Positions 1-64,000 of a stretch of DNA of 64,000 nt are shown here, one piece after another. The stretch covers positions 1 through 64,000 of the forward strand of contig NZ_FNCA01000004.1 in the NCBI RefSeq assembly GCF_900100715.1, written 5' to 3'. The first letter of the stretch is position 1; each line of letters opens with the position of its first letter. Made by a program: the position numbers and the translations under genes. The notes below the pieces were generated by a model. That model ran no database searches. It was not told where the DNA came from and worked only from the letters and a program-made list of their open reading frames with translations. This DNA is from Methanolobus vulcani (GTDB lineage Archaea > Halobacteriota > Methanosarcinia > Methanosarcinales > Methanosarcinaceae).

Positions 1-212
1 TCTTCTGACCACCATTTCAGCCGTCTCCAGGCAGTTGCCCTGGATCCATAAATTACTGGCATATCTCCCCACCTGCAACCAGTTATCAGGACAAAGAGTA
101 TGCCATTGATGACCTTGCGGTCATCAGCCCTCTTTCTCCCTGTAATGGGTTGAGGTGGTAAACGTGGCTTAATAAACTTCCATTGTTCATCAGAGATTTC
201 TCTGAATTCCAT
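1..212 (-). mobile_element. IS5-like transposase, N-terminal 70 residues, cut by window edge
   Basis: Read on the minus strand from the ATG at 212, the frame stays open to base 1. It encodes a typical IS5-family N-terminal domain that starts MEFREISDEQW, runs through KPRLPPQP and GRKRADDRKVINGILFVL, and ends with the conserved TGCRWGDMP and TAWRRLKWW segments. The catalytic DDE part lies outside the window. The bases between 212 and about 270 would hold the promoter-proximal end of the element, and a possible inverted-repeat end lies near 255-270. Only one end of the element is visible, so inverted repeats and target duplication cannot be confirmed. Confidence 0.85.
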
Positions 213-255
213 TCATATCCCCATAATAAAATTAAAAGAAGTAGTATTTATAGTT

Positions 256-849
256 TTGAGATGGGTTCAAAAACAAACAGTATATCTGACAAATATTTCC
301 CATAGTGGAAAACATCTGCTTAATATCATAAATGAGATCCTGGATATTTCAAAGATAGAATCCGGGAAAATGAAATTATATAAGGAAGATGTGTTGCTGG
401 TAGAAACCTACGCAGAGATCATCGCCACACTGCAACACATTGCAAGCAGAAAAGAAATAAAGCTTGATGTTTTACCCTGGCCTGAGGGTGAATACGTATA
501 CGCTGACAAGGCAAAACTGAAGCAGATACTCTATAATCTTGTGGGAAATGCCATCAAATTTACCAACGAAGGAGGGGCTGTGATCATAAGAACAAAAAAT
601 GATGGAAAATTTATCCATATATCAATTAAAGACACTGGCATTGGCATCTCATCTGATGGATTAAAGAAATTGTTCAAACCATTTACACAGCTTGAATCTT
701 TTGAATCAAGATCCTATGAAGGTACAGGACTTGGTCTTGCACTTTCAAAAGAGCTTGTGGAACTACACGGTGGACAGATAAGTGCTGAAAGTGAACCTGG
801 AAATGGAAGCACTTTTACTTTTACATTGCCTGTCTTTAAAAAGACTTGA
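256..849 (+). pseudogene. Histidine kinase remnant, 3' half only, truncated by IS insertion
   Basis: The frame starts inside the second helix of a HisKA dimerisation domain (NISHSGKHLLNIINEILDIS, KIESGKMKLY). It continues through a complete HATPase_c domain with N box (NLVGNAIKFTNEG), G1 (DTGIGIS), F box (FKPFTQL) and G2 (GTGLGLALSKELVELHGG). The phosphoacceptor H box and any sensor domain are missing. The same segment in the intact paralogues of this window is preceded directly by the His-containing helix, so the left part was lost. The IS5-like transposase gene begins only about 45 bases upstream, which makes insertion the obvious cause. The TTG at 256 is not a credible native start. Confidence 0.85.
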
Positions 850-966
850 TTTATTTTTAATTATATTAAACTCTTTAAAACTTGAATTAAGTTCAAACTG
901 ATTCGCAGTTTAAGTAACAGTTTTATCTTTTCAGATGAATTAGGCTTATAGGGGCGTGAGGAGTCT

Positions 967-1443
967 ATGAAAAGCAATAACACATTTGTAGGAATTATAG
1001 TACTGATTACAATCATATTGGTTACTATTGCCACTTTTTCACTGGGATGCGCTGAACCACCGGTCATCCCTGATAATGATTCAGTTATTATAGAAGACAA
1101 CAACAGTGAGTATGTTTACGGAGATGCAAACGTAGAAAGCATACAGATACTGACACTTGAATCGTTCCCTGTCCAGATACGTGTGATCGCAACAGGATAT
1201 CTGCCGGATGGCTGTACATCCATAAATGAGAAAACAGTCTCATATGATGAGAAAACAAAGAGCTTTACAGTCCACATAACAACCTCAAGACCCGCAGATG
1301 CAATGTGCACTCAAGCACTGGTACCATTTGAAGAATCTATTGCACTTGATGTTTACGGACTTGAAAAGGGCACATATAAAGTAGATGTAAATGGCGTTAC
1401 CGATGAATTCGAACTTCAGGTCGATAATATTCCACAGGGATGA
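967..1443 (+). CDS. Small secreted lipoprotein
   Basis: This 158-residue protein has a positively charged N-terminus, a hydrophobic stretch at about residues 7-26 and a lipobox-like LGC at about residues 26-28, so it is probably an outward-facing lipid-anchored protein. The C-terminal part (about 55-155) reads like one compact beta domain with the segments IRVIATGYLPDGCT, TTSRPADAMCTQALVPFEE and LDVYGLEKGTYKVDVNG. It contains two further cysteines that could form a disulfide. I recognise this pattern from uncharacterised bacterial and archaeal secreted proteins but know no function for it. A GAGG ribosome-binding site lies just upstream of the ATG. Confidence 0.75.
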   Translation: MKSNNTFVGIIVLITIILVTIATFSLGCAEPPVIPDNDSVIIEDNNSEYVYGDANVESIQILTLESFPVQIRVIATGYLPDGCTSINEKTVSYDEKTKSFTVHITTSRPADAMCTQALVPFEESIALDVYGLEKGTYKVDVNGVTDEFELQVDNIPQG

Positions 1444-1453
1444 TTTCTTTAAC

Positions 1454-4400
1454 TCATTCCTTTTCTGCTTTTGCTGAAAGTTTTTCCACATTTCTGATGC
1501 AGGAGAGAAAATCCTGTTTTTTGAATATTCCTTTCTGCATCACAAAAGACACATTCTTATCGAGTTCGTCCTTCTCATGAACTTCAAGATCCTTTGCAGT
1601 ACAGACTATTATAGGAATATCAATTGTTTGAGGGTGCTTCTTTAATTCTTTGATCACATCAAAACCATCTATTACCGGCATCATCAGGTCAAGTATAAGG
1701 ACATCAGGAGAAGAAGTAAGCGCTTTTTCAATGCCTTCTTTGCCGCTTGAAGCCACAATCACGTTGTAACCTTCAGTTGAAAGCATGGAATCCATGAGTT
1801 CCAGCACAGAAGGTTCGTCATCTATGACCAGTACATTCACCTTTTCAAATGAACTGAGTTTCTTTAACCTTTCAAGTGATGCAAGAAGGCCTTCCCTGTC
1901 TATGGGTTTTACGAAATAGTCAAATGCTCCCCATATTACACCCAGATCCCTTTCATCCATGATAGAAACAATAACTACCGGTATATCCTCGGTTCCCTTT
2001 TCCTTTTTAAGATTCTTGAGAACATCCCATCCATCCATTTCAGGCATCATTATATCAAGAGTAATTGCAAATGGATGAAGTTCCTTTGCAAGTTCAAGAG
2101 CCTCTTTTCCATTATTTGCAAATCTCACATCATAACCTGCATCATTTAAAGTAAAAGAAAGAATTTCCTGAGATTTTAGGTCATCCTCGACAACAAGAAC
2201 AAGTGAACGGTCATTCATCTCATATTCGATACCTTTGTTTCTGGATACTATTGAACATCGTGCCCCTTCTGACACAAACCCTTCAACGTTTCTATCATCG
2301 GCCTCAGGTACAAAAACCGGAGAACTTGCCTCAAGATCAACCGGTATCTCAAAAATGAAAGATGAACCTGAACCGAACTCACTCTCAACCCATATTTTTC
2401 CATGGTGTTGTTCCACAAAGTTCTTTACGAGAACAAGACCAAGTCCTGTACCTTCATAAACCCTGCAACTTGAGGAATCAATCTGGGTGAATGCCTTAAA
2501 GAGACGCTCCAGATCCTCTTTTGAAATACCAATACCAGTATCTTTAACTTCCACACGGACTGATTTATCCTGCAAAATGACATTGATAGTAACAGACCCT
2601 TCGTAATCTGTGAACTTGATAGCATTACTCAAAAGATTATAGATTATCTGTTTGAATTTTCCTTTATCCGCATTTATTGTAATTGCATCAGGGACCATAT
2701 TAATTTCAAGCTTGATGTCCTTTTTATGGGCAAGAGGAGAGATGATGGATTTGACCTCATCCAATGAATCACCTATTTCGAATTTCTCCGGATGAAGTGT
2801 CATCTTTCCTGCTTCTATCTTTGACAGATCAAGAATATCATTGATAAGACTAAGTAAATGTCTGCCACTTTTGGATATGTTACCAACATACCTTTGTTGC
2901 TTATCATTAAGAGAACCGAATGTTTCCTCTGACAGAATGTCCGCAAAGCCTATAACTGAATTTAGAGGTGTACGCAGCTCATGGCTCATATTTGCAAGGA
3001 ATTCGCTCTTTGTGCGGCTTGCCTCTTCAGCAGTTCTTTTTGCAGCTAGCAAAGTTGCTTCAGCTTCTTTCCTTTCGGAAATGTCAACAAGAACACCTGC
3101 AATATGAAGTGGTTCACCATTTTCGGAATACTCCACAACTTTTCCTTTATTGGATACCCATCTGTATTTGCCATCTTTTCCACGAATGCGATATTCACAT
3201 TCTCCCATATTGGTCGTATTACTAAGAATATTATGTATTGCTGATACAGCACAATCCACATCATCCGGATGAATATGTTGCTTCATCCATTCAAAATTGT
3301 GACCTATCTCTTCTTCGTCGTAGCCGATTATATCCGCATATCTCTTATTAAAAATAAGATAATCTTCCTTCAGGTTGACATCCCATGTACCTTCATTGCT
3401 ACCTTCAAGAACTCTTCTCAGGTGCTGCTCACTTTCCCGGAGAGATTTTTCCATATTTCTCCTTTTGAGTACCATGGCCATTAGAGTTGAATACATATTC
3501 AAGGTATCAAAATCATCGGAATTCCACTGTCGTGTTCCTTCGACTTCATCCAGACCTACAAACCCTATAAGATTGCCTTCTGTGAATACCGGCAGGACAA
3601 GAACCGATCTTATATCCTGCATCTCAAGTATTTCTTTTTCGGCGGATGCTTCAGGAGGCAACAATGAAATATCAGTAATATTTATCATTTCATCATTTTT
3701 CAGTTTGGACATCCACCAGGGGAACGTATCAGCAGGCAGATCCTGTAATTCGTCTTTCTGAGTTTCTACACCTTTTGAACACCACTCATGAGTATTACTC
3801 ATTGTTGCATTATCCTCATTGAAAATAAACAGGTAAGCACGACTTGCTCCACAGAGAGTGCCAATTTCCATAAGGGACATATCTATTGCCATATCAACAT
3901 CCCCCGGATATGTGAACATTGAAGAAATGTTAAGCATTGTCTTTTCAATGGAATGCTTTCTTTTCAACAGAGCTTCCGCCTCATTCTTGAAAATGATCTC
4001 ATTCTCAAGCTTGGAATTGAGGTTATTAACGTAAAATACACTTACAGCTGCAATGATCAGCAAGAACAATATTCCTAAAAGGAAATATTTCATCCTTTCA
4101 AGTGTTGCCATCAAATCGATTTTGTCCTTGAATGGACCTTCATTTATATCCCTCAGGCATTGAACTACCGGACTGTAATCCTGTGGCACCGTCCAACCGG
4201 CAACATCACCGATCCCACTATTAGATGATGTGGAAAAAGGCATACTGAGTAAAGAAACAGAGACCCTTTCTGAAATTGATTTTGAGGTCTGTGGAGATTT
4301 TGCAATCACCCAACCAGGATACAGTCTTGTGCTTACTAAAAAAGGATAATCACCATAGGTCTGTGAATGAATAACCTTGAGATCATCAAGATCTATCTGA

Positions 4401-5059
4401 CCTTTCATGTACATTCTTTCAAGAACACCGGAAGGAAGAATCCCTACATCGTAATCTCCATTCAGTACAGGATTAACTATCTCTTCAGGATTTTTTTTAA
4501 AATCAATTGAACCAAAATCAGATTCAGGAATAATACGATGTTCTGTAAATTCCCTTTTAGCCAGCCACCATCCTTCCTTGGAAGGAGTTTCCACCACAAG
4601 GAAAGAAAGCCCGGTAGTGTCTGCCAGATTTTCAATGTCCCCCCTGTCATTTTTAGTAAATATTACACTACCCAAAAACGATGTTGCATCCTGGTCTACA
4701 TAATCTGGTGGCAGATATGTTACGGTTTCCATGGTTGCAATAATACTAATGCCGTTGGAAGCCTCAAGTGTGACATAGGTTGCCGGGTCAACAACAACAA
4801 AATCAATTTCACCGGATGAGATACCATCCTGCATGGATTTAAAATCTAAAGGGACTATATTGAATGTGAATTCAGGCATTTTAGATGAGAGATAATTATC
4901 GGTACCATTTAGTCTTGTGAAAGGCCTGGTATGTGAATCTCCTACAAGCACACCAATAGTAATTGTATCCCCATCAGCTAAGGCTATTGAATTAATAGTA
5001 CTTGAAAATATGATGAATAAAAAGAATGAAAATAAGACTAGCTTTAAGCTTATTTTCAC
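1454..5059 (-). CDS. Hybrid histidine kinase with PhnD-like extracytoplasmic sensor
   Basis: The 1201-residue protein has a signal peptide (1-28) and a periplasmic-binding-protein-like region (about 30-300) of the PhnD/phosphonate ABC type. Then come one membrane helix (about 325-345), a GAF-like domain (about 365-525), a PAS domain (about 545-655), HisKA with SHELRTPLNSVIGF, HATPase_c (NLLSNAIKF, DTGIGIS, GTGLGL) and two receiver domains, both with an intact LD-[IL]-MMP phosphorylation site. It is probably a membrane sensor that feeds an internal phosphorelay. It begins with GTG at 5059, and a GTGA overlap with the stop of the preceding kinase implies translational coupling. No output domain is present. 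The ligand cannot be read from the sequence. Confidence 0.9.
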   Translation of the reverse strand: MKISLKLVLFSFFLFIIFSSTINSIALADGDTITIGVLVGDSHTRPFTRLNGTDNYLSSKMPEFTFNIVPLDFKSMQDGISSGEIDFVVVDPATYVTLEASNGISIIATMETVTYLPPDYVDQDATSFLGSVIFTKNDRGDIENLADTTGLSFLVVETPSKEGWWLAKREFTEHRIIPESDFGSIDFKKNPEEIVNPVLNGDYDVGILPSGVLERMYMKGQIDLDDLKVIHSQTYGDYPFLVSTRLYPGWVIAKSPQTSKSISERVSVSLLSMPFSTSSNSGIGDVAGWTVPQDYSPVVQCLRDINEGPFKDKIDLMATLERMKYFLLGILFLLIIAAVSVFYVNNLNSKLENEIIFKNEAEALLKRKHSIEKTMLNISSMFTYPGDVDMAIDMSLMEIGTLCGASRAYLFIFNEDNATMSNTHEWCSKGVETQKDELQDLPADTFPWWMSKLKNDEMINITDISLLPPEASAEKEILEMQDIRSVLVLPVFTEGNLIGFVGLDEVEGTRQWNSDDFDTLNMYSTLMAMVLKRRNMEKSLRESEQHLRRVLEGSNEGTWDVNLKEDYLIFNKRYADIIGYDEEEIGHNFEWMKQHIHPDDVDCAVSAIHNILSNTTNMGECEYRIRGKDGKYRWVSNKGKVVEYSENGEPLHIAGVLVDISERKEAEATLLAAKRTAEEASRTKSEFLANMSHELRTPLNSVIGFADILSEETFGSLNDKQQRYVGNISKSGRHLLSLINDILDLSKIEAGKMTLHPEKFEIGDSLDEVKSIISPLAHKKDIKLEINMVPDAITINADKGKFKQIIYNLLSNAIKFTDYEGSVTINVILQDKSVRVEVKDTGIGISKEDLERLFKAFTQIDSSSCRVYEGTGLGLVLVKNFVEQHHGKIWVESEFGSGSSFIFEIPVDLEASSPVFVPEADDRNVEGFVSEGARCSIVSRNKGIEYEMNDRSLVLVVEDDLKSQEILSFTLNDAGYDVRFANNGKEALELAKELHPFAITLDIMMPEMDGWDVLKNLKKEKGTEDIPVVIVSIMDERDLGVIWGAFDYFVKPIDREGLLASLERLKKLSSFEKVNVLVIDDEPSVLELMDSMLSTEGYNVIVASSGKEGIEKALTSSPDVLILDLMMPVIDGFDVIKELKKHPQTIDIPIIVCTAKDLEVHEKDELDKNVSFVMQKGIFKKQDFLSCIRNVEKLSAKAEKE

Positions 5060-8000
5060 TTATCCACCCCACAAGAAACTGAATGATCCACATTATCAGA
5101 TGTTTTTTCAAGTTTTCCAAGGATACCAAGAAGATCTTCTTTTGAGAATTTGCCTTTTTGAAGTATACTAAACGCATTGCTATTCAGGTAATCAACTTCA
5201 TAAGCTTCCATGTCTTTGGCAGTACACACTATCAACGGTATGTTGATAGTCCTTGAATCAGATTTTAATGTAGATATTACATCAAAACCGCTTACATCAG
5301 GCATCATCAAATCAACTATCAAGACATCCGGATGAGTTTCAAAAGCCTTATTGATACCTTCCTGCCCGCTACCAGCAGTTATCACATCATATCCGAAAGA
5401 ACGTATCATCTCGGAAATCATTTCAACAACCATCGGATCATCATCGATGACCAGAGCTTTAAATGATGTTTTTCCTGACTTTGTAACAAGGTTAGAAAGA
5501 AGTCCCAGCAAGCGATCAGAATCTACAGGTTTTGTCAGGTGATCCACAACACCGACCACCATACCTATATCCTTCTCACCAAGTGAGGATAACACCAGAA
5601 CAGGAATGGAAGACGTACAATCATCTTTTTTCAGATTTTGCAGTATTTCAGTGCCGTCCATTCCCGGGAGATTCAGGTCCAGAGTAATGGCAAACGGATG
5701 AACATCCTTCGCAATTTCAAGTGCTTCTGCACCATCTTCTACCATAATCACCCTGAAGCCTGCTTCATTTAGCATAAAACTCAGAAGGTCCCTTGAATTC
5801 GGGTCATCTTCCACAACAAGGATCAGAGGTTCTGAACCATCGGAATTCTCCGGCTTAAGAATTATCAGATCATCTGCTGAACTTATAGTTGATGCCTGAA
5901 CAATATTGTCTGATTTCTCATCTGCAATTACCCTTGCATTGAGAGCCTTATCTTTGAGATTCAGAGGGACTTTAATATGGAATATGGAACCTTTGCCTTG
6001 CTCGCTCTCAACATCAATGGAACCTTCATGAAGTTCAAGAAGGTTCTTTACAAGAGCAAGACCAAGACCCGTACCCTCAAACTTGCGGTTACTTGAAGAA
6101 TCAAGTTGCACAAATGGCTGGAAGAGTTTTTCCTGATCCTCTTGAGATATACCAATACCAGTGTCACGAATGTTTACCAGAAGCATCTGATCTTCCATTG
6201 AAATATCAACATGGACCTCTCCATGAGCAGGTGTGAACTTTATTGCATTACCGATAAGGTTGTACATTATCTGTTTCAACTTGCCCCTGTCTGCATTTAT
6301 GAAAATACTTCTTGGTCTCATATTGAATTCAAAAAGAATATCCTTCTTTGATGAAAGCGGTTTCATCATGAGATGGATGTCAGATACCAGATCGGAAAAA
6401 TCGAATATCTCATGGAAAAGTTCCATTTTTCCGGCTTCTATCTTTGAAATATCCAGAATATCATTAATTAGGTTTAGCAGGTGTTTTCCACTATGAGATA
6501 TATTTTCCATGAACTTATTTTGCTTGTCATTAAGTTCTCCAAAACTTCCATCCAGCAGCAGATCAGAAAAACCTATTACTGAATTAAGAGGTGTACGCAA
6601 TTCATGACTCATGGTTGCAAGGAATTCACTCTTTGTGCGGTTTGCAGCCTCAGCGTGGATCTTTGCATCAAGGAGCGCCTTTTCTGTATTCTTGATCTCA
6701 GTAATATCAACAAAGCTTTCAATGAAAAGTTTGCGACCTGAAAGATTAACTACTTCTACAGATTTTAGAATTGGAACCCTCGTACCGTCTGAACGTACAA
6801 CTACACGTTCTGATCTGTCAATAGAGAGATTAAAATTAGTAATTGGACAATTACCAACCTGATTGGGACAAATGAATTTGTGGCATAAACGACCGATTAG
6901 ATCTTCTTTTTTATAATCTACAATTTCCAGAGCAGTAGTATTGACATCAACGATCTCATGAGTAATAGCATCAATGACGACCACACCACAATGTACGTTG
7001 TCTATAATAAGACTCATCCTTTCCTGATTTTCATGTTCCAGTCTTTCTATTTGTTTTCTTTCAGTGACATCACGGATAATAAGCTGAACAGTTAAGTCTG
7101 TCTCATCTACAAGAGTCGCAGTTACTTCAGCATCGATAAGTTTCCCATTTGCCTTTTTAATTTGTATTTCCGCTTTACTAAAGCCATTTTTTATAGAATC
7201 ATCAATAAGAGAATATAATAATTCCTGCTGACTGTCATTTACCAGATCATTTAATCCTATACCAACTATAGTATGATCAGCTACACATGCAAACACACAT
7301 GCTTTCTCATTAAGGTCTTTAATAATTCCATTCTTCACAATGAAAATTGCATCATTTGCATGTTCAAAGAGTAATCTGTATCTGCGTTCTTTCTCACGGA
7401 GGAGATTTTCAGACCTCTTGCTTTCAGTTATATCCCTGAAACTAAGAATACGACCTACAACTTTGTCTTTCCCATACAAAGGAAATGTAGAGATTTCAAA
7501 ATAATTACCATCAGTGAACTGTACAACTACAATATTACTCACTGTTGTCATGTGATATTTGTGCAACATGGAAATGAGATAATCATAATTGACAATTTTA
7601 TCTTTCAGATGTTCAAGTAACTTTAGACCGTCTTTTTCAACAAGAATGTTTTCAGGAATATCCCATAAAGCAATGAACTTGGATTTGAAATGAGTCATCT
7701 TATAATTCTCATCTATTACAACAACACCCTCTGAAACAGATTCTATAATAGAAGAAAGAAGACTTTCTCTTGTACTGAGAGTTTCAGCCAGATGGTCTAT
7801 ACTTGAAGCCAGCGACGATATTTCATCATTCCCGGGAATAAATGTACTTTCATATGAGGATAGGTCAGTCTCTGCTGCATCCACATTTTTCTTCAGAATG
7901 GATAGACGGGAAAGAATGCCATTTTCAAGGAATACTGTTCCTGCAGCTCCATAAAGAATACCTGCAAAAACAATAACATATAAAATATATCCAAATGTTG

Positions 8001-8817
8001 CTTTTGCTTTCTGATATATTATACGGGGACTCGATACCTCAAGAAGCAAGGCAGGTTCTCCATAGATATCATTGATAACAGTGTAGCCAAGGATAGTATT
8101 CTCACTAATTGTTTCAATATGGACCAATTTTGCCTCGCTGGTTGCTAATTGTACTTTATTTAGCAGATCATCGTCTAAGTTATAATCCTGAAGAAGATGA
8201 TAGTTTAGTGGAGTACCATGTACTTCTGAGAAAAAATTAGCCATATCTCTTGTAAAATAAGAACATATAATTATAGTCCCTTTTGAACTGAAATTATCTG
8301 ACGGATTCTGAATCACATGTGATGCAAACATGAGAGGACTTTCATTTAGTATTAATACACCAGAAGGAGAATAACTATTGGAAGGAGATGGTAATAGAAT
8401 ATTTTTATCAGAAATAATTGAAACTAATTTATCAGGAACAGGAATCTCAGTGTTTGTCTTATAATCATAACCCACTTCATATACAATATTATTAGAACTA
8501 TCGAGAATTATGACAAAATTAAGATTATTTTCCTTCTGTTTACTAGATATCAGATTCCAAGTACTGTAATCGGGGTTATTGTTTGATACCAGTCCATAAA
8601 TAATAGGACTGGAACCCATATTCTGGGCTATTACTTCAAGATTTAAGATATAATAATCAAAGTAATCGACAGCTTCATCCACATTTTTCATTACATCCTG
8701 ATGCTCAAGGTCTTCAAAATTTTTGAAAATAATAGAGCCTGCACTAATATACAAAGTCAGAACCAGCAAGAAAAGGGTCAAACTAAAAACTATCAATGTC
8801 TTTGAGCGTAATTTCAT
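5056..8817 (-). CDS. Hybrid histidine kinase: extracellular sensor, HAMP, three PAS, two receivers
   Basis: This roughly 1250-residue membrane kinase has a first helix near residues 8-28 and an extracellular CHASE4-like region of about 235 residues. These are followed by a second helix near 270-290, a HAMP-like linker and three PAS domains. The third PAS carries a cysteine cluster (CHKFICP, GNCPI). Next come HisKA (SHELRTPLNSVIGFSDLL), HATPase_c (NLIGNAIKF, DTGIGIS, GTGLGLAL) and two receivers with LDLNLPGMDG and VDLMMPDVSG phosphorylation sites. I chose the ATG at 8817 because TTGAGGTGGGCT gives it a ribosome-binding site; a TTG at 8829 would add four residues. It is the middle gene of a three-gene minus-strand operon. 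Confidence 0.9.
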   Translation of the reverse strand: MKLRSKTLIVFSLTLFLLVLTLYISAGSIIFKNFEDLEHQDVMKNVDEAVDYFDYYILNLEVIAQNMGSSPIIYGLVSNNNPDYSTWNLISSKQKENNLNFVIILDSSNNIVYEVGYDYKTNTEIPVPDKLVSIISDKNILLPSPSNSYSPSGVLILNESPLMFASHVIQNPSDNFSSKGTIIICSYFTRDMANFFSEVHGTPLNYHLLQDYNLDDDLLNKVQLATSEAKLVHIETISENTILGYTVINDIYGEPALLLEVSSPRIIYQKAKATFGYILYVIVFAGILYGAAGTVFLENGILSRLSILKKNVDAAETDLSSYESTFIPGNDEISSLASSIDHLAETLSTRESLLSSIIESVSEGVVVIDENYKMTHFKSKFIALWDIPENILVEKDGLKLLEHLKDKIVNYDYLISMLHKYHMTTVSNIVVVQFTDGNYFEISTFPLYGKDKVVGRILSFRDITESKRSENLLREKERRYRLLFEHANDAIFIVKNGIIKDLNEKACVFACVADHTIVGIGLNDLVNDSQQELLYSLIDDSIKNGFSKAEIQIKKANGKLIDAEVTATLVDETDLTVQLIIRDVTERKQIERLEHENQERMSLIIDNVHCGVVVIDAITHEIVDVNTTALEIVDYKKEDLIGRLCHKFICPNQVGNCPITNFNLSIDRSERVVVRSDGTRVPILKSVEVVNLSGRKLFIESFVDITEIKNTEKALLDAKIHAEAANRTKSEFLATMSHELRTPLNSVIGFSDLLLDGSFGELNDKQNKFMENISHSGKHLLNLINDILDISKIEAGKMELFHEIFDFSDLVSDIHLMMKPLSSKKDILFEFNMRPRSIFINADRGKLKQIMYNLIGNAIKFTPAHGEVHVDISMEDQMLLVNIRDTGIGISQEDQEKLFQPFVQLDSSSNRKFEGTGLGLALVKNLLELHEGSIDVESEQGKGSIFHIKVPLNLKDKALNARVIADEKSDNIVQASTISSADDLIILKPENSDGSEPLILVVEDDPNSRDLLSFMLNEAGFRVIMVEDGAEALEIAKDVHPFAITLDLNLPGMDGTEILQNLKKDDCTSSIPVLVLSSLGEKDIGMVVGVVDHLTKPVDSDRLLGLLSNLVTKSGKTSFKALVIDDDPMVVEMISEMIRSFGYDVITAGSGQEGINKAFETHPDVLIVDLMMPDVSGFDVISTLKSDSRTINIPLIVCTAKDMEAYEVDYLNSNAFSILQKGKFSKEDLLGILGKLEKTSDNVDHSVSCGVDK

Positions 8818-8851
8818 AGCCCACCTCAAGAACCCTTACGCAAAAAGAGAA

Positions 8852-9223
8852 TCAGTTTGAAGCTTCAAGGTGATATTGGATCTTTTCCTTAAAACTGTGG
8901 ATATCTATTGGTTTGGAAATGTAATCGATACATCCGGCTGCAATGAAACGCTCATCATCACCGCGCATTGAATGAGCTGTCAAGGCTATTACCGGTATAT
9001 CCTTTGTAGTTTGGTCTTCCTTTAATCGTGAAAGAACCTCGAGTCCGTCCATTTTAGGTAACTGGATATCCAGAAGTATCAGGTCAAACTCTTTCTCTTT
9101 TACCTTGTCCAGAGCTATGAAACCATCCTCTGCAGGAGTCACATCATATCCATAGGACTCAAGCAGGTCCACAGTGAGTTCCATATTTACAGGATTGTCC
9201 TCAATTACAAGTATATTGCACAT
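8852..9223 (-). CDS. Stand-alone receiver-domain response regulator
   Basis: The protein of about 123 residues is one CheY-like receiver. It has the acidic pair in VIEDN, the phosphoacceptor in LILLDIQLPKMDG, the ALTAHS switch Thr/Ser and YISKPID with the conserved lysine. No output domain follows. It ends 34 bases before the hybrid kinase gene, on the same strand, and is the first gene of the signalling operon. It could be a phosphate shuttle or sink for the two large kinases. The ATG at 9223 is preferred because TGAGGGAAAAA precedes it; the TTG at 9235 is the alternative. Confidence 0.9.
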   Translation of the reverse strand: MCNILVIEDNPVNMELTVDLLESYGYDVTPAEDGFIALDKVKEKEFDLILLDIQLPKMDGLEVLSRLKEDQTTKDIPVIALTAHSMRGDDERFIAAGCIDYISKPIDIHSFKEKIQYHLEASN

Positions 9224-9549
9224 TTTTTCCCTCAAGATATTTAGATCCCGCTCTGTTTTTGACCTTAAAACATCATCAATATTCTAGAGAAACATTGAAA
9301 TGTAGTTATGATGCTGATACGGGCGATAAATATAATAAATGAATGATAATATTATGTAGTTGGTTACTCTATAAAAGGATATCGCACCTCACTCTTCATC
9401 ACTAACATTTTATAAATGTTACACAGAATATTCAAATAAATTATAGAATAAAATAACAAGAAAATTAATCAGCAATGACTGAAGTCATACAAGAATCATT
9501 TAAGAATAAAATTCTTATCCGGGTTGAATACAAAAAAGAGGCATACTGA
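9224..9549. other. Divergent promoter region between signalling operon and CinA fusion gene
   Basis: This AT-rich spacer of about 325 bases has no coding potential that I can see. TATA-like stretches suitable for the minus-strand operon occur around 9326-9341 (TTTATTATATTTATC on the minus strand) and 9368-9379 (CCTTTTATAGAG). For the plus-strand gene, A/T-rich candidates lie around 9436-9455. I cannot decide between them. Confidence 0.4.
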
Positions 9550-10740
9550 ATGGAAGATAAAATTTTAGGCATAAACAGATCACCTTTCAGGATAGTGCTG
9601 GCAATAACTGGTGGTGGAACTGAAGCTATCGGAGAACTTCTGCGTCATGGAGGAGGATCAGACACTATTCTTGAAGCCATGGTCCCCTATAGCAAAGAAT
9701 CGTTACACGACCTGATAGGAAAAAAACCTGATAAGTATGCTTCCGCTGAAACTGCAAAAGACATGGCAATGTCAACCTACCGCCGTGCATTATTATTGGA
9801 TTCAAGGTCTGAAAAACCAGAACCATTAAAGCTGATAGGAATCGGAGTTACATGTAAACTTGCAAAGCATGGACATGAGCGTGAAGGCAGGCAACATGAG
9901 CTTTATTTTGCAAGTCAGTCATACTACAAAACTACGGTTTCAGGTGTTACGTTCGAGGAGAAAAGAAGCAGGGAAGAACAGGAAAGTATCGCAGCAAATT
10001 ATATTCTGGACAGAATAGCATCCTTGTGTGATCCAAAAAAGTATGCCATGCAAGATACTCAAGAAAATGATGCAGGAAAGAGAACACATATTCAAGAGGA
10101 TGAAGCTGAAGCCAATAATGAGACGTCAGAGCTTCTTCTAAGGACGCTGGAAAGCATTAATTCCGGAAAGAATGTTCCGGGAAAAGTAAATCTGGGAAAC
10201 AATCCTAACAAACCAGGCATCATTATGTCAGGTTCTTTTAACCCTTGCCACAAGAACCATATTGAAATGGCAATGATAGCATCGGGAAAATATGGCATGC
10301 CTGTGGACTTTGAGATTTCTCTTGCTAATGTTGACAAACCTCCTATTGACTACATATCTCTGAAAGAAAGAGTAGATTCTGTAAAAGCTTGTATGCAGGA
10401 CATGAGAAAAGGTTCTGCAGGAAATATTTATCTGAGCAACTCTCCGCTTTTTGCAGATAAAGCACTACTATTCCCTGGTGCTATTTTCCTGATAGGCACG
10501 GATACCCTTAACAGACTCTTTAATGTCAATTATTATAGAGAAGGTGAAGATATGCAGAGCCTCATCGATCATTTCAGGAAATACAATACAAAATTCCTTG
10601 TTTTCAGGAGAAAGGATGCGGAAATATTCAGTGGGATAAATATCCCGGATATCTGTGAGATAGTCTCATGTGATTGTTATGCTGATGACGGCACTTCTTC
10701 AACTAAGATAAGAAATGAGAGAAAATGCAGTTTCAAATGA
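9550..10740 (+). CDS. CinA-like domain fused to NMN adenylyltransferase-like domain
   Basis: The N-terminal part (about 12-165) resembles the CinA C-terminal / PncC fold (TGGGTEAIGELL, EAMVPYSKESLHDLIG, IGIGVTCKL). After a charged linker (about 170-220) comes a nucleotidylyltransferase of the HIGH family with GSFNPCHKNH (about 227-236), IGTDTLNRLF (about 316-325) and a C-terminal SSTKIR motif. These motifs are typical of NMN/NaMN adenylyltransferases. CinA/PncC enzymes deamidate NMN to NaMN, so the fusion would fit pyridine-nucleotide recycling. However, the serine of the usual ESCTGG motif aligns with alanine in LAITGG, so amidase activity is doubtful. The last 8 bases overlap the convergent gene. 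Confidence 0.75.
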   Translation: MEDKILGINRSPFRIVLAITGGGTEAIGELLRHGGGSDTILEAMVPYSKESLHDLIGKKPDKYASAETAKDMAMSTYRRALLLDSRSEKPEPLKLIGIGVTCKLAKHGHEREGRQHELYFASQSYYKTTVSGVTFEEKRSREEQESIAANYILDRIASLCDPKKYAMQDTQENDAGKRTHIQEDEAEANNETSELLLRTLESINSGKNVPGKVNLGNNPNKPGIIMSGSFNPCHKNHIEMAMIASGKYGMPVDFEISLANVDKPPIDYISLKERVDSVKACMQDMRKGSAGNIYLSNSPLFADKALLFPGAIFLIGTDTLNRLFNVNYYREGEDMQSLIDHFRKYNTKFLVFRRKDAEIFSGINIPDICEIVSCDCYADDGTSSTKIRNERKCSFK

Positions 10741-11140
10741 TCCTGCATGCATTATATATGGAAGGACAGCCCCTCATATCATTCGTTTTTATAATATCTG
10801 CATTCACTGCATTTGCAAGTTTATGAACGATAGCCTTTGCCTTTGCCACACATTCGGCATCCATATCGTCCCACTTTTCAGATGATATATTGTCAAGTGT
10901 CTCCTTCAGAATTAAAAGTTCATCTTTTGATGCCCAGTTTTCACTTGTTACACAGTAGTCGTTTTCTTTACCAAGGTTCTTTAAATCACGGAGCATGTCA
11001 TCCAGTCGGGAGCTTGTAAGCTCTTCGCTAAATCTGTGTTCAGACGGAATCACATTTTCTCTCTGATAATGCACTTCCGCCAGGAACAGGAAGCGGTCAC
11101 ACTCATAGAACCAGTCCCTAACGTCATATAGTATATTCAT
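10733..11140 (-). CDS. Hypothetical soluble protein
   Basis: About 135 residues long and mostly helical by composition, with no signal peptide or membrane segment. It contains three tryptophans in the first 75 residues and three cysteines (CVTSENW, GCPS, NACRII). I recognise no family. The ATG at 11140 was preferred over the GTG at 11146 because GTGGGT can only serve the former. The gene is convergent with the CinA fusion and overlaps its end by 8 bases. Confidence 0.6.
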   Translation of the reverse strand: MNILYDVRDWFYECDRFLFLAEVHYQRENVIPSEHRFSEELTSSRLDDMLRDLKNLGKENDYCVTSENWASKDELLILKETLDNISSEKWDDMDAECVAKAKAIVHKLANAVNADIIKTNDMRGCPSIYNACRII

Positions 11141-11248
11141 ACCCACACTGAAAATGAATTGACTTCTATGATATAAAAGACTATGGACTTAAAAATATCA
11201 TACAGATGAATATACATTATTATTATTATTATATATTAAAAGCACACA

Positions 11249-11957
11249 TTAGTTTTCATTGAGGGCCGAATTCTTTTCGAGGTATTTTTTGTACCAGACA
11301 AACCAGGGTGTGTCCAACAAGCCGATAAAATTCTTGGCAACTATCTGTCCGATGATAAGAGGTAAAAGTGGTGCTACTCCATAGAATGCAAGAACCACAA
11401 ATATGAGGCTATCAAATGTGAGGCTTAAAAGATCACTTGAGGCACTTCGGAGAAATATCTGCTGTGGATAATTCTTTTTCATCCAGGCAAACACGTATGC
11501 ATCGAGGCTCTGGAAAACAAGGAACGAGAACCATGATGCTACGACTATCCTTATGTTCTGTGAGAATATACTCTGCCGTGCAGCCTCGTATTCAAAGAAT
11601 GGTGCAGGAGTGAGACTATTGGTCATCACAATAAATGTCACCAGCAAAACCTGAGTAACAAATGCGATGATAATGGCAACATGAGCCTTTTTCTCACCGT
11701 ACACCTCATTGATCATGTCAATAGCCTGTGAAAGAAAAGGATAAAGGAATACGGCAGCAGGTGCAAAGAAAGTGTAAAAACCCAGGTTAAACTCTATAAG
11801 TCTTGAAGCTACTATCTGGGAAGCTGCAAGGTAAATAGTATAAAAAGACTACAAGAGTGGGAAAAGCATATTCTCTGTACCTGTTGATGATGAATGCAGA
11901 AACATATGTAACTACTGTTAGACTTATTATCCAGTATAACCACACAACAGGAAACAC
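11249..11957 (-). pseudogene. Queuosine-precursor-transporter-like (COG1738/YhhQ) membrane protein, frameshifted
   Basis: The 3' part from 11716 looks like the C-terminal two thirds of a YhhQ/DUF165 transporter (AIDMINEVYGEKKAH, SLDAYVFAWMKK, SLTFDSLIFVVLAFYG). The homologous reading continues upstream of that ATG (YLAASQIVASR, FYTFFAPAAVFLYPFLSQ) until a TAG near 11853. The expected N-terminus (VFPVVWLYWIISL, YAFPTLVVF) is found in a different frame, starting at GTG 11957 with AGGTGA seven bases before it. The two frames meet at a run of five T (A5 at 11842-11846 on the plus strand). Removing one T gives one continuous protein of about 235 residues. It is either a pseudogene, a sequence error or a recoded gene. 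Confidence 0.75.
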
Positions 11958-12056
11958 CAACTTGTCACCTCATAAACACTTCATAAATAATATATTGATT
12001 TTAGGAAGAATGACTAACACTATATATGTACCTTGCCCAAAAAGGAATTTTTAACA

Positions 12057-12669
12057 TTAAAGGTCTTCACTATTCACCTGGAAATATGAACACCATATTT
12101 TTCCTTCCCTGTAACTGAGCATGTTCATTCTTTCCCGTGACATCAGATCAAATAGCTTTTCTATTCCAGGAGAATAGGAGCCCATTGGATTTAGAGGAAC
12201 AAGAGGTTCACCGTCAACCATTTCCACATAATACAGATCTGAACTGAAATTTCGGATAAAACTGATGTCATAGGCAACAAAAACAGAGATAACATCCTCC
12301 ATTGAGACAGGGGGAATGAAATGTTCCAGATCCTGAGAGGTCAGTTCTATGAGAGTATCTTCCATGGAGTATGAATTGATCATTATGCGATAAAAGGAAT
12401 TTGTTGCAGCTAGTGCTAAACACGTATATTCGGTCTGAATGATCTGAAAGTTACAAATTGAATAACATACAACGAGAAATCCACTGATTTCAACTATATG
12501 TTCTGTTGTATATTTCAAATTTGAAATATCAAACATGGTACAAATCAACCACAAAGCAAGAACAAACATAAAAAGAATACACAAGATAAGTCATAAATTG
12601 TAAGCCATAAATATGTATGAACATATATGCTGCAGAAATTAAGAGTATGAATACATAAACATGCATCAT
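12057..12669 (-). pseudogene. Small multi-helix membrane protein, probably frameshifted
   Basis: The longest frame (12584 to 12057) encodes two hydrophobic helices and a roughly 120-residue soluble tail ending FQVNSEDL, but it has no credible start or ribosome-binding site. Upstream, ATG codons at 12669/12666 with GGGAGTT open another frame that encodes two more hydrophobic segments (HVYVFILLISAAYMF, LQFMTYLVY). The two frames join if one base is removed from a T5 run (A5 at 12570-12574 on the plus strand), giving about 203 residues. I recognise no family, so conservation cannot back this join. If it is wrong, only the shorter frame is real. Confidence 0.5.
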
Positions 12670-12733
12670 AACTCCCACTAACTTTAAGCAGGCAAGTACA
12701 TTACAAAATCATACATGTATGAAAAATGAAAAA

Positions 12734-13261
12734 TCAGTAGCTATTACGATTGCGTCCTTGTTCGATAGACATTTTTAAAACATCTGGTTGCTGTGAGCCC
12801 AGCATAAGATGTTTCCCATTCTTAAATTCAAGCATCAAACCCTTGTTGCCCTTTACACTATAGGCTTTACTGTTGCGGCCATACCGAATACCCCAACCTC
12901 CATAATCCCTTAATGGCCTATAGCGCACAACCTCAGCAGAGATTATGTCCTTGAAAGGATAATGTTTGAATGACAGGTGAAGCGGGAAGAATTTTACGTA
13001 AAGGCCACTGTTGCGCACAACAAACACAAGACGAATGGACAGCATGAAAAGCGGGAAAATAATACCCATACCAATCAGAATTGCTACCATTCCCTTATCC
13101 GATACAGGATTGCTGCCAAAAGGACGACCATATAAAAGCTGATCTATAGCGCCGTACCACGTAATTCCAGTAGTCACAAGTAACAATGCCATTAACCATA
13201 TTTGCCTGAACTTCTGAACTTCACGGAAAATGACAGAGTCTGCAGAACCATCGTAAGTCAT
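12734..13261 (-). CDS. Two-helix membrane protein with PH-like C-terminus (DUF6141-like)
   Basis: Around 175 residues. The cytoplasmic N-terminus is followed by helices near residues 22-42 and 58-82. The C-terminal half reads as an antiparallel beta region (FPLHLSFKHYPFKDIISAEV, RYRPLRDYGGWGIRYG, LMLEFKNGKHLMLGSQQPD), a layout typical of small bacterial-PH-like membrane proteins. I believe it matches DUF6141 but cannot check this. The start is ATG at 13261; TTG codons lie just before it. Function unknown. Confidence 0.7.
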   Translation of the reverse strand: MTYDGSADSVIFREVQKFRQIWLMALLLVTTGITWYGAIDQLLYGRPFGSNPVSDKGMVAILIGMGIIFPLFMLSIRLVFVVRNSGLYVKFFPLHLSFKHYPFKDIISAEVVRYRPLRDYGGWGIRYGRNSKAYSVKGNKGLMLEFKNGKHLMLGSQQPDVLKMSIEQGRNRNSY

Positions 13262-13325
13262 CAACAAAAATAAGAAACTGAAAATATATAATCATTGTTA
13301 ATATTCTGAATATGAGGAGAACAAT

Positions 13326-13631
13326 ATGTATTCTATCGTGTACACCACAACTTCAAGCAAGGAAGAAGCCAGTAAAATTGCCAGGGAACTTGTGGAGAAA
13401 AAACTTGCTGCCTGCGTCAATATACATCCAATTGAGTCTGTGTACCCATGGGAAGGAAACATAGAAGAAGATAAGGAATTTGCACTCTCAATAAAGACAG
13501 TGACATCCGGAATACAGGAAGTTACTGAAAATATTAGAAAAATGCATAGCTACGAACTTCCAGCAATTATATCCTGGAAAATATCCGGGGAAGAAAAATA
13601 CCTGGAATGGATATCTGATAACGTAAAATAG
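13326..13631 (+). CDS. cutA: CutA-type protein
   Basis: The 101-residue protein has the CutA1 fold signature: YTTTSSKEEASKIARELVEKKLAACVN, a central SVYPWEGNIEEDKEF, and the C-terminal HSYELPAIISW and YLEWI segments. Family members form compact trimers and are linked to divalent-cation tolerance, although the cellular role is uncertain. A strong GAGGAG site lies eight bases ahead of the ATG. It is divergent from the membrane protein upstream and convergent with mscS. Confidence 0.92.
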   Translation: MYSIVYTTTSSKEEASKIARELVEKKLAACVNIHPIESVYPWEGNIEEDKEFALSIKTVTSGIQEVTENIRKMHSYELPAIISWKISGEEKYLEWISDNVK

Positions 13632-13719
13632 GATGATTTAAGAAAAAGAAAAAGAGAGTCAAAAGCACAAATATGAATTAATGCAGAACCCTGCATCAAT
13701 TCAAAACACTAAATTTACT

Positions 13720-14811
13720 TTATTCCGGATTTTGATGGATAATTGTCCTTACAGGGAACGGAATCTCAATGCCTTCTTTCTCAAACTCAGCATTGATCTT
13801 GGTATTGACCTCGTTTATTACAGTAAACTTCTCTCCGGGATGAGTTACCCACATGATCATAGCAAAGTCCAGACTGAAATCACCGTGATTATCGAACCTG
13901 ACATAAGGTACCGGATCATCAAGGACAAAATTTACACTTTTTGCAATATCGGTTAGAATAGTTCTAACTTTCTCCACATCTGAACCGTAAGCAACACCAA
14001 TTGAGACTTTGACCATCATTGTCTCTTCAGGAGAAGTGTAATTGGTGATTTTGCTGTTAGCGATTATGCTGTTTGGAATTACGATCATGTTATTATAGAG
14101 ATTCTTGATCCTTGTACTGCGAATACCGACTTCCTGGACGATGCCTATCTCACCATCATCGATCTCTATCCTGTCACCAGGCTTGAAAGGCTGGTCAAAG
14201 TAAATAGAAAGACCACCAAAGAACTGGGAGATCGTGTCCTGTGCAGCAAAAGCAACTGCCAATCCAACAATACCTGCTGATGCGAAAAGAGGCAGTATAT
14301 CTGCATCCCATACACCTTTTAATATTGCAAGGATACCGAAGAACACAATGAGCACATCAACTATATTCTTTAACAAAGGCAGAAGTTCATCATCCATTCG
14401 GGTATCGGTTTTCCTGACAAGATGAGAGAATACATGTTTGAAAAGGACCTTGTCTATCTTCAGGAGTGCAAATATCCACAGGATACCCAGACCTGTTAGA
14501 AGAAGACCCATAATAATTTCTATAGCAGCATTTCCAGGAAACATTATTTCTGCAGCTATGAAAGCTCCCGCAAATGCAACCGTATAGAATATTGGCTTTT
14601 TAAGTGCATCAACAATAAGGTCGTCACAGTCATAACGTGTCTTTGCAGCGTAATGCATGAAGACTTTTTCAAATAAAATATCTGCAATAAATGCCAGTAC
14701 AACCGATGCAATGATCACAACTGTTGCAGCCATAATGTCCGAAGCGAAAGCTCCTGAATGGGACTGCACAAATTGATTGATGTAAACAGGAATCGTATTG
14801 TTCAGAAACAT
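13720..14811 (-). CDS. mscS: Small-conductance mechanosensitive channel (MscS family)
   Basis: From the proposed ATG at 14811 the protein is about 363 residues. It has four to five hydrophobic helices, then the pore-lining region FASAGIVGLAVAFAAQDTISQFFGGL and the beta-rich cytoplasmic domain beginning IYFDQPFKPGDRIEIDDGEIG, both diagnostic of MscS. It should open a turgor-relief pore in the cytoplasmic membrane. The frame stays open to 14952, but that extension crosses the divergent TPR gene and a TATA-like element at 14830-14840. The start at 14811 lies about 25 bases from that TATA box, so the mRNA may be leaderless. Confidence 0.9.
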   Translation of the reverse strand: MFLNNTIPVYINQFVQSHSGAFASDIMAATVVIIASVVLAFIADILFEKVFMHYAAKTRYDCDDLIVDALKKPIFYTVAFAGAFIAAEIMFPGNAAIEIIMGLLLTGLGILWIFALLKIDKVLFKHVFSHLVRKTDTRMDDELLPLLKNIVDVLIVFFGILAILKGVWDADILPLFASAGIVGLAVAFAAQDTISQFFGGLSIYFDQPFKPGDRIEIDDGEIGIVQEVGIRSTRIKNLYNNMIVIPNSIIANSKITNYTSPEETMMVKVSIGVAYGSDVEKVRTILTDIAKSVNFVLDDPVPYVRFDNHGDFSLDFAMIMWVTHPGEKFTVINEVNTKINAEFEKEGIEIPFPVRTIIHQNPE

Positions 14812-14828
14812 GCAGCTTGGTTTGAATA

Positions 14829-14842
14829 AAACATATATAAAC
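14829..14842. promoter_or_regulatory. TATA-like element between mscS and TPR gene
   Basis: The sequence AAACATATATAAAC reads as a TATA element on both strands. On the minus strand its centre lies about 25 bases from the proposed mscS start at 14811, the archaeal TATA-to-start distance. A second candidate for the plus-strand TPR gene, GGATATATAGG, is at about 14888-14898. Assignment is by spacing only. Confidence 0.45.
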
Positions 14843-14911
14843 TTTATTAAACTACCAAAAGGTTTAGAGAGTGGGAAACTAGCAAGAAGGATATATAGGG
14901 AACTGAAAATA

Positions 14912-15616
14912 ATGCGAGTAATGAAAGAACGCAATTCTGATGTTGCAGACATGTGGATAGATAAAGGGCTTAATGAGCAGGATCCTGAAAAGAAGCTGCA
15001 TTATTTTGGCTTGGCACTTGAACTTAACCCTAACAACCCGGTTGCACTCAATAACAAGGGCATGCTACTGTATAAGAAAGGAAAATTCCACGAAGCTATT
15101 GAGTGTTATGATAAAATACTCAAACAATATAACATGTCCAGACATCTCCCTGCTCTTTATAACAAAGCTCTGACATTGAAGAAAATGGAACGCTTTGAGG
15201 CTGCACTTACTTTTATGAACAGGGCACTGAAACAGCAACCAGATAATGAGAAAATCAAACTGCATGTTGAAAATCTTACGCGCATCGTCGACGGGAAAGA
15301 AGAGATTAAACCTCGCATAGAAACCCGAATACCAATAGAGAAACTTGCTGTTAACCAGATCTACACCCTATGGGAACCACCGGCAGTGAGCACACTACTT
15401 GCATATGAGATGAAATGTAGCCAAAAAGATATCAAATACTACAAAGGCTTCGGTGAAGACCTTGTTAAAGAGAAGATAGTTCGGGACAAGATTAACCGGA
15501 GAGTGTACTGCTGCGGAACATGTCGTTTCCATAAAAATAAGCTGTGCCAGCACAAAGACACAAAAGCAATGTTGATCTCTCAAAATGCCATATGCAGGAA
15601 CTTCAGGCCTGACTAA
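14912..15616 (+). CDS. TPR-repeat protein with cysteine-rich C-terminus
   Basis: Starting at the ATG at 14912 (another at 14921), about 234 residues. Residues from about 15 to 125 form tetratricopeptide-like helices (YFGLALELNPNNPVALNNKGMLLY, KFHEAIECYDKILKQ, FEAALTFMNRALKQQPDNEK), a protein-interaction scaffold. The C-terminal part carries a probable metal site, YCCGTCRFHKNKLCQH, followed by a last cysteine in AICRNF. No membrane segment. The longer frame from 14798 would run across the divergent mscS promoter and is unlikely. The binding partner is unknown. Confidence 0.8.
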   Translation: MRVMKERNSDVADMWIDKGLNEQDPEKKLHYFGLALELNPNNPVALNNKGMLLYKKGKFHEAIECYDKILKQYNMSRHLPALYNKALTLKKMERFEAALTFMNRALKQQPDNEKIKLHVENLTRIVDGKEEIKPRIETRIPIEKLAVNQIYTLWEPPAVSTLLAYEMKCSQKDIKYYKGFGEDLVKEKIVRDKINRRVYCCGTCRFHKNKLCQHKDTKAMLISQNAICRNFRPD

Positions 15617-15659
15617 GGATGAATGATAGAAATAAGCAAAAAAGAAAGTGAAAAGGGTA

Positions 15660-16769
15660 TCAAAGAATACCCAGATCTGTCAGACGCTCTGGAAGATACC
15701 GGTCCGTCACAAAATCCAGACCTTTTCCTGCAAAGGCCTGCTGTTCGGCTTTTTTGTTAATTTCAAGCTGGAGATTTATCTGCTCTTTCCAGTAATCACT
15801 GGCAAACCTTGGATCTGTAAGTTCACTCCTGAGAGCCGCAACGTCCTTGTCCGTGAGTTTATCAGTGGATAATTCATACTCCACAATATCTGATGGCTGA
15901 ACACCAACGAACTGCGCACCAGGTGTTGCCATATGCTCTGAAAGGTGGGCACTTTTAATAGCACCATAAGCCACCGATGCAAAGATACGATATGACCATG
16001 GGTCACCATCAGTAAAGACAACTACCGGAATATTCATCTCCTCATTCATTCTTTTGATGATACGGCGTGTGGAACGTGCGGGCTGACCTTTAAGGTGCAC
16101 AAGAATAGCATCATTTCTTTCGTCAAAACCATTCTCGATAAGTCTTGCATACATACCACCAGTCTCAACTGCAATGATGAATTTTGCATCCGTGTCAAGG
16201 AATTCGATATTCTCAACGTTGAACGGTATCTGATAACCACTTTCACCTATATCTTCCTGACAATGAATTATTCGGTCTCCACGCTTAGTTTCTTCACGAA
16301 GGCGTATTGGACCGAACATAGTTGCACCGTCCTCTTCAGGACGCATGTGGAAATATTCCCTCTGAAGACCGGAAATAATCTCAAGGTCTTCAATTAGCCT
16401 GTCACTTTCAGGCTGTTCACGGAACTTTGCTATATCCCAGTTCTCTGAGATATAGTACAGCTCTCTTAAAGTAGACCCCCTGTTCTGCCCGAGATGGTTC
16501 TTTACCAGGAAATCTATGACATGACTGGTTTTCAATAACTGGAAAGCACCTTTTACAGTCTTGGCACTTCTTTCAGTTTCCCTGTCACCATAGACCCAGA
16601 CATCACTATCCTCACTGTATTCGATATTAGCCTTTGTACGACTGGGAAGAGATACATTTGGAACTACCTCGTCAGTGAACTGATCATACAGTTCACCTGC
16701 AAGGCCGAGCAAACGGCCACTTGCAATTTCATCATGCTCTTTTTTCTGCGGAGAAATATTATCTGCCAT
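15660..16769 (-). CDS. top6A: DNA topoisomerase VI subunit A
   Basis: The 369 residues match Top6A/Spo11. The winged-helix DNA-cleavage domain holds the catalytic tyrosine in [10 protein letters not shown] (about 100-110). The Toprim domain holds the metal-binding glutamate in IAVETGG and the acidic motif FTDGDPW. With subunit B it forms the ATP-dependent type IIB enzyme that relaxes and decatenates DNA. It follows top6B on the same strand after only four bases, so the subunits are co-expressed. The C-terminus ends in a long charged helix. Confidence 0.97.
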
Positions 16770-16773
16770 TCAT

Positions 16774-18636
16774 CTACCCCCTGATAGCTTTTGCACCAGT
16801 AACAAGTTCTTCATCAAGACCCTCCACTATCAAAGTGGGTAATTTCGCGATCTCAGCCTCACCGAGTGTTGCTACAGAGTAACTGAGGACCTTGGATGCC
16901 CCTGGAGAAACACTTAACTTCCATATATAATCAAAATCACTACCCATGCTTATCACCTTGGGTTCCGGTACCGCATTTTTGATTTCAAAAGGTACCATGT
17001 CATGTACATTGAAATCCTGTTTTTTACTGGTGTAATTCTTAGCCCTGATGGAGATCTTTGCACCTCCATTGCCATCTGATTCTACAATTCTGTCTACCAG
17101 AAGATTACCCATAACCTTTGCAACTACAGGGTTTATGTCAGGAATGTCACGTTCAAGAGTTTCAGCAAGTTTGCTGGCCATCTTTGGCAGCACTTTTGTG
17201 ATGATAATCTCTTTCTCACGTCTCTTTTTAAGATTATCACGCTTATTGAGATACCTGTTTAACTTTCTGGAAACTTCCTTGATGGCAAGTTCTATCTCAT
17301 CTTTAATTTCAGGTATTTCTGCAACCGCGTCCTTTGATTCTGATGTGAACGGAACATTAGTTGAGGCTACATGAACCAGAATAACCACAGGACCTGTTGG
17401 AAGTCCGCCACCTGGCTGATTCAGACCATACTGTTTCCACTTAACAGACTCTATTGCATGAGTGATAACACATCCTCCCTGCTGATACAGGAGAGGAACC
17501 CTGTTGGCAAAACGCATGATATCCACACGGTCATCTTTCTGGAGTTCGCCGCCAAAGGCAATTCCAACTTCTACGATGAAAGGATTGCCTGAAAATACAG
17601 ATGCATTTCTGGTAGTGGTGGCGATGAAATCAACACTGAATTCCTTCTCAAGTCCCTTATAGATAAGGTCCTCACCGATAGGTGAAAGGCAATCCGTAGG
17701 AGGAGCCATTATCTTTACCTTTGAGAATGCATCCAGAAGCTTGCGGGACTGTTCTCTTGTCATCTCATGAGGATCGAGATCCGGATCGAGACCAGAAGCC
17801 TTGCATATCTCTTCTGCGGCAAGATGGCCGATCTTTGAGAAAGAATAACGCAGGAATGGGGAAAGTTTCTGCCTTTCAGTGTACCTCAGCATTTTCATGA
17901 GAGTACCCAGTTCAATTCCATGAGGGTGTGGAAGAATCTCTTTTGCAGGGACAGGAAGTTTGTCTGTTGCCCTTTCAAATGTCTCCTGGTTCCCATCAGG
18001 TTCGATAAGGGTGATTCTTGCATGAGGATTCACGATTGCCGTAGCTTTCAGATACTCGTAGATAGACTGGCGTCTTCCCTTTACATAGGAAGCTTCCATT
18101 TCCATTTCAATGCGAGTACCATGCGGCCTGTCCCAGTCCACCACATCATCTTTGAGTATCTCAGGCTCATTGGTGCTGGTATTTATCATTAGCTCGTAAT
18201 AATGAGCAGGCATTCCATGACCAATTTTAGATATGATCTTTGTATGATGACCGGATGTCAGTTGCGAATAAAGTACCGATGCCGATATACCTATACCCTG
18301 CTGACCACGACTCTGTTTCAGAGCATGGAACCTTGAACCGTAGAGGAGTTTTGCAAAGACCTTTGGGATCTGCTCTTTGATGATACCAGGTCCGTTGTCT
18401 TCTACGATAATTACAACGTTATCTTTTCCCGAACGTTCTATGTGAAGGAAAATATCAGGGAGAATTTCCGATTCCTCACATGCGTCAAGGGAGTTATCCA
18501 CTGCTTCCTTGACAGTTGTTATTAGACTGCGCGGGGCTGAGTCGAAACCCAGAATTTGCCTATTCTTTTCAAAAAACTCGGCAACACTTATTGATTTCTG
18601 GTTTTTGGCAAGTTCTTCTGCAATTGGATTATCCAT
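16774..18636 (-). CDS. top6B: DNA topoisomerase VI subunit B
   Basis: The 620 residues start with a GHKL ATPase domain: [11 protein letters not shown] (N box), VEDNGPGI (G1) and [17 protein letters not shown] (G2/ATP lid). These are followed by a helix-two-turn-helix region and the transducer with its switch lysine in the [11 protein letters not shown] region. The C-terminus carries the beta-rich extension common in Methanosarcina-type Top6B. ATP-driven dimerisation of B controls DNA passage by the A subunit. It is the first gene of the top6BA operon, with a TATA box about 65 bases upstream of the ATG. Confidence 0.97.
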
Positions 18637-18698
18637 AAAAGTATCATCCTCGTCCGTTATTGATCACTATCCCTTGTGACCAGAAAACAATAACCGGG

Positions 18699-18713
18699 AA
18701 TATATAAAAATGT
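18699..18713 (-). promoter_or_regulatory. TATA box of top6BA operon
   Basis: On the minus strand the sequence reads CATTTTTATATATTC, a good archaeal TATA element. Transcription would then start about 25 bases further on, leaving a leader of about 40 bases before the top6B ATG at 18636. Confidence 0.6.
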
Positions 18714-18811
18714 TTTTTCAGGATCAAGGATATGTCTTTTCCAGGATCCTGTTTTAGAGAAAACTCTATGATTTGCAGTGAATGTGCTTAAAATTAAAAG
18801 AGAGATGAGAT

Positions 18812-19045
18812 TTATTTCAGCTCTGCTCCCACAATTGTCTGAGTCGCAGTGACTGACTCGGTTTCACGTATAAGATCGACTATGCTATTGAGACTTCCAA
18901 GGTCACCAACCTCAATGATCACAACAAAGTCATATTCTCCAAAAACATGATATATATCCTTTATACCCTCAATTCTGTTGAGTTCGTTAAAAGCTGCCCT
19001 TTCACTACCAGGCAGTACATTTACCATAGTTACGCCTATTACCAT
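18812..19045 (-). CDS. Stand-alone Lrp/AsnC ligand-binding (RAM) domain protein
   Basis: About 77 residues forming one alpha-beta RAM domain (VTMVNVLPGSERAAFNELNR, GIKDIYHVFGEYDFVVIIEV, TESVTATQTIV). No DNA-binding helix-turn-helix is present. Such single-domain proteins bind amino acids and can assemble with full-length Lrp proteins. ATG 19045 is preferred over the longer frame to 19093 because GTGAT precedes it and because the extra residues do not resemble the family. A full-length Lrp protein is encoded at 55445-55939 in this window. Confidence 0.85.
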   Translation of the reverse strand: MVIGVTMVNVLPGSERAAFNELNRIEGIKDIYHVFGEYDFVVIIEVGDLGSLNSIVDLIRETESVTATQTIVGAELK

Positions 19046-19171
19046 TGTATCACTTAGACAGAAGTAGGATGCAAAGTATTTAGACGTTTTCAATAATACA
19101 TTTGAGGCTCAAATAAGCAGGAAAAAGTATAAAAGTATTTTCGCAATCAATCACCTTATTTTAAAATTTAC

Positions 19172-19188
19172 CTCATCATAATGATGAG
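19172..19188. repeat. 17-base perfect palindrome upstream of candidate RNA
   Basis: CTCATCAT-A-ATGATGAG is a perfect inverted repeat centred at 19180, ending 15 bases before the TATA box at 19203. A related palindrome, CTCATCATTATGAG, is at 52092-52105, upstream of another candidate RNA. It may be a regulator-binding site; this is inference. Confidence 0.5.
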
Positions 19189-19229
19189 TATGAGGATAAT
19201 CTTTATATACCAAGAATATCATACTAATG

Positions 19230-19310
19230 ATTGATGAGCGGGTTATCCTCTTTTTGACAATAACCCCCACTCCCCAACCCGCTCATACTCCACTCCACTT
19301 TTCTTATCTA
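19230..19310 (+). ncRNA. Candidate structured small RNA
   Basis: A TATA box (CTTTATATAC, 19201-19210) is followed after about 25 bases by a GC-rich segment in an otherwise AT-rich spacer. An 11-base perfect stem joins ATGAGCGGGTT (19234-19244) to AACCCGCTCAT (19276-19286). An alternative 7-base stem joins GGGTTAT (19240-19246) to ATAACCC (19260-19266), so two folds compete. A pyrimidine-rich tail with CTTTTCTT follows. There is no open frame of any length. Strand choice rests on the TATA position. No known RNA family was recognised. Confidence 0.5.
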
Positions 19311-19830
19311 AAACATTAAACAACCAGATAGCCAAAGCTGTTTTTCATATTATACAATATAAACTCCAAGAATCAATTATTATGAACATAGAAGTATGAT
19401 AAATCATACAAATGCATACATTGGTTTTATAAAAATAACAGACCACTTTTTTCCATTATGTTACACAATTCATACAGAACAATACAACAATCAAAATAAA
19501 AGCAGATGATGATATTTCATTAAAACAGCCACTTCATTTGAAAACAAGTCTGCGAATAGAACAATTATAGGGGACTAGATTGAGACCCAAAACTTTGAGA
19601 CAAGAAAGAAGAATGAGCATCAATAATAAACAGCAGCATATGCCATCAAATACAGAGAGATACTACGCAATATGAATAATTAAATATTCACAAATGCATA
19701 TATGCATAGAAGAATAGATATCAAATAGTGTATGCTCTGATATACAGGATACATAGTATATAATTTGCAGTAAAGCCGATTGAAGTGGAGTTATACAAAA
19801 AACACAAATCAGAATCCAACCTCGGTGAGA

Positions 19831-21339
19831 TCAGAAATCAAATAATGTTTTTTGTGGTTTTGCTGCAACTTCCTTCTTAGCAGGTGCTGAAGAGTCATTA
19901 TTCTTAGCAGAGTCTTTTCCAAAAGCAGCATCTAAAGAAGTACTATCTGATGCTGGCAGACTATCAAAACTAAGCTGAGAAGGATCCTTCTTTGGTGCAG
20001 CCTTTTCGACAAAAAATGCGGGCTCATCTGCAGGGATGAATACCTGGCGCTTTTTCTGTGCCTCATCGTAGATCGCCTGGAGCTTTTTTGTAACCTTCTT
20101 TGCTCCAGCCATGTGAAGCATTTCATCCATATCCAGCCCAAGAACAGCAACAACATCCGCAGCATATTCATCTTCCTGAATTAGACGGGAATACATACCT
20201 GCTACCTCAAGACGGGAATATCGCATTGACTCATTGCAATGAGAACCAATTTTCACAGCAATGTTATTCCTCATATTACGCCTTGAACGCATCTGTCCCA
20301 TCTTACGCCAGAGAGAAGGTGGCTGATATTTTACAAATCCTCCACGCACTCTGGATTTAGAAACTACCGTACCGCCAGTCATGAGCATGCCTGCGTAACG
20401 CCACATGCGATAGTTCTGGCGTCTGCGAACACGACCAAGGAAACGGTCTGAGCGGGAAAGATAGGAATATGCAGTAATAATATCGGAAGTCAAAGCTTCC
20501 TCACCTTTACCAGTATACTGGTACGGAATATTTTCATCAACCCAGTGGATAAGATCCTCCGGTGTTTCATCCAGGTTATAAGTTGCCTCCAGGGCAGATG
20601 AAACATCCTTGCCTTTGAATATCCTTCCAACCACCTTGAATATGGATTCTTTATTATCGCGTTCTGAGATTGAAATGTCCTCAATATTAATCTCAGTACG
20701 ACCCATTGCAATAGCCTGCAGATCATTTACAGCACTTCTGAAATCGCCATCTGCGGATTCTGCGATTTTCTCGATCACACCCACACCGCACATAACACCT
20801 TCCTGTGCAGCGATCTTCTTTAGTGCAGGGATCATTGAGCGGGACTGTACTGAACCAAATTTAAGTTCAAGACATAAAGAACGTAAAGTGGATGAAAGTC
20901 CATAGATATCGTTGGCTATCAAGACAATGGGCTGACTGGCTTTCTTTATAACATCAACTATTGCGCGTGCACCTCCACGGTCACTATTACCATGAAGATT
21001 ATCAGCTTCATCAAGAATTATGAGCCTCTTATCAGAAGTGCCAGTAAGAGTTTTCATCGTAGATGCAGAGCCTGCAACCTTTTCAATAACACCTGCAGTT
21101 CTCTGGTCACTGGCATTAAGCTCAATGACCTCCCAGCCCATATCTCTGGCAAGCGCATGTGCAGATGAGGTTTTACCAATACCTGCCTGACCGTGCAGTA
21201 CTGCTGCTCTTTTTTCAGGTATTCCAAATTCCCATTGCTCGCCCCAGTTCCTGAGATCATCTATCACTTTCTTGTGGCCAACCACATCGCTCAGTGAGAC
21301 TGGCCTGTACTTCTCTGCCCATTCCATCTGCACAGTCAT
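19831..21339 (-). CDS. rfcL: Replication factor C large subunit (clamp loader)
   Basis: About 502 residues. The N-terminus [16 protein letters not shown] and Walker [16 protein letters not shown], Walker [11 protein letters not shown] and sensor regions define RFC-L. The C-terminus is basic and ends in a PCNA-binding motif, QKTLFDF. It loads the PCNA clamp with RFC small subunits, which are not encoded in this window. The ATG at 21339 is preceded by GGGTAA; a TTG at 21351 would add four residues. It is divergent from mtxX, with a gap of under 100 bases. Confidence 0.95.
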
Positions 21340-21426
21340 GTTATTACCCAATATTCAGGAAAAGTAATTAATGTTTGCACCACTTTGTTGTTCTGATTGA
21401 TATTATTGATGGTAGAGGTATCATCC

Positions 21427-22281
21427 ATGGGATCAAAAAGCACGGAAAATCTCCTGGGCCTTATAGAAAAAAGGGCATTGCAGAACAGGGCAAGAGTTGC
21501 CATAGGAGTACGCAATCCAAGTCCCAAAATGCTGAAGAGTGCCAGGGATGCACACGTTGCAGGATATGCACATGTGATGCTGGTAGGTAACAAAAAAGAG
21601 ATCGAAGATATAGGTACAGACCTTGAGATAATAGGAACGAACGATCCCGAAAGAACCCTGGGAGACCTGCTCAAGTCCAGATATGTGGATGCTGCGGTCA
21701 GAGGAACAGCAGGAGCCTCTCAAACATTATCACATCTCAAGAAGATACTGAACCAGGAAAGCCTCCATAGAATAGCATTATTGCAGACTAATGATGGAAC
21801 ACCTTTTTTTATAGCACCCGTTGGAATCGATGAAGGAAACCAACTGGCTGACAAGATAGAATTCATCAAGCTTGGTGTTGAGTATATAAGAAGATTTAAC
21901 ATTGAACCGGTTGTTGGAATATTATCCGGTGGAAGACTTGGCGACCTTGGACGTAACAGCCGTGTTGACCAGACCCTGGCTGAAGGAGACTTCATCGTAA
22001 ACAGGATAAGAGAACAGGGAATCGATGCCAAACATTATACCATCCTAATAGAAGATGCAATAAAAGAAGCGAATTTCATACTTGCCCCGGATGGGATTTC
22101 AGGAAATCTGATATTCAGGACCCTTGTATTCCTGGGTGGAGGATATGGTTTTGGAGCACCGATACTGATGGATGATTACGTATTTGTTGACACATCCAGA
22201 GTCGGAGGTCACTATACCAAGGCAATAATGCTTGCCAGTGCACTGGTTGGCAAGCAAGAGGCAAATACTGACAGCCAGTGA
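21427..22281 (+). CDS. mtxX: MtxX, methanogenesis marker protein 4
   Basis: About 284 residues, related in fold to phosphate acetyl/butyryltransferases (RVAIGVRNPSPKMLKSARDA, GILSGGRLGDLGR, AEGDFIVN, NLIFRTLVFLGGG). This is the MtxX family, found in methanogens and originally named as a methyltransferase-related protein; its reaction is unknown. The ATG at 21427 has GAGGT nine bases upstream. The frame also extends back to a TTG at 21397 without a ribosome-binding site. It supports assigning the window to a methanogen. Confidence 0.85.
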   Translation: MGSKSTENLLGLIEKRALQNRARVAIGVRNPSPKMLKSARDAHVAGYAHVMLVGNKKEIEDIGTDLEIIGTNDPERTLGDLLKSRYVDAAVRGTAGASQTLSHLKKILNQESLHRIALLQTNDGTPFFIAPVGIDEGNQLADKIEFIKLGVEYIRRFNIEPVVGILSGGRLGDLGRNSRVDQTLAEGDFIVNRIREQGIDAKHYTILIEDAIKEANFILAPDGISGNLIFRTLVFLGGGYGFGAPILMDDYVFVDTSRVGGHYTKAIMLASALVGKQEANTDSQ

Positions 22282-22383
22282 CAACAATATTTTATACAGG
22301 ATGCATACAATCTAATTTATTAAATTCATTTTATCCATAGGGATGATATTGCGGTAATTAATAATTCATAGGGAATGAGCGAT

Positions 22384-23148
22384 ATGGAAGCTGTACTGAT
22401 AAAAGGAAAAACAATCGCTTCTGCATGGTCTCAATTGATCCGTGAGATCTATGAGAAGGGAGAGGAGCATAAGCCGGACTATAAGACAATGACAAAGAGG
22501 GTCCATGCCACCATATATATTGAGGACGTGAACAACAATCAGGTTAGCCCTGCTGTACCCTTTGGAGAGAATCTGATAGCCAAATATAAGGAAGAACTTA
22601 CTGAAGAATACGCAGACTGGTACAATTCCCTGGAAGATGATGATAAAAGAAAATTTGACTATTGTTATGCTAAACAGTTGTTCAGGTACGGACAGGCTGC
22701 ATATGATAGTGTAAATGCCAATGTGAAGAACCTGAGACCAGGATCAAGAAGACATGTAGGCGTACTCTGGGAAAATGAAGTGCACATCCCTAAATTTGAA
22801 GACCAGCCATGCTGGATAGCCTACAAATTAGAACAACTAAATGATACACAGGTAAGGATATATCTGCTTTACAGGTCATGGGACGCTTTTGGTGGATTCC
22901 CTGCAAATATCCCTGCTATTGTGGAAGGATTCAAAAAGGTATTCAGAGAAAATGACCTGAATTATGATATTGAATCACTTATTGCAACAGGATGGGATAC
23001 ACATATCTATGACACTGATCTGCAGGCAGTGGAAAAGATATTCAAGACAAGTGAGTTATGCCCATTATGCAAATGCATAACACCAAAACACTCATTCATC
23101 CAAACAACCAGAGGCAAGGCTTGCCCGGAATGTAAGAAATCCATGTGA
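22384..23148 (+). CDS. Thymidylate-synthase-superfamily protein with C-terminal zinc ribbon
   Basis: About 254 residues. The core shows ThyA landmarks in order: phosphate-binding RPGSRRHVGVLW, the catalytic cysteine in QPCW, YRSWDAFGGFPANI (compare RSxDxxxGxPxNI) and THIYDTD (compare HIY). This fits the archaeal-type thymidylate synthase group; dCMP hydroxymethylase-like activity is an alternative. The last 40 residues add CPLC and CPEC pairs, a probable zinc ribbon not found in standard ThyA. ATG 22384 is about nine bases after GGGA; ATG 22375 is the alternative. Downstream of mtxX on the same strand. Confidence 0.7.
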   Translation: MEAVLIKGKTIASAWSQLIREIYEKGEEHKPDYKTMTKRVHATIYIEDVNNNQVSPAVPFGENLIAKYKEELTEEYADWYNSLEDDDKRKFDYCYAKQLFRYGQAAYDSVNANVKNLRPGSRRHVGVLWENEVHIPKFEDQPCWIAYKLEQLNDTQVRIYLLYRSWDAFGGFPANIPAIVEGFKKVFRENDLNYDIESLIATGWDTHIYDTDLQAVEKIFKTSELCPLCKCITPKHSFIQTTRGKACPECKKSM

Positions 23149-23374
23149 TCTTACATTCATATTCTTTTTTTAGTACACTGCATGCAAGCTTACTTTTTTT
23201 ACGGGATTTAATCCAGCTATTGCATCAGTTCTTTTGTTACTTTTTTTATTTTGAAATCATACACAATAAGCAACAATCATAAATTTTAAAATATAAATTC
23301 GATAATTATATATGTATGCTTCATGCATACATTAATGTGATTCCACTAATCAGACATTCAAGGAGAGATATACT

Positions 23375-25315
23375 ATGAAAAGACTTACTATCAGCATGTC
23401 CGATGAGCTTTTTGACAAACTGGACGTAATTGAAAATAAAAGTTTGTTCATCAGAAAGCTTATAGAAAGAGAACTAGATGCTGTAGAGAATTTCTCTTCT
23501 GAAGAAGTCGTCCCCTGGAGTGAAGGTTTCAGTATTCTAAAAAAAGATGTTAATACAATATTCAGTCGTCTTGAAGAGATGGAAAGCAAACTTGCGGGAA
23601 TGAATACTGTACATGAGAATGAACCTTTGATGCAGGAATCCTTAAACTCCATGGAACAGGACATTCCTGAATCATTCCCGGAACTACAGGACAATCTTAC
23701 ACAAACTATTGATACACATGAAAGTCAAGAACCCATACCCATTGATAAAATTCCAGCTGAGAATACTAGTACCCCAGACATAATTGAAGGCATTAGTGCA
23801 GACCACACAAATATTCCCGTACTTATTGAGACCGATGTTGGCATAACTTTGGAAGACGTGCAGGAGTCTGCCATCAATGAACCATACATTGAAAGTGTGA
23901 AAACTGAAGAGCCAGTAATTAGTGAAATACAAAATTCTGAACAAACTATGCCTGCAAACCTTCCAGAAGCTGCTGACACTGCACCATTGTTCAAAACCAG
24001 CATACAGGAACCAACACCAATGGAAATTGCCATCACAGAGGAACAAATCATTCCCGATAAAAGCACATTATTAAATGAAAATAATGAAGCAGTAGTTAGC
24101 CCATCCATACCTGAGACTGAAGTGCAAAATGAAGGAAATGACGAAATTTCTCGCGAACATAAACTCTCTGAACTGGTTGCAGAAAGAATTAATCAGGAAA
24201 CTGAACTGGAAACCAATGATTTTAAAGAACCAGAAATCTCACCATCTATTCTCTCTGAACAAAATGCAACACAGCCAGAATTCAAGATGCCAGAATTCAA
24301 ATCATCTGAGCAGGAAACACAACAACAGGAATTCAAGATGCCAGAATTTAAAACACCGGAGCAGGAGGCAGAACCTGCAGAGTTCCAGATGCCGGAACTG
24401 AAACTACCGGAATCTGATACGGCACAAACGGATTTCAAAATGCCAGAAATAAAACCACCAGAGCAGGAAATGGGACAAATGGAATTCCAGATGCCGGAAT
24501 TCAAAATACAGGAACAAGAAATACAACAACCAGAGTTCCAGATGCCGGAATTCAAAACACAGGAACAGGAAATACAACAACCAGAGTTCCAGATGCCGGA
24601 ATTCAAAACACAGGAACAGGAAATACAACAACCAGAGTTCCAGATGCCGGAATTCAAAACACAGGAACAGGAAATACAACAACCAGAGTTCCAGATGCCG
24701 GAATTCAAAACACAGGAACAGGAAATACAACAGCCGGAGTTCCAGATGCCGGAGTTCAAAACACAGGAACAGGAAATACAACAACCAGAGTTCCAGATGT
24801 CGGAATTCAAAACACCGGAACAGGAAATACAACAACCGGAGTTCCAGATGCCGGAATTCAAAACACAGGAACAAGAAATAGGACAGACAGCGTTTGCAAT
24901 TCCAGAACTACAAACACCAGAAACGGCACCATTGTTCCCAGCGAATGATACAGAATCTGCGATGCAGGAAATGAAAACACCCGAAATACTACCTGTTACT
25001 GAAGAAGCGATGCCACCATTTAACGCAGGACCGGAAAACATTCCGGAAATGCAAAGTACAGAGCCTCAGATGCAAAACCCGGGTTCACAAAATAATACAA
25101 ATAATGGAACAGGAACTAAACCTGACAAACTGGAAACCAATATTCTAATGTACATGCCGCGTGGAGCTAAAGTTAAAAAAGAGATCATCAAGAGCCTTGT
25201 ATCACGCCAGTTCAGCCAGGAAGATATTGACAAGAAGATACAGGAACTGGTTGCAAGAGAGATATTAATACTCAAGCAGGAAAATGGTGTGGAACAGCTT
25301 CACAGGTTGAAATAG
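23375..25315 (+). CDS. Repeat-rich acidic protein with RHH-like N-terminus and winged-helix-like C-terminus
   Basis: The 646 residues fall into three parts. Residues 1-45 (KRLTISMSDELFDKLD, NKSLFIRKLIERELD) resemble a ribbon-helix-helix DNA-binding domain. Residues about 80-570 are acidic, rich in Pro, Glu and Gln, and contain tandem repeats of the form EIQQPEFQMPEFKTQEQ. The last 60 residues (TNILMYMPRGAKVKKEIIK, QFSQEDIDKKIQELVAREIL, QLHRLK) look like a small winged helix. It may be a DNA-binding linker or scaffold protein; no family is known to me. It is preceded by GGAGAG and stands alone. Confidence 0.8.
   Translation: MKRLTISMSDELFDKLDVIENKSLFIRKLIERELDAVENFSSEEVVPWSEGFSILKKDVNTIFSRLEEMESKLAGMNTVHENEPLMQESLNSMEQDIPESFPELQDNLTQTIDTHESQEPIPIDKIPAENTSTPDIIEGISADHTNIPVLIETDVGITLEDVQESAINEPYIESVKTEEPVISEIQNSEQTMPANLPEAADTAPLFKTSIQEPTPMEIAITEEQIIPDKSTLLNENNEAVVSPSIPETEVQNEGNDEISREHKLSELVAERINQETELETNDFKEPEISPSILSEQNATQPEFKMPEFKSSEQETQQQEFKMPEFKTPEQEAEPAEFQMPELKLPESDTAQTDFKMPEIKPPEQEMGQMEFQMPEFKIQEQEIQQPEFQMPEFKTQEQEIQQPEFQMPEFKTQEQEIQQPEFQMPEFKTQEQEIQQPEFQMPEFKTQEQEIQQPEFQMPEFKTQEQEIQQPEFQMSEFKTPEQEIQQPEFQMPEFKTQEQEIGQTAFAIPELQTPETAPLFPANDTESAMQEMKTPEILPVTEEAMPPFNAGPENIPEMQSTEPQMQNPGSQNNTNNGTGTKPDKLETNILMYMPRGAKVKKEIIKSLVSRQFSQEDIDKKIQELVAREILILKQENGVEQLHRLK
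24514..24873 (+). repeat. 51-base tandem repeat within the repeat-rich gene, seven copies
   Basis: Seven consecutive units of 51 bases encode EIQQPEFQMPEFKTQEQ with very few substitutions (one copy has MSEF and TPEQ). More diverged copies lie upstream from about 24270. Near-identity at the DNA level, including synonymous positions, points to recent expansion by slippage or unequal crossover. The reverse strand stays open here because the repeat unit is a multiple of three. Confidence 0.9.
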
Positions 25316-25341
25316 ACATAATGAACACCTGAATTAGCACA

Positions 25342-25518
25342 TCAGATAAGTCCTGACCTTTCAGAGGACATTTCTGAAAGGATAATTCCGGATGAACATT
25401 GTTTGCAAACATTACGGGAATGATCAAAACAATTATTGCAAACAAGCCTGCCGCATAGAGCACATGTGTTCAGACTGGATGCTGAGCCACATATAGAGCA
25501 AATACCTACCCGTTCCAT
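25342..25518 (-). CDS. 58-residue zinc-finger protein
   Basis: The frame from ATG 25518 to TGA 25342 encodes four Cys pairs or near pairs: CSIC, CALC, CNNC and CKQC, with a histidine in FDHS between the last two. The spacing suggests two zinc sites in a cross-brace, as in small B-box or HIT-type fingers. GTGAT eight bases before the ATG could be the ribosome-binding site. It lies between the repeat protein and ilvD, on the ilvD strand. Function unknown. Confidence 0.6.
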   Translation of the reverse strand: MERVGICSICGSASSLNTCALCGRLVCNNCFDHSRNVCKQCSSGIILSEMSSERSGLI

Positions 25519-25626
25519 AAGAAATAATCACGTGATCTTTAATCAAAAAACCGTCGGTCACCCATAAAAAAAGATTGCAGGCAAGAAATGTCTGCTATTT
25601 GAAATATAAAAAATAATCAAAGGGCA

Positions 25627-27288
25627 TTACTCGATTATAGCGCCCTTGTTTGCGGAACTGACAAATTTTCTGTATCTTGCAAGATAACCGGTAACTTTCT
25701 TTTCCAGAGGAACAAATGTTTTCCTGCGCTCTGCAAGTTCTTCTTCAGATACATCCAGATCAAGCTTTCTTGCAGGAATATCTATTTCGACTATGTCGCC
25801 TTCCCTTACAAGACCAATCGGACCGCCTTCCTGTGCTTCCGGAGAGATATGGCCAATACATGGACCCCTGGTTCCACCGGAGAAACGACCATCTGTTACA
25901 AGAGCAACCTTGTCGATGAGTCCCATACCTGCAATAGCAGAAGTTGGAGAGAGCATTTCACGCATACCAGGACCGCCTTTTGGACCTTCGTAGCGTATAA
26001 CCACAACATCGCCAGCAACGATCTTTCTGGCAAGAATTGCAGCCATTGCATCTTCTTCACTGTCAAATACCCTTGCAGGACCACTATGTATTAACATCTT
26101 GGGATCAACTGCTGCCTGTTTGACAACTGATCCATCAGGAGCGAGGCTTCCTTTAAGTACAGCAATTCCACCCTCCTTATGAATTGGAGATTCCATTGTA
26201 CCCATGATCCTTGCATTGAGTTTTGGATTAATGATTACCAGGTCAGCAAGATTCTCACCAACTGTTTTTCCATTAACTGTTTTTTCATCAAGATTAAGAC
26301 GGGACTGGAGTCTGGACATAATAGCCTGGACACCACCGGCCCGCTCAAAATCAAGCATATAGTTTTCCCCACCTGGTTTAAGGGAAATAAGATGAGGAGT
26401 ACTTCTGCTAAGCCTGTCAAAGACATCAAGAGTTAGTTCAAGTCCAAAAGCATGGGCAATTGCAGGGAGGTGGAGTGTAGTATTTGTACTGCCACCGATT
26501 GCCATATCGACCATTATGGCATTCTCAAATGAGTTCAGTGTGACTATGCTACGTGGATTTAGGCCTTCATTGACCATGGAAACAATTCGTTCCCCAGATT
26601 CTTTTGCAAGTCTTATTTTCTTTGCATCCGCAGCATGAGCAGTGCCACATCCCGGAAGACTCATACCAAGTGCCTCGGTCATGCAGGCCATGGTGTTTGC
26701 AGTATACATTCCAGCACATGAACCGGCACCACTGCAGGAGCAATCTTCAAGAAGCTTCAGTTTTTCCTCAGATACCTGCTCTGACTGGCATTCTCCGACT
26801 CCTTCAAATACAGATATAAGATCCCGTGGTTCATCGTCAACATAACCAGGGATCATTGGACCGCCTGTGACTACAATGGCTGGGATGTCAAGACTTCCTG
26901 CTGCCATGAGATGACCAGGAGTTATTTTGTCGCATGCAGTCACCATGACCATACCGTCAAGCTGGTGACCCTGAAGGACAAGCTCTATTGAATCCTCGAT
27001 TGCTTCACGGCTTGGAAGAGAATACTTCATTCCTTCATGACCCATGGCAATTCCGTCACATATACCAATGGTATGGAATTCAAATGGGACGCCACCGGCA
27101 CTTCTGATACCTGCCTTTACAGCCTCTGCAACCTTGTCAAGGTGAATGTGACCAGGGATAAGCTCATTCCTGGAGTTCACAACTGCAATGAATGGCTTTT
27201 TCATTTCAGAATCTGTTACACCGGTTGCCTTCAAAAGAGAACGGTGAGGCGCACGTTCGAGTCCTTTCTTTGTCTTGTCACTTCTCAT
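25627..27288 (-). CDS. ilvD: Dihydroxy-acid dehydratase
   Basis: The 553 residues match IlvD over their whole length, with cluster cysteines in [12 protein letters not shown] and [18 protein letters not shown] and the C-terminal [21 protein letters not shown]. The Fe-S enzyme dehydrates dihydroxyisovalerate and dihydroxymethylvalerate to the 2-oxo acids in valine and isoleucine synthesis. No other ilv gene is adjacent. The ATG at 27288 is preceded by GAGGTTTTT. Confidence 0.97.
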
Positions 27289-28033
27289 TGGAAAAACCTC
27301 GTTTGCTGCTTTTACGCATGCTTACAACTAATATAGGTAATGGAAAAAGGAATATATAAGAAGTATGTGCCACTCAAGATATTCCAATACATTGTAAATG
27401 TATATATGTAAATTCAATAACAAACACTAACATAATATTGTTAATAATACCATAGCATAACAATCCACATTTAGCATACATTTTCATAACATTACACTTT
27501 CATACAGGTACGAACTATTTTTGAGAGATACAAGTCAATCATATAAAATACGATTCATTATGATATGACACAATACGTCACGTATGAAGTTTAATCTTTG
27601 AAGAATACAGTAAGGATACAGAAAATATACAGAAAATATACAAAAAATTAATCACCCATTCAAACTAATCCGATTCTGTCGACAATGCTCATGTAATAAT
27701 TAGTGCTAAGAACCAGAGAAAACAGATAGAGCTCAACAACAGGTGCAATTGAAAAGTAATTTGTTTAATGTATTTCATCCATACCGTCTGATTAAATATC
27801 CTTTAAGGCCTATATGCAAACATACTGAACACTGATGGACCTCATATATACATCATTTCAGAAAACGACATCAATGGGCACAGAAGTAACACATATAGTG
27901 CAATGAACATATTGAAACAGATATGTTTTAAAGTATATTAGATATTGTATCCATTTGATGAAATAGTACATGAAGAGTATATTAGATAGCATTCAGTTAA
28001 CTACAAGTTACAATCAAAAACAAGAAGAGAAGC
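27289..28033. other. Long intergenic region without visible genes
   Basis: About 745 AT-rich bases. The left edge should hold the ilvD promoter (TATATAAG-like stretches near 27350-27360). A short direct repeat ACAGAAAATAT occurs near 27617-27640. No ORF with codon bias, tRNA or clear hairpin was found. Upstream of the radical SAM gene, TATA-like AAGTATATTAG sequences occur at about 27933 and 27976. Confidence 0.6.
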
Positions 28034-29710
28034 ATGAAAGCAGTAATAATTGACGGATATGTAGACGAACCAGCCTGTTTCGGAGTTCCACCATACATAT
28101 CCCCCTACATAAGGTACATAGCAGGTGCTTTAAGAGAAAAAGGGTTTCAGGAAGAGAATATATCCTATTTTACAATTGACAGTCTGCGCAAAGATATCAC
28201 CGAGGCACCAAGACTCATAAATCGAGCAGACATAGTTGTAGTTCTTGCAGGCATGACTGTTCCAGGAAAATACCTGCGTTCAAAACCTATCAATATAGGA
28301 GAAATAGAAAGCATATTCAGTGCCACCAACGGAACAAAGATACTAGGAGGACCCATTCGACTTGGATTCTCCCTAGAAGGTGGGAAGAGGGCTGAATGTG
28401 ATATTATAACCAGCACCGATGCATGTATTTCCAGCAAAGATATCGAAGCTTTTGTATTTGATATCACAGGAGACAACGCACAGTCCCCTGACAGTTATGA
28501 TCACAGGTTCAGATCCATTGAAGAAATAGGAAGATGGAGTACAAAAGGCAGCTTCATTATCAAAAAACATCCCGACTATCCTAACGTGATGTGCGAGATC
28601 GAGACATACAGAGGATGTGGACGCAAACAGCACTGTTCATTCTGCACAGAGCCTTCTTACGGCAGCTCAGATTACAGACCTGTTAAAGATGTCATATCTG
28701 AAGTTTCAGAACTCTACAAACATGGCGCAAGATTTTTCAGGATTGGCAGACAGCCCGATATTTTAAGTTATCATGCAAAGGACAAAGGAGGAGAGATTCC
28801 CGAACCTGACCCACAGGCTATACGTTCCCTTTACAAAGGAATCAGAGATGTTGCACCAGATCTGAAAGTCCTTCACATGGATAATGCAAATCCGGGAACA
28901 ATTGCAACCTATCCCGAACTTAGCAAGGAGATTTTCAAAACCATTATAAAATATCATACATCAGGAGATGTGGCTGCTCTTGGAATGGAAAGTGCTGATC
29001 CGGAAGTTGTCAGAGCTAACGGCCTCAAAGCAATGCCTGATGAGATATTTGAAGCTATTAAAATCATAAATGAAGTTGGAAGAGTCCGAGGAGCAAACGG
29101 AATGCCTGAACTTCTCCCGGGAATCAATATTGTTCACGGACTTATGGGAGAATCCAAAAAGACGTTTGAGTTAAACTTCGAGTTCCTCAAAAAAGTTCTT
29201 GATGAAGACCTGCTGCTTCGCAGGATAAATATCCGCCAAGTAATGGCATTTCCAGGCACCCGCATGTACGGAAATGATGAACTTGTAAGAAAGCACAAGC
29301 AGATATTCCTGAAATATAAGGAAATGATCCGAAAGGAGATCGATATGCCAATGCTGAAAAAGATAATCCCTGCAGGTACTGTGCTAAAGGATGTGATGTG
29401 CGAGGTAAATAGCGAAAGAATATGTTTTGGAAGACAGATGGGATCATATCCACTCCTAATAGGAATACCCGCAAACCAGCAACTTGGAGAATACATTGAT
29501 GTTACAGTAACGAGACATGGCCATCGATCTATTACAGGGATACCATATCCACTGGATATCAATACCGCGCCCATTTCACTTATACAGGAACTCCCGGGAA
29601 TAGCAAAAAAGCAAGCTATCCATCTTAATAAAGAATTACCTTTTAAGAATGCAGATGATTTTTCCCAAAGGACAGGAAAGAAAGAAATACTTCCATACAT
29701 CAGTTTCTAA
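28034..29710 (+). CDS. Radical SAM protein with C-terminal helix-hairpin-helix (COG1031-like)
   Basis: The 558 residues begin with a B12-binding-like Rossmann region (about 1-150). The radical SAM core is centred on GCGRKQHCSFC (about 200), where the cysteines are spaced CX5CX2C instead of the usual CX3CX2C. The downstream FRIGRQPDILSY and GMESADPEVVRANGL motifs fit the core. The last 60 residues (DINTAPISLIQELPGI, NKELPFKNADDF) form a helix-hairpin-helix, suggesting nucleic-acid contact. The family is uncharacterised. Its 3' end converges on the next gene. Confidence 0.85.
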   Translation: MKAVIIDGYVDEPACFGVPPYISPYIRYIAGALREKGFQEENISYFTIDSLRKDITEAPRLINRADIVVVLAGMTVPGKYLRSKPINIGEIESIFSATNGTKILGGPIRLGFSLEGGKRAECDIITSTDACISSKDIEAFVFDITGDNAQSPDSYDHRFRSIEEIGRWSTKGSFIIKKHPDYPNVMCEIETYRGCGRKQHCSFCTEPSYGSSDYRPVKDVISEVSELYKHGARFFRIGRQPDILSYHAKDKGGEIPEPDPQAIRSLYKGIRDVAPDLKVLHMDNANPGTIATYPELSKEIFKTIIKYHTSGDVAALGMESADPEVVRANGLKAMPDEIFEAIKIINEVGRVRGANGMPELLPGINIVHGLMGESKKTFELNFEFLKKVLDEDLLLRRINIRQVMAFPGTRMYGNDELVRKHKQIFLKYKEMIRKEIDMPMLKKIIPAGTVLKDVMCEVNSERICFGRQMGSYPLLIGIPANQQLGEYIDVTVTRHGHRSITGIPYPLDINTAPISLIQELPGIAKKQAIHLNKELPFKNADDFSQRTGKKEILPYISF

Positions 29711-29714
29711 GAAC

Positions 29715-30743
29715 TTATTTCAGGAAGTTCTTGATAAAATCAGTATCCTTCAGTATCCTGAAACTGACAAAACCGCCTACAAAGAGATTCATATAGAAAG
29801 TGAAAGCTCTCCAGGCAATAACTGCTATTCCAAGTAATGATGATGGAATAAAAAGGGAAAAAGCAGTTGTCCCGGCAAATTCAGCAACTCCACTTGAACC
29901 AGGAGTTGCAGGTATGACAAGTAGAACCATGACAATAACCTGTGATGCAAACACAATAAATGGATCCGGATGCTGGTTCAGGCCAAGCAATACAACATAC
30001 AGCATTGAAAAATCCACAAACCAGAAAGCCATTGTCTGAAATATTCCAATAGCAAGTCCAAGCCTGCCCTCATTGAGTAATATCGAAATGCTGTCATGGA
30101 AATGTTCAAACTCGGAGTCAACTCTTAAGATAACTTTTTCCAACGCAGAATCTGTTTTCTTTCCAAGGAGAGGAGCCAGTTTTCTTACAATAATATAAAC
30201 TACTTTTTTAGTGGGCTCAGGTTTCCATACTGCATACAATGTAAGAAATAGTATGAATATAAGCACAAGTTCTGCAAAGATGAACATGGCATCAAAATAA
30301 GAGTCTTTGAGTACACCACGTATGACATAGATAGAAAGAGGTGCTAAAGTCAGAATAAATATACCATCAAGTATCCTTTCTCCAAGAACAACAGCCGTTG
30401 CCCTCCCCAGAGGCATGTTTTCTTCATGGAGAAGATGGACCCTCACAGGTTCACCGCCTAAAGAAGAAGGCGTGATCGATGCTGCCAATGTACTTGATGT
30501 AACTATCTCACAAGCTTTCGCATAGCTAATATCAAAACCCAATGCTTTACAAAGTGAACGCGTACGCATACCCCATACAACATAACTAAGAGCATGCACA
30601 CATGCAGCAGCAAGAATGTAGCTAGGTTTTATTTGCATGAGTGCAGACAGGGTAGTAGAATCAAAAGTAAATATAACAACTACTAAACCAGATACAAGGC
30701 TTATTAGCAAAGATATAAGAATCCATTTTTCAATTTTGTTCAT
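29715..30743 (-). CDS. UPF0104 / flippase-like integral membrane protein
   Basis: About 342 residues with seven or eight hydrophobic helices, of the lysylphosphatidylglycerol-synthase-membrane-region/UPF0104 family (ASSTLAASITPSSLGGEPVRVHLL, ATAVVLGERILDG, VIPATPGSSGVAEF). Archaeal members such as AglD-like proteins act in envelope glycan or lipid-linked sugar handling. The gene lies just after a sugar nucleotidyltransferase on the same strand, which fits this role. ATG 30743 has AGGTCAGGG upstream. Confidence 0.85.
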   Translation of the reverse strand: MNKIEKWILISLLISLVSGLVVVIFTFDSTTLSALMQIKPSYILAAACVHALSYVVWGMRTRSLCKALGFDISYAKACEIVTSSTLAASITPSSLGGEPVRVHLLHEENMPLGRATAVVLGERILDGIFILTLAPLSIYVIRGVLKDSYFDAMFIFAELVLIFILFLTLYAVWKPEPTKKVVYIIVRKLAPLLGKKTDSALEKVILRVDSEFEHFHDSISILLNEGRLGLAIGIFQTMAFWFVDFSMLYVVLLGLNQHPDPFIVFASQVIVMVLLVIPATPGSSGVAEFAGTTAFSLFIPSSLLGIAVIAWRAFTFYMNLFVGGFVSFRILKDTDFIKNFLK

Positions 30744-30827
30744 GACCCTGACCTGCATATAGACGTATGATGTGTATGAATGATGTTACATAAACTCACA
30801 GTAACATAGGATACAATCCAGTGAAAT

Positions 30828-31979
30828 TCACTCACCAAGCATATCTTCTTTTACTTTTGTTCCTGCAGAGATAGATATTTTTGGCCAGATCCTTACGTCA
30901 GAGTGAACGGTAACATCATTTTCGATTTTAACTTCCGGACCGATCACGGTCCCATTTTCAAGACTACAATTATTACCAACTGTAGTAGCATTGTCTATGA
31001 TAGAACCGGAGACATTAGAATTCCGGCCAATGCTAACGTTATTGAAAATATAAGATGACAATAACCTTGTATCGTTATTTATCGTGCAATTAGATCCTAT
31101 AGTAGTATATGGACCTATAAGAACATTATCACCAATCGTAGTGTTCTCGCCAATGACTATAGGACCAACAATAGCAGAATTGGACCCTACACTCACATTA
31201 TGACCAAGGGACACAGGACCCTTTATACGAGCATCCAGTGTTTTGAAATGACCTTCTATAGTGGTGCCAGGAAGTGATTCCAGCATCCAGCGCTGTGCCT
31301 GCCTGTAAGCTTGAGGACTTCCAACATCAGTCCATCTGCCTCTTGCAAGAATACCGTTAATCTTCCTTTTTTTTGCAAGGATATCTGGGAACAGGTCCTT
31401 TGCAAAATCATATTGCTTACCTTCCGGGATCCAGTCAAATATCTCAGGATCGCATACATAGATACCCGTACTTGCAAGATTACTGAATATCTCCCCAGGC
31501 CCGGGTTTTTCGAGGAAGCGCCTGATCCTGTTGTTCACATCCATATCCGCAATACCAAATTCACGGGGATCGTCGATGGACAAGAGGCCTATAGTGACCA
31601 GAGCATCAGTCATTTCATGGAACCTGTACATTTCCCTTAGATTCAGGTTGAGTACATGATCGCCTCCAAGAACTATGAAAGGACTGTCATGAAGATATTC
31701 TTCTGCATTTTTAACGCCCCCGGCAGTTCCCAGTTTTTCATCCTCATAGACATAATCGATATGGACACCGAATATTCTTCCATCGCCTAACTGTTCCTCA
31801 ATCTTTTCAGCCATATATCCGAGAGTAATAACAATATCATTGAAACCTTCTTTTGAAAGGTGCTCGATCAAATGTACGACTGATGGCTTGTTAAGAATAG
31901 GAATACTTGGTTTTGGCCGAGCAAAGGTTAAGGGACGAAGCCTTGTTCCCTCACCACCACACATTATACAGGCTTTCAT
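30828..31979 (-). CDS. Sugar-phosphate nucleotidyltransferase with left-handed beta-helix
   Basis: The 383 residues start with the nucleotidyltransferase signature CGGEGTRLRPLTFARPKP and the metal/substrate motif LGGDHVLN. The C-terminal third (about 240-380) is built of hexapeptide repeats (VSLGHNVSVGSNSAIVGPIVIGENTTIGDNV). It should make an NDP-sugar (GDP-mannose or UDP/dTDP-glucose type) for surface glycans. The substrate base and sugar cannot be told from sequence alone, and acetyltransferase activity is possible but not shown. Confidence 0.88.
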   Translation of the reverse strand: MKACIMCGGEGTRLRPLTFARPKPSIPILNKPSVVHLIEHLSKEGFNDIVITLGYMAEKIEEQLGDGRIFGVHIDYVYEDEKLGTAGGVKNAEEYLHDSPFIVLGGDHVLNLNLREMYRFHEMTDALVTIGLLSIDDPREFGIADMDVNNRIRRFLEKPGPGEIFSNLASTGIYVCDPEIFDWIPEGKQYDFAKDLFPDILAKKRKINGILARGRWTDVGSPQAYRQAQRWMLESLPGTTIEGHFKTLDARIKGPVSLGHNVSVGSNSAIVGPIVIGENTTIGDNVLIGPYTTIGSNCTINNDTRLLSSYIFNNVSIGRNSNVSGSIIDNATTVGNNCSLENGTVIGPEVKIENDVTVHSDVRIWPKISISAGTKVKEDMLGE

Positions 31980-32049
31980 ATTTTAGTATGAGGTTATTTT
32001 TTACTTATATGTTTAGCGGATTATGAAACTAAAAAGAATATGAATACAA

Positions 32050-32430
32050 TTAAATAACTGTTACGTCATCGCTGCTATGAACCACTATCTCAAGTTCACC
32101 TTCATATTCAGACACCGTTCCAAATATCAGCACCCGGTCATTTACATTAATCATTGAATCAACATCTTTTGAGCCGCTGTCTGACGGTATAAAAACTTTA
32201 GTGACACCTGAACCATAGTCCACATCCATTAACAGATGATCACCCGAATAAGTAAAGCGTTTTGTAAGAATATCACCTTGAAGCATTACCATATCCCCAG
32301 GACTTGAAGATGAACTAAAAGGCATAGTTTCATCTGCAGGGATTTCAGAATAAAAAAAAGTATATGCAATGACCAGGGAAAAAAGAGCCATGCATAACAA
32401 GATCACTACGATCTTTTCTTCTTTTTCCAT
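32050..32430 (-). CDS. Membrane-anchored OB-fold protein
   Basis: About 126 residues. An N-terminal charged stretch (EKEEK) is followed by one hydrophobic helix (about 8-25). The outer domain (about 45-126) has the strand pattern of a small OB fold (MVMLQGDILTKRFTYSGDHLLMDVDYG, RVLIFGTVSEYEGELEIVVH). It lies a few bases downstream of the FKBP lipoprotein gene on the same strand, so the two are probably co-transcribed. ATG 32430 was chosen over TTG 32436. Confidence 0.7.
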   Translation of the reverse strand: MEKEEKIVVILLCMALFSLVIAYTFFYSEIPADETMPFSSSSSPGDMVMLQGDILTKRFTYSGDHLLMDVDYGSGVTKVFIPSDSGSKDVDSMINVNDRVLIFGTVSEYEGELEIVVHSSDDVTVI

Positions 32431-32442
32431 ACTCAAACCATA

Positions 32443-32994
32443 TCAGGCATTTTCCGGATTGTTTATAGAAACAAGTTCAATGTCAAAGATAATATTCTTG
32501 CCAGCAAGACGATTATTAAAATCAACAGTCACATTTGTTTCATTTATGTTGACAATGACACCTGGATAACCCTGAGCAGATATCGTTTCTCCAATAACAG
32601 GAGTCATATTTGCCGCTTCAAAGGTTTCTATTGGATATGGAACTATAAGGTAATCCTTCACCTCATAAGCTTCTTCGGGAGAGAGATGAACTGTTTTGTT
32701 TTCACCAACTTTCATACCGATAACCGCATTATCAAAACCTTTAATCATCTGACCAGATCCAACGATGAAAGACAATGGCTCATAGTTTCTAGCAGGATTA
32801 TAAATTCCATTTGCTTTAGCAACATCTGCAATTGAAGTGTCGAAAACAGTTCCATCTTCAAGCATACCTGTGTAATTAACAGAGACATTGTCACCAACTT
32901 GTACTACCCGGGAATTTGCAGAATTGTTAGAATCTGTACAGCCGCTTGCCAGCAGCATACATGTCAAGAGTAAAAAAAGTAATATTTTTTTCAC
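32443..32994 (-). CDS. FKBP-type peptidyl-prolyl isomerase, lipoprotein
   Basis: 183 residues with a signal peptide and lipobox LLASGC (cysteine at about 19). The FKBP core begins VQVGDNVSVNYTGMLEDGTVFDTS and contains PLSFIVGSGQMIKGFDNAVIGM and VGENKTVHLSPEEAYE. A SlyD-like insert-in-flap segment (VIGETISAQG) follows. It probably assists folding of secreted proteins on the outer face of the membrane. The downstream OB-fold gene follows closely. Confidence 0.92.
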   Translation of the reverse strand: MKKILLFLLLTCMLLASGCTDSNNSANSRVVQVGDNVSVNYTGMLEDGTVFDTSIADVAKANGIYNPARNYEPLSFIVGSGQMIKGFDNAVIGMKVGENKTVHLSPEEAYEVKDYLIVPYPIETFEAANMTPVIGETISAQGYPGVIVNINETNVTVDFNNRLAGKNIIFDIELVSINNPENA

Positions 32995-33182
32995 ATTATC
33001 ACCAATTTAGTCATTTAATACATTCATAACACTGGAAGCAGACATCATAACCCACACCAAGAATTATTTATACAGATATACAAGAGAAGAGTTTTGGTAT
33101 ATAAGGTTACTGAAAATATTTTATTTAAACAATTTTGCTGTTAGTTAATGTATTTACGAATATGAATTCTTAAGAAAAGATT

Positions 33183-33209
33183 AATATATAAAGGAGGGAT
33201 ATATAAATG
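33183..33209 (+). promoter_or_regulatory. TATA elements of archaellin gene
   Basis: Two TATA-like stretches, AATATATAAAGG (33183-33194) and GATATATAAATG (33198-33209), precede the archaellin gene. From the second, transcription would start near 33230-33235, leaving a leader of about 25-30 bases containing GGTGA. Confidence 0.5.
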
Positions 33210-33260
33210 TGCAATTGTTACTAGTAATACAAGTCATAAATCAAGTCACCGGTGAAACTG

Positions 33261-34088
33261 ATGCGGCAAAAATCCTCAATTAAAAAGATTATTTCATACA
33301 CAAATGCTCAAATAGGAATTGGAACTCTTATTATATTTATCGCAATGGTCCTTGTTGCAGCTGTTGCCTCAGCGGTACTGATAACAACTTCCGGAGTTTT
33401 GCAACAGGAAGCACAGCACACAGGAAGGGAAGCCACCAAAGAAGTATCATCCAACCTTATGATACAGAAAGTCGAAGGTTTCAGATCAAAGAACAGTAGT
33501 ACTGATATGGCAAATACAATAGATCTATTGAAAATAACCCTGGGATTACGCGCAGCAAGCGAACCTGTGGACCTTTCTGCTCTTGTCATAAGTATCACAG
33601 ATGGATACCAGACTAACAATGTAATTTACGCAGGTAATAAGAATAGTCTTGCACCACGTGCGGATTTTGATGGAAATATGTCAGGTTTCAGTACAGATAA
33701 GGATGTAAATCTTTACAAACTCGTAACTGAAAACACGACTATAGGAAATTCAGAAATAAATGTGACCTATACAAACGCAAAATACTATTTTACAGTTGAC
33801 ACCATAAGAGACGAAGACGACTCATTCTCACAGCATTCTCCGGTTATTACAACAGGAGATTTTGTAGTGATCTATGTAGCTACAATATCACCTACATCGG
33901 TCAGCAAAGGATATACAAAGCTTTATGAGATGAATGTCACGTCTTCATTGCAATCTTCAGGTCTTAACTTAATTCCCCGTGCCACGATAAATCTGGCAAT
34001 GACACCTGAAGCAGGTGCATCAACAAATGCAGACTTCATTCTCCCTACAACATTTGGAAGTTATGAAGCGGTGCAACTTTATCCTTAA
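33261..34088 (+). CDS. flaB: Archaellin (archaeal flagellin)
   Basis: About 275 residues. A short basic leader is followed by the class III signal-peptide junction NAQIGIGTLIIFIAMVLVAA; prepilin-type peptidases cut just before QIGIG. The remainder has the conserved archaellin beta-domain and several N-glycosylation sequons (NSS, NMS, NTT, two NVT). ATG 33261 has GGTGA five bases upstream; GTG 33252 overlaps that site. No other archaellum gene is in the window, so it is an orphan or satellite filament subunit. Confidence 0.92.
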   Translation: MRQKSSIKKIISYTNAQIGIGTLIIFIAMVLVAAVASAVLITTSGVLQQEAQHTGREATKEVSSNLMIQKVEGFRSKNSSTDMANTIDLLKITLGLRAASEPVDLSALVISITDGYQTNNVIYAGNKNSLAPRADFDGNMSGFSTDKDVNLYKLVTENTTIGNSEINVTYTNAKYYFTVDTIRDEDDSFSQHSPVITTGDFVVIYVATISPTSVSKGYTKLYEMNVTSSLQSSGLNLIPRATINLAMTPEAGASTNADFILPTTFGSYEAVQLYP

Positions 34089-34147
34089 AGAGAGACATCC
34101 TTAGATAGAGACTGCGATACTACAAAACCGGTTTATAAAAAATAGTG

Positions 34148-34222
34148 TGGTGGACTGGTCGGGAATTGAACCCGAGGCCTCTACCATGCCAAGGTAGCGA
34201 TCTTCCCCTGATCTACCAGCCC
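34148..34222 (-). tRNA. tRNA-Ala (GGC)
   Basis: On the minus strand the acceptor GGGCTGG pairs with CCAGTCC, which includes the G3-U70 wobble that marks alanine tRNA. The anticodon arm is CTACC-TTGGCAT-GGTAG with anticodon GGC. The T arm is CGGGTTCAATTCCCG. Discriminator A and an encoded CCA end the gene (34148-34150). Confidence 0.97.
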
Positions 34223-34402
34223 GGAAATATCATGTGTTAGAACACATTATCTCTCATAAAGCTAACGCTAAAAAATTACAACGAATAAACTCATTCCAAA
34301 AAAATTCTTTTGATTTTTCGATACCGAGCGAAATGTTTAAGTATTTGGATGCGTATTTGGAGTGTCGCGTGATGAAGGCGACACACGAAACACAGGCAAA
34401 TT

Positions 34403-34476
34403 GGGCCCGTAGCTTAGCTAGGTGGAGCGCACGGCTGATAACCGTGAGGCCCTGAGTTCGAATCTCAGCGGGCCCA
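34403..34476 (+). tRNA. tRNA-Ile (GAT)
   Basis: The acceptor stem GGGCCCG/CGGGCCC is perfect. The anticodon arm is CACGG-CTGATAA-CCGTG with anticodon GAT. The T arm is CTGAGTTCGAATCTCAG, and the discriminator is A. The CCA tail is not encoded, unlike the two other tRNAs in the window. Confidence 0.97.
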
Positions 34477-34876
34477 TTAATCAAATCTGTAATCTCTTTT
34501 TGATCAAAGTTAGCTTTTAACATATAACAATAACTATGAGTTTTTGATTTTGAGTATTTCAGCTTTTTATCCATAATCATTCACATGTTCTTCCGCTATT
34601 TCTTTTCGTAATCCCCTCAAATATTCACATACATGATATTTTATTGCCAATAATATATCATCGAAAATAGATGTTGAAGACTTACTATTCTAATATAAAA
34701 AATATTAATATATAATAACTACTTATAATAGTGGTTAGTGTAAACAATATATTTCAGGGTACAGGCAGGACTAAAAACACTATACCAAAATACCAAAAAC
34801 ATACACACCTGTAAGAAAAACCCTGAAAGTACGAATCCGAACAAAACGAACCAATTCATATAATCGGTGATTTACA
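34477..34876. other. AT-rich spacer downstream of tRNA-Ile
   Basis: Four hundred bases with no supported gene. A minus-strand stretch (about 34575-34675) can be read as VCEYLRGLRKEIAEEH, flanked by stops, and may be a decayed gene fragment next to the tRNA; it is too short to assign. TATA-like runs near 34690-34715 and GGTGAT serve the next gene. Confidence 0.5.
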
Positions 34877-35251
34877 ATGAGAGAGAAAAAACCAAGTGGC
34901 ATGAGTGAAAAAGAGTACGAGATCGTAGAATTGCTCAGAAAATTAGATATAAACAGACCTGTAGCCCTGACTCTTGCCTGCCTCTCCAGTGGAGATGAAA
35001 TAACCTCCCGTGAAATAGAAAAGAATTCCAGCCTCAGACAACCTGAAGTCAGTATTGCAATGAGATACCTTAAAGATAACAGTTGGGTGGACATCCGGGA
35101 AGAGAAGAAAACAGAAGGAAAAGGCAGACCTGTTAAATTATACAGACTTGTTACTCCACTGGAAGATATTGTGCAGAGCATTGAGCAGAGAGTGCTCCTT
35201 GAAAGCAGATCTGTACTCAATAACATTGAAAAACTGAAAAGACTTGCATAA
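34877..35251 (+). CDS. Winged-helix transcriptional regulator (MarR/TrmB-like)
   Basis: 124 residues, with a helix-turn-helix at about 20-85 (VALTLACLSSGDEITSREIE, SLRQPEVSIAMRYLKDNSWV, wing GKGRPVKLYRL). A C-terminal helix (about 92-122) suited to dimerisation follows. GGTGAT precedes the ATG. It sits about 165 bases ahead of the dehydratase gene on the same strand and might regulate it, but no operator is evident. Confidence 0.8.
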   Translation: MREKKPSGMSEKEYEIVELLRKLDINRPVALTLACLSSGDEITSREIEKNSSLRQPEVSIAMRYLKDNSWVDIREEKKTEGKGRPVKLYRLVTPLEDIVQSIEQRVLLESRSVLNNIEKLKRLA

Positions 35252-35415
35252 CTTTTCATTAAATTATATTTTGCTGCTATATGCAGCAAAAACTATTTTT
35301 TGCAGATAGAGTATATCATCAATTAGTAATTTACTTCTATCGAAGATTTTAAGTTAATAAGGTAGTGTATCATCATTATTACACTAATTTGCAATTGTAT
35401 AATGGAGTTAATCTT

Positions 35416-36657
35416 TTGAGCACTATAAGTGAGAAAATCTTTAGCCGCGCATCCGGTAAGAATGCGAAAGCAAACGACTTTGTGATCGCAGATGTGGATT
35501 ATGCCATGGCACATGACGGCACAAGTGTCCTTGCAGTTAAGTCATTCAAGGAGATGGAAGAAGAAAAAGTGTGGAACCCGGATAAGATAATTATCCCTTT
35601 TGATCACCTGACACCTGCAAACACAGATGTAACAGCCGCACTTCACCATGAGATACGCGAATGGATAAAAGAACAGAAGATCAGTAATTTCTATGATGTC
35701 GGAGAAGGAATATGCCACCAATTACTTCCTGAGAATGGATTTGCCCTCCCTGGAAAACTTGTGGTGGGCGCGGATTCACATTCATGTACCTATGGTGCAT
35801 TCGGAGCCTTTGGAACTGGCGTAGGTGCCACAGATATGTCAGAGATATTCGCATCAGGAAAACTGTGGTTCAAGGTTCCGGAAAGTATTAAAATAACAGC
35901 AGATGGCAGTTTTAATGACAGGATCTATGCAAAAGACCTCATACTCAAGATAATAGGCACACTTGGTGTTGCAGGTGCAACTTACAAAGCTGCTGAATTC
36001 TATGGAACAGCAATTGATTCCATGTCCATGTCGGGCCGTATGACCCTTAGTAACATGGCTATTGAAATGGGAGGCAAGGCAGGAATAGTGCCGCCTGACA
36101 AAACAACATTTGATTTCCTTGATGGTATCGCAGTGGAAGAATATGAACCTGTTTATGCGGACGCAGATGCCACATATTCAAATGAATACTCCTTTGATGT
36201 AAATGAACTTGAGCCACAGGTCGCATCTCCACATCAGGTTGATAATGTTCATGACATATCTGACATCAAGCCGACAAAACTTGACCAGGCATTTATAGGC
36301 ACCTGTACAAACGGAAGGCTGGAAGACCTTGAGGTCGCCGCATCCATCCTTAAAGGAGAAAAGGTTGCTATACGCACACTTATTGTACCTGCATCCCGCA
36401 ATGTGCTGATAGAAGCTGTCAGAAAGGGCATAGTTGAGACTCTACTGGAAGCAGGAGCGGTGATTGGCTCACCTGGATGTGGACCATGTCTTGGAGGACA
36501 TATGGGCGTTATTGGAAAAGGCGAGACCTGTATTTCTACAGCTAACAGGAACTTCAAAGGAAGAATGGGTACCGGAGGGTTCATTTACCTGGCATCCCCT
36601 GCAACAGCTGCAGCATCTGCCCTTACCGGCGAGATTACTGACCCGCGCGAAATCTGA
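35416..36657 (+). CDS. leuC: LeuC/HacA-type hydro-lyase large subunit
   Basis: About 413 residues of the aconitase superfamily, with substrate/active-site segments [24 protein letters not shown] and Fe-S cysteines in [11 protein letters not shown] and [10 protein letters not shown]. It should isomerise isopropylmalate (leucine pathway) or homocitrate/methylmalate-type substrates; methanogens carry two paralogues and sequence alone does not separate them here. The start is TTG 35416 with GGAG nine bases upstream. The small subunit (LeuD/HacB) is not adjacent. Confidence 0.9.
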
Positions 36658-36695
36658 TATCTTATTAACGCATAGATAGGAGAGGAGTTAGTAAA

Positions 36696-36899
36696 ATGGA
36701 ACTTGATAAGGCAAAACTTGAGCACCTGATGGGACACTGGATAGAACATAATGACAGCCATAGTAAAAGTTTCAACGAATGGGCTGAGAAAATCGAAGCT
36801 GCAGGATATGCAGATATAGCTGAAGATGTCAGAAGTGCTGCTAAGAAAATGGATGAATGTTCTGTTTTGCTTGAAAATGCCAGACGGAAGCTTGAATAA
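36696..36899 (+). CDS. Small helical protein (DUF8180-like)
   Basis: 67 residues, highly charged and helical (KLEHLMGHWIEHNDSHSKSF, NEWAEKIEAAGYADIAEDV). The histidines in GHWIEHNDSH could bind a metal. I recall similar small proteins in Methanosarcinales, sometimes near metal transporters, but no function is established. A strong GGAGAGGAG lies upstream. It follows the dehydratase by about 40 bases and precedes the cohesin gene by about 12 bases, so the three may form one transcript. Confidence 0.75.
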   Translation: MELDKAKLEHLMGHWIEHNDSHSKSFNEWAEKIEAAGYADIAEDVRSAAKKMDECSVLLENARRKLE

Positions 36900-36911
36900 G
36901 CAGGATTGTTA

Positions 36912-37694
36912 ATGACAGGTAAATTTCTCAATTTCGCTACAGGCATTATAATGGTGATATGTATTTTATGCCTCTGCGGAGTTGCAAGTGCCGCGACCAG
37001 TGTCAGCATATTGCCATCAGTTGAAACTGTAGCCCCTGGAGAACAATTCACTCTAGACGTATATGTCAGGCCTGACACTCAAGTTGCAGGTCTCCAGTTT
37101 AACCTGGAATTTGATAGTTCACTTTTAAATATCGAGAGTATTGAAGAAGGAGATTTTTTCTCAAGTACAGGTTCTCCTGTAATGTTCAACCCCGGAACCA
37201 TAGATAACGACGGGGGAACTGCAACTCAGATCTATGGTACTCTTATTATGGGAGATGGCACATCAGACGAAGGCACATTCTGTAGTATAGTAATGAAAGC
37301 TTCCGAAGAAACTGGAACCTCTCAAATCAGAATTGAGAATATAGTCGTTGGAGATGACAAAGGTGATGAGCTGAATGCAGTCACCTATGATTCAATGGTA
37401 AGCATCAGCGATGAAACTGATACTACGAACAAAGACAACGGTGATGGTACTGATTTGAAGATTGTTGTCAAACAGGATGTAAATGCAAATTCATCAGCCA
37501 ATGAAGAAAGTACTCCTGCTGCTGAAGAGGAAACCACACTTCAAAGTGTACAGGATACCACAGACAGTACAGATACAAAAAAATCGGTGCCTGCACCTGA
37601 AGCTGAAAGCGGTACTTCCAATATCAGCATACTTGCAGTTGCAGCCGTAACATTTTTGGCTCTGGCATATGTTCTTGACAGAAAAAGAAAATAA
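36912..37694 (+). CDS. Secreted cohesin-domain protein, membrane-anchored at C-terminus
   Basis: About 260 residues: a signal peptide (to about ASAA), then a cohesin-type beta domain (about 28-165; VSILPSVETVAPGEQFTLDVYV, VAGLQFNLEFDSSLLN, GDGTSDEGTFCSIVMKA). A Thr/Ser/Glu-rich linker (about 170-230) and a C-terminal helix (SILAVAAVTFLALAYVL) with DRKRK follow. It is a surface protein that could bind dockerin partners. No dockerin gene is in the window. Confidence 0.85.
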   Translation: MTGKFLNFATGIIMVICILCLCGVASAATSVSILPSVETVAPGEQFTLDVYVRPDTQVAGLQFNLEFDSSLLNIESIEEGDFFSSTGSPVMFNPGTIDNDGGTATQIYGTLIMGDGTSDEGTFCSIVMKASEETGTSQIRIENIVVGDDKGDELNAVTYDSMVSISDETDTTNKDNGDGTDLKIVVKQDVNANSSANEESTPAAEEETTLQSVQDTTDSTDTKKSVPAPEAESGTSNISILAVAAVTFLALAYVLDRKRK

Positions 37695-37778
37695 GTTCAC
37701 AAAAATAAGTAAAGAAAGGGAAATAAGTCCCTTTTATCTTTTTTAACTTTAATGCATTTAAAAGTAAAAGCTCTGAAT

Positions 37779-39023
37779 TTATCTTCCAAGTTCAGCATGG
37801 GCTTTTGCAAGATGGCCTGCGGCCTGCGCACCTACAAGTGAGATCTCACCTGCCAGCACAGCAGAAGCAATTATCTCTGCAAGCTTTTTTGCGTTAGAAC
37901 CTGGAGGGGTGCCTGAACCATTTACACCGAGGAGCCTCAGGCATTCGTGCTGAGTTCCAAGATTTGTGCCACCGCCAACAGTACCTATAGCCATTGCAGG
38001 TAGCGTTACAGAGCAGTAGATGTCACCATATTTTGTCATTTCCATGGTTGTTATGGCACTACTACCTTCTACTACGTGAGCCGGATCCTGACCACATGCA
38101 ATATACATTGCAGCTATGATGTTTGCAGCATGGGCATTATACCCAAGGGAACCTGCGCGTGCAGAACCAAGAAGGTTCTTGCGGTAATTTACCTCCACCA
38201 TTGTCTCAGGTTTGCATTTCAGACGTTTCTCAACAAGTTCTGCAGGAATTGTCACATCAGCAACAACGGTCTTTCCTCTTCCAAGAATGTTATTTATTGC
38301 CGCAGGCTTCTTGTCAATACACATATTTCCAGAAAGTGAGATTGGAATTGCACCGAACTCATCTTTTATCAGACTGAGAACTGCATCTGTGGCGATGGTT
38401 ACCATATTCATGCCCATGGCATCTTTTGTGTCATAGGAAAAACGGGCATATACTGAATTACCGGTAACAAATGGCTTTACATCCACCAACTCACCAAAGC
38501 GGGTTGTTTCTGATGCCTTGGCCTTCATTCGGACCAAGACATCAGGATCCTGCAGCCAGTCTGCAAATTCCTTTGCCCTGATAACATTCTCCAGCCTGAA
38601 CACCGGGGCACGGGTCATTACATCCTGGAATACCCTGACATTTGCACCACCAGACATGGTAATGGCAGAACATCCCCTGTTGACACTGGCAATAAGTGCA
38701 CCTTCTGTTGTTGCAAGAGGCAAGCGGAACTCATCATTGGCAAATTCCCCGTTCACTTTCAGCGGACCTGCCACGCCAAGAGGCACCTGGATAACACCTA
38801 TCATGTTCTCTACATTTTTCTTAGTTGCATTCTCAACATCAATCGAGAAATTTTGTATATGATCAAAATTAAATCCAGATAATTCCTCAAGAGAATATCT
38901 TCTGATCATGACAGCCGTTTCCTTGTCAGTAAGGCTGTCAAGTTTATGATAAGAGATCTCGCCGGAAATTACTCCTTCAAGCAACTCTCTTTTTTCCCTG
39001 TTCAAATCCATTCTTGATGTCAT
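37779..39023 (-). CDS. hmgA: 3-hydroxy-3-methylglutaryl-CoA reductase, class I
   Basis: 414 residues with the HMGR landmarks: ENMIGVIQVPLGVAGPLKVNG, LATTEGALIASVNRGC (catalytic Glu), SYDTKDAMGMNM, SGNMCIDKKPAAIN (catalytic Lys), GYNAHAANIIAA and AIGTVGGGTNLGTQ. It reduces HMG-CoA to mevalonate for isoprenoid ether lipids. It lacks the membrane domain of eukaryotic enzymes, as is normal in archaea. GGAG lies nine bases upstream of ATG 39023. Confidence 0.97.
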   Translation of the reverse strand: MTSRMDLNREKRELLEGVISGEISYHKLDSLTDKETAVMIRRYSLEELSGFNFDHIQNFSIDVENATKKNVENMIGVIQVPLGVAGPLKVNGEFANDEFRLPLATTEGALIASVNRGCSAITMSGGANVRVFQDVMTRAPVFRLENVIRAKEFADWLQDPDVLVRMKAKASETTRFGELVDVKPFVTGNSVYARFSYDTKDAMGMNMVTIATDAVLSLIKDEFGAIPISLSGNMCIDKKPAAINNILGRGKTVVADVTIPAELVEKRLKCKPETMVEVNYRKNLLGSARAGSLGYNAHAANIIAAMYIACGQDPAHVVEGSSAITTMEMTKYGDIYCSVTLPAMAIGTVGGGTNLGTQHECLRLLGVNGSGTPPGSNAKKLAEIIASAVLAGEISLVGAQAAGHLAKAHAELGR

Positions 39024-39321
39024 ATATAAACTCCAGTGAATTAAACAAACAGCATCCCATAACGTTTTTTATAAATGGGAACTTGGTATCAATAATACAA
39101 ATAGTTCACGCCCTGTACTTTTCGACCTCTGATGAAGAGTCAAGTCTTCAGGAAATAAAATAAATACGTGATTTTTTATATTAGGATAACATAATAAACA
39201 ATATTCTAAAATGTACGGATGATAATCAATAAGTCCTATCGTTAAGAAGACTTAATCATTACAGAAATTGTTTGGGATATGACTATTAGAAATTGATCAG
39301 AGAGATATAAAGAGTGGTAAT

Positions 39322-40050
39322 ATGACAGATGCCGATCCATCAGAAAGAGTGAGTTCCGGTATTTCCGGACTGGATGAAATGTTGCGCGGAGGATTCTTTA
39401 AAGGAACTGCAAATGTCGTATCAGGTGATTCTGGTACAGGTAAAACGATATTTGGGACACAGTTCATTGTAGAGGGAGCAAAGAATGGTGAAAAAGTTAT
39501 GTGCATCATCACCTCTGAAGAATCAAAGTCTATTGTAAAAGAAATGAAGACATCTTTTGGATGGAACCTTGAAGAATATGTTGAACAGGGTCTTTTGACA
39601 TTTGTAGACATAACAGACCCAAGTCTTCGCCTTCAGAAGAGTGTGGAAATTGCCCCATCTGAGCTTATTAAGAGCTTTAAGAAACTTGTTGAGAGCAAGA
39701 TAGAGGATATACAGCCAACACGCATTTTCATAGACTCCGTTGAAGCACTGTTCCTGGCAATTGAATCAAACTATAAACTCAGAACACTTATCGATGATGT
39801 GTTCAGCGTATTCCGCAAACACAACGTTACTTCTGTAATAACAGTAGGATCAATGTTCGGACTTGATGAAATGGTAGAATACGGTGCAGATTCTGTTATA
39901 AAGCTTGGACGCATAATAGCTGGAAACAATCTTCAACGCTCTATCTATGTCATGAAAATGAGAGGATCAGGAACTATTAACGAAGTCCGCGTTCTCAGTA
40001 TCTCAGACAGCGGTATGGCAGTTCTTGCCCAGTCACCTTATCTTGAATAA
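39322..40050 (+). CDS. KaiC-like RecA-superfamily ATPase
   Basis: 242 residues, a single KaiC/RAD55-type domain: GISGLDEMLRGGFFKGTANVVSG, Walker A GDSGTGKT and Walker B RIFIDSVEAL. Such single-domain archaeal KaiC homologues are thought to take part in signalling (also ArlH-type), not in a clock. The kinase pair at 41.5-44.8 kb lies nearby but not in the same operon. Confidence 0.9.
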   Translation: MTDADPSERVSSGISGLDEMLRGGFFKGTANVVSGDSGTGKTIFGTQFIVEGAKNGEKVMCIITSEESKSIVKEMKTSFGWNLEEYVEQGLLTFVDITDPSLRLQKSVEIAPSELIKSFKKLVESKIEDIQPTRIFIDSVEALFLAIESNYKLRTLIDDVFSVFRKHNVTSVITVGSMFGLDEMVEYGADSVIKLGRIIAGNNLQRSIYVMKMRGSGTINEVRVLSISDSGMAVLAQSPYLE

Positions 40051-40191
40051 GTGGCATTTGCATTTCTGCCACTTTTTTATCTGTTTTTCATTGTTCTTAA
40101 CTCAATTATTTCATTTTTCTAATATTCCAATACAATTTTGTAGTCTTAGAAAGAGTATTTTATTGTAAAATTGAAACAAAAATGTAATTAA

Positions 40192-40890
40192 TCAAATGAT
40201 ATACCAGTCATTATCGTTGATACGAGTATTTTCTTCTTCTGAGCTTTTTGATTCGGAACAATCCCGCGATAATTCTTTTCCCATAGATGTTGAGATTGCA
40301 TCTGAGAAATCCTGAAGATAGCTTGTCTGGTTAAGACTGCCGTAAATGAATTTCTTGCCTGGCTGAACATGAGAGTTAATGGTTTCCTCTTTAGGAACAA
40401 TAGTTACTTCAACACCGGACATATCAACTGCAAGTTCCATTGCCTTTCTGAAATCGCCTATACAATAAGCAATCCGATGCTTATAGTTATCACGAGTCTT
40501 CTCAAGATATTCTGCCAGTCTCTGGCTTTCCATCTTGATAAAATCCCTTTTTATTTTGGCAACATTACATTTACCAAGCATGAACTGGTAATCCATGAAA
40601 GGATACTCAGTATCAAGTTCACGCGGAGTTATGCCGCATGTCCCAAAAACTACAACATGTACCATCTCAGGTTCAAGCATCCCGAATATCGCTTTATCGA
40701 AAATCTTGTGAGAAGGACTTTCATGATAGGGTTTCTTTTTTGCACAGGGAACAAATATGCAGAATTCCCTTGCCGGTGGTTCATACTCAGTCAGTATCCA
40801 CTCATTTGCACGTATCATATCTGGGTGATATATAATTTCATCAGTATCCAGCGGGAGACTGGAACGTTCATCTTCAGGTATTATTGTCAA
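40192..40890 (-). CDS. DUF5591 protein related to archaeosine synthase C-terminal region
   Basis: 232 residues. The core (FCIFVPCAKKKPYHESPSHKIFDKAI, VVFGTCGITPRELDTEYPFMDYQF) matches the DUF5591-type domain in archaeosine synthase (ArcS/TgtA2). Here it stands alone, without the TGT-like or PUA parts. The last 40 residues are a hydrophilic tail. The start is TTG 40890; a TATA run at 40910-40920 sits the right distance away for a leaderless mRNA. The activity is unknown, and a tRNA-modification role is only inferred. Confidence 0.75.
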   Translation of the reverse strand: MTIIPEDERSSLPLDTDEIIYHPDMIRANEWILTEYEPPAREFCIFVPCAKKKPYHESPSHKIFDKAIFGMLEPEMVHVVVFGTCGITPRELDTEYPFMDYQFMLGKCNVAKIKRDFIKMESQRLAEYLEKTRDNYKHRIAYCIGDFRKAMELAVDMSGVEVTIVPKEETINSHVQPGKKFIYGSLNQTSYLQDFSDAISTSMGKELSRDCSESKSSEEENTRINDNDWYII

Positions 40891-41013
40891 GCAGAAAGAA
40901 AATCTGGCAAACTATATATATAATTGACGCAATCACTATTCGGTTTTGTGCAAACTGTACAATAGTACCGACACAGTGTTTAGAATAATAATTACAAATT
41001 TATGAGGAAAAAC

Positions 41014-41385
41014 ATGGCAAGTTCTATACCTGAAATGCTGAGAGCGGAATGTAAATGCGAAGATATGGCTAAATGTGTTCTCGGTCTGAAAGAGCTTGAC
41101 ATCAGTACCTACAAAGCCCTTCTGGAAAACGGCCCCATGACCGCAGAGAAACTCGGGGAACTTTTGGGTCGTGAGCGCAGTACAGCATATCGTTCATTAC
41201 AAAACCTGATCTCAGCTGGTCTTGTTTACAGAGAAACGAAGTCTATATCCATCGGTGGATATTACTATGAATACGTAGGAATCGAACCTGTTGTGGTAAA
41301 AGAGATGATTCGCAAAAACATAGACCAGTGGTACAAGAAAATGAATGACCTTATTGAGAATTTCGATAAGGAACTGCTTTCCTGA
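41014..41385 (+). CDS. TrmB/HTH-type transcriptional regulator
   Basis: About 123 residues: a short cysteine-bearing N-terminus (CKCEDMAKC) and a winged helix (about 25-95: LDISTYKALLENGPMTAEKLGELLGRERSTAYRSLQNLISAGLV, wing YYYEYV). A terminal dimerisation helix completes it. The four cysteines near the N-terminus could bind metal or an Fe-S cluster. ATG 41014 has GAGG six bases upstream. Confidence 0.8.
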   Translation: MASSIPEMLRAECKCEDMAKCVLGLKELDISTYKALLENGPMTAEKLGELLGRERSTAYRSLQNLISAGLVYRETKSISIGGYYYEYVGIEPVVVKEMIRKNIDQWYKKMNDLIENFDKELLS

Positions 41386-41553
41386 TTCTGCCAAGACATT
41401 TAAAATCACAATTACAAGGCCTTCTTATATTTTTATTTTATTTTTAGTGTTAATAATTATATAATATTAAGACATATGTAACTGTTACACATTAAGAATG
41501 GATTACGTGCAAAACACAAACTTAGAATAAATATTCTCTTGCGGTGTGGAATC

Positions 41554-43260
41554 ATGAGAGATGCAGATAAAAGCAAAGAGCAGTTAATTCGAGAACTGCA
41601 AGAACTTAGAAATAAGTATGAGGGCACTTTTGATAAACATGAATCCTCATGTGACACCATTAATGAGAGTATCAATAATGAGCTCATTGAAAGTGAGGAG
41701 AATTACAGGCAGGTCGTTTCATCAATATCAAGCATCATCTGGAAAGCAGATGTTGATAAAGGCGAATTTACAAACGTGTACTTATCCCCGGTTGCCGACG
41801 ACATTCTTGGACTTGAAACCGGCACAATTGATAACAACTGGAATACATTTCTTTCATACATTCACCCTGACGATGTTGACAACATATATGAAAGGATAAT
41901 AGACGGCATCAGAAATAACTTTTTAAAAATAAATGCCGAATTCAGGGCCAAAAGAGCGGATGGAACGAAACTGTGGTTCTATTGCACCTGTTCTGTATTA
42001 AAAAATAAAGGCATTTCTCAAGTTTTTGGAAATGCTGTTGATATCACTGAACGCAAGAGAATAGAGCAGGAATTGAAGAACAAGAGTAATGAGCTTACCC
42101 AGATAGTGAACAGTTTCCCTGTGCCAATGTTCATCGTAAACAAGGAACATAAAGTCATCTATTGGAATAAGGCATGTGAAAAGGCGACTGCTATATCCGC
42201 CAAAAGAATGATCGGTACTAAAGATCCATGGCTGGCATTCTATCCAAAGAAAAGAAAGGTCATGGCTGATATGATCATCGACAACAACATTGAAAGTATC
42301 AGGGATTTTTATGAGGAAAAAACCCTTAAGAACTCATTCATTGAGGGAGGGTACGAAGCTGAAGATTTCTTCCCTCTTTTGAACAAATGGTTGTATTTCA
42401 CCGCTGCCCCCCTGAAGGATATAGAAGGGGACATAATAGGTGCTATTGAGACTTTACAGGATAAAACCATTGAAAAGCAGGCTGAAGACGCATTGATATC
42501 TGCCAAGATGCTTGCAGAGAATGCCTCACGTACAAAAAGTGAGTTTCTGTCAAACGTGAGTCATGAACTCAGAACTCCACTAAGTCTTATTTTAGGATAC
42601 TCAGACCTCTTGCTTGAAGAAAATGAATTAATGGACGAGCAACAGGCAAAATTTGCAGGGATCATCAAATCAGGAGGTTCAAGACTTCTTGACATGATAA
42701 ATTCCCTGATATACATTGCAGAAATCGAAGACGGTAAGATGGAACTTGAGATCAGTGATTTCTCCCTGCCGGATATGGTCTATGACATCCAGAAAGTTGC
42801 AAGATCAATAGCAATTAAAAAGAACATAAAACTTGATTTTACACTTGATCCTGACATAAGGACCATCTATGCCGATAAATCCAAACTAAAGATAATATTC
42901 CATCATTTGATCACAAATGCCATCAAATTCACACCTGAACAGGGAAAAATATGGGTATATATAAGGCATGATCATGGAAACACACTATTTATTGATGTAA
43001 AAGATAACGGAATCGGGATATCTGAAGATGACAAAACTAAACTCTTTGATACTTTTGTCCAGCTTGATGGCTCCCCTACCCGCAGATATGGAGGAAGCGG
43101 ACTTGGTCTTGCCCTTGTGAAGAAACTTGTAGAAATACATAAAGGGAGTATCTGGCTTGAAAGTGAACCCAAAAAGGGCAGCACTTTCCATCTGGTAATT
43201 CCTGCACAGAATGAGATAATAAAACGAACTAATGCGTTACTACATCCAACGGTAATCTGA
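41554..43260 (+). CDS. Cytosolic PAS-PAS histidine kinase
   Basis: About 568 residues with no membrane helix. A coiled N-terminus is followed by a PAS domain (about 55-170), a second PAS-like domain (about 185-300, with WNKACEKATAI and LKDIEGDIIGAIETLQDKT), HisKA (NVSHELRTPLSLILGYSDLL) and HATPase_c (HHLITNAIKFTP, DNGIGIS, GGSGLGLALVKKLVEIHKGS). It lacks a receiver domain. ATG 41554 follows GGTGTGGAATC. Its last 32 bases overlap the convergent kinase gene. Confidence 0.92.
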   Translation: MRDADKSKEQLIRELQELRNKYEGTFDKHESSCDTINESINNELIESEENYRQVVSSISSIIWKADVDKGEFTNVYLSPVADDILGLETGTIDNNWNTFLSYIHPDDVDNIYERIIDGIRNNFLKINAEFRAKRADGTKLWFYCTCSVLKNKGISQVFGNAVDITERKRIEQELKNKSNELTQIVNSFPVPMFIVNKEHKVIYWNKACEKATAISAKRMIGTKDPWLAFYPKKRKVMADMIIDNNIESIRDFYEEKTLKNSFIEGGYEAEDFFPLLNKWLYFTAAPLKDIEGDIIGAIETLQDKTIEKQAEDALISAKMLAENASRTKSEFLSNVSHELRTPLSLILGYSDLLLEENELMDEQQAKFAGIIKSGGSRLLDMINSLIYIAEIEDGKMELEISDFSLPDMVYDIQKVARSIAIKKNIKLDFTLDPDIRTIYADKSKLKIIFHHLITNAIKFTPEQGKIWVYIRHDHGNTLFIDVKDNGIGISEDDKTKLFDTFVQLDGSPTRRYGGSGLGLALVKKLVEIHKGSIWLESEPKKGSTFHLVIPAQNEIIKRTNALLHPTVI

Positions 43261-44821
43261 AAGAAAATACACTACCTTTACCTAGCTCACTTTCTACAGA
43301 AACATCTCCGCCGTGCATTTCAACAAACCTTTTTACAAGTGAGAGTCCAAGACCTGTACCATCATATTTTCTTGATATTGTGGAATCTATCTGCTGGAAA
43401 GGCATGAAAAGTTTCTCCAGATCATCCGATGAAATGCCAATGCCATTATCTAACACTGAGAATTCAGCCATGTCACCATCCAGGCACGCCTTCAATGTTA
43501 CATGGCCACCATCAGGAGTAAACTTTACAGCATTGCTTGCAAGATTGAAGAGTATCTGCTTAAAACGAACTTTATCGGCTGTCAGGTATAATGTTTCCGG
43601 ATCAATGGAAGTATCAAGTTCAATATCTTTCTTTCTTGCAAATGGCGAAACTATGTTAAGGACATTGCCAAATATATTTTCCACCAGGAATTCCTCATAA
43701 TGCAATTCCATTTTTCCTGATTCAATCTTTGAAATGTCAAGAATATCATTAATAAGTTTTAAAAGGTGTTTCCCACTGTGGGATATATGACCAAGAGACT
43801 TTTTCTGTTGGTCATTGAGATTACCGTATGATTCTTCAAGCAAAAGATCAGAATAACCGATAACAGCATTCAAAGGCGTTCGCAGCTCATGGCTCATGGT
43901 TGCAAGGAATTCACTCTTTGTCCTGTTAGCCTCCTCAGCCATGATCTTGGAATTGATAATAGCCTCTTCAGCAGCTTTGTTTTCAGAAATATCCTGGAAA
44001 TTCTCAAGGATGAACTGATTTCCTTCAATGAATATCCTTTTTGAGTTTTTAAGAATGGGAGTCTTAGTACCATTCTTACATTTTATAGCAGTATCCATTC
44101 CCTGAAAACCTTCAAGACCATCCACCCATATAGGACATTTTTTAGATAATGAACCTTTTGGGCAGACAATGTCACATAGTTGCCCTATTAATTCCTCTCT
44201 TTTGTAGCCTGTAATCTCACAGGTACGCTGGTTAACTTCTTCAATAATGTAATCCTTTCCGATGATAAGAGTGCCGCCTGGCATATTCTCATAAAGTATC
44301 TTAAAGCGCTCCTCTATCTCTTTAAGGGTTTTCTCTGCTTTTTTACGTTCACTTATATCATCAAGATAAAGAATGACCTTACTTCCCGTGTCAAGAGGAA
44401 CATACGCAGTGGAAACAAAAAATTCCCTGCGGACAATAGTTCCATCGGCTAGAAGGATATCCATATTACCTTCAATATGATGATGATCTGAACCTGTACT
44501 GAAAGTATCGATCACAATATTACGAATAGAGCACTTAGAGCATTCAGGAGTGTAACCACATCCGTTTCCACGAGCAGAGTTCACACATGAGAAAATATCC
44601 CCGCCCAGCATACCCAATACAGATGACGGATCACGACCTATAAGCTCAGCACCTGTCTTGTTAATCTTTTCAATACGATAATCGTCACCTATGACCAGCA
44701 TTAAATTAGGTGCGTACTCAAAAACAGCATTATTTACCTTTTTGATATCCAGAACATCAGAATTCTCACTGGATTTTCCGGGGTTACTATCCTCAGGAAC
44801 ATAAACATTTTCTAGATTCAT
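43229..44821 (-). CDS. Cytosolic histidine kinase with two cysteine-rich PAS domains
   Basis: 530 residues with no membrane helix. PAS 1 (about 30-155) holds a cysteine cluster (FSCVNSARGNGCG, PECSKCSIRN). PAS 2 (about 165-285) has LCDIVCPKG, KKCPIW. HisKA (SHELRTPLNAVIGYSDLL) and HATPase_c (NLASNAVKFTP, DNGIGIS, GTGLGLSLVKRFVEMHGG) follow. The cysteines suggest redox, heme or metal sensing, which is inference. AGGGATAA precedes the ATG. The 3' end overlaps the facing kinase gene by 32 bases. Confidence 0.92.
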   Translation of the reverse strand: MNLENVYVPEDSNPGKSSENSDVLDIKKVNNAVFEYAPNLMLVIGDDYRIEKINKTGAELIGRDPSSVLGMLGGDIFSCVNSARGNGCGYTPECSKCSIRNIVIDTFSTGSDHHHIEGNMDILLADGTIVRREFFVSTAYVPLDTGSKVILYLDDISERKKAEKTLKEIEERFKILYENMPGGTLIIGKDYIIEEVNQRTCEITGYKREELIGQLCDIVCPKGSLSKKCPIWVDGLEGFQGMDTAIKCKNGTKTPILKNSKRIFIEGNQFILENFQDISENKAAEEAIINSKIMAEEANRTKSEFLATMSHELRTPLNAVIGYSDLLLEESYGNLNDQQKKSLGHISHSGKHLLKLINDILDISKIESGKMELHYEEFLVENIFGNVLNIVSPFARKKDIELDTSIDPETLYLTADKVRFKQILFNLASNAVKFTPDGGHVTLKACLDGDMAEFSVLDNGIGISSDDLEKLFMPFQQIDSTISRKYDGTGLGLSLVKRFVEMHGGDVSVESELGKGSVFSFRLPLDVVTH

Positions 44822-45397
44822 AATTTATCCCTGTTCAGACTTATTCCAGATGAATAAAGAGTCATCTTTCATATGTTCTACCAATTATGTTCGGCTTTTC
44901 AGGAAAGACATTATACCAGGCAGTTCTATATAATGCTAAAAATGTGAAGATATTTCGTCCTAAGATCTAAGCAACAACATTTTTCATCCTTTTTTTCCGA
45001 CCAATCAGCAGAGATTAATAACGTCTATAGCCTGCAATAGATAGTTATTGGCATATAAGATATAATAATGAGAGTATAAAAATATACTGGCATTATGTGC
45101 AATGCACTCTTTAAACAACAATATTATTTATGCTACAGCAAATGTGTTGAATATAAAATCAGCACATACGTCCTATTATTTTTTACAGGTGTTTACGAAA
45201 TTATTTTATAAAAACATTGCTATTTTATGATGATTGTTAACCTGAAAAAGACTTGAAAGAAATGAATTTGCTAAACATTACTTGAACAATAAAAAAAGAG
45301 ATGAAAGATTACAATTAATCATCACTTATAATTATATTAATTGTATAACAACCTCTGGTTTACAACGCTCAATTAATCCGAACAACCTCAATTCAAA
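44822..45397. other. AT-rich spacer between kinase and exporter operon
   Basis: About 575 bases without a supported gene. A TATA-like TTATATAG (minus strand, near 44927-44934) could drive the kinase gene. No hairpin of note and no ORF with codon bias was seen. Confidence 0.5.
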
Positions 45398-46147
45398 TCA
45401 GATGCTAATCTTCCTGAACAGATAGGAACCTACTATCACCATAAGTATAGTGAACCCTGAAAGGACTCCAAAACTTACAGCAGGATTGATCTGAGATGTC
45501 CCAAGAAGGCCATACCTTATACCTTCTACACCGTATGTGAGAGGGTCCAGCAATGTCAGTGACCTTATCCATTCCGGCAGGCTGTCTATTGGAAAAAGAG
45601 CGCCTGACAAACCAAATATCGGGAATATCACAAAGTTCATAATAAGCTGGAACCCGTGCATATCCTCCATTCTTGAAGCAATGGCGATTCCAAATGCTGT
45701 GAATGCCAGCCCAATAAGTGTCATGAAGATTATCGCCACGAAAAATCCCGGAATATTATTGATCTCCAGTCCCATGAAAAGCGAGAGTCCAAGAATGATA
45801 AGCCCCTGAATAACGGCTGTTGTAGCTCCTCCTACAGTCTGGCCAAGCATTATTTCAAACCTTGACACAGGTGCCACCAAAGTCTCTTTCAGGAAACCGA
45901 ACTGTTTGTCCCATATTATCTGTATGCCTGCAAAGACGGATGTGAAAAGAACGCTCATTGAAATGATACCAGGCATGATAAATCCAATGTAACCCTGTTC
46001 CATACCAGGCATTACAACAACAGAATTAAGCCCGAAACCAAGCACTAAAAATAGGAACAATGGCATTCCAAGACTACCTATGAGCCTGCTTTTTGAACGG
46101 ATGTAACGCTTTACGCTCCTTAACCATATAGTGTAAACGATATCCAT
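45398..46147 (-). CDS. ABC-2 type exporter permease
   Basis: 249 residues with six hydrophobic helices, of the DrrB/ABC-2 family (GYIGFIMPGIISMSVLFTSV, QIIWDKQFGFLKETLVAPVSR, FPIFGLSGALFPIDSLPEWI). It should form the channel for the ATPase encoded two bases upstream; its ribosome-binding site (GGAGATAAAA) lies inside the end of that gene. Third gene of the tetR-ABC operon. The substrate is unknown; drug or lipid export is usual for the family. Confidence 0.92.
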   Translation of the reverse strand: MDIVYTIWLRSVKRYIRSKSRLIGSLGMPLFLFLVLGFGLNSVVVMPGMEQGYIGFIMPGIISMSVLFTSVFAGIQIIWDKQFGFLKETLVAPVSRFEIMLGQTVGGATTAVIQGLIILGLSLFMGLEINNIPGFFVAIIFMTLIGLAFTAFGIAIASRMEDMHGFQLIMNFVIFPIFGLSGALFPIDSLPEWIRSLTLLDPLTYGVEGIRYGLLGTSQINPAVSFGVLSGFTILMVIVGSYLFRKISI

Positions 46148-46149
46148 TT

Positions 46150-47136
46150 TTATCTCCTCCCTGCCTTTCGTATCATTCGCATCTTATCTTTAGAATTGGC
46201 TTCTTCTTCTCTGATGGTTCTGCCTGTAAAGTGCAGGAAAACATCTTCAAGTGTTGGTTTATTAATGGAAAGAGATTTTATCTCAATATTATTTGCAGAT
46301 GCAATATTGACTATGTGAGCAACATGTTTTTCAGCATTCTGTATTCCTATAGTTATAGAGGAATCGTGGAGTTCAATGTTTTTGATATCGGGCATTGATC
46401 TTATTGCTGAATAAAGATCATCCCTTTCAGGAGAAATTATAGTGATCACATCCCCTCCAATATCATTCTTGAGATTCTCAGAAGTATCAAGGGCGATGAT
46501 CTTACCTTTGTCGATTATAGCTATCCTATGACAAAGCTTGTCAGCTTCATCCATGTAATGGGTTGTCAGGATTATTGAGATACCTTTTTCCTTGTTCAGT
46601 TTATCAATGTAATCCCATAGGTGGTTCCTTGTTTGCGGATCAAGGCCAAGTGTCGGCTCATCCAGGAAAAGGACCTGTGGTTCGTGCATAAGGCCACGTG
46701 CGATCTCAAGACGACGACGCATACCACCGGAGTATGTTTTCACAAGGTTGTCCTTCTTATCGTAAAGCTCCACAAGTTTCAGAAGCTCAGTTATCTTTTT
46801 TTGTCTAGTACTTTTAGGAATACGGTAAAGTCTTCCATGGAAATCCATGTTCTCGTAAGCTGTAAGCTCCTCATCCAAGCTTTGATCCTGAAATACTATC
46901 CCTATGGATTTCCTGACATTGTCCTGATCCTTCAAGATGTCAAAACCATTTACTGAAGCTTTCCCAGAACTTGGAGGAAGCATTGTTGAAAGCATGGACA
47001 TTGTTGTAGTCTTCCCGGCTCCGTTGGGACCAAGGAGACCAAATACTTCACCTTTTTTGATACTAAAAGAAAGGTTATCTACGGCGGTGAAATCACCGAA
47101 TTTCCGTACCAGATTCTCAACTTCAATTGCATACAT
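46150..47136 (-). CDS. ABC exporter ATPase (DrrA-like)
   Basis: 328 residues. Walker A LGPNGAGKTTTMSML, Q loop FQDQ, signature YSGGMRRRLEIARGL, Walker B VLFLDEPTLGLDP and the H loop THYMDEADKLC are all intact. A C-terminal regulatory domain of about 90 residues follows, as in daunorubicin-resistance ATPases. It is preceded by the TetR gene (three bases apart) and followed by its permease. Confidence 0.95.
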   Translation of the reverse strand: MYAIEVENLVRKFGDFTAVDNLSFSIKKGEVFGLLGPNGAGKTTTMSMLSTMLPPSSGKASVNGFDILKDQDNVRKSIGIVFQDQSLDEELTAYENMDFHGRLYRIPKSTRQKKITELLKLVELYDKKDNLVKTYSGGMRRRLEIARGLMHEPQVLFLDEPTLGLDPQTRNHLWDYIDKLNKEKGISIILTTHYMDEADKLCHRIAIIDKGKIIALDTSENLKNDIGGDVITIISPERDDLYSAIRSMPDIKNIELHDSSITIGIQNAEKHVAHIVNIASANNIEIKSLSINKPTLEDVFLHFTGRTIREEEANSKDKMRMIRKAGRR

Positions 47137-47139
47137 TTT

Positions 47140-47751
47140 TCATACACCAATACCTTCGAATATGATATCGATCTTTGCTGACATGTCCTTTGAAAATGAA
47201 TAGTCGATCTCCGAATGCAGCCATGACATAAGGGAATGGAAGTAGACCGCATGAAGTGTTTGTGCTATCAGCTTTGGATCTATGTCAGACCTTATCTCAC
47301 CTTTTTGCATGCCTTCGCTGCTAAGATCAGCAAGCATGCCAATAAAGAGTTCCTGTTTCTTTTTCCTGTGATCCCCTTGCGACGGCCTATGGCCTGAAGA
47401 CATCAAGAGTCTTCTCTGCTCAAAGAACAGCAACCTTAGAAGATACCTGTCCTTTTCGTAGTACTCTGCCACATGAACCAGGAAATTCTCGATCTTTTCC
47501 CTTACAGGAATTTCACGGGACATCTGATCCTGCATGATACTGATAATGAATTCTTCCCTCTGTTCTCTGAAATATGAGAGAAGTGACTCTTTTGTGGGGA
47601 AATAATTGAAGAAAGTACCTTTTGCAATGCCGGCCTCCTTTGTGATCTCATCAACCGTCGTTCCCTCGAATCCTTTTTCCTTGAACAGGCGGAGTGATAT
47701 TTCAAAGATCCTGTTACGGGTTTCTTTTTTCTTTTGTTCTCTAAGAGACAT
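47140..47751 (-). CDS. TetR-family transcriptional repressor
   Basis: 203 residues. The N-terminal helix-turn-helix (RNRIFEISLRLFKEKGFEGTTVDEITKEAGIAKGTFFNYFPTKE) is typical TetR. The C-terminal ligand domain is helical. First gene of the exporter operon, so it probably represses its own transcription. Two palindromic sites lie 25-55 bases upstream of its ATG. ATGAGGTTAC provides the ribosome-binding site. Confidence 0.93.
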   Translation of the reverse strand: MSLREQKKKETRNRIFEISLRLFKEKGFEGTTVDEITKEAGIAKGTFFNYFPTKESLLSYFREQREEFIISIMQDQMSREIPVREKIENFLVHVAEYYEKDRYLLRLLFFEQRRLLMSSGHRPSQGDHRKKKQELFIGMLADLSSEGMQKGEIRSDIDPKLIAQTLHAVYFHSLMSWLHSEIDYSFSKDMSAKIDIIFEGIGV

Positions 47752-47775
47752 GTAACCTCATTTATGAAAATAAAA

Positions 47776-47805
47776 ATGACCAGAGTCATAAATGACCGTG
47801 GTCAT
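47776..47805. promoter_or_regulatory. Twin palindromic operator for TetR-type repressor
   Basis: Two related inverted repeats stand 16 bases centre to centre: ATGACCAGAGTCAT (47776-47789) and ATGACCGTGGTCAT (47792-47805). Both have arms ATGAC/GTCAT. They lie directly downstream of a TATA-like CTTAAATATG (minus strand, 47803-47812) and upstream of the tetR start, so a bound repressor would block transcription. The divergent plus-strand gene could also be affected. Confidence 0.7.
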
Positions 47806-47875
47806 ATTTAAGCTTTGTGAACACCAGAAAGTAAATAAAAGACCTGTTTAAGACTATGTAACCGGAGTGAACAAA

Positions 47876-48175
47876 ATGAATGAACACCCATTGAAGATAA
47901 TTCAGGATAAAGATAATGAGCTTTTCAACATAATCGAAGCAAGCCAGGAGAATGCACTGTCTGAGGGTAGCATACCACTCAAATACAAGTTCCTTATTGC
48001 ACTGGCACTTGATGCTGATCATGGTGCTGAGAACGGAGTAAAAGTGCTTGCAATGCAGGCAATGGCAGCAGGAGCAACAAAAGAAGAGATAATGGAAGCA
48101 GTCAGAATTGCAAACTATATAGGCGGCATTGGAAGTGTTTACACTGCAGCTAATGCCCTGAGAGACATATTATAG
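47876..48175 (+). CDS. Carboxymuconolactone-decarboxylase-like (AhpD fold) protein without cysteine pair
   Basis: About 99 residues with the CMD/AhpD helical fold (SEGSIPLKYKFLIALALDADHGAENGVKVLAMQAMAAGATKEEIMEAVRIA). The redox CxxC found in AhpD is absent: the position reads DADHGAENG, and there is no cysteine anywhere. A peroxidase role is therefore unlikely; a lyase or binding role is open. ATG 47876 follows GGAGTGA; GTG 47867 is the alternative. Divergent from tetR across the palindromes. Confidence 0.8.
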   Translation: MNEHPLKIIQDKDNELFNIIEASQENALSEGSIPLKYKFLIALALDADHGAENGVKVLAMQAMAAGATKEEIMEAVRIANYIGGIGSVYTAANALRDIL

Positions 48176-48300
48176 ATAGAGATTTTCAAAATGAGGAGTT
48201 TTTTGATAATCCCCTCATAATTTACTTAACAAATCTTAACCTCACTTTTTTCATTTCAAGCTAAGCAAAGTTCAACGATTATCACAGCTCTGCGGTTTGC

Positions 48301-48786
48301 TCAAGGATTCAGGACCATTATCGAATAGTTAAGATAAGCCGCGAAGGATACCCAGAGAATGTAAGGTACCAGTAATAATCCCGCAGGACGTGAGATCCGG
48401 TAGAACTGGATAATATTCACAACGATCAAGATCCAGAGTAATGTTATTCCTGCAAGCCCCAGTTGAGGTGAGCGTAGCCCAAAGAACAGGTAAGACCACA
48501 AGAAATTGAAGAACAATTGGACAATGAAAATTGACATTGCTGTTTTTACATCTGACATAGACCATCCTTTTTGCCAGACAATATAGAGTGAAATTCCCAT
48601 TAGCAGATAAAGAAGAGTCCATACAATGGAAAAGCTCCAGTTTGGAGGAACAAGGGTGGGTTTTTGAAGATATGCATACCACGTTTGAATTGCGTTTACT
48701 GTAATGAACCCGCCAAATATACCAGGGATCTGACAGATGATTATTGAGATTATCAATTGTTTCCAGTTGATCTTTGAAAAATTCAT
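48301..48786 (-). CDS. TspO/MBR-family membrane protein
   Basis: 161 residues with five hydrophobic helices and TspO landmarks (WYAYLQKPTLVPPNWSFSIVWTLLYLLMGISLY, FNFLWSYLFFGLRSPQLGL, PYILWVSFAAYLN). The family binds tetrapyrroles and is linked to porphyrin transport or stress signalling. GTGATCG precedes the ATG. It is a single gene convergent with the CMD gene. Confidence 0.92.
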   Translation of the reverse strand: MNFSKINWKQLIISIIICQIPGIFGGFITVNAIQTWYAYLQKPTLVPPNWSFSIVWTLLYLLMGISLYIVWQKGWSMSDVKTAMSIFIVQLFFNFLWSYLFFGLRSPQLGLAGITLLWILIVVNIIQFYRISRPAGLLLVPYILWVSFAAYLNYSIMVLNP

Positions 48787-48937
48787 TTTCGATCACTCTC
48801 ACATAAATATCATACCGAATAACACTTAAACTTAAGCATCAAACAACATAAAAAACATACATAGAACCATGGAATATGTGTGATTTGTACGATAATTCAC
48901 ACATATCATACATACCATACATAATGAAAGTATTAAC

Positions 48938-49792
48938 TTACAAAGCCCGGTCCAGAGTATGAGAATCATAATCTGCATACACTCTTGTAAATACAATCAT
49001 GAAAGTTACAATGATAGAGGACATATATATCCACAGAAGAATTGCAAGTATTGACCCAATGGTCCCATAAACCGTTGTTATGCTACTATAAGACAGGTAG
49101 AAGCCTATTACATATTTTCCCAGTGTCAGTAACAATACTGTAAGAAATGAGCTCATAAACACGTATTTGATATTCATGGTTGCATCTGGAAGTACTCTGA
49201 AAAGATACATGAAAAGAATGATAAGAGTAATGAAATTTATACCAAAGCTTGCATATTGTACTGAATAAACAGATATTGAAAATGCTTCCTGCACAGCATC
49301 AGATATAACGAAGAATAGCATCTCGAACAGAGTGCTCACTGACACAATCGTACCAAATGCAATAGCTGCTATCAAAGCAGATAGTCTTGTATGGAAAAAC
49401 TGATGTAGCCAGTGTTGATTTGAGGGAGTGAGACCCCACATTTTGTTGATCAATTTCTTTATCTGAAAAAATATATTGCCCGCACTCCATAAATATATCA
49501 GGAAACTGAATACGATCCCAAAGTTACTAGGACTGCTCACGGAAAGTTGAGTAAAGAGAGTATTTAAGGCTTCTATTGCAACATCACCTGCAAAGACTGA
49601 TACATCTGTTAAGATGGCTGCTTGCAGTAATTGTTGTTTCAGGAAGATGCTTCCAATAAATAACGTAAAAAGGAGCAAAGAGGGAATACCTATAAGTGCA
49701 TGGAAAGAAAGGGACGCACTATTTGTGATCCCATCCTCTTTCGCCCACCTGTCCAGCGTTGTTTTCAGTATATCTTCAAATATAGATATCAT
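48938..49792 (-). CDS. YihY/BrkB-family membrane protein
   Basis: 284 residues with six hydrophobic helices. The N-terminus (DGITNSASLSFHALIGIPSLLLFTLFIGS) and core (LWSAGNIFFQIKKLINKMWG) are typical of YihY/UPF0761; transport of an unknown compound is assumed for the family. No ribosome-binding site is seen. A TATA-like TAATATATTC (minus strand, about 49815-49824) lies about 25 bases from the ATG, so the transcript may be leaderless. Confidence 0.87.
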   Translation of the reverse strand: MISIFEDILKTTLDRWAKEDGITNSASLSFHALIGIPSLLLFTLFIGSIFLKQQLLQAAILTDVSVFAGDVAIEALNTLFTQLSVSSPSNFGIVFSFLIYLWSAGNIFFQIKKLINKMWGLTPSNQHWLHQFFHTRLSALIAAIAFGTIVSVSTLFEMLFFVISDAVQEAFSISVYSVQYASFGINFITLIILFMYLFRVLPDATMNIKYVFMSSFLTVLLLTLGKYVIGFYLSYSSITTVYGTIGSILAILLWIYMSSIIVTFMIVFTRVYADYDSHTLDRAL

Positions 49793-49891
49793 CTATTAGA
49801 ATATTTATTCTATAGAATATATTAGTTATCAGAAGAGAAGAAGATACATGGATAATAGCCTTAAATATAAGAAAAAAGAATGTAGAAAGTA

Positions 49892-50935
49892 ATGAACAAT
49901 ACAAGTAAGATGCTTCAGGCACTACTGATACTTGTTATACTTGCGGCAGTCCTTTTGTATGCGCTGTACCCTTACATAAATGCGTTTTTCGGTGCATTTA
50001 TTCTCTACGTTGTCTTCAAACCTTTGTATACCTACCTTGTCACAAAACAGAAGATTAACAAAAGTGTGGCTGCTTTTACAATAATACTCCTTACTATTGT
50101 CCTCATCCTGATACCTCTGTATTTCCTGATGACCATAATTATAATCCAGATACAGAATGTGCTTTTTGACACGGATACTTTAATGGCTCAGCTTTCAAAT
50201 ATCAATAGCTATATAAATCAGGTTCATTTAAGCAGTCTGCCGATTGAGATAAATTTACAGGCAAAACTAGCAGAGACAGTAACAGCAGCAGCAAACTATT
50301 TCAGTATTTTACTTGTGAATGCAGTCCAAAGCCTTGGCCAGAGACTCATAGAGTTCTTTATAATGTATTTTCTGCTCTATTACCTGCTGGTTGGCATAAA
50401 TTCAACTTGTTCTATAAAACTTACAAATGCAATACCTTTTAGCAAAGAGAACACAGAAATACTACAGCAGGAATTTACAAATGTTGTCAATGCAACACTT
50501 ATAAGCTCAGGGATTATTGCCATAGTCCAGGGAGGTTTGCTTACAATTACATTCCTATTGCTTGGAGTTTCCGGAGCATTCCTCTGGGGATTTGTAGCCA
50601 TGATATTATCATTTCTTCCCGTGGTGGGAGCTACAATAATTTGGTTCCCTGCAGTTATTATCCAGATAGTTCAACAGGATTATTTTACGGCCGTTGGAAT
50701 ACTCATTGGTGGAGTTTTTCTCAGTTCTGTCGATAATTTCCTGAGACCGATGATACAGGATAAAGTTGGAAGGATACACCCACTGGAATCACTCATAGGA
50801 GTTATTATCGGCCTCAATCTTTTCGGTCTTCTGGGAATCATTATCGGACCTTTGCTCATATCATACGTTGTCCTTATGGCAAAAATGTTCAACGACGAGT
50901 ACCTGTCCGAAAGTAAGACAGATAATGATCAATGA
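49892..50935 (+). CDS. AI-2E-family transporter / UPF0118 membrane protein
   Basis: 347 residues with eight hydrophobic helices. C-terminal motifs (GALWGF-like GAFLWGFVAMILSFLPVVGATIIW, DNFLRPMIQDKVGRIHPLESLIGVIIGLNLFGLLGIIIGPLL) are diagnostic. Family members export small molecules or exchange Na+/H+; the substrate here is unknown. It is divergent from the YihY gene, with about 100 bases between. Confidence 0.9.
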   Translation: MNNTSKMLQALLILVILAAVLLYALYPYINAFFGAFILYVVFKPLYTYLVTKQKINKSVAAFTIILLTIVLILIPLYFLMTIIIIQIQNVLFDTDTLMAQLSNINSYINQVHLSSLPIEINLQAKLAETVTAAANYFSILLVNAVQSLGQRLIEFFIMYFLLYYLLVGINSTCSIKLTNAIPFSKENTEILQQEFTNVVNATLISSGIIAIVQGGLLTITFLLLGVSGAFLWGFVAMILSFLPVVGATIIWFPAVIIQIVQQDYFTAVGILIGGVFLSSVDNFLRPMIQDKVGRIHPLESLIGVIIGLNLFGLLGIIIGPLLISYVVLMAKMFNDEYLSESKTDNDQ

Positions 50936-51076
50936 TATTTTACAGATACTGATTGCATTTTAACAATCAAACCATTGGAAATTTTTATATACAAGCTTTA
51001 CGGAATACAATTGCTGATTTCCTATACATGTTATAGAGAAGTCAAAAACATAAAATAGTATTCTGAAGTGATCCTT

Positions 51077-51784
51077 GTGCTACCTACCAAAGAACTTATT
51101 GACCAGGCAATTGAAGCTGTCTTAAACTTTAATGACGAAAAGGCATGCGAAATTGCACAAGAGGCACTGGAACTTGGAGTTGATACTCAATATCTTTTAG
51201 AGCATGGTTTTCATGCTACACTCGCCCTTATGAAGAATATGTTTGATGAAGGAAAGATCTACCTCCCACATATGATCGCTGCTGCGGAAGCAGTAGAAGC
51301 TGCCACTAAAATAATGATGCCGGCATCTAAGGAGAATGCACCGGTAAATTCTAAAGGTGTCGTGCTTCTTGGCACCATAGAAGGCGATATACATTCCATT
51401 GGTAAGGACATAGTTGCAACATCCCTTCAGATAGACGGCTATGAGATCATTGATCTTGGTGTGGATGTGCCTGTGGAAACCTTTGTTGAAATGGCAATAA
51501 AATTCAACCCTGACTTGATAGCAACATCTGCTCTGATGACGATCACGATGACAAACCAGCTGACACTTGAGAAAAGTCTCAGGGAAGCAGGTATCAGGGA
51601 TAGATTGAAGACAATGGTTGGAGGAACACCTGTTACACCCGAATGGGCAATGGAAATAGGTGCTGATATATACGGAGCAGATGCATCCGATGCAGTCAGA
51701 AAAATAAATTCTATTATGTGGCCTGAAAAAGAAGAAACATTAATTATCAGCAAAAAGAATTGTCCTGAGCATGTTTGTTACTGA
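51077..51784 (+). CDS. Methylamine-type corrinoid protein (MtmC/MtbC/MttC family)
   Basis: About 235 residues. An N-terminal helical cap (LPTKELIDQAIEAVLNFNDEKACEIAQEALELGV, MFDEGKIYLPHMIAAAEA) precedes the B12-binding domain with GDIHSIGKDIV (the GDxHxxG cobalt ligand), SALMTITM and GGTPVTPEWA. Such proteins carry methyl groups from substrate-specific methyltransferases to coenzyme M. No methyltransferase, with or without an amber codon, is next to it, so the substrate is unclear. The start is GTG 51077 behind AGTGAT; GTG 51068 is possible. The C-terminus ends in two cysteines. Confidence 0.9.
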   Translation: MLPTKELIDQAIEAVLNFNDEKACEIAQEALELGVDTQYLLEHGFHATLALMKNMFDEGKIYLPHMIAAAEAVEAATKIMMPASKENAPVNSKGVVLLGTIEGDIHSIGKDIVATSLQIDGYEIIDLGVDVPVETFVEMAIKFNPDLIATSALMTITMTNQLTLEKSLREAGIRDRLKTMVGGTPVTPEWAMEIGADIYGADASDAVRKINSIMWPEKEETLIISKKNCPEHVCY

Positions 51785-51824
51785 GTAACAAAATAATAGT
51801 ATATGGTTTATTATTCTTGAGTGA

Positions 51825-51946
51825 TCAAATTGCAGAAAATTGATGTTTAATAGCTGAAGAATCAGAACGCAGGCAAAAATGAAAGCGTTTTTGGGAGAGA
51901 TGATGTTAGGGAATGCAGAGGGAATCTGCCTGCGTTCTGTTTTTTA
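51825..51946 (+). ncRNA. Candidate structured RNA with terminator-like end
   Basis: A perfect 13-base stem joins CAGAACGCAGGCA (51863-51875) to TGCCTGCGTTCTG (51927-51939), followed at once by six T. The loop of about 50 bases holds a possible inner hairpin (GCAG/CTGC). TATA-like AGTATATGG at about 51799-51807 would place a start near 51825-51830. It may be an independent small RNA or the 3' end and terminator of the corrinoid-protein mRNA. Confidence 0.55.
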
Positions 51947-51949
51947 GAC

Positions 51950-52036
51950 GTTTTTCTCTTCAGCGTTTTTCCGATGAACACATCGTACCACCTATGGTCA
52001 GCAAAGCCCTGGTCAAAGAGGATTTGTGACCGCACA
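51950..52036 (-). ncRNA. Candidate small RNA with own TATA box
   Basis: On the minus strand, TTTATATA (52063-52056) is followed after about 25 bases by GTGCGGTCACAAATCC. Hairpins include GGTCA/TGACC and CGATG-TGTT-CATCG (about 51970-51985). Nothing here codes for protein. The 3' end is unclear because it runs toward the plus-strand terminator hairpin. No known RNA family was recognised. Confidence 0.4.
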
Positions 52037-52170
52037 CCCTAGTATCCTAAAATAATATATAAATATTTCTACATTATAATATATAATGAGACTCATCATT
52101 ATGAGATTAGGATTTTGGGGAGAAAAGAGAGATGACAAAAATTAAAATTTAAAAAAGGAAGATCAACTAT

Positions 52171-52620
52171 TCAATATTGACTTGCAACATATGCAACAAG
52201 CATATACCTAAATGCTTTTCCTATAAATACAAAAACAGTGAATTGAGCAAAATTATACCTCAAAAGACCTCCTGCAACAGCTATTGCATCCCCGATACCT
52301 GGAAGCCAAGTGAACAAAAGGGAAATACCTCCATATTTTTCAAAACCTCTTTCTACCCTCTGAATCTGCTCATCGGATATACGCATATATTTGTTTATAA
52401 CAAGTCCTCTCCCTGTGAACCCTATATAATAAGAAGTACATGCACCTAAAAAATTTGCCACAGAGGCCACAATGACTACTGAATATATGTTGAATTTATC
52501 AATAACCATTAATGCTACCAAGCCTTCTGAACCAAGAGGGAGAATTGTTGAGGCCAGAAAACTCGTAACGAATAAACTGATATATCCATAATCTGTCAGA
52601 ATTGTTGTCACATCAATCAT
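52171..52620 (-). CDS. YqaA/DedA-family (SNARE-associated) membrane protein
   Basis: 149 residues with four hydrophobic helices. GYISLFVTSFLASTILPLGSEGLVALMV, ANFLGACTSYYIGFTGRG and FTWLPGIGDAIAVAGGLLRYNFAQF fit the short YqaA branch of DedA. DedA proteins are linked to lipid scrambling and membrane homeostasis. AGGATGATTG gives the ribosome-binding site. Confidence 0.88.
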   Translation of the reverse strand: MIDVTTILTDYGYISLFVTSFLASTILPLGSEGLVALMVIDKFNIYSVVIVASVANFLGACTSYYIGFTGRGLVINKYMRISDEQIQRVERGFEKYGGISLLFTWLPGIGDAIAVAGGLLRYNFAQFTVFVFIGKAFRYMLVAYVASQY

Positions 52621-52712
52621 CCTTTCTCACCTCTTTTCAAAAGTTATAAATACATTCTTCATATATTTACTTATGCAATAAAATAAAACAATAATTGGTT
52701 GGGTAAATAATT

Positions 52713-54194
52713 ATGATTGCTGAAAAATATTCAGAGATTAAAATTCTAATTAATCCACTAAAGGCAATATCTATTCTATTAATTCTATTAGCTTTCGCGT
52801 CTCCAGCATATGCTGGAACACCAGTGGTAGATACACAAATTAGTTTTACCCCTAGTCTATATCCTGGAGAATCTTCTACATTGAAAGTGATTGTGTCAGA
52901 AGTAAGTGGAAGTGACTGGGTGAAAGATGCTACTGTATCGGTGCAGATATCACCTAGTAGTGGAGTTGTTATAACCCCTTCCAGTCAAAGTGTATCTAGG
53001 ATTGATAAAAAATCCAGTCATACATTCACTTTTCCTATAGAAATTGTAGAAAGTGCTTCATCTGGAAATCGTAACATAATTGTTACTGTCAAATATTATG
53101 AGATGGATTTGCTCAACATTAATACACTTGGGCCTTATTATTTACAGGATAACCAGTATTTCAATATAAATAATCCGTATGGTAAGATATCTGTAAATAC
53201 CAATCCTCAAAATGCGGACATCTTTCTTGATGGACAATATAAAGGCACTTCTCCAATGACTATTTCCAATGTAATACAAGGTAAACACACATTGCTTCTG
53301 AAAAAAGAAGGATATAATGATGTAAGCACCAGTGTTACAGTAATACCAGATTCTCAAAGCGCAATAAGTAAGATTCTTTCTCTAAAAACAGGAAGTGTTA
53401 GTGTGTCCACAACACCAAGTGGAGCTAAGGTGTATATAGATGATAAGTATATAGGAGCAAGCCCACTAACATCAACAGGCCTTTTACCAGGGTCACATGC
53501 CATCTCAATTAGTATGAATGGTTATAGGGATGTTTCTGACACGTTTATAATCAATGCAGATTCTTCTTCAAGTTACAAGAAATTATTGGTCAAGCAAAAT
53601 GGAAACATTGATATTGATTCTACACCCTCTGGCGCAAAAGTATATTTGAGTGGTAGCTACAAAGGCGTGACACCACTCTATCTTGAAAGTATATCTCCAG
53701 ACACATATAATATAAATGTAGTAAAAGATGGCTACAAAGATTTGCAAAGAACTGTGACTGTAAAAGATGGATCTACAGTTTCTGTTTCGGCATCCTTGGA
53801 GAAAATGAGTATTGCAGAAAAAGTTGTCAAACAAGTCAGTGAAGAGAGCTCAAGCATCAGCACAAAAAATACAATTTCTACAAAAGAAATTGAATTCAAG
53901 GCACAATTGTTGGAAGCTGGATTCATAGTATTCTTATTAATCATATCATTTATTCTTCTTAGAAAAATCTTTAAAAATAGAGTAAGAGAAACACCAAACA
54001 TAGGAAATCAGAATATAATCAACAACATACATTACGGAGATAACATTGAGACAAATATAACTGATTCAGTTGTTCAGCGCACTAATATAGGATCAAAAAG
54101 AGAAACATGCCCTTATTGCAACGATGCAGCAAGCATGGGTGACGTTTGTTCTGCGTGCGGAAGGCATATAGAAAATACAAATTCAAAACCTTAA
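52713..54194 (+). CDS. Membrane-anchored surface protein with three PEGA domains and cytoplasmic zinc ribbon
   Basis: 493 residues: a signal peptide (about 12-35), an Ig-like beta domain (about 38-150), and three PEGA repeats (about 155-215, 225-285, 295-360; each with G[SN][IV]-TTPSGAKVY-type strands, a PL turn and DGY or similar). A membrane helix (about 400-425) and a cytoplasmic tail (NIIQ-like NQNIINNIHYGDN, DSVVQRTNIG) ending in a CPYC/CSAC zinc ribbon follow. The layout suggests an outer-surface sensor or S-layer-binding protein with an internal partner. The last part is common in archaeal zinc-ribbon proteins. Confidence 0.88.
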   Translation: MIAEKYSEIKILINPLKAISILLILLAFASPAYAGTPVVDTQISFTPSLYPGESSTLKVIVSEVSGSDWVKDATVSVQISPSSGVVITPSSQSVSRIDKKSSHTFTFPIEIVESASSGNRNIIVTVKYYEMDLLNINTLGPYYLQDNQYFNINNPYGKISVNTNPQNADIFLDGQYKGTSPMTISNVIQGKHTLLLKKEGYNDVSTSVTVIPDSQSAISKILSLKTGSVSVSTTPSGAKVYIDDKYIGASPLTSTGLLPGSHAISISMNGYRDVSDTFIINADSSSSYKKLLVKQNGNIDIDSTPSGAKVYLSGSYKGVTPLYLESISPDTYNINVVKDGYKDLQRTVTVKDGSTVSVSASLEKMSIAEKVVKQVSEESSSISTKNTISTKEIEFKAQLLEAGFIVFLLIISFILLRKIFKNRVRETPNIGNQNIINNIHYGDNIETNITDSVVQRTNIGSKRETCPYCNDAASMGDVCSACGRHIENTNSKP

Positions 54195-54232
54195 GTATTC
54201 TATAAAAAAGCAAAATAAAAGCTCTTCAGCTT

Positions 54233-55408
54233 TCAAAGTCCATTCACAAACGCTTCAATCCTTACCAGAGCCTCTTCAATTTCCTCTCTGGAAGTTGCGT
54301 AGGAGCATCTGAGGAAACCTGTGCCGGCTTCACCGAACACAGTACCAGGAATTGTAACGACCCTCTTCTCGTTCATGAGGCGTTCTGCAAACTTCTCGGA
54401 GGTCAGGCCAGTGCTTTCAACAGATGGAAAAACATAGAATGCACCCTTTGGCTCGAAGCATTTGAGTCCAATCCTGTTCAGGCCGCTAACGATAAGGTGA
54501 CGACGGCGGTCATAGTCACGGACCATTTTCTCCATTTCGTGCTTGCCGTTCTTGAGGGCTTCGATTGCGCCTATCTGAGCTGTTATTGGTGCGCAGAGCA
54601 TTGAATACTGATGAATCAGCATCATAGCACTGATTATCTTCGGGGATGCCATGGCGTATGCAAGTCTGAAACCAGTCATTGCGTATGCCTTTGAGAAACC
54701 ATTCAGCAGGATTGTCCTCTCACGCATTCCTTCAAGGGATGAAAAACATGTGTGTCCGCCATTATAGGTCAGACAATCGTAGACCTCATCAGAGATTACC
54801 ATGATATCGTGCTCACACACAACATCAGCAATAGCCTCAAGGTCAGCTTTGCCCATGGTTGCACCTGTGGGGTTATTTGGATAATTGATAATTACTGCTT
54901 TGGTCTTTGGAGTAATAGCTGCTTCAAGTTCCTCGGCGGTCAGTTTGAAATTATTCTCAAGCTTTGTTGAGACTATTACAGGAACACCACCTGCAAACAT
55001 CACTGAAGGAACGTATGCAACATATGAAGGCTGGACAACAATGATCTCATCACCCGGATTTGTAATTGCACGAATAGCCACATCAAGGGCTTCGCTTACA
55101 CCGGAAGTAACAAGAACCTCAGAGCCAGGGTTGTAATTGACTCCGTACTTTGCAGCATAATAGTCTGCAAGCTCCTCGCGAAGCTCAATAAGACCGTAAT
55201 TAGAAGTATATGAGGTTTCACCGCATTCAAGCGAGTGGATGCACGCCTCTCTTATGTGCCAGGGAGTCACATAATCCGGCTCACCTACACCAAGGGAAAT
55301 AACATCTTCCAGACCTGATGCAAGATCGAAGTAGCGACGAATGCCTGAAGGAGGCACCTTGTTCATAACATCAGCTACAAATTTAGAAGGGGTGCATGCT
55401 TTTCTCAT
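54233..55408 (-). CDS. PLP-dependent aminotransferase, class I/II
   Basis: 391 residues of fold type I: GVGEPDYVTPWHI, SYTSNYGLIELREELADYYA, INYPNNPTGATM, ISDEVYDCLTY, the catalytic lysine in LLNGFSKAYAMTGFRLAYA, and the substrate arginine in GFLRCSYATSREE. It is an aspartate- or alanine-type aminotransferase; substrate is not certain. The Lrp gene upstream on the same strand is 36 bases away and probably co-transcribed, which suggests amino-acid control. AGGATG lies ten bases before the ATG. Confidence 0.92.
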   Translation of the reverse strand: MRKACTPSKFVADVMNKVPPSGIRRYFDLASGLEDVISLGVGEPDYVTPWHIREACIHSLECGETSYTSNYGLIELREELADYYAAKYGVNYNPGSEVLVTSGVSEALDVAIRAITNPGDEIIVVQPSYVAYVPSVMFAGGVPVIVSTKLENNFKLTAEELEAAITPKTKAVIINYPNNPTGATMGKADLEAIADVVCEHDIMVISDEVYDCLTYNGGHTCFSSLEGMRERTILLNGFSKAYAMTGFRLAYAMASPKIISAMMLIHQYSMLCAPITAQIGAIEALKNGKHEMEKMVRDYDRRRHLIVSGLNRIGLKCFEPKGAFYVFPSVESTGLTSEKFAERLMNEKRVVTIPGTVFGEAGTGFLRCSYATSREEIEEALVRIEAFVNGL

Positions 55409-55444
55409 ATATTATACATCCTGTAAATGTGACCCGATTATCAA

Positions 55445-55939
55445 TTATGGAGTCACCGGTAAACGTGAAACATGGTCCTGCTCGTGGAGGATAACGCCAT
55501 CCTCTTTATAGGTTTTCAGGACAAAGTGAGTTGTTGTATGCTGTACCTGTTCAAGAGTAGATATCTTCTCGGCAACGAAGAAAGCAACTTCTTTCATTGT
55601 CTTGCCAGATACCGTAAGTGAAAGATCGTATTGTCCGGAAAGAAGTCTCACTGAACGAACTTCAGGGAACCTGTACAAACGCTCAACAAGAGGCAAGTAA
55701 CCTATTGATCTTTCAAGGCTGACCTTAAGCTCGATTATTGCATAGACATTCTCATCACCTGCAAGATCCCAGTCAATGACAGTCTTGTACTTGCGGATAA
55801 TTCCGCTTTCTTCAAGCTCTTTTACTATCTTGTCAACTTTATCTATAGTGAGTCCTGTAAGGGTTGCAATCTTTTCATGACTTATTCTTGCATCCTCTTC
55901 AAGACATTCCAGAACATGACGTGTCGTATTATCCATCAT
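55445..55939 (-). CDS. Lrp/AsnC-family transcriptional regulator
   Basis: 164 residues: winged helix-turn-helix (TRHVLECLEEDARISHEKIATLTGLTIDKVDKIVKELEESGIIRKYKTVIDW) and RAM ligand domain (about 65-150, VYAIIELKVSLERSIG, VRSVRLLSGQYDLSLTVSGKT). An amino acid probably modulates DNA binding. It is directly upstream of the aminotransferase on the same strand. Confidence 0.95.
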   Translation of the reverse strand: MMDNTTRHVLECLEEDARISHEKIATLTGLTIDKVDKIVKELEESGIIRKYKTVIDWDLAGDENVYAIIELKVSLERSIGYLPLVERLYRFPEVRSVRLLSGQYDLSLTVSGKTMKEVAFFVAEKISTLEQVQHTTTHFVLKTYKEDGVILHEQDHVSRLPVTP

Positions 55940-55997
55940 TTATTTAGCAACCCCATAACACCAGACAATCAAGTTAAAAAGAAAAAAGAATGCCCGA

Positions 55998-56372
55998 TTA
56001 CTCGAGCAATACCGCGTTCACAACACCATCCTGACCTGGACGGCTTGTGATCTTTGCATTACCAAGAGGAGTCTTGATAACTGAGCCTTTTGTAAGGATG
56101 TTACGCCTGACGTAGTGCTCGTTTGCAGTATTTCCGGTAACGGTTTCAATGGTAGTCTTCTGGGTCTTACCCTGAGCATCTGTTACGTTTGCAACGTTGC
56201 ACTGGAGAAGTCTTACCTTTCTGTTTCCGCCTCTTGTGGAAACATTCTTTCTCTTTGTTTCATTGATGTGAGTGTCAGCAGATTCGCGACCAAGCTCGAA
56301 CTTTCTTTTGCTGCGAGCGGATTTGATTTTAGCACCTGTGTAGGTTCTTCTAGATCTACCTTGCCATTTCAT
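55998..56372 (-). CDS. rps8e: Ribosomal protein S8e
   Basis: 124 residues, strongly basic. [29 protein letters not shown] and [35 protein letters not shown] are the S8e signatures; the length is the normal archaeal one. It is a small-subunit protein found in archaea and eukaryotes. AGAGGATATATC carries the ribosome-binding site before ATG 56372. Confidence 0.97.
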
Positions 56373-56605
56373 GATATATCCTCTTATGATTGTTATATAA
56401 GTATGAATTGAATTAACATTGTAATTCGGATTAAATCTGGTATGATTTATGGACGTTCCTTTAATAATAAGATGCTATATGAACTTTACGAGTGATGGAG
56501 TACATGTACTTCCCTTTACAGAAAAGCAAAAATGAAAAGAAGAATCATCTTCTCCACTGTCTTTCATAGACAATTCATAAATAAGTCCAGCGCTTATATC
56601 AATGT

Positions 56606-57526
56606 ATGCTTCGCGTAACATTTCTTGGAACAGGAGGATCCCTTCCAACCCCTGAACGCAACCCATCGGCCATCATGATCAACCGTGAAGGCGAGCTTAT
56701 GCTCTTTGACTGCGGAGAAGGGGCACAACAACAGATGATGCGGGCCAAAACGGGGATGAAAGCACTTTCATCCATATTCATAACCCATTTTCATGCCGAC
56801 CACATACTTGGAATTCCCGGCCTCATTCAGACGATGTCCTTCCACGGAAGAACAGAACCACTAAAAATATACGGACCACATTGGATACATGAATTTGCAA
56901 GGATACTCAGCTCCCTGGGATATTACAAATTAAAGTTCGAGATAGATGCAATTGACCTTTCACCAGGAGATGTGATCAAAAGGAATGAGTATTCCATCGT
57001 TGCACTCAAAACAGAACACAGCATACCAAGCCTTGGATATGCATTGGTAGAGAACATGCGTCCCGGAAGATTTGACCGGCAGAAAGCCATTGAACTTGGA
57101 ATTCCACCCGGACCTCTTTTCTCAAAACTTCACAAAGGAGAATCAGTTGAAGTAGATGGAAAGGTCATACACTCTGAAGATGTAGTGGGAGAAATGCGAC
57201 CCGGAAGAAAAATAGTCTATACCGGGGATACGCGTCCATGTAAAGCAATACTTGAAGCCAGCAAGGATGCAGACCTTCTTATCCATGACTCAACACTTGC
57301 CAGCGACCAGCAGGAGTGGGCCATCGAATCCATGCATTCAACCTCAGAAGAAGCAGCAGCTCTTGCAAAGGAAGCGAATGTCCTGAAACTTGTACTTACT
57401 CACATAAGTTCCAGGTATTCTGACAATCCATCGCAGTTACTTGAAGAAGCTAAAAAGATATTCGATAATGTTATTGTTGCCGATGACCTGATGGAACTTG
57501 ATGTACCCTATAGGGACAAGACCTAA
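56606..57526 (+). CDS. rnz: Ribonuclease Z
   Basis: 306 residues of the short tRNase Z form: LGTGGSLPTPERNPS, the metal motif THFHADHILGIPGL, the exosite-like region, YTGDTRPC and LTHISSRYSD. It trims the 3' trailers of pre-tRNAs, required for tRNA-Ile above, which lacks an encoded CCA. No ribosome-binding site is visible; a TATA-like CATAAATAAG about 30 bases upstream points to a leaderless mRNA. Confidence 0.97.
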   Translation: MLRVTFLGTGGSLPTPERNPSAIMINREGELMLFDCGEGAQQQMMRAKTGMKALSSIFITHFHADHILGIPGLIQTMSFHGRTEPLKIYGPHWIHEFARILSSLGYYKLKFEIDAIDLSPGDVIKRNEYSIVALKTEHSIPSLGYALVENMRPGRFDRQKAIELGIPPGPLFSKLHKGESVEVDGKVIHSEDVVGEMRPGRKIVYTGDTRPCKAILEASKDADLLIHDSTLASDQQEWAIESMHSTSEEAAALAKEANVLKLVLTHISSRYSDNPSQLLEEAKKIFDNVIVADDLMELDVPYRDKT

Positions 57527-57581
57527 CCGAGATGCAGGAAAATAGAGGTAAAAAAGATAAAAAGTGATAACTGGATATATT

Positions 57582-57854
57582 TTAAAGGAAGGTCCAGTCA
57601 AGTCTTTTGCCATTATCATCGTAAAGTGAGACTTCCATTGATATTTCCATATCTTCTAGATCATATGGCAGGCGTTTCATACCTATATACAGAACATCAC
57701 CCGGTACATAATCAAACCCTTCAGGTTTGACCTTGCCGAAATACACACGACCACCAGATTCTACTTCTTCAACTGTGACACCTTTCCACATGAGAGTGTC
57801 AATTATATTCACTATGACACATTCGAAACGGTCAGATTCATTTACCTCAGACAT
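57582..57854 (-). CDS. Hypothetical small protein
   Basis: 90 residues, acidic and rich in beta strand by pattern (FECVIVNIIDTLMWKGVTVEEV, GRVYFGKVKPEGFDYVPGDVLYIGMK, MEVSLYDDNGKRLDWTF). No membrane segment or metal motif. I recognise no family. GGAGAGCT lies right before ATG 57854. It is about 70 bases upstream of the end of the rnz gene on the opposite strand and follows the AAA gene's upstream side as an independent gene. Confidence 0.65.
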   Translation of the reverse strand: MSEVNESDRFECVIVNIIDTLMWKGVTVEEVESGGRVYFGKVKPEGFDYVPGDVLYIGMKRLPYDLEDMEISMEVSLYDDNGKRLDWTFL

Positions 57855-57923
57855 AGCTCTCCGATATATTTCTCAGGTTTTAAAAAGATAATCCTAGAAC
57901 GAACACTTAGGATCAGATGCACA

Positions 57924-59051
57924 TTAAATGTACATCCTGTCAGTGTTTGGTGATGTAGGAATATTCTTTAGCTTTTTTACAGAAGCATAAAGGTCATCCT
58001 GAATGACATATTCCCTGTCTTCGATAATAACATTATGAATAGCAGTCTTCAATACCTTACTAACAATATCCCTTCCTGAAAGTCCTTCGGTCATCTTTGC
58101 AATGGCAGAAAGATCAAGATCCCTCACAGGTAATGGAAATGTTTCGACATTGGATTCAAGGATTGCAAGACGCTCTTTCTCATCAGGCAGTGTGAACTCG
58201 ATCTCTTCTTCAAACCTGCTTCTTACGGCAGGGTCAATAGTATCTGTGCGGTTGGTAGCACCGATAGTACAAACACCTTCACGTTCAACGATACCGTCCA
58301 TCTCAGTCAGCAGGGCATTGACTATCTCTGCAACATCGCCACGCAGTTCCTGGTGTCTGCGGTCAAGTGCAATGGCATCAAGCTCGTCTATGAAAATGAT
58401 ACATGGAGCCATTTCCTGCGCACGATCGTATAACTGATGGATCTGCCTGGCACCTTCACCTACAAATTCACCGATGAGTTCCGTTGCCTTTACAGGAAGA
58501 ATTGGGACATGAGCCTTATTTGCAAGTGCCTTTGCAAGCATAGTCTTTCCGGTACCGGACGGACCGTAAAAAAGTACATTTCTTGGTGCCCATTTACCAA
58601 ACTTCTCAGGTGCTTCCAGAAAACGCTCAATTAACTTGCACTTCTTGCGTGCGCTTTGCTGTCCGATAACATCATCAAATGTGACCTCACTTCTAAACTC
58701 AACAGCAGGAGTACTGCTAATAACCGTTTCATTCACAATTATATGCGTATTCTGGCCAATAATAGAACCAGGTGGTTCGACATCAATTACTTTGTATGCG
58801 AAATCGGGAAACATCCTGCGGTCAAAGAGATAATCGCCTTTGTGTGCAATATAGCCTTTCCACTGCTCACGTGCATAGTGTTCAAAAACTCCCGGATCTG
58901 TGATCTCAGGATATTCATCAAGAAGACTGGTCATTGGATAACCGGCAGGCTCCAGGATGAGAAAATCAGCCGTACTTTCCCCGGGTTCAGAACTTGGTTC
59001 CCTGCTGGATTTAGTAGTCGTTTTCTGGGCAGTCCTTACTATATGTATCAT
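57924..59051 (-). CDS. AAA+ ATPase (COG1223-like, PAN/Cdc48 relative)
   Basis: 375 residues. The N-terminal region (1-115) is of unknown fold. The AAA module has DVIGQQSARKKCKLIERFL, Walker A FYGPSGTGKTMLAKALA, Walker B IIFIDELDAIALDRRHQ, sensor 1 IGATNRTD, arginine fingers in VRSRFEEEIEF and a helical lid (GLSGRDIVSKVLKTA). It probably remodels or unfolds proteins; the substrate is unknown. No ribosome-binding site is strong; the ATG at 59051 fits the frame. Confidence 0.88.
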   Translation of the reverse strand: MIHIVRTAQKTTTKSSREPSSEPGESTADFLILEPAGYPMTSLLDEYPEITDPGVFEHYAREQWKGYIAHKGDYLFDRRMFPDFAYKVIDVEPPGSIIGQNTHIIVNETVISSTPAVEFRSEVTFDDVIGQQSARKKCKLIERFLEAPEKFGKWAPRNVLFYGPSGTGKTMLAKALANKAHVPILPVKATELIGEFVGEGARQIHQLYDRAQEMAPCIIFIDELDAIALDRRHQELRGDVAEIVNALLTEMDGIVEREGVCTIGATNRTDTIDPAVRSRFEEEIEFTLPDEKERLAILESNVETFPLPVRDLDLSAIAKMTEGLSGRDIVSKVLKTAIHNVIIEDREYVIQDDLYASVKKLKNIPTSPNTDRMYI

Positions 59052-59272
59052 CTCTTTTATTTTCTAATACTAATTGATTTAAGAAAGCTATTAAAGCTAA
59101 CCCTTAAACCTATTTTAAGATTCAAAAGGGTTTTTGCCCTTAACAGGCCGGAATTTCATCACATATTGCAATCCTGGATTTAAAAGACACGGTCAAGGGG
59201 ACTCTATTAAGTTTTAAAACAAACATATGAACGAATAATAAATATAGTAATTAATACTATATTAATAGATTA

Positions 59273-61648
59273 ATGATACATGAACGCACACTGAAAAACG
59301 TAAAGATCACCAGTGTGGTAAACACTGTTCTGATTCTCATAATCAGTATATTTGGATTCGTATTAGTTGTGCCATTCGTTATTTCAAAAGATACGAATTC
59401 CCTGATCGTCAGCTTAGCTTTGATAATTTCCACATTCACAATAATCTTCTATGCAAGTAGGCAGATAGAGAAGAAGAACACTGAACTGGAAATGAAAATA
59501 AGTGAACTGGACAAAATGCATAAAGAGTTGAACGAGAAGCATAAAGGATTAGAATATCTTGTATCCCGTAACACAAAGATAGAGAACATGATATCTTCAT
59601 TGATCTCTATGTTCATCAAACCGGGGAACATAGATGGAACTCTGGATGAGATATTAAAGAAAACAGCTTCTTTCTGTAATGCAGAATATTGTTACCTTTT
59701 TTTATTCAAAACAAATGGGGATCCATACATATCACACAGCTGGAAAAATGAGGGAAAAAACGAAAAGAAGAGTGTTTTTGAATCAACACCTTATTCCAAA
59801 TTCCCATGGCTCGGGAAAAAGATCGTTCAAAAACAGATGATACACATCTCAAAAGAAGAACATCTTCTGCCCGCTGCTGACAGAGAAAGAAATATCATCT
59901 TATCAGACGAAATCCAGTCATTGATGGTAGTTCCGGTAGAATCTGAGTCATCATGTATCGGATTTATCAGTATTGAAAGTACATCAAGCAAAAACGATTG
60001 TGACCTTGATAATATTCAGACATTGAAAGTTTTATCAGAGATAATGAGTACAGCCCTTAACCACAGATCATTCCTTAAAGACCTCGGACTTTTTAAAGAC
60101 CTTATTGACAGGTCAAATGACTTCATTTTCATTATAGATATAGAAAAGAATCGTATCCTTGATGCAAATGAAACTGCGTGCAAAGAACTTGGGTACACCA
60201 TCAAAGAGCTTACAGTCATGGAAGAGAATGGTCTTAGTTCACTTTTTGAAGATACATTCTGGAAAAGTGACCTTCGTGACCTTGCAGGAGACAGGTATCT
60301 GCAACCTGGCCAGACACTTACCAAAAAGGATGGAACAAAGATACCAGTTGAGATGAATATTACTTTTGTAACCCATGACCACCATAATTATGCTCTTGCC
60401 GTTGTACGTGGCATTGCCGCACGTCTGGATATGGAAAGCAGACTTGCAAAGACAAAGCAAGTAATGGAACTTGCCATGGAAGGTGCCGATCTTGGAATGT
60501 GGGACTGGAACCTCAGGACAGATGAGGTCATGTATAATGAACGCTGGGCAGAGATGATCGGATACGATGTCAATGATATTGAAAAGAACATAGAAAGCTG
60601 GAAAAAACTGGTTCATCCCGATGACCAGGAACTGGTTGAGAATATCATAAATGAGCATATCAACCACATAACACCGTTCTTTGAAGCAGAGTTCCGTATG
60701 AAGAACAGTAAAGACAGATGGCAGTGGATACTTGCCAGAGGTAAGATAACAGAATGGGACAAGAATAACGAACCTTTCAGGTTTACCGGTACTACAATGG
60801 ATCTCGATGAGAGAAAGAAAGTAGAGGAAGAATTACGACACTCAAATGAACTAAAAGATCTGTTCACTGATATTATGCGCCATGATCTGCTCAATCCTGC
60901 AGGAAATATCAGAGGATTTTCAGAAGTGCTCTATGAGCTGGAAGAGGATCCTAAAAAATCAAAGATAATCGGCAGTGTGCAGCGCAACACCAACAGGCTC
61001 ATAGATATGATTGAAACAGCTGCTAAGTTTGCAAAGCTTGAAGCAACAGAAGAACTGGAATTGAAAGGAATAGACATTATGGCAAGTCTGAGAAATGTTA
61101 TCGAACAGTTCGAACAACAGCTTCATGATAAGAACATGATCCTTCATGTACGGGCAGATGGGAACTATCCTGCAATGCTCAATCCTATAGTAGAGGAAAT
61201 TTTTGCCAATTATATATCCAATGCCATCAAATACAGCCCTGAAAAAACAGAGATCAACATTGATGTTATTGATCAGAACTACACATGGATGGTAACTGTA
61301 ACAGATTCCGGTGAAGGAATCTCTGATGATGCAAAACCACTGGTCTTTGACCGCTTTAAAAGGGTGAACAAGAGCGGAGTAAAAGGAACCGGGCTTGGAC
61401 TTGCTATTGTAAAGAAAATAGCTGAACTGCTTGGTGGTTCGGTGGGCGTAGAGGACAATCCGGAAGGAAATGGAAGTATGTTCTGGGTAAAGCTCAGAAA
61501 ATATCATGGGACTACGAGCGATGATACATCACCTATCATAGGCATTGAAACTAACATTGGAACAGAAACTAACATTGGAACAGAAACTAACATTGGAACA
61601 GAAACTATCCAGAATATAAATACTGAGATGCATTCAATGTTGCATTAG
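59273..61648 (+). CDS. Membrane sensor histidine kinase with GAF and PAS domains
   Basis: 791 residues. Two adjacent helices (about 14-35 and 42-60) enclose almost no outer loop. Then a coiled coil (about 62-100), a GAF-like domain (about 105-265), PAS 1 (about 275-385), PAS 2 (about 395-515), a DHp helix with MRHDLLNPAGNIRGFSEVL and HATPase_c (NYISNAIKYSP, DSGEGIS, GTGLGLAIVKKIAELLGGS) follow. The H box is of the MRHDLLNP type and differs from the SHELRTP kinases of the window. The C-terminus carries a short ETNIGT repeat. No clear ribosome-binding site. Confidence 0.92.
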   Translation: MIHERTLKNVKITSVVNTVLILIISIFGFVLVVPFVISKDTNSLIVSLALIISTFTIIFYASRQIEKKNTELEMKISELDKMHKELNEKHKGLEYLVSRNTKIENMISSLISMFIKPGNIDGTLDEILKKTASFCNAEYCYLFLFKTNGDPYISHSWKNEGKNEKKSVFESTPYSKFPWLGKKIVQKQMIHISKEEHLLPAADRERNIILSDEIQSLMVVPVESESSCIGFISIESTSSKNDCDLDNIQTLKVLSEIMSTALNHRSFLKDLGLFKDLIDRSNDFIFIIDIEKNRILDANETACKELGYTIKELTVMEENGLSSLFEDTFWKSDLRDLAGDRYLQPGQTLTKKDGTKIPVEMNITFVTHDHHNYALAVVRGIAARLDMESRLAKTKQVMELAMEGADLGMWDWNLRTDEVMYNERWAEMIGYDVNDIEKNIESWKKLVHPDDQELVENIINEHINHITPFFEAEFRMKNSKDRWQWILARGKITEWDKNNEPFRFTGTTMDLDERKKVEEELRHSNELKDLFTDIMRHDLLNPAGNIRGFSEVLYELEEDPKKSKIIGSVQRNTNRLIDMIETAAKFAKLEATEELELKGIDIMASLRNVIEQFEQQLHDKNMILHVRADGNYPAMLNPIVEEIFANYISNAIKYSPEKTEINIDVIDQNYTWMVTVTDSGEGISDDAKPLVFDRFKRVNKSGVKGTGLGLAIVKKIAELLGGSVGVEDNPEGNGSMFWVKLRKYHGTTSDDTSPIIGIETNIGTETNIGTETNIGTETIQNINTEMHSMLH
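61546..61602 (+). repeat. 18-base tandem repeat at the 3' end of the kinase gene
   Basis: ACTAACATTGGAACAGAA occurs three times in a row and encodes TNIGTE. It lies after the HATPase domain, in the last 30 codons, and adds a flexible tail. Because the unit is a multiple of three, copy-number change keeps the frame. Confidence 0.85.
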
Positions 61649-61707
61649 GTTTAAGGGACATAATAACCATCAGAAGCCTTTGATATCAAATATCATGAGG
61701 AAATAAG

Positions 61708-62487
61708 ATGGAACTTGATGAACTAATCATAACAAGGGCTATAGTTGATGAATTTTCAAAGGTTTTTCTTGATTACACAGATGTTGATGTGGCACTTGTA
61801 GGTGGAGGACCGGCAAACCTTGTAGCTGCTAAATATCTTGCAGAAGCAGGTCTTAAAACCGTGCTGTTTGAGAAGAAACTCTCCATAGGCGGAGGTATGT
61901 GGGGAGGCGGAATGATGTTCCCACGTATAGTTGTACAGGCAGATGCAAAGCATATCCTTGATGATTTTGATATTAATTACCACGAATATGAGGAAGGATA
62001 CTATGTTGCAAGCTCTGTGGAGTCTGTTGCCAAACTCATTTGCGGAGCCACTGGAGCAGGTGCGGAGATATTCAACCTGATAGATGTGGAAGATGTAATG
62101 ATCCGGGAAAACGACGCTGTTTGCGGACTTGTCATTAATTGGGGAACTATTTCCATGACACGGCTTCATGTTGATCCTCTTGCCATTAAGGCAAAGGTTG
62201 TCATTGACGGAACCGGACATGATGCAGGGATATGCAGTACGGTCCTAAGAAAGATACCAGGTGCAGAGATAGGCACAGGCATCCCCGGAGAAAAACCAAT
62301 GTGGGCAGATATTGGGGAGCGTGCCCTGATGGATACAACTAAAGAAGTATATCCCGGACTGATAGTTGCTGGGATGGCAGCAAATGCAGTTGCAGGTGCA
62401 CCCAGAATGGGGCCTGTCTTTGGCGGGATGATGCTCTCCGGTAAAAAAGCTGCTGAAATTGCAATTGAAAAACTGAAAAAAGAATAA
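61708..62487 (+). CDS. thi4: Archaeal Thi4-type thiazole synthase / ribose-1,5-bisphosphate isomerase-like protein
   Basis: 259 residues of the Thi4/RBPI FAD-fold: dinucleotide motif VGGGPANLVAAKYLAEAG, FEKKLSIGGGMWGGGMMFP, IDGTGHDAG, ADIGERALMDTTKEVYPGLIVAGMAANAVAGAPRMGPVFGGMMLSG. The residue corresponding to the yeast suicide cysteine lies in TRLHVDPLA, which has histidine, the state of sulfide-using catalytic archaeal enzymes. It makes the thiazole part of thiamine from NAD, glycine and sulfide. GAGG lies before ATG. Confidence 0.9.
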   Translation: MELDELIITRAIVDEFSKVFLDYTDVDVALVGGGPANLVAAKYLAEAGLKTVLFEKKLSIGGGMWGGGMMFPRIVVQADAKHILDDFDINYHEYEEGYYVASSVESVAKLICGATGAGAEIFNLIDVEDVMIRENDAVCGLVINWGTISMTRLHVDPLAIKAKVVIDGTGHDAGICSTVLRKIPGAEIGTGIPGEKPMWADIGERALMDTTKEVYPGLIVAGMAANAVAGAPRMGPVFGGMMLSGKKAAEIAIEKLKKE

Positions 62488-62580
62488 AAAGAGATTTTAT
62501 ATATAAGCAAACACGCCTGAGGACACTGTTTAACATGTTTCCGAAGGAAAAGTTTATGTAAGAAACGGACATCTATAGGG

Positions 62581-62597
62581 TGCTTTCAAGTAAAGCA
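62581..62597 (+). other. Short hairpin just upstream of tRNA-His
   Basis: TGCTTT-CAAGT-AAAGCA can fold into a six-base stem, eleven bases before the mature tRNA-His 5' end. It lies in the precursor leader if transcription starts from the TATA-like TTATATATAAG at about 62496-62506. Confidence 0.4.
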
Positions 62598-62607
62598 CCT
62601 ACTTCGT

Positions 62608-62682
62608 GCCGGGGTAGGGTAGCGGTTATCCTGTAGCCCTGTGGAGGCTACGATTCGAGTTCGATTCTCGATCCCGGCCCCA
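62608..62682 (+). tRNA. tRNA-His (GTG)
   Basis: Acceptor GCCGGGG pairs with TCCCGGC. The anticodon arm is TAGCC-CTGTGGA-GGCTA, anticodon GTG. T arm TCGAG-TTCGATT-CTCGA. Discriminator C and an encoded CCA follow (62679-62682). The base before the acceptor stem is T (62607), so the extra G-1 that histidine tRNA needs is not encoded. Confidence 0.96.
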
Positions 62683-63099
62683 TTTTCTAATTAGTCTAAT
62701 TATTGTTTTAAGCTATATTCATGAAATATGCAAGATTATTTGCTTGGCAATTGCAGAAAAGATTAAATCTAGAATGAAAAATTACGTTTTTCACGTTTTT
62801 ATCTACAACATTACGTTGTATTGCCCATCATACTATCGTATGAAGGTTAAACCCCATCCCGATGCAAGGGGTGGTACATCCTTGCAGAATCTGAGATAAC
62901 AGATCCATTTTTACGTTATGTTTTGATACTATTTAACAGTACACATTAAGTGCGACAGTACTATAATACTAAGATTATACAATATGTTAAAAAATATGAA
63001 TGGTTAATTAACATAATGAATACAGTGTTGCTTTTAAATAACTAAGCAAATGTCAAAAGAATTGAAATGAAAAATAACAGAAAATTAAATAAATAGTAG
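62683..63099. other. Intergenic region downstream of tRNA-His
   Basis: About 415 bases without a protein gene. A hairpin-rich, GC-richer block at 62827-62912 is annotated as a candidate RNA. The rest is AT-rich with no further structure seen. Confidence 0.6.
62827..62912 (+). ncRNA. Candidate multi-hairpin RNA
   Basis: Three consecutive hairpins: TCATAC-TATC-GTATGA (62828-62843), TGCAAGG/CCTTGCA (62863-62869 with 62880-62886) and ATCTG-AGATAA-CAGAT (62889-62904), followed by CCATTTTTA. ACCCC/GGGGT (62851-62855 with 62868-62872) offers a competing pair. The block is clearly more GC-rich than its flanks. Plus-strand direction is suggested by the T run. It could be a trailer of the tRNA-His transcript or a separate RNA. 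Confidence 0.4.
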
Positions 63100-64000
63100 T
63101 TAAAACTCATTCAGTTTTAACTGCCTTCTCTGACACATATCTTCACCGGGAATTTCTACAGGATATGCACCTGTAAGACATCCTATGCACAGATGATCCC
63201 TGTCTATTCCTATTGATTCTACCAGACCATCTATACTAAGATAACCAAGTGAATCGGCATTGATCACTGCTTCAACACCCTTAATGGTCTTGTGAGCTGC
63301 TATGAGCTCTTCTCTGGAAGCCATATCAATTCCCAGATAACATGGAGCAATGATCGGAGGACTACCTATACGTGCGTGAACTTCAGTAGCACCTGCGTTA
63401 CGAACCATATCAATGATACGGCGCGAAGTAGTACCTCTTACTACACTGTCATCAATAAGAACCACTTTTTTGCCTTTGATATTCTGGCCAATGGTATTCA
63501 TTTTCAGGCGCACCGCAGTTTCGCGCATTGCCTGACCGGGAAGAATAAAAGTTCGACCAATATAACGATTCTTCATCAGACTTTCTTCATAATCGATCTT
63601 AGATCCTTTTGCATAACCGATAGCAGAAGTTATGCCAGAATCAGGCACCGGAGATACCATATCTGCATCCACAGGATGCTCAAGGGCAAGCCTTTCACCT
63701 ATTCTTTCACGGACCTTATAAACCAGTTGTCCATCGATGATAGAATCCGGGCGTGCAAAATAAACATATTCAAAAACACAGTGAGCACAATACTTCTCTT
63801 CAAAGAGTTGATAAGATTCAACCTCACCATCGCGGAAAATAAGAAGCTCTCCGGGCTCCACATCCCTGATAAGTTTACCGTTGAGCGTATCAATAGCCAC
63901 ACTTTCAGAAGCAACCACATAACCAGAATCAATAGTACCAAAACACAAAGGCTTGAATCCCATCGGATCCCTTACAGCCATGAGCATGTCATCTATTAAT
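63100..64000 (-). CDS. purF: Amidophosphoribosyltransferase, C-terminal part (cut by window edge)
   Basis: The frame is open to base 64000, so the N-terminal cysteine and most of the glutaminase domain lie outside. Visible are AVRDPMGFKPLCFG, FEYVYFARPDS, the PRPP loop VVLIDDSVVRGTTSRRIIDMVR, and cysteines in the CVFEYVYFARPDS, APCYLGIDM and CIGCLTGAYP positions that ligate a 4Fe-4S cluster in the Bacillus-type enzyme. It makes phosphoribosylamine from PRPP and glutamine, the first step of purine synthesis. Confidence 0.95.
   Translation of the reverse strand, partial: LIDDMLMAVRDPMGFKPLCFGTIDSGYVVASESVAIDTLNGKLIRDVEPGELLIFRDGEVESYQLFEEKYCAHCVFEYVYFARPDSIIDGQLVYKVRERIGERLALEHPVDADMVSPVPDSGITSAIGYAKGSKIDYEESLMKNRYIGRTFILPGQAMRETAVRLKMNTIGQNIKGKKVVLIDDSVVRGTTSRRIIDMVRNAGATEVHARIGSPPIIAPCYLGIDMASREELIAAHKTIKGVEAVINADSLGYLSIDGLVESIGIDRDHLCIGCLTGAYPVEIPGEDMCQRRQLKLNEF

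Follow-up and report, generated by a model that had tools for sequence, protein, structure and literature searches.

Features of the locus

We analysed a 64,000-nucleotide stretch of Methanolobus vulcani DNA (the window) in which an Lrp/AsnC-type gene and rfcL enclose a long spacer. The frame of the Lrp/AsnC-type gene has 93 codons, and its true start may be internal. A first-pass annotation of this DNA had noted in the spacer a palindrome, a TATA box, an 11-bp stem and a 7-bp alternative stem, and all four were found where it had placed them (Table 1). The 17-base palindrome is exact, the 11-bp stem closes a hairpin that spans 19234-19286, and the alternative stem (GGGTTAT/ATAACCC) would join 19240-19246 with 19260-19266.

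Table 1. Features of the locus, its neighbours and a second promoter, in positions of the window
Feature	Position	Strand	Remarks
Lrp/AsnC ligand-binding-domain gene	18812..19093	-	PF01037, 40 bits, above cut-off
Palindrome CTCATCATAATGATGAG, operator-like promoter box, core TCATnATnATGATGA	19172..19188	.	columns of core close to 100% in 27 Methanolobus genomes
TATA box TTTATATA	19202..19209	+	conserved in 27 Methanolobus genomes
ATACTA, putative start-site-like block	19221..19226	+	by eye in many partner promoters too
Predicted small RNA	19228..19294	+	5' end uncertain, roughly at 19226-19234; 3' end at 19294 or further downstream; conserved block 19235-19294; hit of covariance model at 19231-19289 (73.6 bits)
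5' stem arm ATGAGCGGGTT	19234..19244	+	compensatory changes across family
Pairing segment A GACAATAACCCC	19256..19267	+	complement of GGGGTTATTGTC in partner RNAs
C-rich loop core CCCCCACTCCCC	19264..19275	+	nearly invariant across order (alignments); kept by members with unrelated stems
3' stem arm AACCCGCTCAT	19276..19286	+	compensatory changes across family
Pairing segment B CGCTCATACTCCAC	19280..19293	+	complement of GTGGAGTATGAGCG in partner RNAs
rfcL, replication factor C large subunit	19831..21351	-	AAA and RFC-type Pfam matches
Second partner-type promoter	52031..52104	-	model R2, 54.9 bits, E 2.1e-14

Composition alone would account for the palindrome: perfect inverted repeats with arms of 8 bp and a spacer of 0-3 number 9 across the window, versus 5.45 in shuffled sequence. 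No second hairpin as large as the 11-bp one occurs in the window (1 versus 0.8 in shuffles), and when at least 6 G/C per arm are demanded it is found once versus 0.0 times in shuffles. Composition does not explain this G+C-rich hairpin. Folded as a plus-strand RNA of 57 nt it gives z = -5.4.

We then compared the source genome with 26 other Methanolobus genomes. Across these 27 the block at 19235-19294 is 95-100% identical per ten bases, while the flanks are about 40% identical. Since the palindrome core, the TATA box and the hairpin are kept together in all 27 genomes, the set as a whole stands above chance. The Lrp-type gene adjoins the hairpin in 26/26 orthologous loci and rfcL is present in 24/26, the remaining two loci being short. 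When 19165-19330 was used in a blast search, matches came from 50 of 60 related genomes, spread over 17 of 22 genera, and in the more distant genomes these matches narrow to the hairpin alone. The locus thus fits the proposal of the first-pass annotation, a promoter-driven small RNA predicted on the plus strand between the Lrp-type ligand-domain gene and rfcL, with a conserved palindrome upstream.

An order-wide family of hairpins

A covariance model built from 27 aligned hairpins found the hairpin in 174 of 185 Methanosarcinales genomes, in 116 of the 117 better genomes and in 25 of 27 genera; the search returned no hairpin in genera g9 and g10. Copy number in the genomes searched ranges from 1 to 19 and is 3 in the M. 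vulcani source genome. The 19 copies are in one genome of family f5 (G105), and several genomes of the same genus have 8-13. Within the family the loop, AACCCCCACUCCCC, hardly varies. The stem does vary and remains paired: among 86 distinct rows 87.3% of cells pair and 9 of 11 pairs have changed on both sides. Stem covariation is 0.273, versus 0.145 in shuffles (0/500 reach the real value) and at most 0.102 when the stem is slid, in an alignment that was fitted to structure and so favours this score. A MAFFT alignment of the 27 hairpins, which was not fitted to structure, gave 90.8% pairing, 5 pairs and a covariation of 0.253, with L132 and L133 left out because their 3' arm was misaligned. 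The stricter E-value used for the later alignment dropped 16 reverse-strand shadows together with 2 probably real copies (L220, L298). Members found through the loop alone (L308, L311, L315) have quite different stems that are still paired. The first-pass annotation had let its small RNA stand or fall with a stem conserved or compensated in relatives; the changes on both sides in 9 of 11 pairs and the conserved block in 27 genomes bear it out.

The same annotation had read the two overlapping stems as a two-state RNA switch. The 7-bp alternative stem does exist, and both its halves are invariant inside Methanolobus. However, among 27 diverse hairpins it pairs at 67.7%, the level of shuffled columns (67.9%), with a covariation of 0.006, and alone it reaches -6.6 kcal/mol versus -16.4 for the main stem. 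A switch of this kind is very improbable, and we did not retain it.

In 79 of 99 hairpins (those of 108 with 150 nt upstream) a TATA-like hexamer precedes the model start by 21-30 nt, compared with 1-14 per ten-base bin elsewhere. With the TATA box at -30 to -21 the transcript should begin within a few bases of the stem. The fixed offset of the TATA box also bears on the idea that the hairpin is a transcription terminator, a dispersed repeat or a mobile-element end. Several copies per genome, the inverted repeats and a T-rich stretch after the hairpin in the source genome would suit such an origin. The promoter position does not, nor do stems that differ in sequence while the loop stays, identical neighbours in 26/26 loci and a T-rich stretch that is not constant in orthologs, and we regard this explanation as scarcely credible. 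Tandem hairpins occur at five of the 100 loci taken in (L117, L170, L177, L209, L247).

An exact-pattern search of a public genome collection gave 96 stretches, and 77 of the 80 listed bear Methanosarcinales names. Named carriers among the matches listed are Methanolobus, Methanococcoides, Methanomethylovorans, Methanohalobium, Methanoperedens, ANME-2 and others; the other listed matches are 2 unnamed archaea and 1 in a Desulfuromonadales bin. The latter lies on a 3.1-kb contig (L200) titled Desulfuromonadales that is probably a misplaced archaeal contig. The viral contigs searched gave no match. None of 4227 Rfam models matched the hairpin, the partner RNAs or the mRNA leader described below, when the whole window was searched at the gathering score and 16 loci at E up to 1.

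Several other readings were tried and set aside. A small peptide, MSGLSSF, could be drawn from the hairpin; the ATG of this sole mini-frame is absent in most other genera. A scan for bacterial promoters and terminators was discarded, as sigma-70 patterns are not applicable to an archaeon. The first matches in the source genome had taken the form of a minus-strand repeat, GGAGTATGAGC...GGTTATTGTC, which was abandoned as the element because it is the plus-strand hairpin with its TATA box that is conserved; the minus-strand motif is the complement carried by the partner RNAs.

The locus bears the marks of a small-RNA gene, namely a putative promoter of its own, a conserved structured region and no conserved ORF. 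Judged from sequence comparison, a real and conserved sRNA gene almost certainly lies here on the plus strand.

Partner RNAs with two complementary arms

Four loci in the source genome carry GAGTATGAGC followed, after 20-50 bases, by GGTTATTGTC. These arms match the reverse complement of the sRNA tail and of the loop flank exactly, and conservation of the sRNA tail ends at 19294, the same point at which its complementarity to these loci ends. We call the two arms the module and the RNAs that carry it partner RNAs. We found 70 copies of the module in 25 of 27 Methanolobus genomes, the exact form being absent from G006 and G024, and none in the 158 other genomes of the order; the reversed pattern, used as a control, gave 0 in all 185. 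Between the arms are G-rich stretches, and most copies have a hairpin there that differs in sequence and is still paired (by eye). Among the matches listed, the module takes up the 3' end of RNAs that are diverse in their other parts, and at some loci the first arm is repeated with several GTGGGG-like units between. One subgroup of partners (n = 9) has a common 5' helix and a long hairpin that are mostly constant, with changes on both sides in 4 of 36 predicted pairs. The shape of arms plus hairpin had prompted us to consider CRISPR, TnpB guide RNAs and mobile-element ends, which were dropped on informal inspection: the partner RNAs have promoters of their own, and no associated gene was seen.

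The predicted gain from interaction of the sRNA with the module is -21.3 to -42.3 kcal/mol (39 sites), and for the four sites of the source genome 0/100 shuffles matched the real value. Pairing requires the opening of the sRNA's own stem, and the module arms are able to pair weakly with each other. Because the sRNA and partner segments are both invariant within Methanolobus, covariation there cannot test the pairing. The exactness and distribution of the arms suggest that the pairing of the sRNA with the partner module is very likely real. Partner RNAs also have the extensive complementarity to an sRNA that is expected of an RNA sponge.

Such pairing could also work in the reverse direction, with the partner RNAs as regulators and the hairpin as a sponge that restrains them. 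The pairing energies and the shared promoter type are silent on direction, and the partners are structured and several per genome. However, the hairpin is order-wide and the module is found in one genus only, at the 3' end of RNAs that otherwise differ, and we consider this direction unlikely. The same difference in spread suggests that the hairpin came first.

A ribosome-binding motif and AUG are conserved in the partner RNAs, followed by an ORF of 1 to about 90 codons. With such a range of lengths the mini-ORFs were rejected as a conserved peptide; the motif and AUG may instead serve as a ribosome-binding decoy or a leader. In L015, L266, L288 and L290, for example, GGTGGTACGATATG is followed by ORFs of varied length, some of two codons.

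A shared promoter box

Upstream of the modules we observed a box, TCATnATnATGATnA, and then a TATA box. The box is of the same kind as the palindrome of the sRNA. By eye, about 13 nt separate palindrome and TATA box in the sRNA promoter, whereas most partners have about 24 nt there, and with this difference in spacing a single regulator for the sRNA and its partners is not certain. That the sRNA is regulated, as the first-pass annotation had supposed, we infer from the operator-like palindrome that it shares with the partners.

A sequence-only model of the partner promoter, made from 33 of 38 partner promoters, matched all 27 Methanolobus genomes (3-12 matches each). Outside Methanolobus it matched 48 of 158 genomes, mostly with few weak matches, and 2-11 times in genus g25. 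At E up to 0.01 the source genome has 10 matches: four accompany the module, one (L328) a degenerate form of it, one lies in the window and lacks it (Table 1), and the last four stand ahead of protein genes or of unclear sequence. The promoter in the window is followed (51830-52104, minus strand, promoter included) by a structured RNA with a GGTGGTACGATG motif and long complementary arms, without the sRNA-pairing module.

Ten promoter-type loci in four other genera were inspected as well, and none had an altered module; the sRNA must therefore do something else in those genera. These loci comprise mostly protein genes, together with unclear sequence or a module-less RNA (L455). Three of the proteins are small and zinc-finger-like: at L449, L452 and L456 the promoter precedes CxxC genes that resemble the L331 gene of Methanolobus described below. 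The regulon may have a zinc-finger gene of the L331 type as its older core.

In Methanolobus psychrophilus R15, of the same genus, nine conserved cold-induced intergenic sRNAs have been reported with a common motif, the 'cold box', upstream of their promoters (PMC5378194), compared with the 3-12 promoter-box matches per Methanolobus genome here. It is as likely as not that the box described here is that cold box, the two being likened by description. The accessible text of that report mentions no antisense hairpin, partners or targets.

Candidate mRNA targets

The complement of segment A is also present, over 11 nt, in the leader of a zinc-finger mRNA. The protein (L331) has 52 residues and a weak zinc-ribbon match below cut-off, and its transcript, like the partner RNAs, has a promoter of the palindrome-plus-TATA type. 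In 19 of 23 copies of this gene from 22 genomes, GGGTTATTGTC lies 63-92 nt before the start codon; the copies without it are L413, L429, L430 and L431. The 11-mer occurs nowhere else in those zinc-finger loci, and the leader sequence around it is variable. The site lies within a small hairpin of the leader itself, and pairing with the sRNA is predicted to bring a modest net gain (-6.5 kcal/mol). Counted together with module and sRNA-antisense sites, the 11-mer is present in 27/27 Methanolobus genomes, in each above its reversed control.

Two side observations concern possible further targets. In the source genome the leader of a secreted C39-peptidase-like gene (L010, C11:925) has GGAGTATGAGCGG with a palindrome-like box and a TATA box. 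In a Methanosarcina-type genome a membrane-protein gene (L446, minus strand) with the ribosome-binding region AAAAGGGGGAGTTGG was the best of 103 genes for pairing with the C-rich loop (-27.6 kcal/mol).

The exact complement of the loop was rejected as a route to mRNA targets, as by eye nearly all of its matches are the sRNA genes themselves. Since the loop complement lies almost solely opposite sRNA genes, no order-wide target was identified. A loop that is nearly invariant across the order and has no exact order-wide RNA target found is what one would expect if the hairpin were an sRNA whose C-rich loop is mainly a protein-binding site, with the Methanolobus complements a later addition. Some family members have a loop with at least two C-rich units, which would suit a multivalent binding site. 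Against this, a protein-binding loop does not explain why exact complements with two arms exist and why one genus alone has them, nor does it explain the conserved tail at 19287-19294. We consider it a rather unlikely account, and favor a loop that acts by pairing.

Discussion

Our data suggest that the locus consists of a promoter and a plus-strand gene for a small antisense RNA, about 65 nt long, which is a member of an order-wide Methanosarcinales family and probably pairs with partner RNAs. The stem would present the C-rich loop as a pairing surface. Segment A would pair with GGGGUUAUUGUC in the partner RNAs, and segment B together with the opened 3' stem arm would pair with GUGGAGUAUGAGCG; the result would be a junction in which the hairpin of the partner itself forms the third arm. 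When the shared promoter is switched, possibly by cold, the partners may act as a sponge that titrates the sRNA, or the sRNA may silence them. The free or bound sRNA would then alter the translation or stability of mRNAs such as that of the zinc-finger gene. We infer expression, pairing in cells, the direction of control, the effect on translation and the cold control from sequence. That the partners act mainly as a sponge is a tentative proposal. Similarly tentative is the broader reading of an ancient Methanosarcinales antisense RNA that Methanolobus RNAs, sharing a promoter type and possibly cold-induced, have evolved to capture; this would take in ANME-2 and Methanoperedens, a three-block pairing around a hairpin and a sponge circuit that reaches the zinc-finger leader.

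The closest described archaeal sRNAs outside Methanolobus are sRNA41, sRNA154 and sRNA162 of Methanosarcina mazei, which are intergenic and reported to pair, partly at ribosome binding sites. The hairpin could be the Methanolobus form of one of these, most plausibly sRNA41. Consistent with this, the family is present in 29/30 genomes of genus g7, which we take to be Methanosarcina, so that this genus probably has the hairpin family too. Also, a C-rich loop could mask ribosome binding sites, as has been reported for sRNA41 (PMC5867862). A form of sRNA41 would be expected to pair with ribosome binding sites of the ACDS operons. However, genes of the cdh region pair with a Methanosarcina-type loop no better than other genes do, in what was a weak test with crude gene calling. 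The two other RNAs differ further. sRNA162 is described as a 191-nt RNA with three stem-loops and a 39-nt linker that is confined to Methanosarcina, with homologs in two other species of that genus only (PMC3510493), and was set aside because our RNA is a single hairpin, differing in length and in its order-wide spread. The promoter of sRNA154 has the NrpR operator GGTA-N6-TACC (PMC3177094), which by eye is absent from 19105-19230 and from the regions upstream of L121, L127 and L134. In the descriptions available, none of the M. mazei sRNAs is an order-wide hairpin with an invariant C-rich loop, and on these descriptions identity with a known M. mazei sRNA is doubtful.

Bacteria are known to have both C-rich pairing sRNAs and RNA sponges (PMC9266662). 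The staphylococcal UCCC-motif sRNAs such as RsaE have a C-rich unpaired segment proposed to pair with mRNAs, and SprY, a sponge of RNAIII, is a second RNA that titrates an sRNA, as proposed for our partners (PMC9266662). The organisms are unrelated; here, in contrast, there is one loop in a single hairpin behind an archaeal TATA promoter, the partners have two arms around a hairpin, and the action is a predicted one. A literature search, with most subscription papers outside its reach, found no description of the hairpin family, and one Weinberg survey contains no mention of 'Methanosarcin'. The combination of a C-rich sRNA and a proposed sponge looks new for archaea.

The sRNA is present in nearly all searched genomes of an order that makes and consumes methane, and it is short, with an invariant loop that invites one clean mutation. 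A new Rfam family could be started from its alignment. For Methanosarcina mazei, a species of a genus that probably has the hairpin, a method for the markerless deletion of sRNAs is available (PMC3177094). The candidate partners and the candidate mRNA in Methanolobus would open sRNA action, and a possible sponge, to direct testing in archaea. To our knowledge, few archaeal sRNAs have known targets.

Follow-up and report, generated by a model that had tools for sequence, protein, structure and literature searches.

The window analysed here, a stretch of 64,000 nucleotides from Methanolobus vulcani (contig NZ_FNCA01000004.1, positions 1 to 64,000; genome size 2.95 Mb), contains an open reading frame for a 646-residue protein that combines a ribbon-helix-helix (RHH) domain, a putative coiled coil, an acidic disordered linker, and a winged helix, and that is referred to below as the two-headed protein. 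The frame ends in TAG, and the next in-frame codons are ACA and TAA. The gene, its upstream neighbours, and the elements within and before it are as follows.

21397–22281, plus strand: mtxX (methanogenesis marker 4), an upstream neighbour kept across genera
22375–23148, plus strand: thymidylate-synthase-like gene just upstream, in the place taken by mtrA/mtrH-like genes in other genera
23258–23263, no strand assigned: extra half-site 5' of the inverted repeat, CATACA (TCATACA), which the close subclade conserves
23284–23298, plus strand: putative TATA-like element TTTTAAAATATAAAT, about 25 bp 5' of the inverted repeat
23313–23331, no strand assigned: inverted repeat TGTATG-CTTCATG-CATACA, the proposed RHH operator and the only exact copy in the genome
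23375–25315, plus strand: gene of the two-headed protein, 646 residues
23375–23503, plus strand: CopG-type RHH domain, residues 1–43, beginning MKRLTISMSDELFDKLDVIENKSLFIRKLIERELD, with helices at 10–18 and 22–38
23516–23617, plus strand: long helix, residues 48–81, a coiled coil by inspection
23618–25120, plus strand: acidic disordered linker, residues 82–582
24106–24169, plus strand: HKLSELVAEK-like linker motif, residues about 245–265
24254–24919, plus strand: 13 copies of a 17-residue repeat with the core FxMPEF (51-bp DNA unit)
25121–25312, plus strand: winged helix, residues 583–646

Structural assignments were taken from an AlphaFold2 model built on 21 aligned sequences (the 646-residue protein and 20 homologues), since the single-sequence model was poor (mean pLDDT 40.5). 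In Pfam, the N-terminus of the 646-residue protein itself has no match, and 10 of 18 family members match RHH_1, weakly (best E 4.4e-4), with RHH_5 and RHH_3 matching other members. PDB sequence searches with either end as query gave no significant match; NikR aligned with the N-terminus in register at its start (E 0.21). Matches of the RHH part in PHROGs were weak or fell on families without a function, and the Foldseek listing for the 646-residue model contained no match with an E value of 0.001 or lower; fold searching barely probed the RHH part. The two RHH helices are modelled with block pLDDT values of 65–73 in a monomer, where the strand would need a partner chain; the domain is probably a dimer strengthened by the coiled coil. 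The long helix reaches a block pLDDT of 87, and within it E70 is invariant and L66 nearly so. The strand MKRLTIS is shared with Methanomethylovorans and Methanosalsum, while its residues 3, 5, and 7 are E, K, and S in Methanococcoides and mostly Q, K, and D in Methanohalophilus. Glutamate at position 3 in the former and, mostly, aspartate at position 7 in the latter are unusual for residues that contact bases.

The segment between the two ends is strongly acidic (residues 46–585 hold 22% D+E, 6% K+R, 11% P, and 12% Q, with a net charge of −87) and, over residues 82–582, is mostly modelled below a pLDDT of 50. The FxMPEF cores keep strict register between residues 303 and 507, and TRF recognised the 51-bp unit at 24271–24880 in 12.0 copies with a score of 758. 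The HKLSELVAEK-like motif recurs in part of Methanolobus and is predicted as a helix in the single-sequence model only. Among the family the linker ranges from 59 to 608 residues, with some members at just 59–83, and its repeats are specific to lineages. The two-headed family is therefore defined by its ends, and the arm is an elaboration. A motif of the form [FILVY]x[MF]P[DE][LFIM] recurs across linkers whose repeat families differ, and in most Methanolobus members and several others it is more frequent than in composition shuffles; it is absent from Methanohalophilus and Methanosalsum linkers and is thus a feature of lineages, not of the core. The variable repeats may serve as a spacer or provide weak multivalent contacts.

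The C-terminal domain is modelled with pLDDT 90–94 (block range 81–94) in the order H1, strand, H2, H3, strand, strand, i.e., three helices and a C-terminal beta hairpin as the wing. With VIA-align it reached Z values of 9–10 over 61–70 residues against many winged helices, with BlaI/MecI, Pyrococcus abyssi Rpa2 (9f27, Z 9.8, 19% identity), and yeast MCM5 among the top matches. Because repressors of the Fur, BlaI/MecI, and HxlR types tie with Rpa2 and MCM5, the fold is compatible with DNA as well as with protein binding. Sequence profiles point to the MCM5_C, MCM3, and MCM7 winged helices and Hop2 in Pfam and to Pyrococcus Rpa2 among PDB sequences; all of these matches are weak, those to MCM and Rpa2 having E values of about 0.003 to 0.6, and, proving nothing alone, agree with a winged helix of the RPA32/MCM-like type. 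Among the 51 members compared, residues K601 and L608 do not vary, position 602 holds only K or R, and Y593, P595, G597, S610, and R644 are near invariant. The recognition helix carries E or D at positions 617 and 619 in 48 of the 51 and varies at 615, 616, 620, and 623, exposure being judged from the helix pattern. Such an acidic and variable helix speaks against a classical reading of the major groove, and a protein-contact module consequently fits better than a second grip on DNA; the conserved set of K601, K602, and R644 could nevertheless contact DNA, and the domain is mildly basic in Methanolobus (net charge +3; complete members range from about −3 to +7). An origin from mobile elements was dropped, since no relative of the winged helix was found in the viral contigs, plasmids, and phages searched.

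Both ends travel together. The N-terminal 87 residues as query matched 43 of 112 Methanosarcinaceae genomes in seven genera, and profiles of the RHH domain and the winged helix matched 67 and 59, respectively, of the 186 genomes of the order. Winged-helix matches share a reading frame with an RHH match, barring genomes with contig breaks and one locus with an internal TAG (L154), and a few of the RHH matches are RHH-only proteins from other families. About 50 Methanosarcinaceae genomes have both ends in one reading frame at one syntenic place. The family has members in all 27 Methanolobus genomes, in genomes resembling Methanococcoides, Methanohalophilus, Methanomethylovorans, and Methanosalsum, and in further genera. 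The gene is single-copy and chromosomal, is kept across most methylotrophic Methanosarcinaceae, and conserves its winged helix about as well as its RHH domain. A distant genome of the same class (G186) encodes a 165-residue protein with an RHH domain, a helical charged middle, and a winged helix, lacking the long disordered arm. That 23375–25315 might be a chance reading frame is ruled out by the conservation of both ends within a single frame in many genera.

A few family loci depart from this plan. In a Methanococcoides-like genome (G064) a single in-frame TAG at L154:8737–8739 separates the RHH half from the winged-helix half at a position where a relative encodes lysine; it is either a premature stop or read through as pyrrolysine, an amino acid that the family of this genome is known to use. 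One Methanococcoides-like genome lacks the C-terminal part of the protein, and in genome G061 the syntenic place holds a 108-residue RHH-type frame with no winged helix detected (L086:8151–8475), possibly a truncated or broken gene. A marginal second match to the winged-helix profile (E 0.009) lies in a frame with an internal TAA (G082:C12:4733–4870). Near one family locus, a short antitoxin-like frame followed by a RelE-like one (L072:2413–2903) resembles, by eye, a toxin-antitoxin module.

The initial annotation had described a large acidic repeat protein with DNA-binding-type ends, two such folds joined by one long disordered, repeat-bearing linker, and had held that the idea would fall if neither end were predicted to adopt a DNA-binding fold or if homologues lacked both ends. 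The composition, the 13 repeats, the RHH_1 profile matches, and the winged-helix model bear out this description; the arrangement of the two folds is conserved in homologues, which carry both ends, and each end is assigned to a fold of DNA-binding type. Its remark that it knew of no described system with this design also held in our searches of Pfam, NCBIfam, PDB sequences, and papers: no Pfam or NCBIfam model covers the two-headed family, and no description of an RHH and winged-helix protein of this kind was found in the open-access literature.

The gene belongs to a conserved block of the order (top6A top6B) rfcL mtxX ... two-headed gene, ilvD. In nearly every other genus it is preceded by mtrA- and mtrH-like genes, assigned from their sequences, and the gene order of those genera matches the mtxXAH arrangement described earlier (PMC3087415). 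The Methanolobus genomes have a single mtrH each, and in Methanosarcina-type genomes the two-headed gene is missing from the syntenic place, where mtxX, the mtrH-like gene, and ilvD are retained. The gene probably arose within an mtx operon or became part of one, a link that it has outlived in Methanolobus. The link to top6AB and rfcL was rejected as functional evidence, as the block is general synteny. Other products of the neighbourhood include a 93-residue Lrp/AsnC-type C-terminal (RAM-like) domain with no recognised DNA-binding part between top6B and rfcL (18812–19093), the thymidylate-synthase-like protein, which has a C-terminal CxxC...CxxC zinc-ribbon-like tail and scores 78.7 bits against TIGR03283 (cut-off 174.55), and a conserved radical SAM protein that is weakly like the McrA glutamine C-methyltransferase family and has a weak helix-hairpin-helix tail (28034–29710).

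Upstream of the coding frame lies the inverted repeat, which, judged from the placement of the TATA-like element, would cover the transcription start. The form TGTATG-N6to8-CATACA with at most one mismatch occurs within 120 bp upstream of 31 of 54 family genes and of 1 of 710 control regions, i.e., those of other genes at the same loci, with the 31 cases sharing ancestry and not being independent. Among the upstream regions compared, the arms are constant and the spacers differ. By genome-wide pattern search, the exact form with a 7-bp spacer is present in 20 of the 27 Methanolobus genomes, always at the two-headed gene, with three copies elsewhere in total, against four occurrences of the reversed control pattern over the same 27 genomes. 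Six of the remaining seven have a close variant at the gene (a 6-bp spacer in L063, L067, and L088; one mismatch in L053, L065, and L070), the seventh being G021. The source genome holds one exact and 16 one-mismatch sites (17 places, versus 8 for the reversed control), and no regulon is claimed, since of 14 one-mismatch sites inspected 13 fall within predicted reading frames and one is intergenic. The repeat was absent upstream of the gene in Methanomethylovorans, Methanosalsum, Methanococcoides, and Methanohalophilus, the last two of which differ in strand residues 3, 5, and 7; the first two lack it despite an unchanged MKRLTIS, so that RHH strand and proposed operator appear to co-vary only partially.

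A nearly private repeat at its own promoter suggests that the gene is autoregulated. Promoter inverted repeats are common for RHH autoregulators, a likeness that the two-headed gene shares, and autorepression by the RHH domain would be the simplest reading of the repeat, which another regulator could also bind. We tentatively favour, with slightly less than even confidence, an RHH-based autoregulator with a winged helix that is carried on the acidic arm and acts mainly as a protein recruiter. The RHH domain, probably as a dimer with the coiled coil, would bind the inverted repeat over its own promoter and repress synthesis of the protein, and the long acidic arm would hold out the C-terminal winged helix, which, like its linker-borne counterpart in archaeal Rpa2, may bind a protein partner.

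The initial annotation had instead proposed DNA bridging, chromosome organisation, or partition, with the RHH domain and the winged helix gripping two DNA sites and the linker spanning them. One chain does bear two DNA-binding-type folds, the coiled coil could give a bivalent dimer, and the gene is conserved, single-copy, and chromosomal. Against this proposal, the conserved repeat occurs almost exclusively at the gene's own promoter, the linker carries a net charge of about −87 per chain and shrinks to 59–83 residues in some members, the recognition helix is acidic and variable on a winged helix of net charge about −3 to +7, and no ParA gene was recognised nearby. Bridging is the less likely function, and we consider it improbable. 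Partition was rejected, as searches for exact and one-mismatch sites pointed to a single conserved site and none of about 55 neighbourhoods, with mtxX, thymidylate-synthase-like or mtrA/mtrH-like genes, and ilvD as neighbours, had a recognisable adjacent ParA-type gene. A scarcely more probable proposal is that the RHH-coiled-coil oligomer forms, at one chromosomal site, a multivalent scaffold that gathers replication or transcription proteins there by several acidic arms, each with up to about 20 copies of the [FILVY]x[MF]P[DE][LFIM] motif and a winged helix; if true, this would be a new archaeal regulatory platform with valency tuned by repeat expansion.

A role in regulating one-carbon (methyl-transfer) genes is unlikely but has the strongest claim among the alternatives to autoregulation with protein recruitment. 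Its gene would ancestrally have closed an mtxA-mtxH operon, with the protein adjusting how strongly corrinoid methyltransferase is expressed, and would have been retained in Methanolobus with other targets once mtxA/H had been lost. Its position after mtrA/mtrH-like genes in nearly every other genus favours this, as does the gap of only about 12 bp between the mtrH-like stop and the ATG of the two-headed gene in G186, but 27 of 27 Methanolobus genomes keep the gene with a single mtrH, the repeat lies at its own promoter and not before mtxX or other neighbouring genes, and Methanosarcina-type genomes have mtxX and the mtrH-like gene without it. There is little to recommend an adaptor for replication or repair, in which the protein, bound to DNA, would serve as a platform to which its RPA32/MCM-like winged helix brings primase, polymerase, or clamp loader: the MCM and Rpa2 matches are concordant and rfcL and top6AB lie close to the gene in many Methanosarcinaceae, yet these matches are weak with many repressors among the ties, the neighbourhood also includes ilvD, FKBP, and methanogenesis genes, and the two-headed gene is absent from Methanosarcina-type genomes. 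An equally small chance is given to autoregulation as the only activity, with neutral expansion of the arm repeats in a protein on its way to loss. Repeat number and sequence indeed vary freely, one Methanococcoides-like genome has the in-frame TAG while one is missing the C-terminal part, and the gene is absent from the syntenic place in Methanosarcina-type genomes; however, many genera show strong conservation of both ends, to about the same degree in the winged helix and the RHH domain.

The favoured reading, an RHH autoregulator tied to an Rpa2/MCM-like winged helix by an arm that evolves through repeat expansion, would make the family a testable case for the tuning of disordered linker length in archaeal DNA-bound proteins, and parts of its design have parallels in known systems. 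Like the CopG, NikR, MetJ, and Arc regulators, the protein begins with a strand and two helices, in register with NikR at the start and about 6 residues shorter than NikR in the first helix and loop, but its RHH part is fused to a long acidic arm with a winged helix, and it has no ligand domain. In P. abyssi Rpa2, a flexible linker rich in glutamate joins a DNA-binding core to a winged helix that binds the primase PriSL and PolD, and not primarily DNA (PMC11686378). The two-headed protein shares this plan of a DNA-binding part, an acidic linker, and a C-terminal winged helix with Rpa2 (RPA32), but has an RHH domain in place of the OB fold and, in most members, a far longer linker; as no OB-type Pfam match precedes the winged helix, with the N-terminus matching RHH and the rest predicted to be disordered, the protein is not an Rpa2. 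The likeness to the C-terminal winged helix of MCM is weak in Pfam, with yeast MCM5 among the top fold matches, and without an AAA+ core the protein is not a helicase. SegB of the Sulfolobales, an archaeal RHH protein, pairs with ParA-type SegA, binds palindromic motifs upstream of its own cassette and 35–49 chromosomal sites, and carries repeats in larger orthologues (PMC12284271). The two-headed gene, by comparison, has no recognised ParA neighbour and one conserved site. In PutA-type fusions, an RHH domain autoregulates a multidomain protein; where PutA carries enzymes, the two-headed protein has a winged helix and a disordered arm. Set beside these systems, the two-headed family is conserved, undescribed, and unnamed in the libraries searched, and is a variant among the RHH regulators.
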